Below are positions 1 through 32,731 of a stretch of 32,731 nucleotides of DNA, piece by piece. Source of the DNA: Syntrophorhabdaceae bacterium (GTDB lineage: Bacteria; Desulfobacterota; Syntrophorhabdia; Syntrophorhabdales; Syntrophorhabdaceae); NCBI GenBank assembly GCA_036504895.1, contig DASXUJ010000115.1, positions 1 to 32,731 of the forward strand, written 5' to 3'. Positions within the stretch are counted from its first letter, which is position 1, and every line of letters starts with the position of its first letter. The translations under genes and the position numbers were made by a program. Below the pieces are notes generated by a model. That model saw only the letters and a program-made list of their open reading frames with translations. It did not search any database and was not told the DNA's origin.

Positions 1-1754
1 CGCGGGTGGAGCATGTGGCTCGGGGCAGAAAAGAGGGCAAGATCATAAAGGTCGCCCAGCGAAAGATGCAAAACGTGGTCGGGTTTATAAAAACGAGCAA
101 GAATATCGCCTTCCTCGTTCCCGAAGACAACAGGATATCCCACCATTTTATCGTAAGCGATCCGCGGAAGCGGAAACTCAAGGACGGAGACCTCGTGGCA
201 GCCCGCGTAACCGTCTTTCCCGACGAAGGCATAGAGCCTGAGTGCAGGATATTGAAACTCTTCGGGGGCTTATCCACTCTCGAATCGATAGCCCAGTTTG
301 TGGAGTATAAGCACAACCTCCCCTTGAAGTTTAGAAGAGGAACCGAGGCCGAAGCGGAGAAGGCGGGAGCCCGGGCCGCGGCGGAAGACCGGCTCGACCT
401 GAGGGAGACGGCCCATGTAACGATTGACGGTGAATTCGCGAAGGATTTCGATGATGCCGTATGTGTGATAAAGGGGCGCAAGGGATACACCCTCTACGTT
501 TCTATCGCCGACGTCTCTCACTTCGTGCCGATAGATTCTTCCCTCGATCGGGAAGCGTTCGAAAGAGGCACGAGTATCTATTTTCCCGGACGGGTACTCC
601 CCATGCTCCCCAAGGCCCTCTCCAACGTAACGTGCAGCCTGAATCCGGACGAAGACCGGTATACCCTCACCGCTATAATGGATTTTGACAATAGCGGTGC
701 CATTATAAAGACATCTTTCCACAAATCGATTATCAGGAGCCATGCGCGGCTCACCTATAAGCAGGTGGAAAACGCCCTCATAACGAAGGACAGGAATACG
801 AGGAAAGAACTGAAACCCTTGCTCCCCATGCTGACCCATATGGCGGCTCTTGCCAACCTGCTCACCGCCCAGCGGGAGCAGAGGGGCAGTCTCGATTTCG
901 ATCTGCCCGAGCCTGAGGTCCTTCTCGATATCGAAGGGGGAATAAAAGACATTTTAAGGGCGGAAAGGCTTTTCTCCCACAGACTTATAGAAGAATTCAT
1001 GATCGCCGCCAACGAGGCGGTTGCCCGTTTTCTCGCCGAAAACAAAGTCCCCGCCGTCTACAGGGTCCATGAAGAGCCGGAAAAAGAGAAGCTCCGGGAC
1101 CTGGAAAAACTCCTCGCCACCTTGACCGTACCCCATAAGGGAGGCGTAAAAGATATTAAGGCGCTGCGTGCCATTCTCGATACGGTACGAGGCAAGGATT
1201 ACGAGTTTCTCATAAACCGGGTCCTCTTGAGGTCCATGAAACAGGCCCGTTATTCGCCCCAGAATAAAGGTCACTTCGGTCTCGCTTCCCCCTGTTACCT
1301 TCATTTTACCTCTCCCATAAGGCGATATCCCGATCTTATCTGCCACAGGGTCTTGAAAAGCTTTCTCGATGGGGGCGCTGCATATAAGAATGAAAAGGAA
1401 CTCGAAGCAATGTCGATCCATCTGTCCGAACGGGAGCGGATTGCCATGGATGCGGAGAGGGAGTTAGAGGATCGGATCAGGGTCCTCTTTATGAAAGACA
1501 AGATCGGAGAGGAATACGAGGGGATCATTACCCACCTGACGTCCTTCGGCATTTTCATTGAGCCCACAGAGGTCTTCGTTGAAGGGATCGTGCTCCTGTC
1601 GGAGCTTTTCGACGATTATTATCTTTTTCAGGAAGAGAAATACCGCCTCATCGGCAGGCGCACCAGAAAGATATACCGCATCGGAGACCGGGTCCGCATC
1701 AGGGTAGCCCTGGCCGACGTGGAGAAGAATCTCCTCCACTTCACTCTGGCTTAG
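1..1754 (+). CDS. rnr: Ribonuclease R, 5' end outside window
   Basis: A 3'-5' exoribonuclease of the RNase II/R family, acting in RNA turnover and in decay of structured RNA. The reading frame is open to the left edge, so the GTG at 6 is probably internal and the N-terminal helix-turn-helix and first cold-shock domain lie outside. About 582 residues are visible. They comprise an OB/cold-shock domain (visible residues 15-95), the RNB catalytic domain from about 128, with the acidic motif DGEFAKDFDDA that supplies the Mg-binding aspartates and the SPIRRYPDL motif, and a C-terminal S1 domain (about 495-582). The protein stops directly after the S1 domain, so the lysine-rich tail of enterobacterial RNase R is absent. 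About 200 bp of non-coding sequence separates it from nuoA, so it is probably a separate transcription unit. The family assignment is secure; RNase R rather than RNase II is inferred from motif style and the preceding OB domain. Confidence 0.93.
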   Translation, partial: RVEHVARGRKEGKIIKVAQRKMQNVVGFIKTSKNIAFLVPEDNRISHHFIVSDPRKRKLKDGDLVAARVTVFPDEGIEPECRILKLFGGLSTLESIAQFVEYKHNLPLKFRRGTEAEAEKAGARAAAEDRLDLRETAHVTIDGEFAKDFDDAVCVIKGRKGYTLYVSIADVSHFVPIDSSLDREAFERGTSIYFPGRVLPMLPKALSNVTCSLNPDEDRYTLTAIMDFDNSGAIIKTSFHKSIIRSHARLTYKQVENALITKDRNTRKELKPLLPMLTHMAALANLLTAQREQRGSLDFDLPEPEVLLDIEGGIKDILRAERLFSHRLIEEFMIAANEAVARFLAENKVPAVYRVHEEPEKEKLRDLEKLLATLTVPHKGGVKDIKALRAILDTVRGKDYEFLINRVLLRSMKQARYSPQNKGHFGLASPCYLHFTSPIRRYPDLICHRVLKSFLDGGAAYKNEKELEAMSIHLSERERIAMDAERELEDRIRVLFMKDKIGEEYEGIITHLTSFGIFIEPTEVFVEGIVLLSELFDDYYLFQEEKYRLIGRRTRKIYRIGDRVRIRVALADVEKNLLHFTLA

Positions 1755-1766
1755 AATGACAGTCTC

Positions 1767-1783
1767 GCCTCATTGAGGCCTTT
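1767..1783 (+). terminator. Weak intrinsic terminator candidate after rnr
   Basis: GCCTC-ATT-GAGGC forms a 5-bp stem with a 3-nt loop, followed by CTTTC, 13 bp after the rnr stop codon. The stem is short and the T tract poor. A second, weaker hairpin with a TTTT run (GCAT-TAAA-ATGC, 1795-1806) follows. Position supports the call more than strength does. Confidence 0.3.
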
Positions 1784-1852
1784 CATGAGCCATCGCATTA
1801 AAATGCTTTTCTAAAATACTCGATACAGCCCTGACCTCGTAATGCGCCCGCG

Positions 1853-1881
1853 TTGACAGCCATACCCTTGCACCTTACATT
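1853..1881 (+). promoter_or_regulatory. Sigma70-type promoter candidate for the nuo operon
   Basis: A perfect -35 TTGACA (1853-1858), a 17-bp spacer and a -10 TACATT (1876-1881, 4 of 6 matches) lie about 90 bp ahead of nuoA. The predicted transcript start is near 1888, giving a leader of roughly 80 nt. It is the only convincing promoter I see ahead of the operon. Confidence 0.55.
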
Positions 1882-1900
1882 TACATCAAGGTCGCGGGAC

Positions 1901-1940
1901 GGGGCCAGTCCTGCTGCCCCTTTCCAACCCAGACAGGACT
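1901..1940 (+). promoter_or_regulatory. Possible attenuator in the nuo leader
   Basis: Hairpin A pairs GGGGC(C)AG (1901-1908) with CTGCCCC (1914-1920), with one bulged C and loop TCCTG, and is followed by TTTCC, like a weak terminator. Hairpin B pairs AGTCCTG (1907-1913) with CAGGACT (1934-1940), seven perfect pairs. Both use bases 1907-1913, so they exclude each other. The arrangement is compatible with attenuation, but no leader peptide or known riboswitch class was recognised. Confidence 0.3.
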
Positions 1941-1970
1941 TGAAAAGGTCTTGACAATGTGGAGCCTCTC

Positions 1971-2390
1971 ATGAACGGCGGAGCATACCCTTCATCCCCC
2001 CTCTGGCCCCTCGGCCTATTTACGGCAGGCGCCCTGGGGGTGGTTTTTGTCATGATCTTCCTCTCTTATGTGCTCGGCGAGAGGCATGAGGGAAGAACTA
2101 CCGGCGAACCCTATGAATCGGGCATCGCCCCTGCCAAAACCATTGCTCGCGCTGCCGACATACGATATTTTCTTGTGGCTCTATTTTTCGTCATTTTCGA
2201 TGTGGAGGCCCTTTTCATTTATGCCTGGGCGGTCTGCTTAAGAGAATCGGGATGGAGCGGATATGTGACTGCCATGATCTTCATCGGCGTGCTCCTCGCC
2301 GCGCTCCTCTACCTGTGGAGGCTTGGCGGCCTTGATTGGGCGGCGGGAAAGGGACCGCAGGCAGATCGGTCCGGAGACAGGCTACCTTGA
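1971..2390 (+). CDS. nuoA: NADH-quinone oxidoreductase subunit A (NuoA)
   Basis: A small membrane subunit of complex I near the quinone chamber, 139 residues from this start. Three hydrophobic helices are visible, together with the conserved loop [11 protein letters not shown] and the second-helix signature [14 protein letters not shown] with its Asp and Glu. The frame also has a GTG at 1959, but the ATG at 1971 has GGAG (1961-1964) six bases upstream and is preferred. It is the first gene of the operon. Its stop codon overlaps the probable TTG start of nuoB, which suggests translational coupling. Family assignment is secure. Confidence 0.95.
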
Positions 2391-3019
2391 AATGGAAACC
2401 CACAAGACCGAGGAGAGGTGCCCTTGAAGGGTCCTCTCCCGAAGACGCGGTGAAGCACACCCTTATCCTCTCCCGTCTCGAGGATCTCGTGGCCTGGGGG
2501 CGGAAAAATTCGATCTGGCCTTTTAATTTCGGGCTCTCCTGCTGCTACGTGGAGATGGCGGCGAGCCTCACGAGCCGCTATGACATCGCCCGCTTCGGTG
2601 CGGAAGTTATTCGCGCAACCCCGAGAGAAGCGGATCTCATGGTGATCGCGGGAACCCCTTTCATCAAGATGGCCCCTATAATAAAGCGTCTTTACGATCA
2701 GATGATGGAGCCGCGCTGGGTCATATCGATGGGCTCTTGCGCCAATTCAGGCGGCATGTACGACATCTATAGCGTCGTGCAAGGGGTGGATAAATTCCTC
2801 CCCGTCGATGTCTACGTTCCCGGGTGCCCGCCGAGTCCGGACGCGTTCATGGAGGGACTTTTGCTCCTCGCCGATGCGGTAGGCACACAAAGGCGCCCGC
2901 TGTCGTGGATAGGGCCGACCGGCGAGCGCAATATCCCCGCACCACCCTCGATGAAGGATTTGAAAAGAACGGCAAGGCAGTCGGCGACCCTGCTTCGATC
3001 TCCCCGGAGAATAGAATGA
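2387..3019 (+). CDS. nuoB: NADH-quinone oxidoreductase subunit B (NuoB)
   Basis: A peripheral-arm subunit carrying the terminal [4Fe-4S] cluster N2 that reduces quinone. With a TTG start at 2387 the protein has 210 residues. All N2 ligands are present: the tandem Cys52-Cys53 ([10 protein letters not shown]), Cys118 ([10 protein letters not shown]) and Cys147 ([10 protein letters not shown]). The start is uncertain. TTG 2387 overlaps the nuoA TGA and has GGAG ten bases upstream; GTG near 2450 is an alternative; TTG 2336 would add residues unlike the family. The stop codon overlaps the ATG of nuoCD. The N-terminal 20 residues, before the conserved part begins, are basic and unremarkable. Confidence 0.95.
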
Positions 3020-4767
3020 TAGACGGACAGACCGAGGGTATCGCGAAAGAGGTCAGAAAGGTTTTCGGCGAAGATAGAATCGCCATCCAGGCAACAAGCG
3101 ACGGCATACCCACCCTCTGGGCCGAAGGGGCTACGGTGAGAGAAGTACTCAGCTACCTCCACCATGAAGTGAGCGACCCGTACCGGACACTCTACGATCT
3201 TACCGCCATAGATGAAAGAGAGCGAATCCATCGCGAGGGACAGCCCGAATCGGCCTTCACCGTCGTCTACCACCTTCTCTCCTATGGAAGAAAGGAAGAC
3301 GTTCGTGTGAAGATACCCGTGGGCGAGGAACTACCCCGCCCATCGAGTGTCGTCGATATATGGCCCTCGGCAAATTGGTACGAACGGGAGGTATGGGACC
3401 TCTTCGGCATCTCATTTGACGGCCACCCCGACTTGCGCCGTATCCTCATGCCCCCCGCCTGGAAGGGCCATCCTCTCAGAAAGGAACATCCGGCCAGGGC
3501 AACGGAGTTGGCGCCTTTTCAAATGACCGACGCTCAGGCAGCGGAAGCGGAACGCCTCATGTTTCACCCCGAAAGAGACTGGTCGGGCGAGATCGGCGGA
3601 GATAAGGAGATGATGGTACTCAACCTGGGTCCCCATCATCCGGGCACCCATGGAGTACTGAGGGTGATACTCGAGCTCGATGGAGAAGAGATTACCCGCA
3701 TGGCCCTCGATATAGGCTACCATCACCGCGGAGCGGAGAAGATGGGCGAGCGCCAGTCCTGGCACACCTATATCCCTTTTACGGATCGTATAGACTACCT
3801 GAGCGGCTCGATGAATAACTTCCCTTACGTCCTCGCCGTGGAACAGCTCGCAGGAATAGAAGTCCCGGAAAAGGCAATGGTGGTACGCGTCATGATCGCG
3901 GAGCTTTTCAGAATCGCGAGCCACCTCGTCTTCTACGGCACTTTTGCGCAGGACCTGGGGGCCATGTCGCCGGTATTTTTCACCTTTAATGACCGGGAGC
4001 GCCTTTTCCGAATCATCGAGGCGATCTGCGGGGGCAGAATGCATCCGGAGTGGTTTCGTATCGGGGGAGTGGCGGACGACCTGCCCGATGAGTGGGAAAA
4101 GCCGGTCCGGGAGTTCATTGCCTATATGCCGGCAAGACTGAGGGAATATGAGAAGCTGGTCATGAAAAACAGTATTTTTAAAAAACGCACCAAGGGCGTT
4201 GGCATCCTCTCTCTCCAGGATGCCATTGACTGGGGCGTGACAGGACCTAATTTACGGGCCTGCGGCCTCGCCTGGGATCTGCGAAAAACGAGACCCTACT
4301 CCGGTTATGACCGGTTCGATTTCGAAGTCCCTGTGGCGACTGAGGGCGACTGTTACAGCAGGGCACGCGTTCGGGTCGAAGAGATACGCCAGAGCCTCAG
4401 GATCATCGAACAGTGCGTGGATAACATGCCGTCGGGGCCTTATAAGTCGGAACACCCCCTTACGACGCCTCCCCGCAAAGAGCGGACCATGCACGATATC
4501 GAGACGCTGATCGCCCATTTTCTCAACGTGAGCTGGGGACCGGTCGTTCCGCCGGGGGAGGCGGCCTGCACCATAGAGGCATCAAAGGGAAACACCGGCT
4601 ATTACCTCATAAGCGACGGCAATACGATGTCATACCGCACCCGTATCCGGACCCCCTCATTCGCACACCTCCAGGTGGTGCCCATGGTGAGTAAGGGTCT
4701 CATGATCGCCGATCTGATCGCCATTTTGGGGAGTATCGATTATGTACTAGGAGACGTGGACCGCTAG
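3016..4767 (+). CDS. nuoCD: Fused NADH-quinone oxidoreductase subunits C/D (NuoCD)
   Basis: A single polypeptide of 583 residues joins the 30-kDa (NuoC) and 49-kDa (NuoD) subunits, as in E. coli. The NuoC part covers about residues 1-190, with the family signature [12 protein letters not shown] and the HPLRKEHP stretch. The NuoD part starts near residue 195 (GPHHPGTHG) and holds the quinone-site elements: that His-rich loop and the Tyr in DRIDYLSG. The open frame extends upstream to 2824, but ATG 3016 forms an ATGA overlap with the nuoB stop and matches the expected N-terminus, so the upstream part is nuoB read in another frame. nuoE follows after a TAGGAGG junction. Confidence 0.96.
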
Positions 4768-4778
4768 GAGGAATGATT

Positions 4779-5249
4779 ATGTTGACCGAGGAAGAGATAA
4801 GAGATCTACGGCGCATGCTCGATCTTACGGAAAACCCCGGGGCGGCCTCGGTAGAATCCTTGACGATCGTGCAGCGATCCCGGGGCTACATATCCGACGA
4901 AGCGATTCGGGATTTGGCGGCGTTTCTCGCCATGACACCGGAAGAGCTCGACGGTCTCGCCACGTTCTATCCCTTCATTTTCCGGAAACCCGTGGGCAGG
5001 CACCTCATACTCCTCTGTGATAGCGTGACCTGCTGGGCCCTCGGATACGACGAGGTACGGGCTCGCGTAAAAAGCCGCCTTGGCATAGGTTTCGGAGAGA
5101 CAACCGCTGACGGCAGGTTTACCCTTCTGCCCGCAAGCTGCATGGGCGCCTGCGACCATGCGCCGGCAGCCATGGTTGACGGGAAGCTCTATACGAATCT
5201 CGATGGAGAGGCCATGGAAAAGCTCCTCGATGCCTGCGTGGAGGACTAG
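4779..5249 (+). CDS. nuoE: NADH-quinone oxidoreductase subunit E (NuoE)
   Basis: The 24-kDa subunit of the NADH dehydrogenase module, with a thioredoxin-like fold and [2Fe-2S] cluster N1a. The 156-residue protein has the ligand pattern C-x4-C (Cys80, Cys85) and C-x3-C (Cys121, Cys125; SCMGACD). Two in-frame ATGs exist. AGGAGG at 4766-4771 is one base from ATG 4773 but seven bases from ATG 4779, so 4779 is preferred. Five bases separate it from nuoF. Length is normal for the family. Confidence 0.95.
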   Translation: MLTEEEIRDLRRMLDLTENPGAASVESLTIVQRSRGYISDEAIRDLAAFLAMTPEELDGLATFYPFIFRKPVGRHLILLCDSVTCWALGYDEVRARVKSRLGIGFGETTADGRFTLLPASCMGACDHAPAAMVDGKLYTNLDGEAMEKLLDACVED

Positions 5250-5254
5250 AGAGA

Positions 5255-6535
5255 ATGGAGCGTCCCCTTACCGGCCGGATAAAGCCCGACGGAGAGCCAC
5301 TCAGCATAAAAGAGTATAGGAAAGGTGGAGGCTACGAAGGCCTTCGAAAAGCCGTAAAGGAGATGACCCCTTCACAGGTTCTGGAAGAGGTGAAGGCCTC
5401 GAGTCTTCGGGGAAGAGGTGGGGCAGGCTTTCCCACGGGTCTGAAGTGGAGCGTCACCCCTGCCGACGATGGTACCGGGGGACACCGGTATTTCATCTCC
5501 AATTCGGACGAGATGGAGCCGGGCGCATTCAAGGACAGGATCCTCATGGAGGGAAATCCCCACCAGCTTATCGAAGGCATGATCATAGGAAGCTACGCAA
5601 CAGGAGCCGACCGGGCATACGTCTTCCTCCGTTGGGAATACGGGGAATCGGCAAGGCGGCTAAGAAGAGCAGTCTCGGAGGCTTATGAAGCGGGTTTTGC
5701 GGGGAAGCACATTCTCGGCTCGGATTTTTCGGTCGACCTATACCTTCACGTAAGCGCGGGGCGCTATATCTGCGGGGAAGAGACCGCACTCCTCAACGCC
5801 CTCGAGGGGAAAAGGGCCATACCGCGCTCAAAACCTCCTTTCCCCCAGGTCGCAGGCTTATGGGGAAGACCCACCATAGTGAACAATGCGGAGACCCTGT
5901 CGAACGTATCCCACATCATACGAAATGGGGCTGAGTGGTACCGGGGCTTGAGCAGGTGCCGGGATGGGGGCACGAAAATGTACGGAGTCAGCGGAAGAGT
6001 GAAGAAACCCGGTGCATGGGAGCTTCCGATGGGAATCACGATCCGGGAGCTCTTTGAAGAATATGCAGGAGGGATGGGGGACGGTTTCCGGTTCAAAGGC
6101 ATGCTTCCCGGAGGAGGGTCAACCGATTTTCTCGTGGAGGAGCATCTGGAGACGATGATGGATTTCGATTCGATGCAAAAGGCGGGCAGCCGACTGGGAA
6201 CAGGGACCATGGTCATCCTCGACGACAAAACCTGCCCTGTGGGCATGGTGGCGAACCTGGAGCGCTTTTTTGCCCGTGAGTCCTGCGGGTGGTGCACGCC
6301 CTGCAGGGAAGGACTTCCCTGGGTCGCGGAAATCGTTAAGGCCATCGAGGACGGCTCGGGCCGCGAGGACGATCTGACGCTCCTCGAGGAGCAGACGAAG
6401 CTCCTCGGCCCCGGTCGGACCTTCTGCGCCCACGCGCCCGGGGCCATGGAACCCCTTCAAAGCGCCCTCAAATACTTCAGGGCTGATTTCGAGACCCATA
6501 TCAGGGAGGGACGTTGTCCGTACAAGGCTCAATGA
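5255..6535 (+). CDS. nuoF: NADH-quinone oxidoreductase subunit F (NuoF)
   Basis: The flavin subunit that binds NADH and FMN and carries [4Fe-4S] cluster N3; 426 residues. Visible motifs are the glycine-rich NADH loop GRGGAGFPTG, the FMN/NADH motif SNSDEMEPGAFKDR, YICGEETALLNALEG, and the cluster ligands Cys344-x2-Cys347-x2-Cys350-x40-Cys391 (ESCGWCTPC and FCAHAPG). It sits between nuoE and nuoG. GGAGG (5240-5244) lies ten bases before the ATG. The TGA stop overlaps the ATG of nuoG. Nothing suggests a bifurcating hydrogenase or formate dehydrogenase variant; there are no extra ferredoxin domains. Confidence 0.96.
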   Translation: MERPLTGRIKPDGEPLSIKEYRKGGGYEGLRKAVKEMTPSQVLEEVKASSLRGRGGAGFPTGLKWSVTPADDGTGGHRYFISNSDEMEPGAFKDRILMEGNPHQLIEGMIIGSYATGADRAYVFLRWEYGESARRLRRAVSEAYEAGFAGKHILGSDFSVDLYLHVSAGRYICGEETALLNALEGKRAIPRSKPPFPQVAGLWGRPTIVNNAETLSNVSHIIRNGAEWYRGLSRCRDGGTKMYGVSGRVKKPGAWELPMGITIRELFEEYAGGMGDGFRFKGMLPGGGSTDFLVEEHLETMMDFDSMQKAGSRLGTGTMVILDDKTCPVGMVANLERFFARESCGWCTPCREGLPWVAEIVKAIEDGSGREDDLTLLEEQTKLLGPGRTFCAHAPGAMEPLQSALKYFRADFETHIREGRCPYKAQ

Positions 6536-9258
6536 TCTCCATCTATGTGGACGGCGCTGCCCATGAGGTGAAAGGGGATCAGAGTCTTCTACGCGCCTGT
6601 CTCTCCCTCGGAATTGATGTGCCCTATTTCTGCTGGCATCCCGCCCTCGAATCGGTGGGCGCCTGCCGCCAGTGCGCCGTGAAACTCTATAAGGACGAAA
6701 AGGACCACATCGGAAAGATCGTCATGTCGTGCATGACCCCTCTTGCCGAAGGCATGCGGGTATCGGTGAACGACACGGAGGTGACAAAGTTCAGGGCCGC
6801 CAACATCGAATGGCTCATGCTGAACCACCCCCATGATTGCCCCGTGTGTGACGAGGGCGGGGAATGCCACCTCCAGGACATGACCCTAATGACCGGTCAC
6901 GTGATGAGGCGCAACCGGTTTAAAAAGCGGACGTACAGAAATCAGAATCTGGGTGGATTTCTCAATCATGAAATGAACCGGTGCATCCAATGCTACCGCT
7001 GTGTGCGATTCTACCGCGATTATGCCGGCGGTCGCGATCTCAATGTATTTGCATCCCGCAACCATGTCTATTTCGGACGGCATGAGGACGGACCTCTTGA
7101 AAACGTATTCAGCGGCAACCTTGCCGAGGTATGTCCCACCGGGGTGTTTACCGATAAACAGTTCAAGAAACGCTATACGAGACCCTGGGACCTTGCCACA
7201 GCGCCATCGCTGTGCGTCCTTTGCGGCCTCGGCTGTAATATTCATCCCGCGGAGCGGTACGGCGAGCTGAGACGGGTGCGAAACCGGTTCAATGGAGAGG
7301 TGAACGGCTATTTCCTCTGCGACCGGGGCCGCTATGGCCATGAATTCGTGAATAGCCCCTTAAGGATTCATAGCCCCCTCCTAAACAAAAGGGTAGCCGG
7401 TAGTGCGAGCGCTATCGGGAAAGTGGAGGCTCTTCGGCTTTTTCACGAGATATGGAAAGAAAGCAACGGCGTCGTGGCTATAGGTTCTCCCCGCGCGTCT
7501 CTGGAATCCAATTTCGCACTTCGCGCCCTGGTGGGCGTTGACCGTTTTTATGCGGGTATGGGCTCAAAGGAGCTGGCTCTCATCTTACGGATCATTTCAA
7601 TGCTGAAGGAAGGTCCCGCCCGTATCCCCTCGCTTCAGGAAGTGGGATCGGGGGATGGAGTCCTCGTGCTCGGTGAGGATATCACCAACACCGCCCCTAT
7701 GCTCGCCCTCTCCGTGCTCAAAGCACAAAGAAACTCACCTCTCGCCGAGGCAGAGAGATTCGGTATTCATCGATGGGATGACAGCGCCTGGAGGTCCGCG
7801 ACCCAGGGAAAGAAGGGGGCCCTCTTTGTGGTGACCCCTATGAGCACCTGGCTCGACGGGTTTGCCACCCATGTGTTGAGAGCCACCCCTGAAAATTGCG
7901 CCCGTATTGCCTTTGCCGCGGCCCATCTGGTTGACAGCCGCTCCCCTGAGATTAGGGACCTAAGGGAGGATGAGGCATCGTTTGCGGCCATTCTGGCAGA
8001 GTCGATGAAAAACCTCCGTTGCCCCTTCATCATCTCCGGAGTCACTATGGGAAATCCCGCATTGGTTGACGGAGCGGTAAATTTATCTCACGCTTTATCC
8101 AGGGCAGGACATGAAGCGGGCTTGTCTTTTGTGATGCCCGAATGCAACAGCCTCGGCCTCGGCCTCATCTGCTCTCATGGCAGGGCTGTAGAAGATGCAT
8201 TTCAGGAGATTGAAGAAGGTCGGGCCGATACCCTTATAATCCTGGAAAATGACCTCTTCAGGAGGACCAGTCGGGAACGGGCCGCTGCGTGTCTTCAAAA
8301 ATGCCGGCATGTGATAAGTTTAGATTGTTTACAGAATGGGACCACGGCTGCCTCCGACCTCGTCCTGCCGGCCGCAACTTTTGCCGAGACTACGGGCACA
8401 TTGGTGAGCGGCGAGGGACGGGCACAACGCTTTTTTCAGCTCTTTATTTCCCAGGGGGATATCAGGCCGAGCCGGGCGTGGCTTTCGGATATGGCGAAAA
8501 TGGATGGAGAGGCCCGGGGGAGGCAGCCCCATACCCTGGATGAGTGCATCACCTCCCTCGCGGAGGCCTTTCCCGACCTTCGGTTACTTCCGGACTGTGC
8601 ACCACTTTCAGGGTTCAGGGTCAGGGGCCGCAAGATTCCACGGGAACCTCACCGTGAGAGCGGACGTACCTCCCTACACGCCGATATCACGGTGCACGAA
8701 CCTGAGTCTCCCCATGACCCCGAAACACCGCTTGCCTTCACCATGGAAGGTTACGGAGGAGAGCTGCCGTCTCCCCTCATCCCCCGCTTTTGGGCGCCCG
8801 CATGGAACTCCGTTCAGGCGGTCAATAAGTTTCAGACGGAGGTGGGAGGACCCCTTCGCGGCGGCGATCCGGGCATTCGACTTATCAAGCCCGGTCCCGG
8901 AGGCGGTGATTACCTGGAACCGGTCCCTCTCGAAGCCGATGTCGCGGCGGTTCTCTTTCTCGTGGTACCCATCGCCCATATATTCGGCTCCGAAGAGTTG
9001 AGCCTCCTCGCGCCCGCCATACAAGAGCGGACCCCCGAGGCCCGTTTTATTCTCAATGCGTCCGATGCGAAAAGGCTGGGTATCGGGGAGGGCGACCTGG
9101 TAGAAGCCCATCTCCCGGGTGGCCCCTGCCGCGCTCCGGCACACGTAACAGCCGATTTTCCCGAACATGCGGTGGGCGTCCCGCTCGGGCTTCCCGGCTT
9201 CGCACAAAACCTCGGAGGTGCATATATTGAGCTAAGGAAGGCGGGTCATGAAAGGTGA
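6532..9258 (+). CDS. nuoG: NADH-quinone oxidoreductase subunit G (NuoG)
   Basis: The 75-kDa iron-sulfur subunit, 908 residues. The N-terminal [2Fe-2S] domain has Cys34, Cys45, Cys48 and Cys67. It is followed by the His/Cys cluster motif [14 protein letters not shown] (near 100), a four-Cys cluster site (CIQCYRC near 150, then CPTG), and a further C-x2-C-x3-C-x27-C site beginning CVLCGLGC, which is the pattern of the off-pathway cluster N7 found in only some bacteria. The rest is a molybdopterin-oxidoreductase-like domain without a recognised Mo ligand, as usual for NuoG. ATG 6532 overlaps the nuoF stop; a TTG at 6514 in the same frame is less likely. The 3' end overlaps nuoH by 11 bp. Confidence 0.95.
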
Positions 9259-10207
9259 GGTGAGACAGGTTATTGTCGTGGCAGGGACATTATTCGGCGC
9301 CCTCGGCGTGGCTGCGTGGCTCATATGGCTGGAAAGGAGGCTCCTCGCTCTATGGCAGGACCGCTTCGGGCCCAACAGGGTCGGCCCCTTCGGTCTCTTT
9401 CAGCCCCTTGCCGACATGGTAAAAATCCTATCAAAGGAAGACTGGATACCTCCCTTTGCCGATAAATTTCTTTTTGTAATCGCCCCTGCCATTATTATGG
9501 TCACCGTACTTCTCTCTTTCACCATAGTGCCGGTGGGACCCGGTATACAGGTGATCGACCTCAACGTGGGGGCACTCTTTTTTCTTGCCATGACCTCCCT
9601 TGGCACCTATAGCATTGTACTCGCGGGCTGGTCGTCGGGCAGTAAATATTCACTCCTGGGGGCGCTCAGAGCCGTGGCGCAGATGGTAAGTTATGAGGTG
9701 TTCATGGGTCTGTCCCTCATGGGCGTGGTATTGATGGCAGGCTCTTTCAGCCTGAGGGAAATAGTAGAGGCCCAGGCGGACATGTGGTTCTGCGTGCCCC
9801 AGTGCGTCGGTTTCGTCACCTTTTCACTCGCGGCCGTGGCGGGAAGTCACCGGCTGCCTTTCGACCTGCCGGAGGCGGAGAATGAACTTGTGGCGGGATA
9901 CCACTCCGAATATTCAGGCATGAAATTCGGGATGTTTTATGTGGGTGAATACTTGAACATCACCCTTTTATCCGCCCTCATCACCACTGCCTTTTTTGGA
10001 GGATGGCAGGGCCCCCTGCTGCCGCCTGCAGTCTGGTTCGGCCTGAAGACTTTTGTGTTCCTCTGTGGCTTCATTCTATTGAGGGCATCCCTGCCTCGAC
10101 CCAGGTACGATCAGCTGATGGCATTCGGCTGGAAAGCCATCCTGCCCCTCTCCCTGCTCAATCTGGCGGCCACAGGGGCAATTCTTCTTCTCAAGGTCAA
10201 GGGGTGA
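9248..10207 (+). CDS. nuoH: NADH-quinone oxidoreductase subunit H (NuoH)
   Basis: A membrane subunit that forms much of the quinone cavity and links the peripheral arm to the proton-pumping arm; 319 residues with about eight hydrophobic helices. The conserved stretches are [18 protein letters not shown] near the N-terminus, [17 protein letters not shown], and the charged loop [20 protein letters not shown]. Start ATG 9248 is preceded by GGAAGG and lies inside the end of nuoG. The stop TGA overlaps the GTG start of nuoI. Confidence 0.96.
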
Positions 10208-10728
10208 TAAGGGTGCTGAGTCTCTTGAGGACCATGGGGACCATTCTCCTCCACACGATACGGAAACGGGAAACAGTGCTTTATCCGGAAGAGAAAAGAC
10301 CGGTCCCGCCGCGATGGAGAGGGCGTATCATCCTTTCCCGTGACCCCGACGGCATGGAGCGGTGTGTGGCATGCTACCTCTGCGCGGTGGCCTGCCCCGT
10401 CGACTGTATCTCCCTCCAGGCCAATGAAGATGCATCGGGAAGAAGGTATCCCGAATTCTTCCGCATCAATTTCTCGCGGTGTATCTTTTGCGGTTTCTGT
10501 GAAGAGGCATGCCCTACGTATGCGATACAGCTTACACCCGATTTCGAGATGGGCGAGTACCTTCGTGCGAATCTCGTATATGAAAAGGAGGACCTGCTCA
10601 TCAACGGACCCGGCAAATACCCGGATTACGATTTCTACAAGGTAGCCGGCCTTGCGATTCAAGGCAAAGATAAAGGCGAAGCCGAATCCGAGCTTCCCCC
10701 CGTGGATGTGCGGAGCCTTCTTCCATGA
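10204..10728 (+). CDS. nuoI: NADH-quinone oxidoreductase subunit I (NuoI)
   Basis: An 8Fe ferredoxin-type subunit carrying clusters N6a and N6b, which pass electrons toward NuoB; 174 residues from GTG 10204. Two [4Fe-4S] motifs are visible: [12 protein letters not shown] (from Cys54) and [12 protein letters not shown]. The open frame starts far upstream inside nuoH, but that part is out-of-frame nuoH sequence. GTG 10204 overlaps the nuoH TGA and has AAGG seven bases ahead; GTG 10213 is an equally possible start. About 60 bp without a gene separate it from nuoJ. Confidence 0.94.
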
Positions 10729-10788
10729 AAGAAGTTCCCGGTTGAGGATTGAAGAAATGGGATGTAGGAGCACGAGAGAGGCAAGGCA

Positions 10789-11307
10789 ATGAACATTCTC
10801 TTTTTTGTCGCGGGCGGAGTCGCCGTAGTGTCTACCATTATGGTGGTCACATGCTCCCATGCCGTGCATGCCCTCCTTTACCTTGTTGTCTCCCTCCTCT
10901 CTACAGGCCTTATCTTTTATGTCCTGGGGGCCCCGTTTGCAGCGACACTGGAGGTGATTATTTACGCGGGGGCCATAATGGTGCTCTTCGTCTTCGTAGT
11001 CATGATGCTTGACCTTGGACATGCAAGGGAAGGTGGTCGAAAAAACCGTATTCTTCCCCTATTCGCGGGTCCGGTGATCCTCTCTTCCGTCCTGTTAGCC
11101 GAGATCGCCTACGCAATCATAAAAGGGATGGAACGTCCTTATCCCGTACAGATGGTCTCTCCCGGGGAGGTCGCCGCGGAACTCTACGGCCCTTATGCAC
11201 TCGGCATAGAGATTGCGTCGATGCTTCTTCTTGCGGGACTCGCGGCGGCTTTTCATCTGGCGCGCCATCACAAGGAGAGACCGGCAGGGGAGGATAAAAG
11301 GCGATGA
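10789..11307 (+). CDS. nuoJ: NADH-quinone oxidoreductase subunit J (NuoJ)
   Basis: A membrane subunit of complex I, 172 residues with five predicted hydrophobic helices. The segment EVIIYAGAIMVLFVFVVMML is the conserved third helix, which contains the pi-bulge region linked to coupling. A GAGAGG/AAGG stretch precedes the ATG. The stop codon overlaps the first ATG of nuoK. Length and order fit the family. Confidence 0.94.
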   Translation: MNILFFVAGGVAVVSTIMVVTCSHAVHALLYLVVSLLSTGLIFYVLGAPFAATLEVIIYAGAIMVLFVFVVMMLDLGHAREGGRKNRILPLFAGPVILSSVLLAEIAYAIIKGMERPYPVQMVSPGEVAAELYGPYALGIEIASMLLLAGLAAAFHLARHHKERPAGEDKRR

Positions 11308-11615
11308 TGCCCCTCATATCCATGGAATATGGACTCGTCCTGGCCGGAATTCTCTTTGCCATAGGCTTGGGCGGGGTCATGGCGAGGCGGAATATGATCT
11401 TCATTCTCTTCTCGCTCGAAATCATGCTGAATGCCGCAGGACTGGCCTTTATCGTAGCGGGGGCCGCCTGGGGACACGCCGACGGACAGGTAATGTTCAT
11501 CTTCATCCTTGCGGTAGCTGCCTCCGAAGTAGCGGTCGGCCTCGCCCTCCTGCTGAAATTCCGGGAGCAGCATAAGGGCCTGGAGACGGAGTCCGCGAGG
11601 CAGATGAGGGGATAA
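11304..11615 (+). CDS. nuoK: NADH-quinone oxidoreductase subunit K (NuoK)
   Basis: A small antiporter-like (MrpC-type) membrane subunit, 103 residues with three hydrophobic helices. The conserved helix-2 segment SLEIMLNAAGLAF carries the essential Glu, and a second Glu lies in ASEVAVGLALL. ATG 11304 overlaps the nuoJ stop; an ATG at 11307 is a minor alternative. Unlike the other junctions in this operon, the gap to nuoL is 229 bp. Confidence 0.95.
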   Translation: MMPLISMEYGLVLAGILFAIGLGGVMARRNMIFILFSLEIMLNAAGLAFIVAGAAWGHADGQVMFIFILAVAASEVAVGLALLLKFREQHKGLETESARQMRG

Positions 11616-11619
11616 GGGC

Positions 11620-11697
11620 ATGGATCTCCTTAAGGATGTGCAGAGGCTCTCTCATAGGTTATTTAACTGGTACGATGCCTTTCACCGGCTGACGTAA
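11620..11697 (+). CDS. Possible 25-residue small protein in the nuoK-nuoL gap
   Basis: The ORF begins with ATG 11620, four bases after the nuoK stop, with GAGGGG (11606-11611) eight bases ahead, a better ribosome binding site than several of the nuo genes have. The peptide begins MDLLKDVQRLSH and ends FNWYDAFHRLT. It is mostly amphipathic, with basic and aromatic residues and no transmembrane stretch. I recognise no family. It could be a small accessory peptide of complex I, a leader peptide for nuoL, or chance. Placement in an otherwise gap-free operon supports it; the short length makes it uncertain. Confidence 0.4.
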   Translation: MDLLKDVQRLSHRLFNWYDAFHRLT

Positions 11698-11844
11698 AGG
11701 GCCGGAAGGAGGGCCCCTCCCGCTGCCGTTTCGGTTGCAAGGAGCGCGGGGAGAGGCGGCTCGGCCGGTTTTACCGGATGCCCGACAGGAGCCAGAAGTA
11801 GATACCTTAAGCAGCGCTTTACGCGGGAGGCGACGTGAACGACT
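11698..11844 (+). other. Rest of the nuoK-nuoL gap, no further gene seen
   Basis: A GC-rich stretch of about 147 bp. It can form small hairpins such as GGAGG-GCC-CCTCC (near 11708-11720) and CCGG-TTTTA-CCGG, but no T tract and no convincing promoter follow. GGAGG at 11826-11830 lies 14 bases before the nuoL ATG, longer than usual. One frame is open through the gap to a TGA overlapping the nuoL start but has no proper start codon. Confidence 0.5.
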
Positions 11845-13719
11845 ATGATTGATTCTCTCTGGCTCATTCCCGCCTGGCCCCTCGCCGGTTTCGTCATACT
11901 AACCCTTTTCGGGTCCCGCTTCCCACGGAACTCCCTAGCCCTCCTCGGTGCGACTCCGTCGGCCCTGTCGGCCATAACCGCTTCTCTCGTAATGCTTCAG
12001 TTCATGAACCATTTTCCGGGACAAGCCCCCTACACTCTTACCCTTTGGATGTGGCTCCAGGCGGGAGGTTTCAGCCCCTCCATCTCCTTCCTCCTCGATC
12101 CCCTCTCCCTGACCATGGTCCTTGTGGTGAGCTGGGTCGGGTTCCTGATTCTCCTCTATTCAGTCCCTTATATGGCTGGCGAAATAGGATATGGCAGGTT
12201 CTTCGCCCACATGAACCTTTTTGTAGCCTCTATGCTGCTCCTCGTGCTTGCCGACAACCTGCTCCTCCTTTACCTTGGGTGGGAGGGGGTCGGGTTGTGC
12301 AGCTACCTTCTCATAGGCTTCTGGTATCAAAAGGAAGAGAATATGAGGGCGGCCTTTAAGGCGTTTTTTATAACCAGGATCGGCGATGTTGCCCTGGTTT
12401 TCGCTATTTTCATCATATACCACAACCTCGGGACCCTTAATATCCAGGATGCAATGGCCACGGCATCCGCTGACTGGCGCGCGGGCTCCGCTACCGCGAT
12501 TGCCGTGGCTTCCCTGATCCTTGCGGGGGCCCTTGGAAAGTCGGCCCAACTCCCGCTTCAGACGTGGCTTCCCGATGCCATGGCCGGACCGACCCCGGTG
12601 AGTGCCCTCATCCATGCGGCAACCATGGTGACGGCCGGGGTATACCTTATCGCCCGTACCCATATATTCTTCTCCCTTGCCCCCGCGGTGCAGTTAATCG
12701 TAGCCGCACTCGGGGCGGCGACGATCCTGCTCGCCGGCTCGAGTGCCCTCGTGCAGAGGGATATCAAGCGTCTCCTCGCCTATTCCACCATGAGTCAGAT
12801 CGGCTATATGTTCTTGGCCCTGGGCGTGGGCGCATGGGTCGCGGCGGTTTTTCACCTTGTGATCCATGCCTTTTCAAAGGCGCTCCTTTTTCTCAGCGCG
12901 GGACTGGTCATCCAGGCGCTCGGGGATGAGCGCGATATCTCCCGCATGGGAGGATTAAGGAAGGCACTCCCGTTGGCCTTCTGGACCTTCTTTATCGGCT
13001 CGGCTTCTCTGGCTGCAATCCCTTTTATTACCGGGGGGTTTTTCAGCAAAGAGATGATCCTCTCCGGCGTTTGGACATCTCCCATAGGAGGACCCATGCT
13101 TTTGGTTGCGGGACTCGCGGGGGCGCTCATTACTTCGGTCTATATATTTCGTCCTTTCTTCATCATCTTTTTCGGTAAGGAAAAGGGCATGCCTGAAAAA
13201 GGGAGCCACCCTGCGGCGACTATCAGCCTTGTCATCCTGTCGGCTCTCGCTCTTATGGGAGGGTATGTTGAGACACCGCCGGTCTTGGGAGGCGTCGGTC
13301 TTTTCTCCCGATTCATGGAGAAAAACTTCCCGCTCGTCACAGACCTCTCCATGAGCGGGCAGACAGCCCTTATAGTCCTTTCTCTTCTGACTTCATTGGG
13401 AGGAATCTTCCTCGCCTATGTTTGGACTACCAGAGAGCACGGATATGACAGAGACCTGGCACGGGCGCCCCTGGGGCGATTCCTCTATTCCGGATGGGGT
13501 TTTGACCGTCTCTACGCCATAGTATTCGTAACCCCCTTTCTCTTTCTTGCTCAACTTAACAGAAATGATTTCCTCGATCTCTGGTCCAGGGGTATCGGCA
13601 GGGCGAGCGTGGCCGTGTACCGCATGCTTTGCGCCATGCAGACGGGGAACGTGAGGTGGTATGCCACTTTCATGGTCCTGGGGGCAATCGTCCTGATCGG
13701 GATGGTGATCTTCCTATGA
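11845..13719 (+). CDS. nuoL: NADH-quinone oxidoreductase subunit L (NuoL)
   Basis: The distal Mrp-antiporter-like proton-pumping subunit, 624 residues with about 16 helices including the C-terminal lateral-helix region. Family stretches seen are LYLGWEGVGLCSYLLIGFW (with the conserved Glu), QLPLQTWLPDAMAGPTPVSA, LIHAATMVTAGVYLIAR and LLAYSTMSQIGYM. The length matches NuoL (about 610) rather than NuoM or NuoN. The stop overlaps the nuoM ATG. Confidence 0.95.
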   Translation: MIDSLWLIPAWPLAGFVILTLFGSRFPRNSLALLGATPSALSAITASLVMLQFMNHFPGQAPYTLTLWMWLQAGGFSPSISFLLDPLSLTMVLVVSWVGFLILLYSVPYMAGEIGYGRFFAHMNLFVASMLLLVLADNLLLLYLGWEGVGLCSYLLIGFWYQKEENMRAAFKAFFITRIGDVALVFAIFIIYHNLGTLNIQDAMATASADWRAGSATAIAVASLILAGALGKSAQLPLQTWLPDAMAGPTPVSALIHAATMVTAGVYLIARTHIFFSLAPAVQLIVAALGAATILLAGSSALVQRDIKRLLAYSTMSQIGYMFLALGVGAWVAAVFHLVIHAFSKALLFLSAGLVIQALGDERDISRMGGLRKALPLAFWTFFIGSASLAAIPFITGGFFSKEMILSGVWTSPIGGPMLLVAGLAGALITSVYIFRPFFIIFFGKEKGMPEKGSHPAATISLVILSALALMGGYVETPPVLGGVGLFSRFMEKNFPLVTDLSMSGQTALIVLSLLTSLGGIFLAYVWTTREHGYDRDLARAPLGRFLYSGWGFDRLYAIVFVTPFLFLAQLNRNDFLDLWSRGIGRASVAVYRMLCAMQTGNVRWYATFMVLGAIVLIGMVIFL

Positions 13720-15290
13720 TTCCCACACTCTTCATCCTTATCCCCGGGGTGGCAGGTGTTCTTTGCGGGGCCGCAGGCAGACTGGGAAGTCTCTGGCCAC
13801 GCTGGATCGCCTTGGTCACCCTGCTCTCGGAGTGCGCGGGGGGCATCATATGGTGGATCTCCTCCCCGGGCAAAACGGGAACGGGGCTCTGGCTCGCGGA
13901 GACGAGGGCTGATTGGCTTCCGGGCCTCGGCGTCACCTTCCATCTTGCAATCGACGGCATCAGCCTCCTACTGGTACTCCTTACTTCTTTACTGGGGGCA
14001 GTCGCCGTAGTCTCATCGTGGAAAGGGATTACGGAGCGGGTGGGTTTTTTCCATTTCAATCTTCTCTTCTGCCTGACGGGCGTGATAGGGGTGTTTCTCG
14101 CCCTCGACCTGTTCCTCTTTTATTTTTTCTGGGAGATGATGCTTATTCCCATGTATTTCATCATTGCCCTTTGGGGACACGAGCGCCGGTTCTTCGGGGC
14201 AGTCAAATTCTTTATCTTCACCCATGCGGGTGGCCTGCTTATGCTCGCTGCCATCATTAGTCTCGTATTTCTTAATGGGGCCCAGACGGGCCGTTATTCT
14301 TTTGATTACCCCGACCTGCTTCACACTTCCCTTCCGGCAAGCATCGAGCTCGCCCTATTCCTTGCCTTCGCCGCCGCCTTTCTTGTGAAGCTCGCCGCCC
14401 CGCCCTTTCATTCGTGGCTCCCTGACGCACATACGGAGGCGCCCACCGGGGGCAGTATCATTCTCGCGGGCCTGCTCCTGAAGACAGGCGCATACGGCAT
14501 GATCCGCTTTGCGGTGCCCTTCTTTCCGGGTGCGGCGGATTTGTGCGCTCCGGCGGGGATGGTGCTCGCGGTAGCAGGCATCATTTACGGCGCGTTGCTG
14601 GCCTTCTCGCAAACGGATTTAAAGCGTCTTATCGCATACACGAGCATCAGCCATATGGGATTTGTGCTTCTCGGTATTTTTGCCTGGAATGGGCTTGCCC
14701 TGCAGGGGGTGATGCTCCAGATTGTCTGTCACGGGTTGAGCACCGGTGCGCTCTTTCTTCTCGCCGGGGCGCTGGAGGAACGGACAGGGACGCGCGAGAT
14801 GTCACGGATGGGCGGCCTCTGGAGAACGGCCCCGCGCATGGGAGGAGTCGGGCTTTTCTTTGCCCTCGCATCGCTGGCCCTTCCCGGTCTGGGCAATTTC
14901 ATCGCCGAGTTCCTCATACTCCTCGGGACCTACAGTGAAAGCGTCACCTTTACCGCGATCGCAGCTTCCGGCATGGCGGCCGCGGTAATTTACGCCCTCA
15001 GTTTCGTGAGCCGCACTTTTTTCGGCGGATTGAGGGAGGGAACGCACGCGGACGACCTCTCGGCCCGCGAGATGGCGCCTTTTGCCCTCCTCGTGCTCCT
15101 CATCTTATGGATAGGCATATACCCCCAGACTCTCGTCAACTCCACCCGGACCAGTCTCGATAACCTGGTGCAATCCACAAAGGAACCCCTGAAGGTCCGT
15201 AACGAAATCGCATCCAAAGAAGTGCCCGAGGCCGGAAAAGTGCGCAGGGTATCTGCCGTCGTAAGGGAAGTGTATCGTGACCCTCGATAA
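13716..15290 (+). CDS. nuoM: NADH-quinone oxidoreductase subunit M (NuoM)
   Basis: An antiporter-like proton-pumping subunit, 524 residues. Typical segments are FYFFWEMMLIPMYFII (conserved Glu), APPFHSWLPDAHTEAPTGGS, AGLLLKTGAYGMIRF and LIAYTSISHMGFVLLG. The open frame continues upstream to 13629, but ATG 13716 forms an ATGA overlap with the nuoL stop and begins the hydrophobic first helix. The last 40 residues are a charged tail after the final helix, slightly longer than the E. coli protein. The gene overlaps nuoN by 14 bp. Confidence 0.95.
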   Translation: MIPTLFILIPGVAGVLCGAAGRLGSLWPRWIALVTLLSECAGGIIWWISSPGKTGTGLWLAETRADWLPGLGVTFHLAIDGISLLLVLLTSLLGAVAVVSSWKGITERVGFFHFNLLFCLTGVIGVFLALDLFLFYFFWEMMLIPMYFIIALWGHERRFFGAVKFFIFTHAGGLLMLAAIISLVFLNGAQTGRYSFDYPDLLHTSLPASIELALFLAFAAAFLVKLAAPPFHSWLPDAHTEAPTGGSIILAGLLLKTGAYGMIRFAVPFFPGAADLCAPAGMVLAVAGIIYGALLAFSQTDLKRLIAYTSISHMGFVLLGIFAWNGLALQGVMLQIVCHGLSTGALFLLAGALEERTGTREMSRMGGLWRTAPRMGGVGLFFALASLALPGLGNFIAEFLILLGTYSESVTFTAIAASGMAAAVIYALSFVSRTFFGGLREGTHADDLSAREMAPFALLVLLILWIGIYPQTLVNSTRTSLDNLVQSTKEPLKVRNEIASKEVPEAGKVRRVSAVVREVYRDPR

Positions 15291-16713
15291 TCTCTATTCC
15301 CTTATGCCCCTTGCTCTCGTGGCCGCCGCGATTGTGGCCGCCCTTTTGGCGAGCGCCGCGAGGAGAGGCCGCGGACCGGTACTTTCAATCACGATCGGAG
15401 GTCTTCTATGCGCCCTCGTGGCGATCCCTTTTGTTTCTTTGCGCCCCCCTTATGAACGCCTCATTGCACCCCTTCTCATCATGGACGATTATACGCTCTT
15501 TCTTGCGGGCCTCCTCCTTTTCGCCTCCCTCGCCGTCTCCCTCGTCTCGCGAAATTATTTGAAAATCCGGAAATCCGGCACTGATGAGTTCTATATCCTT
15601 CAACTCATCTCCACCCTGGGCGCCATGGTAGTGGTTGCAAGCGACCATTTCGCCGCTTTTTTCCTGGGCCTCGAGGCCCTCACGGTCCCCCTCTACGGAC
15701 TGATCGCCTACTCTTCCTCGGGAAAAAAGGGGGTCGAGGCCGGCATCAAGTACCTCATCCTCTCATCGGTTTCCTCGTCGTTCCTGCTCTTCGGGATGGC
15801 CCTTCTTTATGCACGGCTGGGTGTAATGGAGTTCTCGGGGGTTGCCCGCCTGATCTTTTCTTTTTCAATCGATCCCATGCTTTGGGCGGGAATCATGATG
15901 ATGATCACGGGGATAGGGTTCAAACTGGCCATCGTACCCTTTCACATGTGGACGCCCGACGTATATGAAGGCGCCCCGGCGCCGGTGACCGCCTTCATTG
16001 CCACCGTTTCGAAGGGAGCCGTATTCGCCCTCCTGCTCCGGTTCTTCATCAACATCGATTTCTCGGCCCATGCCGCCCTTTTCGGCGTTTTCGCGCTCCT
16101 GGCCGTGGCCTCGATGTTCACGGGAAATCTTCTCGCCCTCTTTCAGGACAATGTGAAGCGCCTTCTCGCATACTCCTCCATCGCTCATTTCGGCTACATT
16201 CTGGTCGCTTTCTTATCTATGGGATCTTTGAGGGTTGGGGCGATCCTCTTCTATCTCGCCCAATATTTCGTGACCACCGTCGCCGCCTTTTCCATTATCG
16301 GCCTACTCTCCACGGGCCCGGAGGAGAAGACCTCGATCGAGGACTATAAGGGGCTCTATTCCCGCCATCCCTGGCTTGCAGGCGCTTTTACCCTTACCCT
16401 GCTTTCTCTCGCGGGCATGCCGCTGACCGCCGGTTTCATGGCCAAATTTTTCGTGATCACGGCAGGCATGAGCTCGGCACTCGTCTATCTTGTGCTTGCC
16501 CTGTTGATAAACAGCGCGATCGGCCTCTTTTATTACCTTCGCGTCGCGGCTGCCCTGTTTGCGGCGCCATTTGGAATTGCGGAGGGGCCGCTGCCGAAGG
16601 TCTCCCGGCTCAGTTGTTTTGTCATCGCGGTGCTCGCGGCGCTTCTGATTTTCTGGGGAATTCTGCCGTCGTCACTCATCGACATGGTCTTCGGCATGGG
16701 CGCGGCCGCATGA
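15277..16713 (+). CDS. nuoN: NADH-quinone oxidoreductase subunit N (NuoN)
   Basis: The third antiporter-like subunit, 478 residues, about 14 helices. Characteristic stretches are FLGLEALTVPLYGLIAYS (conserved Glu), KLAIVPFHMWTPDVYEGAPAPVTAF and NVKRLLAYSSIAHFGYILVA. It starts with GTG 15277 inside the end of nuoM, with an AAGGGAAG ribosome binding site just upstream. It closes the 13-gene operon. The next gene is convergent. Confidence 0.95.
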   Translation: MTLDNLYSLMPLALVAAAIVAALLASAARRGRGPVLSITIGGLLCALVAIPFVSLRPPYERLIAPLLIMDDYTLFLAGLLLFASLAVSLVSRNYLKIRKSGTDEFYILQLISTLGAMVVVASDHFAAFFLGLEALTVPLYGLIAYSSSGKKGVEAGIKYLILSSVSSSFLLFGMALLYARLGVMEFSGVARLIFSFSIDPMLWAGIMMMITGIGFKLAIVPFHMWTPDVYEGAPAPVTAFIATVSKGAVFALLLRFFINIDFSAHAALFGVFALLAVASMFTGNLLALFQDNVKRLLAYSSIAHFGYILVAFLSMGSLRVGAILFYLAQYFVTTVAAFSIIGLLSTGPEEKTSIEDYKGLYSRHPWLAGAFTLTLLSLAGMPLTAGFMAKFFVITAGMSSALVYLVLALLINSAIGLFYYLRVAAALFAAPFGIAEGPLPKVSRLSCFVIAVLAALLIFWGILPSSLIDMVFGMGAAA

Positions 16714-16721
16714 CCTATTGA

Positions 16722-16736
16722 AGCCGCGCCGCGGCT
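16722..16736 (+). terminator. GC hairpin between convergent nuoN and MFS genes
   Basis: AGCCGC-GCC-GCGGCT is a perfect 6-bp GC-rich stem with a 3-nt loop in the 25-bp space between the two stop codons. Neither strand shows a clear T tract, so it is only a candidate bidirectional terminator or pause site. Confidence 0.35.
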
Positions 16737-16738
16737 CT

Positions 16739-18016
16739 TCAGCGGCCCGCGGGCTGCGCCACAAAATGTCTCCTCTCCTTGAGGAACAGCATGCTCACCG
16801 CGGCCACAAAGGCCATGACCGCAAGGAATGCGAAGGCTATTTGATAGGTTCCCGTAATGTCGAAAATGACACCCGCGGCGTAAGGCCAGAACCCTGCGCC
16901 GAGGAAATGGGCGGTATTGATGACGCCAGTCAGGATGCCCAGGTGGCGCACACCGTAGAGCTTTCCCACGAGCATGGGAGTGAGAGGTGCGGTAATGAGG
17001 TGGGTAAAGCCGAAGGCAAGGGCGAAGACATAGAGGCTCGTCACGCTCTTGAATTTCAGGACCATTGCGAAGAGGAAGACCCTCAGCACGAAGGTGAGGA
17101 TGATGGGGATCTTGCTCCCGATGAAATCCGCTGCAGGCCCGGCGATGAGTATTCCCGCCAGGCTCATGAGGCCGTAGAGACCGAGCATGTTGCCTGCCGT
17201 CATGGGAGAGATACCGTAATCGGTGGCCAGGGGTATGAGGTGGGTGGTGGCGAAATAATCACCTCCCCCGCAGATGAACATCACCCCCGCGAAAATCCAG
17301 AATGAAGAGGTTCCCATGGCCTGCTTGAGGTTCATGTCCTCATCGGGCAGAACGGGAGCTGTTCCGGCCTCCGGCGTCTCGACCGGCTTCTTTTCCACGT
17401 AGCCGAAGGGCTTCAGTCCGAGCTGCGCGGGATCTCCTTTGATCACGAAGATTGCCAGTATGATATTGACCACCAGCATGACGATCCCGATATAGAAATA
17501 GGACGACCGCCAGCCGAAGTTGAGGGCGAAGAGGCTCATGAGCGGGACCAGGGCGAATTGGCCTATCGAGTTTCCCGAAAGGGATGCGCTTATCGCCATA
17601 CCGCGCCACCTGTCGAACCATTTGCTCGTGAGGGTCGCCATGAGCGGAACGGCAGTCCCCGCTATTCCGAAGGCGGCGAGAATGCCATAGGAGAAGAAGA
17701 ACTGGACTATGGAGTTCATAAAAGAGGTCATTATGAATCCCACGGAGATAAAAATTGTCGAGATGATGATGACCCATTTGGGTCCGTACCGGTCGTAGAG
17801 TTTCCCCACGACAAAAAGGGATATGGCGAAGACCACCATATTCACGAAGAAGACGAGAGAGACCGCGCCGCGGCTCCAGCCGAACTCCCCTATGATCGGC
17901 TTGAACATCACCCCGAAGGCGTAGCGCGCCCCGGAGTTGAAGAAAAGGATCACGAAGGCGGCAATGACTATATACCAACCATAAAAGAAATGACGACCGG
18001 CCGTGTTTTTATTCAA
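16739..18016 (-). CDS. MFS transporter, oxalate/formate antiporter or monocarboxylate type
   Basis: A 12-helix major facilitator protein of 425 residues. The N-terminus (FYGWYIVIAAFVILFFNSG, then FGWSRGAVS) is typical of the OFA/monocarboxylate-permease group, and the loop 2-3 motif GKLYDRYGPKW is MFS motif A. A charged cytoplasmic loop rich in Pro and Glu separates the two six-helix halves near residues 200-230. Substrate is likely an organic anion such as a carboxylate, but this cannot be read from the sequence. The start is TTG at 18016, supported by GGAGGAG (18023-18029 on this strand) six bases ahead. It is monocistronic and convergent with nuoN. Confidence 0.85.
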   Translation of the reverse strand: MNKNTAGRHFFYGWYIVIAAFVILFFNSGARYAFGVMFKPIIGEFGWSRGAVSLVFFVNMVVFAISLFVVGKLYDRYGPKWVIIISTIFISVGFIMTSFMNSIVQFFFSYGILAAFGIAGTAVPLMATLTSKWFDRWRGMAISASLSGNSIGQFALVPLMSLFALNFGWRSSYFYIGIVMLVVNIILAIFVIKGDPAQLGLKPFGYVEKKPVETPEAGTAPVLPDEDMNLKQAMGTSSFWIFAGVMFICGGGDYFATTHLIPLATDYGISPMTAGNMLGLYGLMSLAGILIAGPAADFIGSKIPIILTFVLRVFLFAMVLKFKSVTSLYVFALAFGFTHLITAPLTPMLVGKLYGVRHLGILTGVINTAHFLGAGFWPYAAGVIFDITGTYQIAFAFLAVMAFVAAVSMLFLKERRHFVAQPAGR

Positions 18017-18085
18017 GGCTCACTCCTCCGGCTGAAGCATGGTTTTACTTACTCTTTAATCGTGCAGGTTACTATATGTCGGCAT

Positions 18086-18131
18086 AAATTACAAAAGAAA
18101 AATGGCCGGTTGCGTGTATGCAACGCGGCCA
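18086..18131 (-). terminator. Strong intrinsic terminator, leftward
   Basis: The arms 18120-18131 and 18103-18113 form an 11-bp stem (TGGCCG plus GTTGC) with a single bulged base and a 6-nt loop. Read on the - strand the hairpin is followed directly by TTTTTCTTTTG. This is the best intrinsic terminator in the window. It lies 70-115 bp upstream of the MFS start on the same strand, so it either ends leftward transcripts from the exported-protein genes before they reach the MFS gene, or acts as an attenuator in a long MFS leader. Confidence 0.7.
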
Positions 18132-18165
18132 CTCGGGCAGGGGATTTCCCGGCTCGACTGATCTC

Positions 18166-18193
18166 TTGACTTTCAGACTGAATAGCTTATTTT
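18166..18193 (+). promoter_or_regulatory. Promoter candidate for ybeD-like gene
   Basis: TTGACT (18166-18171), a 16-bp spacer and TATTTT (18188-18193). The -10 lies inside the first unit of the A/T-rich tandem repeat, so repeat-binding factors could act on it. The -10 match is 4 of 6. Other weak hexamers exist in this A/T-rich stretch. Confidence 0.35.
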
Positions 18194-18263
18194 ATTTGCT
18201 GATTGGTTTATTTATTGGATGAATGACTTGTGTTTTATCTGCTGAATAACTTATTTTATTTGC
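18179..18263 (+). repeat. A/T-rich imperfect tandem repeat, about 21-nt unit, four copies
   Basis: Units at 18179-18199, 18200-18219 (degenerate), 18220-18242 and 18243-18263 follow the form TGAATarCTTATTTTATTTGC. The first and last copies differ at one base in 21. The period of about 21 bp equals two turns of DNA, so copies face the same side of the helix. It lies upstream of the ybeD-like gene and just behind the MFS leader, where a DNA-binding protein or DNA curvature could act on both. Confidence 0.6.
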
Positions 18264-18322
18264 ATTCGACGGGTGGATACCGGTAAAACATCAGCCGGTC
18301 CCAACTTATGGAGAGTACTAAC

Positions 18323-18397
18323 ATGCGGGAGGTATTGCGGGGCAGCCTGGATGCCGCCTGGAATCGAGGATTGATATTTTATGGCCAGAGAAGATAA
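18323..18397 (+). CDS. Possible 24-codon upstream ORF overlapping the ybeD-like start
   Basis: ATG 18323 has GGAGAG (18310-18315) seven bases ahead, stronger than the site of the following gene. The 24-residue peptide is basic (MREVLRGSLDAAW...FYGQRR) and stops at TAA 18395-18397, 17 bp into the ybeD-like gene in another frame. It may couple translation or serve as a leader peptide. No homology is recognised and chance remains possible. Confidence 0.3.
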   Translation: MREVLRGSLDAAWNRGLIFYGQRR

Positions 18398-18650
18398 AGA
18401 ACCTTTTCAGTTTCCGTGCTCTTACCCTCTCAAGGTGATGGGAGCCAACACCAATGAGTTCTATGCGGCGGTAAGCTCGGTTATTGAAAAATACATCGAC
18501 AAAAGTTCGGACCTCACCTATCATGCCCGGACCAGCTCAGGCGGCAAATATTTATCGGTTACCGCCACCTTCAAGGCAGAAAGCCGGAAGCAGCTCGATG
18601 ATATCTATAGTGAGCTTAACCGCCACGAATTGGTGCTTATGACTTTATAA
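18381..18650 (+). CDS. YbeD/DUF493 family protein
   Basis: A small soluble protein of 89 residues matching the DUF493 (E. coli YbeD) family: FPCSYPLKVMG near the start, a central SSGGKYLSVTATF strand pair, and the end DDIYSELNRHELVLMTL. The family has a ferredoxin-like (ACT-like) fold and no established biochemical role; in E. coli it sits by the lipoate genes, but there is no lipoate gene here. GAGGA (18366-18370) lies ten bases before the ATG. It is monocistronic and convergent with the exported-protein gene 28 bp downstream. Confidence 0.85.
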   Translation: MAREDKEPFQFPCSYPLKVMGANTNEFYAAVSSVIEKYIDKSSDLTYHARTSSGGKYLSVTATFKAESRKQLDDIYSELNRHELVLMTL

Positions 18651-18678
18651 GATTATTATTTAAACGAATTATGTGAGA

Positions 18679-19236
18679 TTATCTTCCGGAGTATCTGAAA
18701 GTCTCGATGAGCGCCACTTTCCACTTGCCCTGCTCGAGGACCATCTGCAGGCGCGCCGGGCTCTCAGATTTCTTGTACTGGATCACTATTTCAGCCCTGC
18801 TCTTCTCGATAGGCCCCATGGTCCATTTGCTTTCTTCGAGCACCATGTTCGGGTTGAAGTTATCCATGTAACCGTCCCAATAGCCCTTGGCTACAGGTCC
18901 ACCGGAGGCAAAGTCGCGCTCGAGGGTTTCTGCGGAATAATCGGTGGATTCCGAGGACGACACCGATTTCTTTATCGCTTTCAGCGTATCGTTTATGATG
19001 AGGCTTTTGGAGCCGGCGGAAAGATTTTTCCAGATGTTTTTGTAGTCTTTCCCTTTCATGCTCTTGAAGAGGGCATCGGCAGAGTCGAGAATGGCATTCG
19101 CGTCCTGGGCTAACCCCTTCACCGGGGCAAAACAAAAAAATAACCCCAGCATCAGGGTCAGGCATATCAGCCCGACTCTTGTTACTGAAGGAAATGAGGC
19201 TGGGAGCGTAGACTCCCAGCCTTGCAATCTCGTCAA
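18679..19236 (-). CDS. Exported protein of unknown function, NTF2-like candidate
   Basis: 185 residues from TTG 19236. A hydrophobic signal segment (VGLICLTLMLGLFFCFAP) lies near residues 21-38, with possible cleavage around GLAQ-DA, followed by a soluble domain of about 140 residues. The pattern of N-terminal helices (ILDSADALFKSMKGKDY), then alternating strands ending with LQMVLEQGKWKVALIETF, resembles the NTF2/DUF4878-type fold, but I do not recognise a named family. The start is doubtful: no ribosome binding site is visible before the TTG, and a perfect hairpin (19198-19221) falls inside codons 6-13. The only in-frame ATG is within the signal segment. It starts nine bases after the end of the Gly/Ala-rich gene, so both may share a transcript. 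Confidence 0.6.
   Translation of the reverse strand: MTRLQGWESTLPASFPSVTRVGLICLTLMLGLFFCFAPVKGLAQDANAILDSADALFKSMKGKDYKNIWKNLSAGSKSLIINDTLKAIKKSVSSSESTDYSAETLERDFASGGPVAKGYWDGYMDNFNPNMVLEESKWTMGPIEKSRAEIVIQYKKSESPARLQMVLEQGKWKVALIETFRYSGR
19198..19221 (-). terminator. Perfect 9-bp hairpin after the Gly/Ala-rich gene
   Basis: GGCTGGGAG and CTCCCAGCC pair perfectly around a 6-nt loop, starting 21 bp after the stop of the Gly/Ala-rich gene. On the - strand it is followed by TCATTTCC, a poor T tract. It may be a partial terminator, an mRNA-stabilising 3' structure, or a control of translation of the next gene. Confidence 0.4.
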
Positions 19237-19242
19237 CAGATT

Positions 19243-19569
19243 TTAGTGGTGTGTCGGTGTAGTATGTGTCGGAATGAATCCGCCGCTGCCGCTGCCGCCG
19301 CCGCCCGTCGCTGCTGCTATGCCTGCCGCGACCGCTGCGACGCCTACGACTCCTACTGCGATTGTGCCCGCGCCTACGCCACCGGCCGCGCCCGCGCCCG
19401 ATGCTGCGCCCGCGCCACCTGCGGCGCCGGCAGCGCCTGCTCCGGCCTTGCTATCGGAAGCACCTGAAGCAGCCTGCGCAAACCCCAATGAAGGAATTAC
19501 TAAGGTGAAGGCAAACAAAACCAACACCGCCAGTCCAAGGAACTTACTCATCTTCGTAATCTTAAGCAT
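19243..19569 (-). CDS. Small exported Gly/Ala-rich protein, GfcA-like architecture
   Basis: 108 residues: a signal peptide (about 1-32, ending GFAQA), a Gly/Ala low-complexity stretch (about 38-67), a hydrophobic glycine-zipper-like segment (GTIAVGVVGVAAVAAG, near 69-84), a GGGGSGSGG linker and a His/Thr tail. The order of parts matches the E. coli group 4 capsule protein GfcA (YmcD) as I recall it, though that protein is Thr-rich. No sequence homology can be claimed. AGGAGG (19574-19579) precedes the ATG, and good promoters lie upstream, so strong expression is likely. It lies just downstream of the polysaccharide cluster on the same strand, which suggests a role in export or assembly of the glycan. 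The coding DNA is extremely GC-rich and triplet-repetitive in contrast to its A/T-rich upstream region. Confidence 0.7.
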   Translation of the reverse strand: MLKITKMSKFLGLAVLVLFAFTLVIPSLGFAQAASGASDSKAGAGAAGAAGGAGAASGAGAAGGVGAGTIAVGVVGVAAVAAGIAAATGGGGSGSGGFIPTHTTPTHH

Positions 19570-19596
19570 GTCTCCTCCTATAATAATTATTTCTCG

Positions 19597-19627
19597 CAGT
19601 CCACTTGTGCTTTCAGTCCACGTGCGC
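19597..19627 (-). repeat. Two 14-nt direct repeats in the Gly/Ala-rich gene leader
   Basis: CAGTCCACTTGTGC (19597-19610) and CAGTCCACGTGCGC (19614-19627), 12 of 14 identical and 17 bp apart, fall between the predicted transcript start and the ribosome binding site. They could be regulator or RNA-binding sites. Function unknown. Confidence 0.4.
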
Positions 19628-19644
19628 TAATTGTTTATAGATAA

Positions 19645-19673
19645 TTTTTATGGCATCCTAGTAGGAATGTCAA
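19645..19673 (-). promoter_or_regulatory. Sigma70-type promoter candidate for the Gly/Ala-rich gene
   Basis: On the - strand a perfect TTGACA (19668-19673), a 17-bp spacer and TAAAAA (19645-19650, 4 of 6). The predicted transcript starts near 19638, giving a leader of about 70 nt. Confidence 0.6.
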
Positions 19674-19674
19674 G

Positions 19675-19703
19675 CATATTTTGCGCAATTTTTACTAAAT
19701 ATG
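19675..19703. promoter_or_regulatory. Inverted repeat just upstream of the -35 box, operator candidate
   Basis: CATATTT (19675-19681) and AAATATG (19697-19703) form a 7-bp inverted repeat. The palindrome TTGCGCAA (19681-19688) lies within it, off centre. The element abuts the -35 box of the promoter for the Gly/Ala-rich gene, the usual place for an activator site. No regulator is identified. Confidence 0.3.
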
Positions 19704-19825
19704 TTGATATACAACCACAATAGAACTGGATAAATAGAATATTATTTAGTATTTGGCAAGAAGAAAACTTATATCGTTTTTTTCACTCCATGCGCACATT
19801 AAGAATAGGATAAACCCGAAAAGAG

Positions 19826-19854
19826 ACAATAAGCACTTGAAAATGCGTTGTCAA
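19826..19854 (-). promoter_or_regulatory. Second leftward promoter candidate at the end of the dehydrogenase gene
   Basis: On the - strand TTGACA (19849-19854), a 17-bp spacer and TATTGT (19826-19831, 4 of 6). The -35 overlaps the final codons of the dehydrogenase gene. A transcript would start near 19819, 250 bp before the Gly/Ala-rich gene, and run through A/T-rich sequence with no ORF of note. It is either a distal promoter of that gene or the promoter of a small RNA. No clear terminator was seen between 19819 and 19570. Confidence 0.45.
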
Positions 19855-21161
19855 GCCGGGTAAATCATCGGGTTGCCTTTTTTGACTATATTTCTCGTAT
19901 CCACGATGGGAATGCCCAAGGACCCGAAGTCGATCGTCCGATAGCGGTCATGAGGCGTCAGGATCACCACGAGGTCGAACTTCGAGGTAATCTCCGTCGA
20001 GGTCCTGCCCGCGAACTGCGGAAATTCTCGGTTTTGACGTATCGACGGAAAATAGGGGTCGTTATAGAAGACGAATGCCCCTTTGGCTTCCAGCTTGGCC
20101 ATCACGGCATAGGACGGAGATTCCCGGTCATCGTCCACGTCGGCTTTATAGGCAAGGCCGGCAACGAGAATCCTCGAACCCTTCACGGTCTTATTGATCT
20201 CATTTAACGCATGGGCAATCTTTCCCACCACGTAGTCGGGCATGGAACGGTTGATCTCCCCTGCGAGCTCGATGAAACGGGTCGCGAAGTCGTATTCCCG
20301 CGCCTTCCAGGTAAGGTAGAAAGGATCGATCGGGATGCAGTGGCCGCCCAGCCCCGGACCGGGATAAAAGGCATGGAAGCCGAAGGGTTTCGTCCCGGCC
20401 GCCTCGATCACTTCCCATATGTCGATGTCCATTTTATCGAAGAGCATCTTCATCTCGTTGACCAGGGCGATGTTGACCGCCCGGTAGATGTTCTCGAGGA
20501 GCTTCGTCGCCTCGGCCGCCCTGGTGGACGAAACCGGCACCGTCCGATCGACGACCGTGTCGTAAAGGGCCTTCGCCGCCTTAAGGCATGTGGCGCTGAA
20601 TCCCCCCACTACTTTCGGCGTGGTTCTCAAGTTGAAATGCTTATTCGCCGGGTCCTCCCGCTCGGGCGAAAAGGCGAGGCAAAAATCCTTTCCCGCCTTC
20701 AGTCCCGACTTCTCCAATATGGCCCTCATGTCCTCGTCCGTGGTCCCCGGATAGGTGGTCGATTCCAGGATGATAAGCTGCCCCTCCCGGAGGTACTGGC
20801 CGATCATCTTCGCCGTATTGAATACATAGGTCATATCGGGCTCGCGGTTTTTGTTGAGCGGAGTAGGCACGCAGATGAGAATGGCGTCCATACCCGTCAG
20901 CAACGAGAAATCTGAAGTGGCCTGAAATCCGTGTGATGCGGGTGATGCGTCTGGAGGCGGGGCGAAAAGGGGCGCGATATCTATATGCTTGATATAGCAT
21001 CTTTGTTCCCGGAGGGCAGTGACCTTTTTGTCGTCTATATCGAAGCCCGTTACCTGGAAGCCCGCTTTATGAAATTCAATGACAAGAGGCAGGCCCACGT
21101 ATCCCAGGCCGATTACCCCTATTTTTGCTTCGCGTGACGCGATCTTGTCGAGTAGCTCCAC
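19851..21161 (-). CDS. Nucleotide-sugar 6-dehydrogenase, WbpA/WecC type
   Basis: An NAD-dependent dehydrogenase that oxidises C6 of a UDP-N-acetylhexosamine to the uronic acid; 436 residues. The N-terminal Rossmann motif is IGVIGLGYVGLP, followed by GFDID. The catalytic Cys is in PGPGLGGHCIPIDPFY (near 270), and the C-terminal UDP-binding domain contains VAGLAYKADVDDDRESPS. The stretch CYIKHI and the length are typical of WbpA (UDP-GlcNAc dehydrogenase), but WecC (UDP-ManNAc) cannot be excluded, and a wecB gene is in the same cluster. TTG 21164 is possible, but GTG 21161 has GGAGG five bases ahead. It is the last gene of the cluster, 38 bp after the receiver gene. Confidence 0.9.
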   Translation of the reverse strand: MELLDKIASREAKIGVIGLGYVGLPLVIEFHKAGFQVTGFDIDDKKVTALREQRCYIKHIDIAPLFAPPPDASPASHGFQATSDFSLLTGMDAILICVPTPLNKNREPDMTYVFNTAKMIGQYLREGQLIILESTTYPGTTDEDMRAILEKSGLKAGKDFCLAFSPEREDPANKHFNLRTTPKVVGGFSATCLKAAKALYDTVVDRTVPVSSTRAAEATKLLENIYRAVNIALVNEMKMLFDKMDIDIWEVIEAAGTKPFGFHAFYPGPGLGGHCIPIDPFYLTWKAREYDFATRFIELAGEINRSMPDYVVGKIAHALNEINKTVKGSRILVAGLAYKADVDDDRESPSYAVMAKLEAKGAFVFYNDPYFPSIRQNREFPQFAGRTSTEITSKFDLVVILTPHDRYRTIDFGSLGIPIVDTRNIVKKGNPMIYPA

Positions 21162-21199
21162 CAAAACCTCCGTATGTTATTTCAAATTTAGTCCGATCT

Positions 21200-21730
21200 T
21201 TAGAACTGCTTCCACACAATCCCCAGGACGACGGCCAGGGCGAGGATCACGGGGATGATCGTCATGAGCCGCCTGAGCCGCTCTCCGCTCGCTTTCACGG
21301 AGCTTTCAAGCTGCCTCGTGTAGAGCGCCCGCTCCACCTTTATGAGCAGGTCCTCGACGTGCAGGGGCTTGGTCACGTAATCAAAGGCGCCCCCCTTGAT
21401 AGTCTCCACCGCGCCTTCCACGCTCGGAAATCCCGTGATGACCAGAAAAGGGACGGTGGCGTCTTTTGCCCGAAGCCGCTTCAGGAGCTCCTTGCCGTCG
21501 ATCTTCGGCATGGCGATATCGGAGATCACGCAGTCAAAAAGGCCGGGTTCGAATTTCGAAAGCGCCTCTTCGCCGTCTCTCGCCGTGCTGACCATATATC
21601 CCATGGTCCCGAAGTAATCGGAGAGAAGTTCCCTTATCTGCGGCTCGTCATCCACCACGAGGAGCCGTTCGCTCCGTCGCTCAGATTCTCTATACCCTTT
21701 GAACGATATTTCCTTCTTTTTTTCTCTCAT
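21200..21730 (-). CDS. Response-regulator receiver domain with C-terminal membrane anchor
   Basis: 176 residues. A basic N-terminal segment (1-20) is followed by a complete CheY-like receiver domain: acidic pair Asp27-Asp28, phosphoacceptor Asp71 (ISDIAMPKIDG), Thr99 (ITG) and Lys121 (TKP). Instead of a DNA-binding or enzymatic output domain it ends, after a short helical linker, in a single hydrophobic helix (about 155-174, RRLMTIIPVILALAVVLG...) with a short charged end, so it should be tail-anchored in the inner membrane with the receiver in the cytosol. The ATG overlaps the stop of the WecA-like gene (ATGA), so the two products are probably made together. No histidine kinase is in the window. 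It most likely acts by protein-protein contact, perhaps on the WecA-like enzyme. Confidence 0.88.
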   Translation of the reverse strand: MREKKKEISFKGYRESERRSERLLVVDDEPQIRELLSDYFGTMGYMVSTARDGEEALSKFEPGLFDCVISDIAMPKIDGKELLKRLRAKDATVPFLVITGFPSVEGAVETIKGGAFDYVTKPLHVEDLLIKVERALYTRQLESSVKASGERLRRLMTIIPVILALAVVLGIVWKQF

Positions 21731-23415
21731 ATCCCCGATCTCTTCTCCAGGATTGCCTTCTTGGCGCTCATTGCGCCGTGGTGCGCCTTCCTATACCGGA
21801 CTCCCTTCTGGTGGACCGGCTGCAAGTGCTCCTTCTTCTCCCTCTCTATCCAGTCAAGGGCCTTTATCATAGTTTCCCGAAGCTGCTCCGCACGCCGCAA
21901 GGTAAAGTTGTCAAGCTGCTCCTTCTTCGTATCCTTGATAAGGTGCAAGGTAGCCGGCATGAATTCCGAATCCACAAGAGGAACCTTCACAGTGAGCATG
22001 TAACCTTTGTCCACGTCCTGACGACGCCGGTAATATCCGCGCACCCAATGAAGGCTCCACGACTCCCTACGAGGCCCCGCGGCCTCCCAGGAGAGAGGAA
22101 ACCCCGACACCGGCTCCGACAGTTTAGCATTGTCGTGCCGTCTCTCGTGACCGACATAACTACTGCGCGTTTCCCCGGTCACTCCATATTCGGCCCCCAC
22201 ATACAGATCAGCCCTGTCAAACCTCAAAAACTCAAGAGCCTTGCCGACATTTTCCCAAAGTTCTTCCAGGTCCTGAGACTGGCTGATCTCGATCTGAAGC
22301 CCAAGAAAGCTCCGCCTGTTATGGCTGATCCCGGCAACATCGGTAATATCCCTAAACCACCCGAAGACCTTGTCCGATGCGAGATATTCGAAATACCCAA
22401 GCTTCCGGGTAAAAAGCAAGGCCGCCACACCCACGATGATGATAAAAAGCCCCGCCCGCTTGTCCTGGATATTGACCATGACCACCGCAAACAAGCAAAG
22501 AGCAACAGAGATGGCATAGATAAGCAGGACTGCCTTCGTCTTGGAAAATCCCATCTCCACGAGTTTATGGTGGATGTGGCTCTTGTCGGGCTGGAAGAGT
22601 TTCTTGCCTATCATAAAACGCCGCACTGGTGAGAGGATGGTATCGAATACAGGAACGCCCATGGCAATGAGCGGAATCAATACAATAGTGGCTGTTTGCG
22701 CCTTGGCAGAACTGAGAATGGCTAAACCCGCAATCGCATATCCAAGAAAATAACTCCCTCCGTCGCCCATAAATATCGAAGCTGGATTAAAGTTATAGCG
22801 GAGAAATCCGAGCACCGAACCCCCGAGCGCGGCAAAAAGTAGTGCCGAAAGGTAAAGACCCCGCCACACCAAAAGGACGGTGATTATTATACAGACAAAG
22901 AACGTAATGCCGCCCGCAAGACCGTCTAGGCCGTCCGTAAGATTAATGGCATTAATGAGGAGCACGAACCAGAATATAGTGAGGCAATAGCTGATGATAA
23001 AAGAATGAATCGTCCCTCCCAAAAAATAATATGTGTCCACCTGCATTCCCGATCCAAAGGCCACCGTGGCGGCAGCTATTTGCAGTAGGAGCTTGACTTT
23101 CGCGCCGAGACGATAAATATCATCCAGTAAGCCGACGGCGAAAATCAGACCACCGCCCGTAAAAAATCCGATCATCTTCGGGTTCCATGTAAATAGCTCC
23201 GACACCTGAGTTTTCAAAAATCCACACAAGAGCATCGTCAACCAGAAAGCTACGAATATAGCTATCCCTCCACTCCTCGGTATTGTCCCATAGTGCATCT
23301 TGCGCTCGTTGGGCTTGTCGACTGCACCGATCAATCTTCCCAACTTGCCAGCAAGGGGGGCGGCGATCAGGGAGATTAAAAGAGCGATAAAAAAAGTAGC
23401 GATGACTGTTGTCAT
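21727..23415 (-). CDS. WecA/MraY-type undecaprenyl-phosphate glycosylphosphotransferase with C-terminal extension
   Basis: Transfers a HexNAc-1-phosphate from a UDP-sugar to undecaprenyl phosphate at the inner membrane, starting a glycan repeat unit. 562 residues. About residues 1-345 form the polytopic catalytic part with the family motifs GLLDDIYRLGAK (Asp pair), NAINLTDGLDGLAGG, IFMGDGGSYFLGY and the HIHHKL loop typical of the WecA branch. Residues 346-562 are an added cytosolic domain (starting near FRDITDVAG, then LGLQIEISQSQDLEELWENVGKAL...), with a mixed helix/strand pattern that could be GAF-like; I do not recognise it. Usual WecA length is 340-370. The start is ATG 23415 without a clear ribosome binding site. 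It overlaps the receiver gene downstream and follows wecB by 12 bp. Confidence 0.9.
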   Translation of the reverse strand: MTTVIATFFIALLISLIAAPLAGKLGRLIGAVDKPNERKMHYGTIPRSGGIAIFVAFWLTMLLCGFLKTQVSELFTWNPKMIGFFTGGGLIFAVGLLDDIYRLGAKVKLLLQIAAATVAFGSGMQVDTYYFLGGTIHSFIISYCLTIFWFVLLINAINLTDGLDGLAGGITFFVCIIITVLLVWRGLYLSALLFAALGGSVLGFLRYNFNPASIFMGDGGSYFLGYAIAGLAILSSAKAQTATIVLIPLIAMGVPVFDTILSPVRRFMIGKKLFQPDKSHIHHKLVEMGFSKTKAVLLIYAISVALCLFAVVMVNIQDKRAGLFIIIVGVAALLFTRKLGYFEYLASDKVFGWFRDITDVAGISHNRRSFLGLQIEISQSQDLEELWENVGKALEFLRFDRADLYVGAEYGVTGETRSSYVGHERRHDNAKLSEPVSGFPLSWEAAGPRRESWSLHWVRGYYRRRQDVDKGYMLTVKVPLVDSEFMPATLHLIKDTKKEQLDNFTLRRAEQLRETMIKALDWIEREKKEHLQPVHQKGVRYRKAHHGAMSAKKAILEKRSGI

Positions 23416-23427
23416 AGTGAACCCACG

Positions 23428-24534
23428 TTAAACATCACGCGTTAGCTTCAATAGTATGTCGACTATTCTTTCTGAAGCACAGCCGTCCCACAAAGCCGGA
23501 ACGGTCCCCCGCTTGCCACCATTCTTCTGGAAAGTACGAAAAGCGCGTAATATATCGCCCTTGCCGGTGCCAATAAGGGTGTTTGTCCCCTCATCTATAG
23601 TGATCGGTCTTTCGGTATTTTCACGAACCGTAAAACATGGTACGCCAAGAGCGGTGGTCTCTTCTTGGAGACCTCCACTGTCGGTGAGCACGAAATTCGC
23701 GTCCTTCCAGAGGAACAACGACTCCTTGAACCCCAGTGGAGAGAGTGGGGTCACATTAGGGCCGAGTTTTAGGTTGTGGATGTCAAGCTGTTTACGCGTA
23801 CGAGGGTGCACCGGGAAGAGAATAGGCATTTCATCAGATATTTGGTTCAAAGCCTCAATTATTTCACCAAAAACCCTCGGATCATCGACATTAGAGGGCC
23901 GGTGAAGAGTTAGAAAGGCATATTCGTTGAGTTTATCCTTTATTCTCGAGGTCGGAAAAATAGATGAATCCGAAGCTTTCAACTTTCGTATCTGGTAGTA
24001 AAGGTTATCTACCATCACGTGACCAACAAAAAAAATATCTTTCTTCTGTTTGCCTTCCTTGAGGAGATTATTGATGGCGCTCTTTTCCGTGACGAAGAAA
24101 TAGTTGCTGACAGAATCGGTTACAATCCTGTTGATCTCCTCGGGCATTCCCATGTCGCCGCTTCTGAGGCCAGCCTCGACGTGGGCGACGCGTATCATAT
24201 CTTTCTTTGCGACAATGCTGCACGCTAGTGTCGAATTGACGTCGCCTACAACAATGACTATGTCAGGACGGTCCTTTTCACAGACCTTTTCAAACCCTAT
24301 CATTATCCGGGCAGTCTGGTCCGCATGGGTCCCCGAACCTGCATTAAGATAATAGTCCGGTCTTGGAATCTCTAGGTCCTCGAAGAATGCCTCGGACATG
24401 TCGTAATCATAATGTTGGCCAGTATGAACAATTTTCCAGCGCAGCCTGTTAGTTCGCTGGCTGACCAGCGCCCGAATTATCGGGGCTATTTTCACGAAAT
24501 TGGGTCGTGCTCCAGCTACTAGAAAGATTTTCAT
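23428..24534 (-). CDS. wecB: UDP-N-acetylglucosamine 2-epimerase (non-hydrolysing)
   Basis: Interconverts UDP-GlcNAc and UDP-ManNAc. 368 residues with the family signatures GARPNFVKIAPII, HTGQHYDYDMS, HVEAGLRSGDMGMPEEINR, LTLHRPSNVDD, PVHPRTRKQL and LTDSGGLQEETTALGVP. An in-frame GTG at 24582 would add 16 basic residues; ATG 24534 matches the usual N-terminus (MKIFLVAGARPN) and has AGGCGG six bases ahead. Together with the nearby dehydrogenase it could provide UDP-ManNAcA. A 224-bp gap, unusually large for this cluster, lies upstream. Confidence 0.93.
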   Translation of the reverse strand: MKIFLVAGARPNFVKIAPIIRALVSQRTNRLRWKIVHTGQHYDYDMSEAFFEDLEIPRPDYYLNAGSGTHADQTARIMIGFEKVCEKDRPDIVIVVGDVNSTLACSIVAKKDMIRVAHVEAGLRSGDMGMPEEINRIVTDSVSNYFFVTEKSAINNLLKEGKQKKDIFFVGHVMVDNLYYQIRKLKASDSSIFPTSRIKDKLNEYAFLTLHRPSNVDDPRVFGEIIEALNQISDEMPILFPVHPRTRKQLDIHNLKLGPNVTPLSPLGFKESLFLWKDANFVLTDSGGLQEETTALGVPCFTVRENTERPITIDEGTNTLIGTGKGDILRAFRTFQKNGGKRGTVPALWDGCASERIVDILLKLTRDV

Positions 24535-24758
24535 GATATACCGCCTACGGATTCGACTTGATTGGCGTGAGGTCTTGCTCACGAATTAGAGCAGAGCATG
24601 TGCAGGGTGGGCCGCTTTCGGTCGAAGTTGAGAGCTAATTTTGATCAACCCCTCTTTCAGCTTGACATAAAGAGCCTCATTCCCCGTGCTGCTCCTCAAT
24701 TGGAAAAAATCATCCTCGTTTCAGTCTCAAAATATAAGTTAGAATTGAAACCGGAAGA
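24535..24758 (-). other. Gap between GT2 and wecB with a hairpin, no gene seen
   Basis: A/T-rich 224-bp stretch. The only clear structure is CGTGAG-(6 nt)-CTCACG (24566-24583), a perfect 6-bp hairpin about 30 bp before the wecB ATG without a T tract. No promoter with two good hexamers was found on the - strand, and a + strand ORF through here runs antisense to the GT2 gene and is not gene-like. Confidence 0.4.
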
Positions 24759-25559
24759 TTATATGTCCCGAGGATTGGATTTGATTAAAGAATTGTCCGG
24801 TTCTATAACATATGGTCGAATCCACTGCCCTAGCTTAGACAATGGCTTGAGATATAACGTTAAAGGTCCAGGTGTAAGACCATTGGCTGCCCAAGAAAGC
24901 CTGTCAGACCGATTGGCCTTCAACCTGCTTCGCAGCGAATTATTGCTCAGCCCCCCACAGCGCATCTTTACCAGAGTTTTGGGGATATATTTCGTAGTAA
25001 TTTTGTGTTTTACGAGGAACCGCAACATTAGTTCGTAGTCGGCTGCTGTTCCAAACTTCTGGTCAAATACACCAAATTGATCGTAAATCGATTTGCGGAC
25101 GAAGAATGTCGGGTGGGGCGGCATCCAGCCCCGATAGAAGAGGCGATCGTTATATGCTTTTGACCTCCAGTAACGCTTCACCTTGCCAATATCATCGTTA
25201 TCTACATATATCAAGTCTCCGTAACATGAGTCTAGATTATTCACATTAATGGTTCTTATCACTGTGGCCAATATCGAGTCATCGGCGTACTTATCGTCGG
25301 CATTCAAAATACCGATAATATCTCCCGTCGCGAGCCTTATACCCTTGTTCATAGCATCATATACCCCGTTATCCGGCTCTGAAACTATTTTTGACACGTG
25401 TGGAAATTCACCGACAACGGCTAACGTACGGTCGCTGGAGCCGCCGTCAATTATAATGTGCTCGCAGGCACAATTCTGTAAAGCCACACTATTCAAACAA
25501 TCCGCAATAGTCCTCGCGCCATTGTATACTACAGTAATCAACGATACGGTTAACAACAT
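24759..25559 (-). CDS. Family 2 glycosyltransferase
   Basis: 266 residues, GT-A fold. SLITVVYNGARTI begins the domain; IIIDGGSSDRTL, SEPDNGVYDAMNKG and the metal-binding region GILNADDKY are all present, typical of the WcaE/WbbD-like group of repeat-unit transferases that act on the cytosolic face of the inner membrane. The C-terminal part (about 165-266) is basic with RGWMPPHPTFFVRK and GTAADYELMLR. Donor and acceptor cannot be read from sequence. It begins nine bases after the carbamoyltransferase stop, so it is in the same operon. ATG 25559 has only a weak ribosome binding site. Confidence 0.9.
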   Translation of the reverse strand: MLLTVSLITVVYNGARTIADCLNSVALQNCACEHIIIDGGSSDRTLAVVGEFPHVSKIVSEPDNGVYDAMNKGIRLATGDIIGILNADDKYADDSILATVIRTINVNNLDSCYGDLIYVDNDDIGKVKRYWRSKAYNDRLFYRGWMPPHPTFFVRKSIYDQFGVFDQKFGTAADYELMLRFLVKHKITTKYIPKTLVKMRCGGLSNNSLRSRLKANRSDRLSWAANGLTPGPLTLYLKPLSKLGQWIRPYVIEPDNSLIKSNPRDI

Positions 25560-25568
25560 AGCGCTCTT

Positions 25569-27326
25569 TTATACTGCGTCTCTTTCAACGAAATAATTAT
25601 TCAAAACCAGCACATCCATCTTCGTACGAAGAAAGCAGTCCAATGCCTCCTTAGGCGTGCAAACTACAGGTTCATTTTCGTTAAAAGACGTATTGAGAAC
25701 CATGGGCACGTGAGTAATTGCCTCGAATGCCTTAATAAGCCTATAGTACCGTGGATTTTGATCTTCTGTAACGCTTTGCAGACGGCCGGACCCATTTACG
25801 TGTGTTACGGCAGGTATAAAATTGCGTTTCGGTTCTCGAATCTGATATACCTGCAACATAAAAGGTACGTCATAGTCTGTCTCAAACCACTCCGCTACAG
25901 CCTCCCGTATTATAGACGGTGCGAAGGGTCGAAACGATTCGCGACGCTTGATCTTCACATTGAGAATATCCTTGATATTTGGCCGTCGCGGATCACAGAC
26001 AATGGATCGATTCCCAAGGGCCCGCGGGCCCCACTCCATTCGGCCCTGAAACCAACCTACAATCTTACCTTCGGCTACACGTTGAGCTACCTCCCGGCAC
26101 AGGGCTTCTTCGTCTTCAACTAAGGTTACCTCACATCCTTCCCTCTTGATCTCGGAACTTGCATTATCCAATTCACACATTATCTCTTTGTTGCCAAATT
26201 CTGGGCCGAAGTACGCGTGCTCCATGACAAACGATCGTGGTTTTCCCAATTCCTGATTCCACACGTGGAATGCTGCACCTATTGCGCCCCCTGCGTCGCC
26301 TGCCGCCGACTGTATGTACATATCTTTAAAGGGGCTCCTATTGAACACTTTACCGTTAGCCACGGAGTTCATGGCGCATCCACCAGAGAGACAGAGTGTC
26401 CTATTTCCAGTTTTTTCATATACATGATTAAGAAGATGAAAAAATGCATCTTCGTACATCTGCTGCAGAGAAGCTCCGAGATTCTTATGATATTCACTGA
26501 TAGGTGAGTCCTTTCTTCGAGGCGGTCCAAGCAGATCTATCAGTTTATCCGAAAAAACGGTGCCAATCGTGGGCTCTCCCTTTTCCCAAACCATTGAGAT
26601 TCCTTCCGAATGATGGACGAAGTAATCGAGACATAGTTCAAAACGTCCCTCCGGCCTAAGCTGCACCATCTCCTTCATTTTATTCATTTCACTGGGTTTA
26701 CCATAAGGGGCTAGCCCCATCACTTTATACTCGTCTCCATAATACGGAAATCCTAAGAATTGCGTCATTGCAAGATAGAAGAGACCTAAAGAATGGGGAA
26801 AACTTACCTGATCATTCACTACTATCCGATTTCCGTCACCTATTCCCCACATGGTGCTCACAAAATCGCCGAATCCATCCACCGATACCACTGCGGCAGA
26901 GTCAAAAGGAGCAACGAAAAATGAGCTTGCAAGGTGAGCCAGATGATGCTCAACGTTGTGAATTTCAGCTCTGAGTTTTGAATTCTGGATATAAAATTCG
27001 GAGCATAAAACCGAGGCGATATCATAAACCTTGCTTGCATTAGTCAACCGGTTCTTTATAGCCCCCAAGCCGGGGCGCCTCGAAAAGGCGAAGAGTGCCT
27101 TTTTCAACATATGAGCACTCGGTCGCCGATTGATCGCAATATGATCAACTTCATCGATTCTAATCCCGGCGCTCCCCAAGCAATATTTTATTGCTTGAGT
27201 TGGAAATCCCGCCCAGTGTTTGATGCGTTTAAAACGCTCTTCCTCGGCAGCTGCGAGGAGCACGCCGTCAGCGAGGATGCAGGCCGAAGAATCGCCATGA
27301 TATGCATTGAGACCAAGAATGACCAT
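25569..27326 (-). CDS. NodU/CmcH-type O-carbamoyltransferase
   Basis: Transfers a carbamoyl group from carbamoyl phosphate, through a carbamoyl-adenylate, to a hydroxyl of a sugar. 585 residues. The N-terminal Kae1-like domain has LGLNAYHGDSSACIL, NVEHHLAHLASSFF (metal-binding His cluster), SVDGFGDF, LSGGCAMNS and AAGDAGGAIGAA. The C-terminal YrdC-like half contains MEWGPRALGNRSI and KRRESFRPFAPS, the family hallmark. ATG 27326 has AGGAGG (27330-27335) close upstream. It is directly behind the MBOAT gene (7 bp) and ahead of the GT2 gene, which indicates a role in decorating the polysaccharide rather than an antibiotic or Nod factor; that is inference from context. Confidence 0.92.
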   Translation of the reverse strand: MVILGLNAYHGDSSACILADGVLLAAAEEERFKRIKHWAGFPTQAIKYCLGSAGIRIDEVDHIAINRRPSAHMLKKALFAFSRRPGLGAIKNRLTNASKVYDIASVLCSEFYIQNSKLRAEIHNVEHHLAHLASSFFVAPFDSAAVVSVDGFGDFVSTMWGIGDGNRIVVNDQVSFPHSLGLFYLAMTQFLGFPYYGDEYKVMGLAPYGKPSEMNKMKEMVQLRPEGRFELCLDYFVHHSEGISMVWEKGEPTIGTVFSDKLIDLLGPPRRKDSPISEYHKNLGASLQQMYEDAFFHLLNHVYEKTGNRTLCLSGGCAMNSVANGKVFNRSPFKDMYIQSAAGDAGGAIGAAFHVWNQELGKPRSFVMEHAYFGPEFGNKEIMCELDNASSEIKREGCEVTLVEDEEALCREVAQRVAEGKIVGWFQGRMEWGPRALGNRSIVCDPRRPNIKDILNVKIKRRESFRPFAPSIIREAVAEWFETDYDVPFMLQVYQIREPKRNFIPAVTHVNGSGRLQSVTEDQNPRYYRLIKAFEAITHVPMVLNTSFNENEPVVCTPKEALDCFLRTKMDVLVLNNYFVERDAV

Positions 27327-27333
27327 AATCCTC

Positions 27334-28800
27334 CTAAAACTGAAAATAGATAAATTGGCTCACTGGTTTTAAAAAAACAAATATGATGAACAGCATCGTG
27401 CTAACGGCTATAACCTCGCCCGTCTGTCTCACCCAAGGATTCTGAAGAACCGCAATTCTCGATTTTTTAAGGAAATACAGTCCGATCATACCTGCAGTAA
27501 AGACAAAAACGATCAGGTAGAAATTTTCACGAAAGCCCAATGTTCGATAGCGGGAAAATTGAAAAAGTTTCGAATAAAGAGCAAGAGTGTCTGCCAAATC
27601 GGCTGCCCTGAAGGGAATCCATCCCAGCATGACCAAGGAAACCGTTACACACCAACCTAACATTGACTGCAGTCCGGCCGGTATCCAGCCAAACTTGTTC
27701 TTGGCAATCCGGTACATATATATTAGAGTTGCATGCCATAATCCCCATAAGGCAAAATTCCAACTGGCACCGTGCCACAGACCCATAAGAAACCATGACA
27801 AGAAGAGGGGAAGCGTAAGTCCCCCGGATAAGTTTCGGCTCTTAACCCCGTCTGTCACAATGTCAATTCCACCCCTTGAACTATCTCTGAAGCTGTTTCC
27901 ACTCAATGGAAGGTATAGATAGTCTCTAACCCATGACGACAACGTGATATGCCAGCCCTTCCAGAAATCGCGGGGTGAGATCGCCAAATAGGGCCAATTA
28001 AAGTTCTCCGGAAAATGAATACCCAGAAGACGGGCGGAACCGATGGCTATAAGACTGTATCCTGCAAAATCAAAATAAATTTGTAGGCCGAACCCAAACG
28101 CCATGGTCCACACATCCACCCCTCCCAATAATTCCGGCTTCATACCGAAGGCGTCATCGACCATAGGAGCCAGTTGATCGGCTAGTCCAACCTTCAAAAA
28201 AAGACCTGCGACAACAGCCTTAACGCCGGCCACTATATGGCTAACGCGAAACCTGGAACCGCGAAGAATTTGGTTGATAAGCTCATGTCCTCTTAAAATA
28301 GGTCCCGCAATCATGTGCGGCCAAAACATGACATACGTGAGATATACCTTAAAATCCCTCACGGGTCCCAGAACGCGTCGATAGATGTCGATGGTGTAAC
28401 TCAGCGATACAAAGGTATAAAAACTAATTCCAAGGGGCAGGATTATCTTGCCTAAAGAGAACTGCCAGTCTCTTCCAAAAGCTTTTCCGATGAAAGCTAC
28501 GTTGTCTGCTATGAAATATGTATATTTGAAGTAAGCGAGCAGACCCAGGTTAATAATTAGACTCACGATTAACCACGACCGCCTGCCCTTGCTGGTAGCC
28601 GCTCCTGCAATTCGCAAGGAGACAAAATAATCGACAAACGCCGAGAATATTATGAGGAAAACGAATTCAATACGCCAGAAGCCATAGAAGATGATACTGG
28701 CCCCTAGGCACAACCACCACCGCGCCCACAGGGGTAAACACCAGTAAAGCGCAACCGAAAGGACGAGAAATACTAAATAAGTTATCGAATTAAAGAACAT
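27334..28800 (-). CDS. MBOAT-family O-acyltransferase (AlgI/DltB-like)
   Basis: A polytopic inner-membrane protein, 488 residues, about 11-12 helices. The family segments are ILPLGISFYTFVSLSYTIDIYRR, FWPHMIAGPILRG, PRDFWKGWHITLSSWVRDYLYLPL (with the first conserved His near 290) and LMGLWHGASWNFALWGLWHA, with the catalytic His near 343. Members move acyl groups, usually acetyl, across the membrane for modification of exported polysaccharides. The gene lies six bases after an SGNH-fold gene, the partner seen in AlgI-AlgJ/X and DltB-DltD systems. ATG 28800 has only a weak AGG upstream. Confidence 0.93.
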   Translation of the reverse strand: MFFNSITYLVFLVLSVALYWCLPLWARWWLCLGASIIFYGFWRIEFVFLIIFSAFVDYFVSLRIAGAATSKGRRSWLIVSLIINLGLLAYFKYTYFIADNVAFIGKAFGRDWQFSLGKIILPLGISFYTFVSLSYTIDIYRRVLGPVRDFKVYLTYVMFWPHMIAGPILRGHELINQILRGSRFRVSHIVAGVKAVVAGLFLKVGLADQLAPMVDDAFGMKPELLGGVDVWTMAFGFGLQIYFDFAGYSLIAIGSARLLGIHFPENFNWPYLAISPRDFWKGWHITLSSWVRDYLYLPLSGNSFRDSSRGGIDIVTDGVKSRNLSGGLTLPLFLSWFLMGLWHGASWNFALWGLWHATLIYMYRIAKNKFGWIPAGLQSMLGWCVTVSLVMLGWIPFRAADLADTLALYSKLFQFSRYRTLGFRENFYLIVFVFTAGMIGLYFLKKSRIAVLQNPWVRQTGEVIAVSTMLFIIFVFLKPVSQFIYFQF

Positions 28801-28806
28801 TAAAAC

Positions 28807-29970
28807 CTATGGCTTTGGCCATTTCAACAGACCCTTTACGTGTGGCAGCAACTCGTCGGCCACAATCCGGTGTCCCGGACCCCGAAAATGCATGAAATCA
28901 ATGTCATCCTTGTGGTATGATCCCCATTTGTCGTCAGGCACAGCCCTCTCCAAATTCACTAAATGAGCCCCATAACGGTTTGCCATTATTGCCAATTCAT
29001 CCTTCCATTCTTTATATTCCTGCAGGTTATAGGGAATCGGATGGTCCTGGCGTATGGGGGCGATATACATAAGGACAGGTATCTTCCTTCGACGGTAGTC
29101 CTCCAATATTGCCGAAAGAGCCTGCATATTAAAATTATATCGTGCCTTGATGATCTTTCTTTCCGAAGTAGGCTTTATACAGAATACCCAATTCCGAAAA
29201 TAGTAGAGACCCACCAGGAAGTCCCCTTCAATCTTCGCTCTTTCAGCCCACAGGTGCCAATGACTGCTCATTTGTCGAGTAAGCCACGTTTCCACAGGTT
29301 TTTGAATGGTCCCTGTCAATATACCACTATCCTTTCCCTCCTTTTCCGGCATTGCGAATCGGTCTAATATGATTGCGCCCACTTTAGAGTTTCGCCGTAT
29401 GCTTTCGATCAGGTCCGCTGATAAGATCTTAGAAAAATCTCGTCGTATTTTATCCTCGCGCAGATCATCAAATACTAATTCCATTATCAACCCACTCAAG
29501 GACGCGCGATCGCTCACAAATTGGCTAAGAATATAAAACTCTTGAAAATTCGCATTAGGAAGCGAAAAACCTAGTGGCTCGAAATAGTCCGGGTTATAAC
29601 TAATTCGTAACCAATACGGCGCCAAATGATCACCCGGTTTGTATTGGTTGATATAATGAAGCTGAGAGTTTCCTAGCCATAGGACTCTCTGAATTCCTTG
29701 GCCCCGGACAGAAGGCCATTTCATCGTACAACATTCAAGAACGATACTTCTAATCTCATCCAAATTAGAGGCTGCAAACACCCGGCCTTTGTAAGATTCG
29801 CCTACCGCTGTATTTTCCTCACCCTTAGCAAAATTATTGAGATCAACACAGTTCCAAGAAAGCACAATCAGACCCACGATAGTAATCGCTAAAGATACCA
29901 TCAACCCGATCAACTCCGTCAAATGGGAGACGGGTGCATGGCTGCTTATGTTCTTGGTCAACTGTTTCAT
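28807..29970 (-). CDS. SGNH-fold membrane-anchored protein, probable acyltransferase partner of the MBOAT
   Basis: 387 residues from ATG 29970. One N-terminal transmembrane helix (about 20-40) anchors a periplasmic domain. Block I VLWLGNSQLHY gives nucleophile Ser102, and DFMHFRGPGH near the C-terminus gives Asp358 and His361 (D-x2-H), the expected SGNH triad. The topology of one helix plus an external hydrolase-like domain, next to an MBOAT, follows DltD and AlgJ/AlgX, so it most likely places the exported acyl group on the glycan. Overall similarity to those families is too low for me to name it. No good ribosome binding site is seen; TTG 29979 is an alternative start. Confidence 0.8.
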   Translation of the reverse strand: MKQLTKNISSHAPVSHLTELIGLMVSLAITIVGLIVLSWNCVDLNNFAKGEENTAVGESYKGRVFAASNLDEIRSIVLECCTMKWPSVRGQGIQRVLWLGNSQLHYINQYKPGDHLAPYWLRISYNPDYFEPLGFSLPNANFQEFYILSQFVSDRASLSGLIMELVFDDLREDKIRRDFSKILSADLIESIRRNSKVGAIILDRFAMPEKEGKDSGILTGTIQKPVETWLTRQMSSHWHLWAERAKIEGDFLVGLYYFRNWVFCIKPTSERKIIKARYNFNMQALSAILEDYRRRKIPVLMYIAPIRQDHPIPYNLQEYKEWKDELAIMANRYGAHLVNLERAVPDDKWGSYHKDDIDFMHFRGPGHRIVADELLPHVKGLLKWPKP

Positions 29971-30030
29971 AAAGATCAAAAGGAACGAGTCATCGTCTTT
30001 TCCAAAAATGCGACCGGGAAATCAATTAAT

Positions 30031-30996
30031 TCACGCGCCCTGTTTTAACCACTTTAAGGTCCGATGCACCCCTTCTCGGTAATTGTAGGGAGCCGGGCCT
30101 GTAATATTGGAAGTTGGTGTCAGATCGTATACATATTCTGTCAAGATATTTTTAAGACGGAAGGACGACATTGGAAATCGCTTATAACCGATAGCCAATA
30201 ATACATCCCCTAACCATGCCATCAACTTGATGAGGACATACGGAAGGTGCCTGATAGGCTCTCTTCCCAATTGATTGGCTATTTCATTCGCAAGGTCATA
30301 GAGGTCCAACGAGGTTTCATCTGCCACATAAAAAGTCTTCTTATTTACTAAAGCAGATTCAGCTGCCAAAAGCTTTTCAATCTGGAAAATAGCATTTTCT
30401 ACATATCCCAACGAACGCTTATAATGGCCGCCACCGATGTGAAAATACCACCCACACTCGATGGCTTCAAAAAAATTCTTGTAAGGTTCCCTAAACCAAG
30501 GGCCCCAAATCGAAATTGGGCGTATGATAACCCATTCGAACGGTAATTCCTTTTCTCGCCGAATAATTTTCTCCATCTCAACTTTACTTTTCCCATAGGC
30601 CGTTGAAGGACTATAATCTGTTTCATGTTGCGGGATATAACCCATCTTGCATACTAGCAAAGTTGACGTGAATATCACGCGCTTTAATCGAGACAGCGGT
30701 TTCAAAACTTCTAGCAGATTGCTGGTTCCTTGGGTATTGTCGATGAATTCCTCGGCTGAAGTTTCGTAAACTCCTGTTTTTGCTGCCAAATGAACCACAT
30801 GGGTAGGCTGAAATTCACCTATGAGTGAGGCCATCTGTGGCTTGTCGAGAATGTTGCACTTTTTCCAGTATCGTTGATGCTCTCGGTTTCGAGGAGCACT
30901 CTTGTCAATATTTAGGATCGACGCGCTCACCTGTGCAAGGTTTTCAATAAGATTTGTTCCAATAAAGCCGGAGCCGCCCGTTACCAGAATTCGCAT
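30031..30996 (-). CDS. NAD-dependent epimerase/dehydratase (extended SDR)
   Basis: 321 residues. The Rossmann motif GGSGFIGTN is at the N-terminus, HLAAKTGVYET follows, and the active site is STLLV with Tyr134-x3-Lys138 (YGKSK). The substrate-binding C-terminal half is typical of nucleotide-sugar epimerases (RPISIWGPWFREPYKN, GGHYKRSLGYVENA). Which sugar it acts on cannot be decided. AGGGG (31003-31007) is six bases before the ATG. It is 60 bp ahead of the SGNH gene, and 179 bp separate it from the upstream GT4 gene. Confidence 0.9.
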   Translation of the reverse strand: MRILVTGGSGFIGTNLIENLAQVSASILNIDKSAPRNREHQRYWKKCNILDKPQMASLIGEFQPTHVVHLAAKTGVYETSAEEFIDNTQGTSNLLEVLKPLSRLKRVIFTSTLLVCKMGYIPQHETDYSPSTAYGKSKVEMEKIIRREKELPFEWVIIRPISIWGPWFREPYKNFFEAIECGWYFHIGGGHYKRSLGYVENAIFQIEKLLAAESALVNKKTFYVADETSLDLYDLANEIANQLGREPIRHLPYVLIKLMAWLGDVLLAIGYKRFPMSSFRLKNILTEYVYDLTPTSNITGPAPYNYREGVHRTLKWLKQGA

Positions 30997-31175
30997 ATTT
31001 TTCCCCTATTCCGCTAGCATCCTTCTTCTGTTCATCCTATTCACGTCTCTTCATCCAAAGCTAGCGCTTTCCCAGAATCGAAGCCGGTTCGGAACCATCA
31101 TTGAGGAAATCTGGTACAACATTTCCCAACTTCGGCGCCCTAACCCATGCTTTGGGACAGTGAAATTCAAATGAA

Positions 31176-32318
31176 CTATTCTTTGTAAGATCCATGAAAT
31201 ATCTTGACCGCTTCAACAAGTTCTTGAATGGTTCTATTGACACACACGTCCCAGGAAAATAGGGCCGCTCGCGATTTGCTATTAGCCGACCTTTCCATTC
31301 TTTGGGACTTATCCAACGCTAAGGCGGATTGTATTGCTTTGGCAAGCATTACATGGTCTGCAGCCGAATAATACAGCGCGGTATCGGCATAGAATTCCGG
31401 CATGGGGTCAGTGTCTGTCGATACGGATATGCACCCATGCGACATGGCTTCAAGTACTACGTTGGGGCAGGCTTCAGCTCGACTTGTCATTACAAACACA
31501 CTACAATTATGGTAACACCAGGACATTTGCATATCTGTCAGAGCTCCAGTCCAAACAACGCTGGAGACAACCCCGGATCTTTTCAGAATTTTTTCAAGTC
31601 TTGACTTATATGCCCCCATGCCAGGGTCTATAGATCCGGCTATAACAAGTTTAATACCCGGCACAGCGTCTAAAACTAGACCAAAGGCGGACAACAAGTC
31701 TTCCAGTCCTCGCGCGGGACGGATAGAACCGGCAGTAAAAATAAATCTTCTATCAACAATACACTCAAGGTTCAAAAACGCAGAGGAATGATATGGGGCG
31801 GTGGGGATATCCACTCCGTGGTACACCACCCCTATCTTTTCAGGCCTTAGGCCCCACTTATTTGTTAAAAATTCTTTCACGTGGCCAGAGACTGCAATAA
31901 TTCTGTCGGCATCGATGCTTGCCTTTTTCGCAGAATGGGCTCTTCCAAAGTTTTTGATGACTTCACCAAACGGATTTCCACCGACTGGAACTCTTAGAGG
32001 CTCCATATTTCTTATCATAGAGACAATCGGCATTCGCGGAAAATAGGCGGAGCGCGCCGTAGGAATGAACACAACGTCAGGAGTCAATCTCTTGACCCGG
32101 TCCTTGACCCATTCGAATCCTCGCCTCTGATCGCCACTAGGCCAAGGTGCAACAGGAACTCCTCCAAGCTCACGGACAATCTCCGATTGCGGCGGTACGA
32201 GAACGGTCAACTCATCTACGGCAGGGTGCTTCTGAAGCAAGGGCAGAATTTTCCGTAAGTATTTCCGGTATCCACCACTTAGACCTCCATTTGTGAGATT
32301 TGCTAGCAGAAGTTTCAT
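31176..32318 (-). CDS. Family 4 glycosyltransferase
   Basis: 380 residues, GT-B fold. The N-terminal domain starts MKLLLANLTNGGLSGGYRKY. The C-terminal nucleotide-sugar domain has IFTAGSIRPARGLEDLL and the E-x7-E signature region RAEACPNVVLEAMSHG. The first half includes DADRIIAVSGHVKEFL, common in the RfaB-like group. The open frame begins at TTG 32378, inside the upstream gene; ATG 32318 fits the family start and has GAGG about ten bases ahead. It follows the asparagine-synthase gene by 13 bp. Donor and acceptor are unknown. Confidence 0.9.
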   Translation of the reverse strand: MKLLLANLTNGGLSGGYRKYLRKILPLLQKHPAVDELTVLVPPQSEIVRELGGVPVAPWPSGDQRRGFEWVKDRVKRLTPDVVFIPTARSAYFPRMPIVSMIRNMEPLRVPVGGNPFGEVIKNFGRAHSAKKASIDADRIIAVSGHVKEFLTNKWGLRPEKIGVVYHGVDIPTAPYHSSAFLNLECIVDRRFIFTAGSIRPARGLEDLLSAFGLVLDAVPGIKLVIAGSIDPGMGAYKSRLEKILKRSGVVSSVVWTGALTDMQMSWCYHNCSVFVMTSRAEACPNVVLEAMSHGCISVSTDTDPMPEFYADTALYYSAADHVMLAKAIQSALALDKSQRMERSANSKSRAALFSWDVCVNRTIQELVEAVKIFHGSYKE

Positions 32319-32331
32319 TTGGGCCGTACCT

Positions 32332-32731
32332 CTATAATGTGACGTGATACTCGCGGCGCCAAAGCTCAAACATAACAAGGCAGAACAAGCGACTTGCGTT
32401 GGAAAGACCTCTTATTTGCCCTTGAAGGAGCCCCGTGATGGCATCTCTGTTAAAGATTGCCTGATCGGCCGCCATGAGCACGTCGCTAGTGAATTCACTC
32501 CAGTCTCCCTTAAACCAGGTGTTTAATGGAAGAGAAAAACCTTGCTTGCGCCCAACATCGAAGCTGTCAGGCAGCAATCGTCTTGCGAGCCTCCTTAGTA
32601 ATACCTTGCGAGTGTATGGGGTGACCCTAAGCCTATCGGGCAATCTGCCGAATCCGAATTCGAGCAATTCGCGAGCGAGAAAAGGCGTGCGTACCTCCAG
32701 GGAATGGAGCATGCTTGCCCTATCTATTTTC
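32332..32731 (-). CDS. Asparagine synthase-family protein, C-terminal part (5' end outside window)
   Basis: The frame stays open to the right edge; about 133 residues are visible. The sequence KIDRASMLHSLEVRTPFLA matches the highly conserved synthetase-domain motif of AsnB-type enzymes, and TRKVLLRRLARRLLP and KQGFSLPLNTWF follow as in the family. An ATG at 32712 is internal to the motif and not a true start. Members in O-antigen and exopolysaccharide clusters are thought to amidate sugar acids or other residues instead of making asparagine; with a uronic-acid-forming dehydrogenase in this cluster, that role is possible here. It is first of the visible genes of the leftward operon. Confidence 0.88.
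   Translation of the reverse strand, partial: KIDRASMLHSLEVRTPFLARELLEFGFGRLPDRLRVTPYTRKVLLRRLARRLLPDSFDVGRKQGFSLPLNTWFKGDWSEFTSDVLMAADQAIFNRDAITGLLQGQIRGLSNASRLFCLVMFELWRREYHVTL

Follow-up and report, generated by a model that had tools for sequence, protein, structure and literature searches.

What decides the moment at which bacteria commit their shared undecaprenyl phosphate to making a polymer is largely an open question. One locus that bears on it lies in a 32,731-nucleotide stretch of DNA from a Syntrophorhabdaceae bacterium (hereafter the window, meaning the whole stretch), in which a gene for a receiver ending in a membrane helix overlaps the gene for a WecA-like enzyme. Receivers are bacterial on/off signalling modules that usually float free. 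What, then, might one that is fixed in the membrane do beside an enzyme that starts a glycan?

The receiver and its membrane tail

The receiver gene and its parts are laid out as follows.

21200..21730, minus strand: gene for the tail-anchored receiver, 176 aa (open reading frame, Pfam Response_reg, homologues with the same tail)
21335..21661, minus strand: receiver domain, residues 24-132, with the codon of the acceptor D71 at 21518-21520 (Pfam and invariant D27, D28, D71, T99 and K121)
21206..21358, minus strand: continuous helix, residues 125-175, made up of receiver helix alpha5, linker and membrane segment (AlphaFold2)
21212..21268, minus strand: C-terminal transmembrane segment, residues 155-173 (Kyte-Doolittle 2.73; tail profile 1.1e-19)

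The first-pass annotation had described a complete, phosphorylatable receiver in which a C-terminal transmembrane helix replaces the output domain, and both points were borne out. Response_reg (PF00072) is the sole Pfam domain of the protein (residues 24-132, E = 3e-28), and the residues expected of that family, namely the acidic pair (D27 and D28), the acceptor Asp (D71), the Thr/Ser position (T99) and the Lys (K121), accompany the receiver fold and do not vary among the six aligned family members. The hydrophobic segment (Kyte-Doolittle 2.73 over residues 155-173) lies at the very end of the protein. Modelled as a single chain by AlphaFold2 with an input of 20 rows, the receiver reached a mean pLDDT of 88 and showed one unbroken helix over residues 125-175; thus, receiver helix alpha5 is predicted to run on into the membrane segment. 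None of nine other short receivers retrieved by similarity carries such a tail, and a contig scan with the window receiver as query returned ordinary receivers only.

The nearest receivers in both sequence and fold are of the NtrC/DctD type with linker helices, and among the closest solved structures are the DctD receiver with its linker and NtrC1 in phosphorylated form. The AAA+ and DNA-binding domains of NtrC-family regulators are absent from the window receiver according to Pfam, which found Response_reg alone.

A family of tail-anchored receivers

To look for the same tail elsewhere, we used a profile of the last ~43 residues, composed of six rows of which the window receiver is one; with the window among its own rows, it scores the window receiver at 1.1e-19. 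The tail motif, G-x2-W...ISIPxWLxLG following the receiver domain, is present and homologous in at least 13 other proteins. Across 395 genomes of the phylum to which the window belongs, the profile picked out nine credible tail-anchored receivers; one further member, G012, came from the window's family, giving about ten in some 400 sampled genomes of the phylum, and there were four in 198 Nitrospirota genomes. There were no credible members in 149 Acidobacteriota genomes or in 261 Myxococcota genomes, where the single weak match (G956) was rejected because its open reading frame shows no receiver features and resembles a protein with several membrane passes. Also left uncounted were a 480-aa frame with other transmembrane segments in G312 and matches in G010, G026, G019 and one in G006 that align only to the receiver side of the tail model. 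Receivers of ~200 aa at L158, L166, L167, L168 and L169 were rejected as candidates for want of a tail.

In the family alignments, P160, W162 and G166 of the tail are conserved, and the motif is conserved across two phyla. The window tail keeps P160 and has lost the conserved W and G. The homologue in G001 is 53% identical to the window receiver over residues 20-174. A receiver domain followed by the homologous tail places the window receiver in a small and as yet unnamed family of such tail-anchored proteins. At one locus (L143), a 109-nt piece over the receiver tail (2034-2142) recurs 2.7 kb downstream (4725-4833) with 98% identity, the result of a rearrangement or an assembly artefact.

These alignments bear on the possibility that the protein is a decaying NtrC-type regulator that lost its output domain and bears an accidental hydrophobic tail. 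Its receiver is indeed closest to those of the NtrC family. However, every active-site residue is intact, and the tail is homologous across two phyla with its P, W and G positions kept. Because the same motif recurs by homology in so many other proteins, the window's tail is not a product of chance; chance or decay as its origin is contradicted by the family alignment and was rejected, and we give the decay reading next to no credence.

The genes around family members are varied. In four Nitrospirota genomes, the order is FtsK-LolA-receiver (L199:4885-8529, also L200, L201 and L202), as annotated by Pfam for L199 and suggested by similar gene sizes for the other three. In G012, an ABC-2 exporter precedes the receiver and an AhpC/TSA gene follows it; in G001, which belongs to the window's genus, the gene ahead of the receiver is a DUF116 gene whose product has predicted membrane segments (L139:1094-2520). 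A PMT_2 gene and a HAD phosphatase lie near the receiver of G345, and cyclase-TPR, prepilin peptidase and histidine kinase genes near that of G326; reading the G304 locus yielded no identification of its neighbors. G078 and G416 each encode two tail-anchored receivers in tandem (L188:7214-8334 and L189:6738-7875), one canonical and the other without the acceptor Asp. A CapD-like membrane dehydratase precedes the pair in G416, and the preceding piece in G078 matches the same family.

Such tandems would fit a paired relay, and single-domain receivers can work in phosphorelays (PMC12802240). The window receiver might accordingly serve as a phosphate sink or phosphorelay intermediate that is confined to the membrane and tunes a histidine kinase there, with no direct action on an enzyme. 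Against this, neither the list of open reading frames nor Pfam on eight proteins revealed a histidine kinase or Hpt gene in the window, and the tight gene coupling is to enzymes. We consider a sink or relay role improbable.

Linkage to glycan-initiating enzymes

The genes flanking the window receiver are all on the same strand.

23428..24582, minus strand: UDP-GlcNAc 2-epimerase (wecB-like), same operon (PF02350)
21727..23415, minus strand: WecA-like polytopic polyprenol-phosphate sugar-1-phosphate transferase, 562 aa (PF00953, 4.9e-37)
21730..22395, minus strand: C-terminal cytoplasmic extension of the WecA-like enzyme, residues 341-562, tentatively GAF-like (conservation, alignment)
21727..21730, minus strand: ATGA stop/start overlap of the WecA-like gene and the receiver gene (same junction in G381)
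19851..21164, minus strand: UDP-sugar dehydrogenase, next gene downstream of the receiver (PF03721/PF00984/PF03720)

The order on the minus strand is therefore wecB-like epimerase, WecA-like enzyme, receiver and UDP-sugar dehydrogenase, with glycosyltransferases farther upstream. As previously proposed, the receiver's start codon (ATG, 21728-21730) overlaps the stop codon of the WecA-like gene, sharing an ATGA with the TGA of this PF00953 gene. The motifs LLDDIYRLG, NLTDGLDGLAGG, MGDGGSYF and HIHHKL supply the DD, NxxxDGLDGL, GDGGS and HIHH signatures which, with the Glycos_transf_4 domain, define WecA/PNPT polytopic transferases. The top NCBIfam model, ECA_wecA (TIGR02380), scores 128 bits, under its curated cut-off of 326; by this score, the enzyme is not an E. 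coli-type WecA equivalog.

Past its membrane core, the enzyme continues for ~220 aa, an extension present in 16 of the 395 genomes of the phylum. A GAF_3 match to it is weak (E = 0.17, in one of 13 members), a PDB profile search gave no match, and the extension folded alone from a single sequence reached a pLDDT of 35; its pattern is tentatively GAF-like. Since the neighbors of extended WecA genes include O-antigen ligase, YjbH and polysaccharide-export genes, the extended proteins are probably exopolysaccharide-initiating enzymes. Relatives at L160 to L164 carry a different WecA-like protein of ~545 aa, in which 14-17 hydrophobic segments replace the cytoplasmic extension. Two further proteins are encoded in the window: a putative secreted protein of 185 aa (18679-19236, minus strand), which matches no Pfam family and has a homologue (114 bits) near an extended WecA gene at L157:10990-11493, and, near the polysaccharide cluster, a small Ala/Gly-rich low-complexity protein with a signal-peptide-like start (19243-19569, minus strand).

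In G381, a WecA-like enzyme with the same C-terminal extension is followed by a tail-anchored receiver, likewise through an ATGA junction. In G112 (L140:3528-5292), a monotopic transferase with PF02397 and a sub-threshold GGDEF-like N-terminus is followed first by a 52-aa open reading frame and next by a tail-anchored receiver at a TAATG junction. Glycan-initiating enzymes thus recur in three unrelated settings, two of them WecA-like with identical junctions and one monotopic. With the window left out, linkage to an initiating transferase occurs at two of nine independent loci (p about 4e-4), a rough value that assumes, rather than measures, a background of 12 initiating-transferase genes per 3500 and counts G112 despite the small open reading frame between its transferase and receiver.

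Phylogenies separated the two wecA-receiver pairs. The window receiver groups with those of G001 and G012 (96/93), neither of which adjoins WecA, and the window WecA falls among lineages without a receiver, apart from the G381 WecA (100/100), so that the two enzymes lie on different branches and are not sisters. On the simplest reading of these trees, such a receiver came to lie beside WecA-like genes on two or more occasions; descent from a common ancestor, followed by many losses, could also have produced the pattern.

Most tail-anchored receivers, the nearest relatives in G001 and G012 included, are not next to WecA-like genes, and most WecA homologues sharing the extension have no tail-anchored receiver as neighbor. 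Since the neighbors range from the CapD-like dehydratase and FtsK-LolA to the ABC-2 exporter and DUF116, the receiver cannot be regarded as a dedicated partner of WecA. The first-pass annotation had envisaged a shared receiver-WecA system and a search of the phylum for more such pairs. What survives is a conserved type of tail-anchored receiver with homologues in the phylum, the repeated ATGA junction in G381, the transferase link in G112 and a precedent in Myxococcus; the dedicated pairing does not, as the neighbors are mostly other genes.

The main rival to control of the WecA-like enzyme follows from this variety: the protein may be a general-purpose membrane-tethered receiver with another envelope partner (e.g., a membrane kinase, flippase, polymerase or export protein), which adjoins wecA through a shared regulated operon. 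The range of family neighbors (FtsK-LolA, ABC-2 exporter, DUF116, PMT_2, and cyclase-TPR with a histidine kinase nearby) and the position of the nearest relatives away from WecA favor it, whereas the recurrence of initiating transferases in three settings, two with the same 4-nt overlap, does not. We grant this alternative a substantial minority share of the probability; it would be compatible with WecA control if the tail were a common adaptor.

Possible control of the enzyme and comparison with known systems

The explanation that we favor, tentatively and at a little below an even chance, is membrane-tethered phospho-control of the adjacent WecA-like enzyme. The receiver would be co-translated with the polyprenol-phosphate glycosyl-1-phosphate transferase of an exopolysaccharide operon, and a histidine kinase would phosphorylate D71. 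Phosphorylation would alter the alpha4-beta5-alpha5 face and dimerization, as in NtrC/DctD-type receivers, and the continuous helix would relay the change into an altered contact with the membrane core or the extra cytoplasmic domain of the enzyme, setting the rate of the first, undecaprenyl phosphate-consuming step of polymer synthesis. A signal may in this way start or stop polymer synthesis at the membrane itself.

Several observations point toward phospho-control: the ATGA overlap in two genomes with non-sister WecAs, with G112 as a third link; the linkage statistic given above; the conservation of the tail motif across two phyla; the DctD and NtrC1 receivers among the nearest solved structures; and the extra cytoplasmic domains of the linked enzymes, possibly a GAF-like C-terminus in the two WecAs and a weak GGDEF-like N-terminus in G112. 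By analogy, the EpsW~P/EpsZ pair of Myxococcus also speaks for it. Counted against it are the majority of family members that are not beside initiating transferases, the majority of same-extension WecAs that have no receiver neighbor, the loss of the conserved W and G from the window tail, and the nature of the precedent itself, a soluble receiver with a monotopic enzyme. A broader proposal, which we regard as rather unlikely, is that the whole family is an in-membrane phospho-switch, its conserved IPxWLxLG helix acting as the effector in place of a soluble output domain; by docking, the helix would control both superfamilies of polyprenol-phosphate transferases and, in other lineages, other envelope machines.

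If phospho-control is correct, a tethered receiver translated together with a WecA-type enzyme would carry receiver control over to the other transferase superfamily, and receivers could signal by way of a membrane helix, with no need for a DNA-binding or enzymatic domain. As far as we found, only one system is reported to have its first enzyme directly controlled by a receiver (PMC12802240). Our literature search, incomplete in coverage, found no description of tail-anchored receivers. Receiver control of an initiating transferase is already known; neither a conserved membrane tail nor a WecA-type partner turned up in the literature that we could search.

In that one system, from Myxococcus xanthus, the single-domain regulator EpsW~P activates the initiating transferase EpsZ post-translationally, as backed by proximity labelling and heterologous activity, with a 2:2 complex modelled (PMC12802240). 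The resemblance lies in a receiver without an output domain, a polysaccharide locus, proposed post-translational control and a partner enzyme that starts a polymer on undecaprenyl phosphate; on this analogy, the likeliest role for the window receiver, held at the membrane by its tail, would be phospho-dependent regulation of the enzyme encoded next to it. However, EpsW is described as single-domain and without a membrane tail, and its partner, EpsZ, belongs to the large monotopic transferases; the window receiver, by contrast, adds a C-terminal transmembrane helix to its receiver domain and its partner is a polytopic PF00953 WecA-type enzyme. Monotopic transferases fused to regulatory domains, receivers included (mentioned in PMC12802240 via its reference 13), likewise couple receiver domains to initiating transferases, but in the window the two are separate proteins, a membrane-anchored receiver and a polytopic enzyme. 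The NtrC/DctD-type receivers with a linker helix (1qkk and 1zy2) come nearest in sequence and fold, and their alpha5 likewise continues into a helical linker; unlike them, the window receiver has no AAA+ or DNA-binding domain, and its linker goes straight into the membrane.
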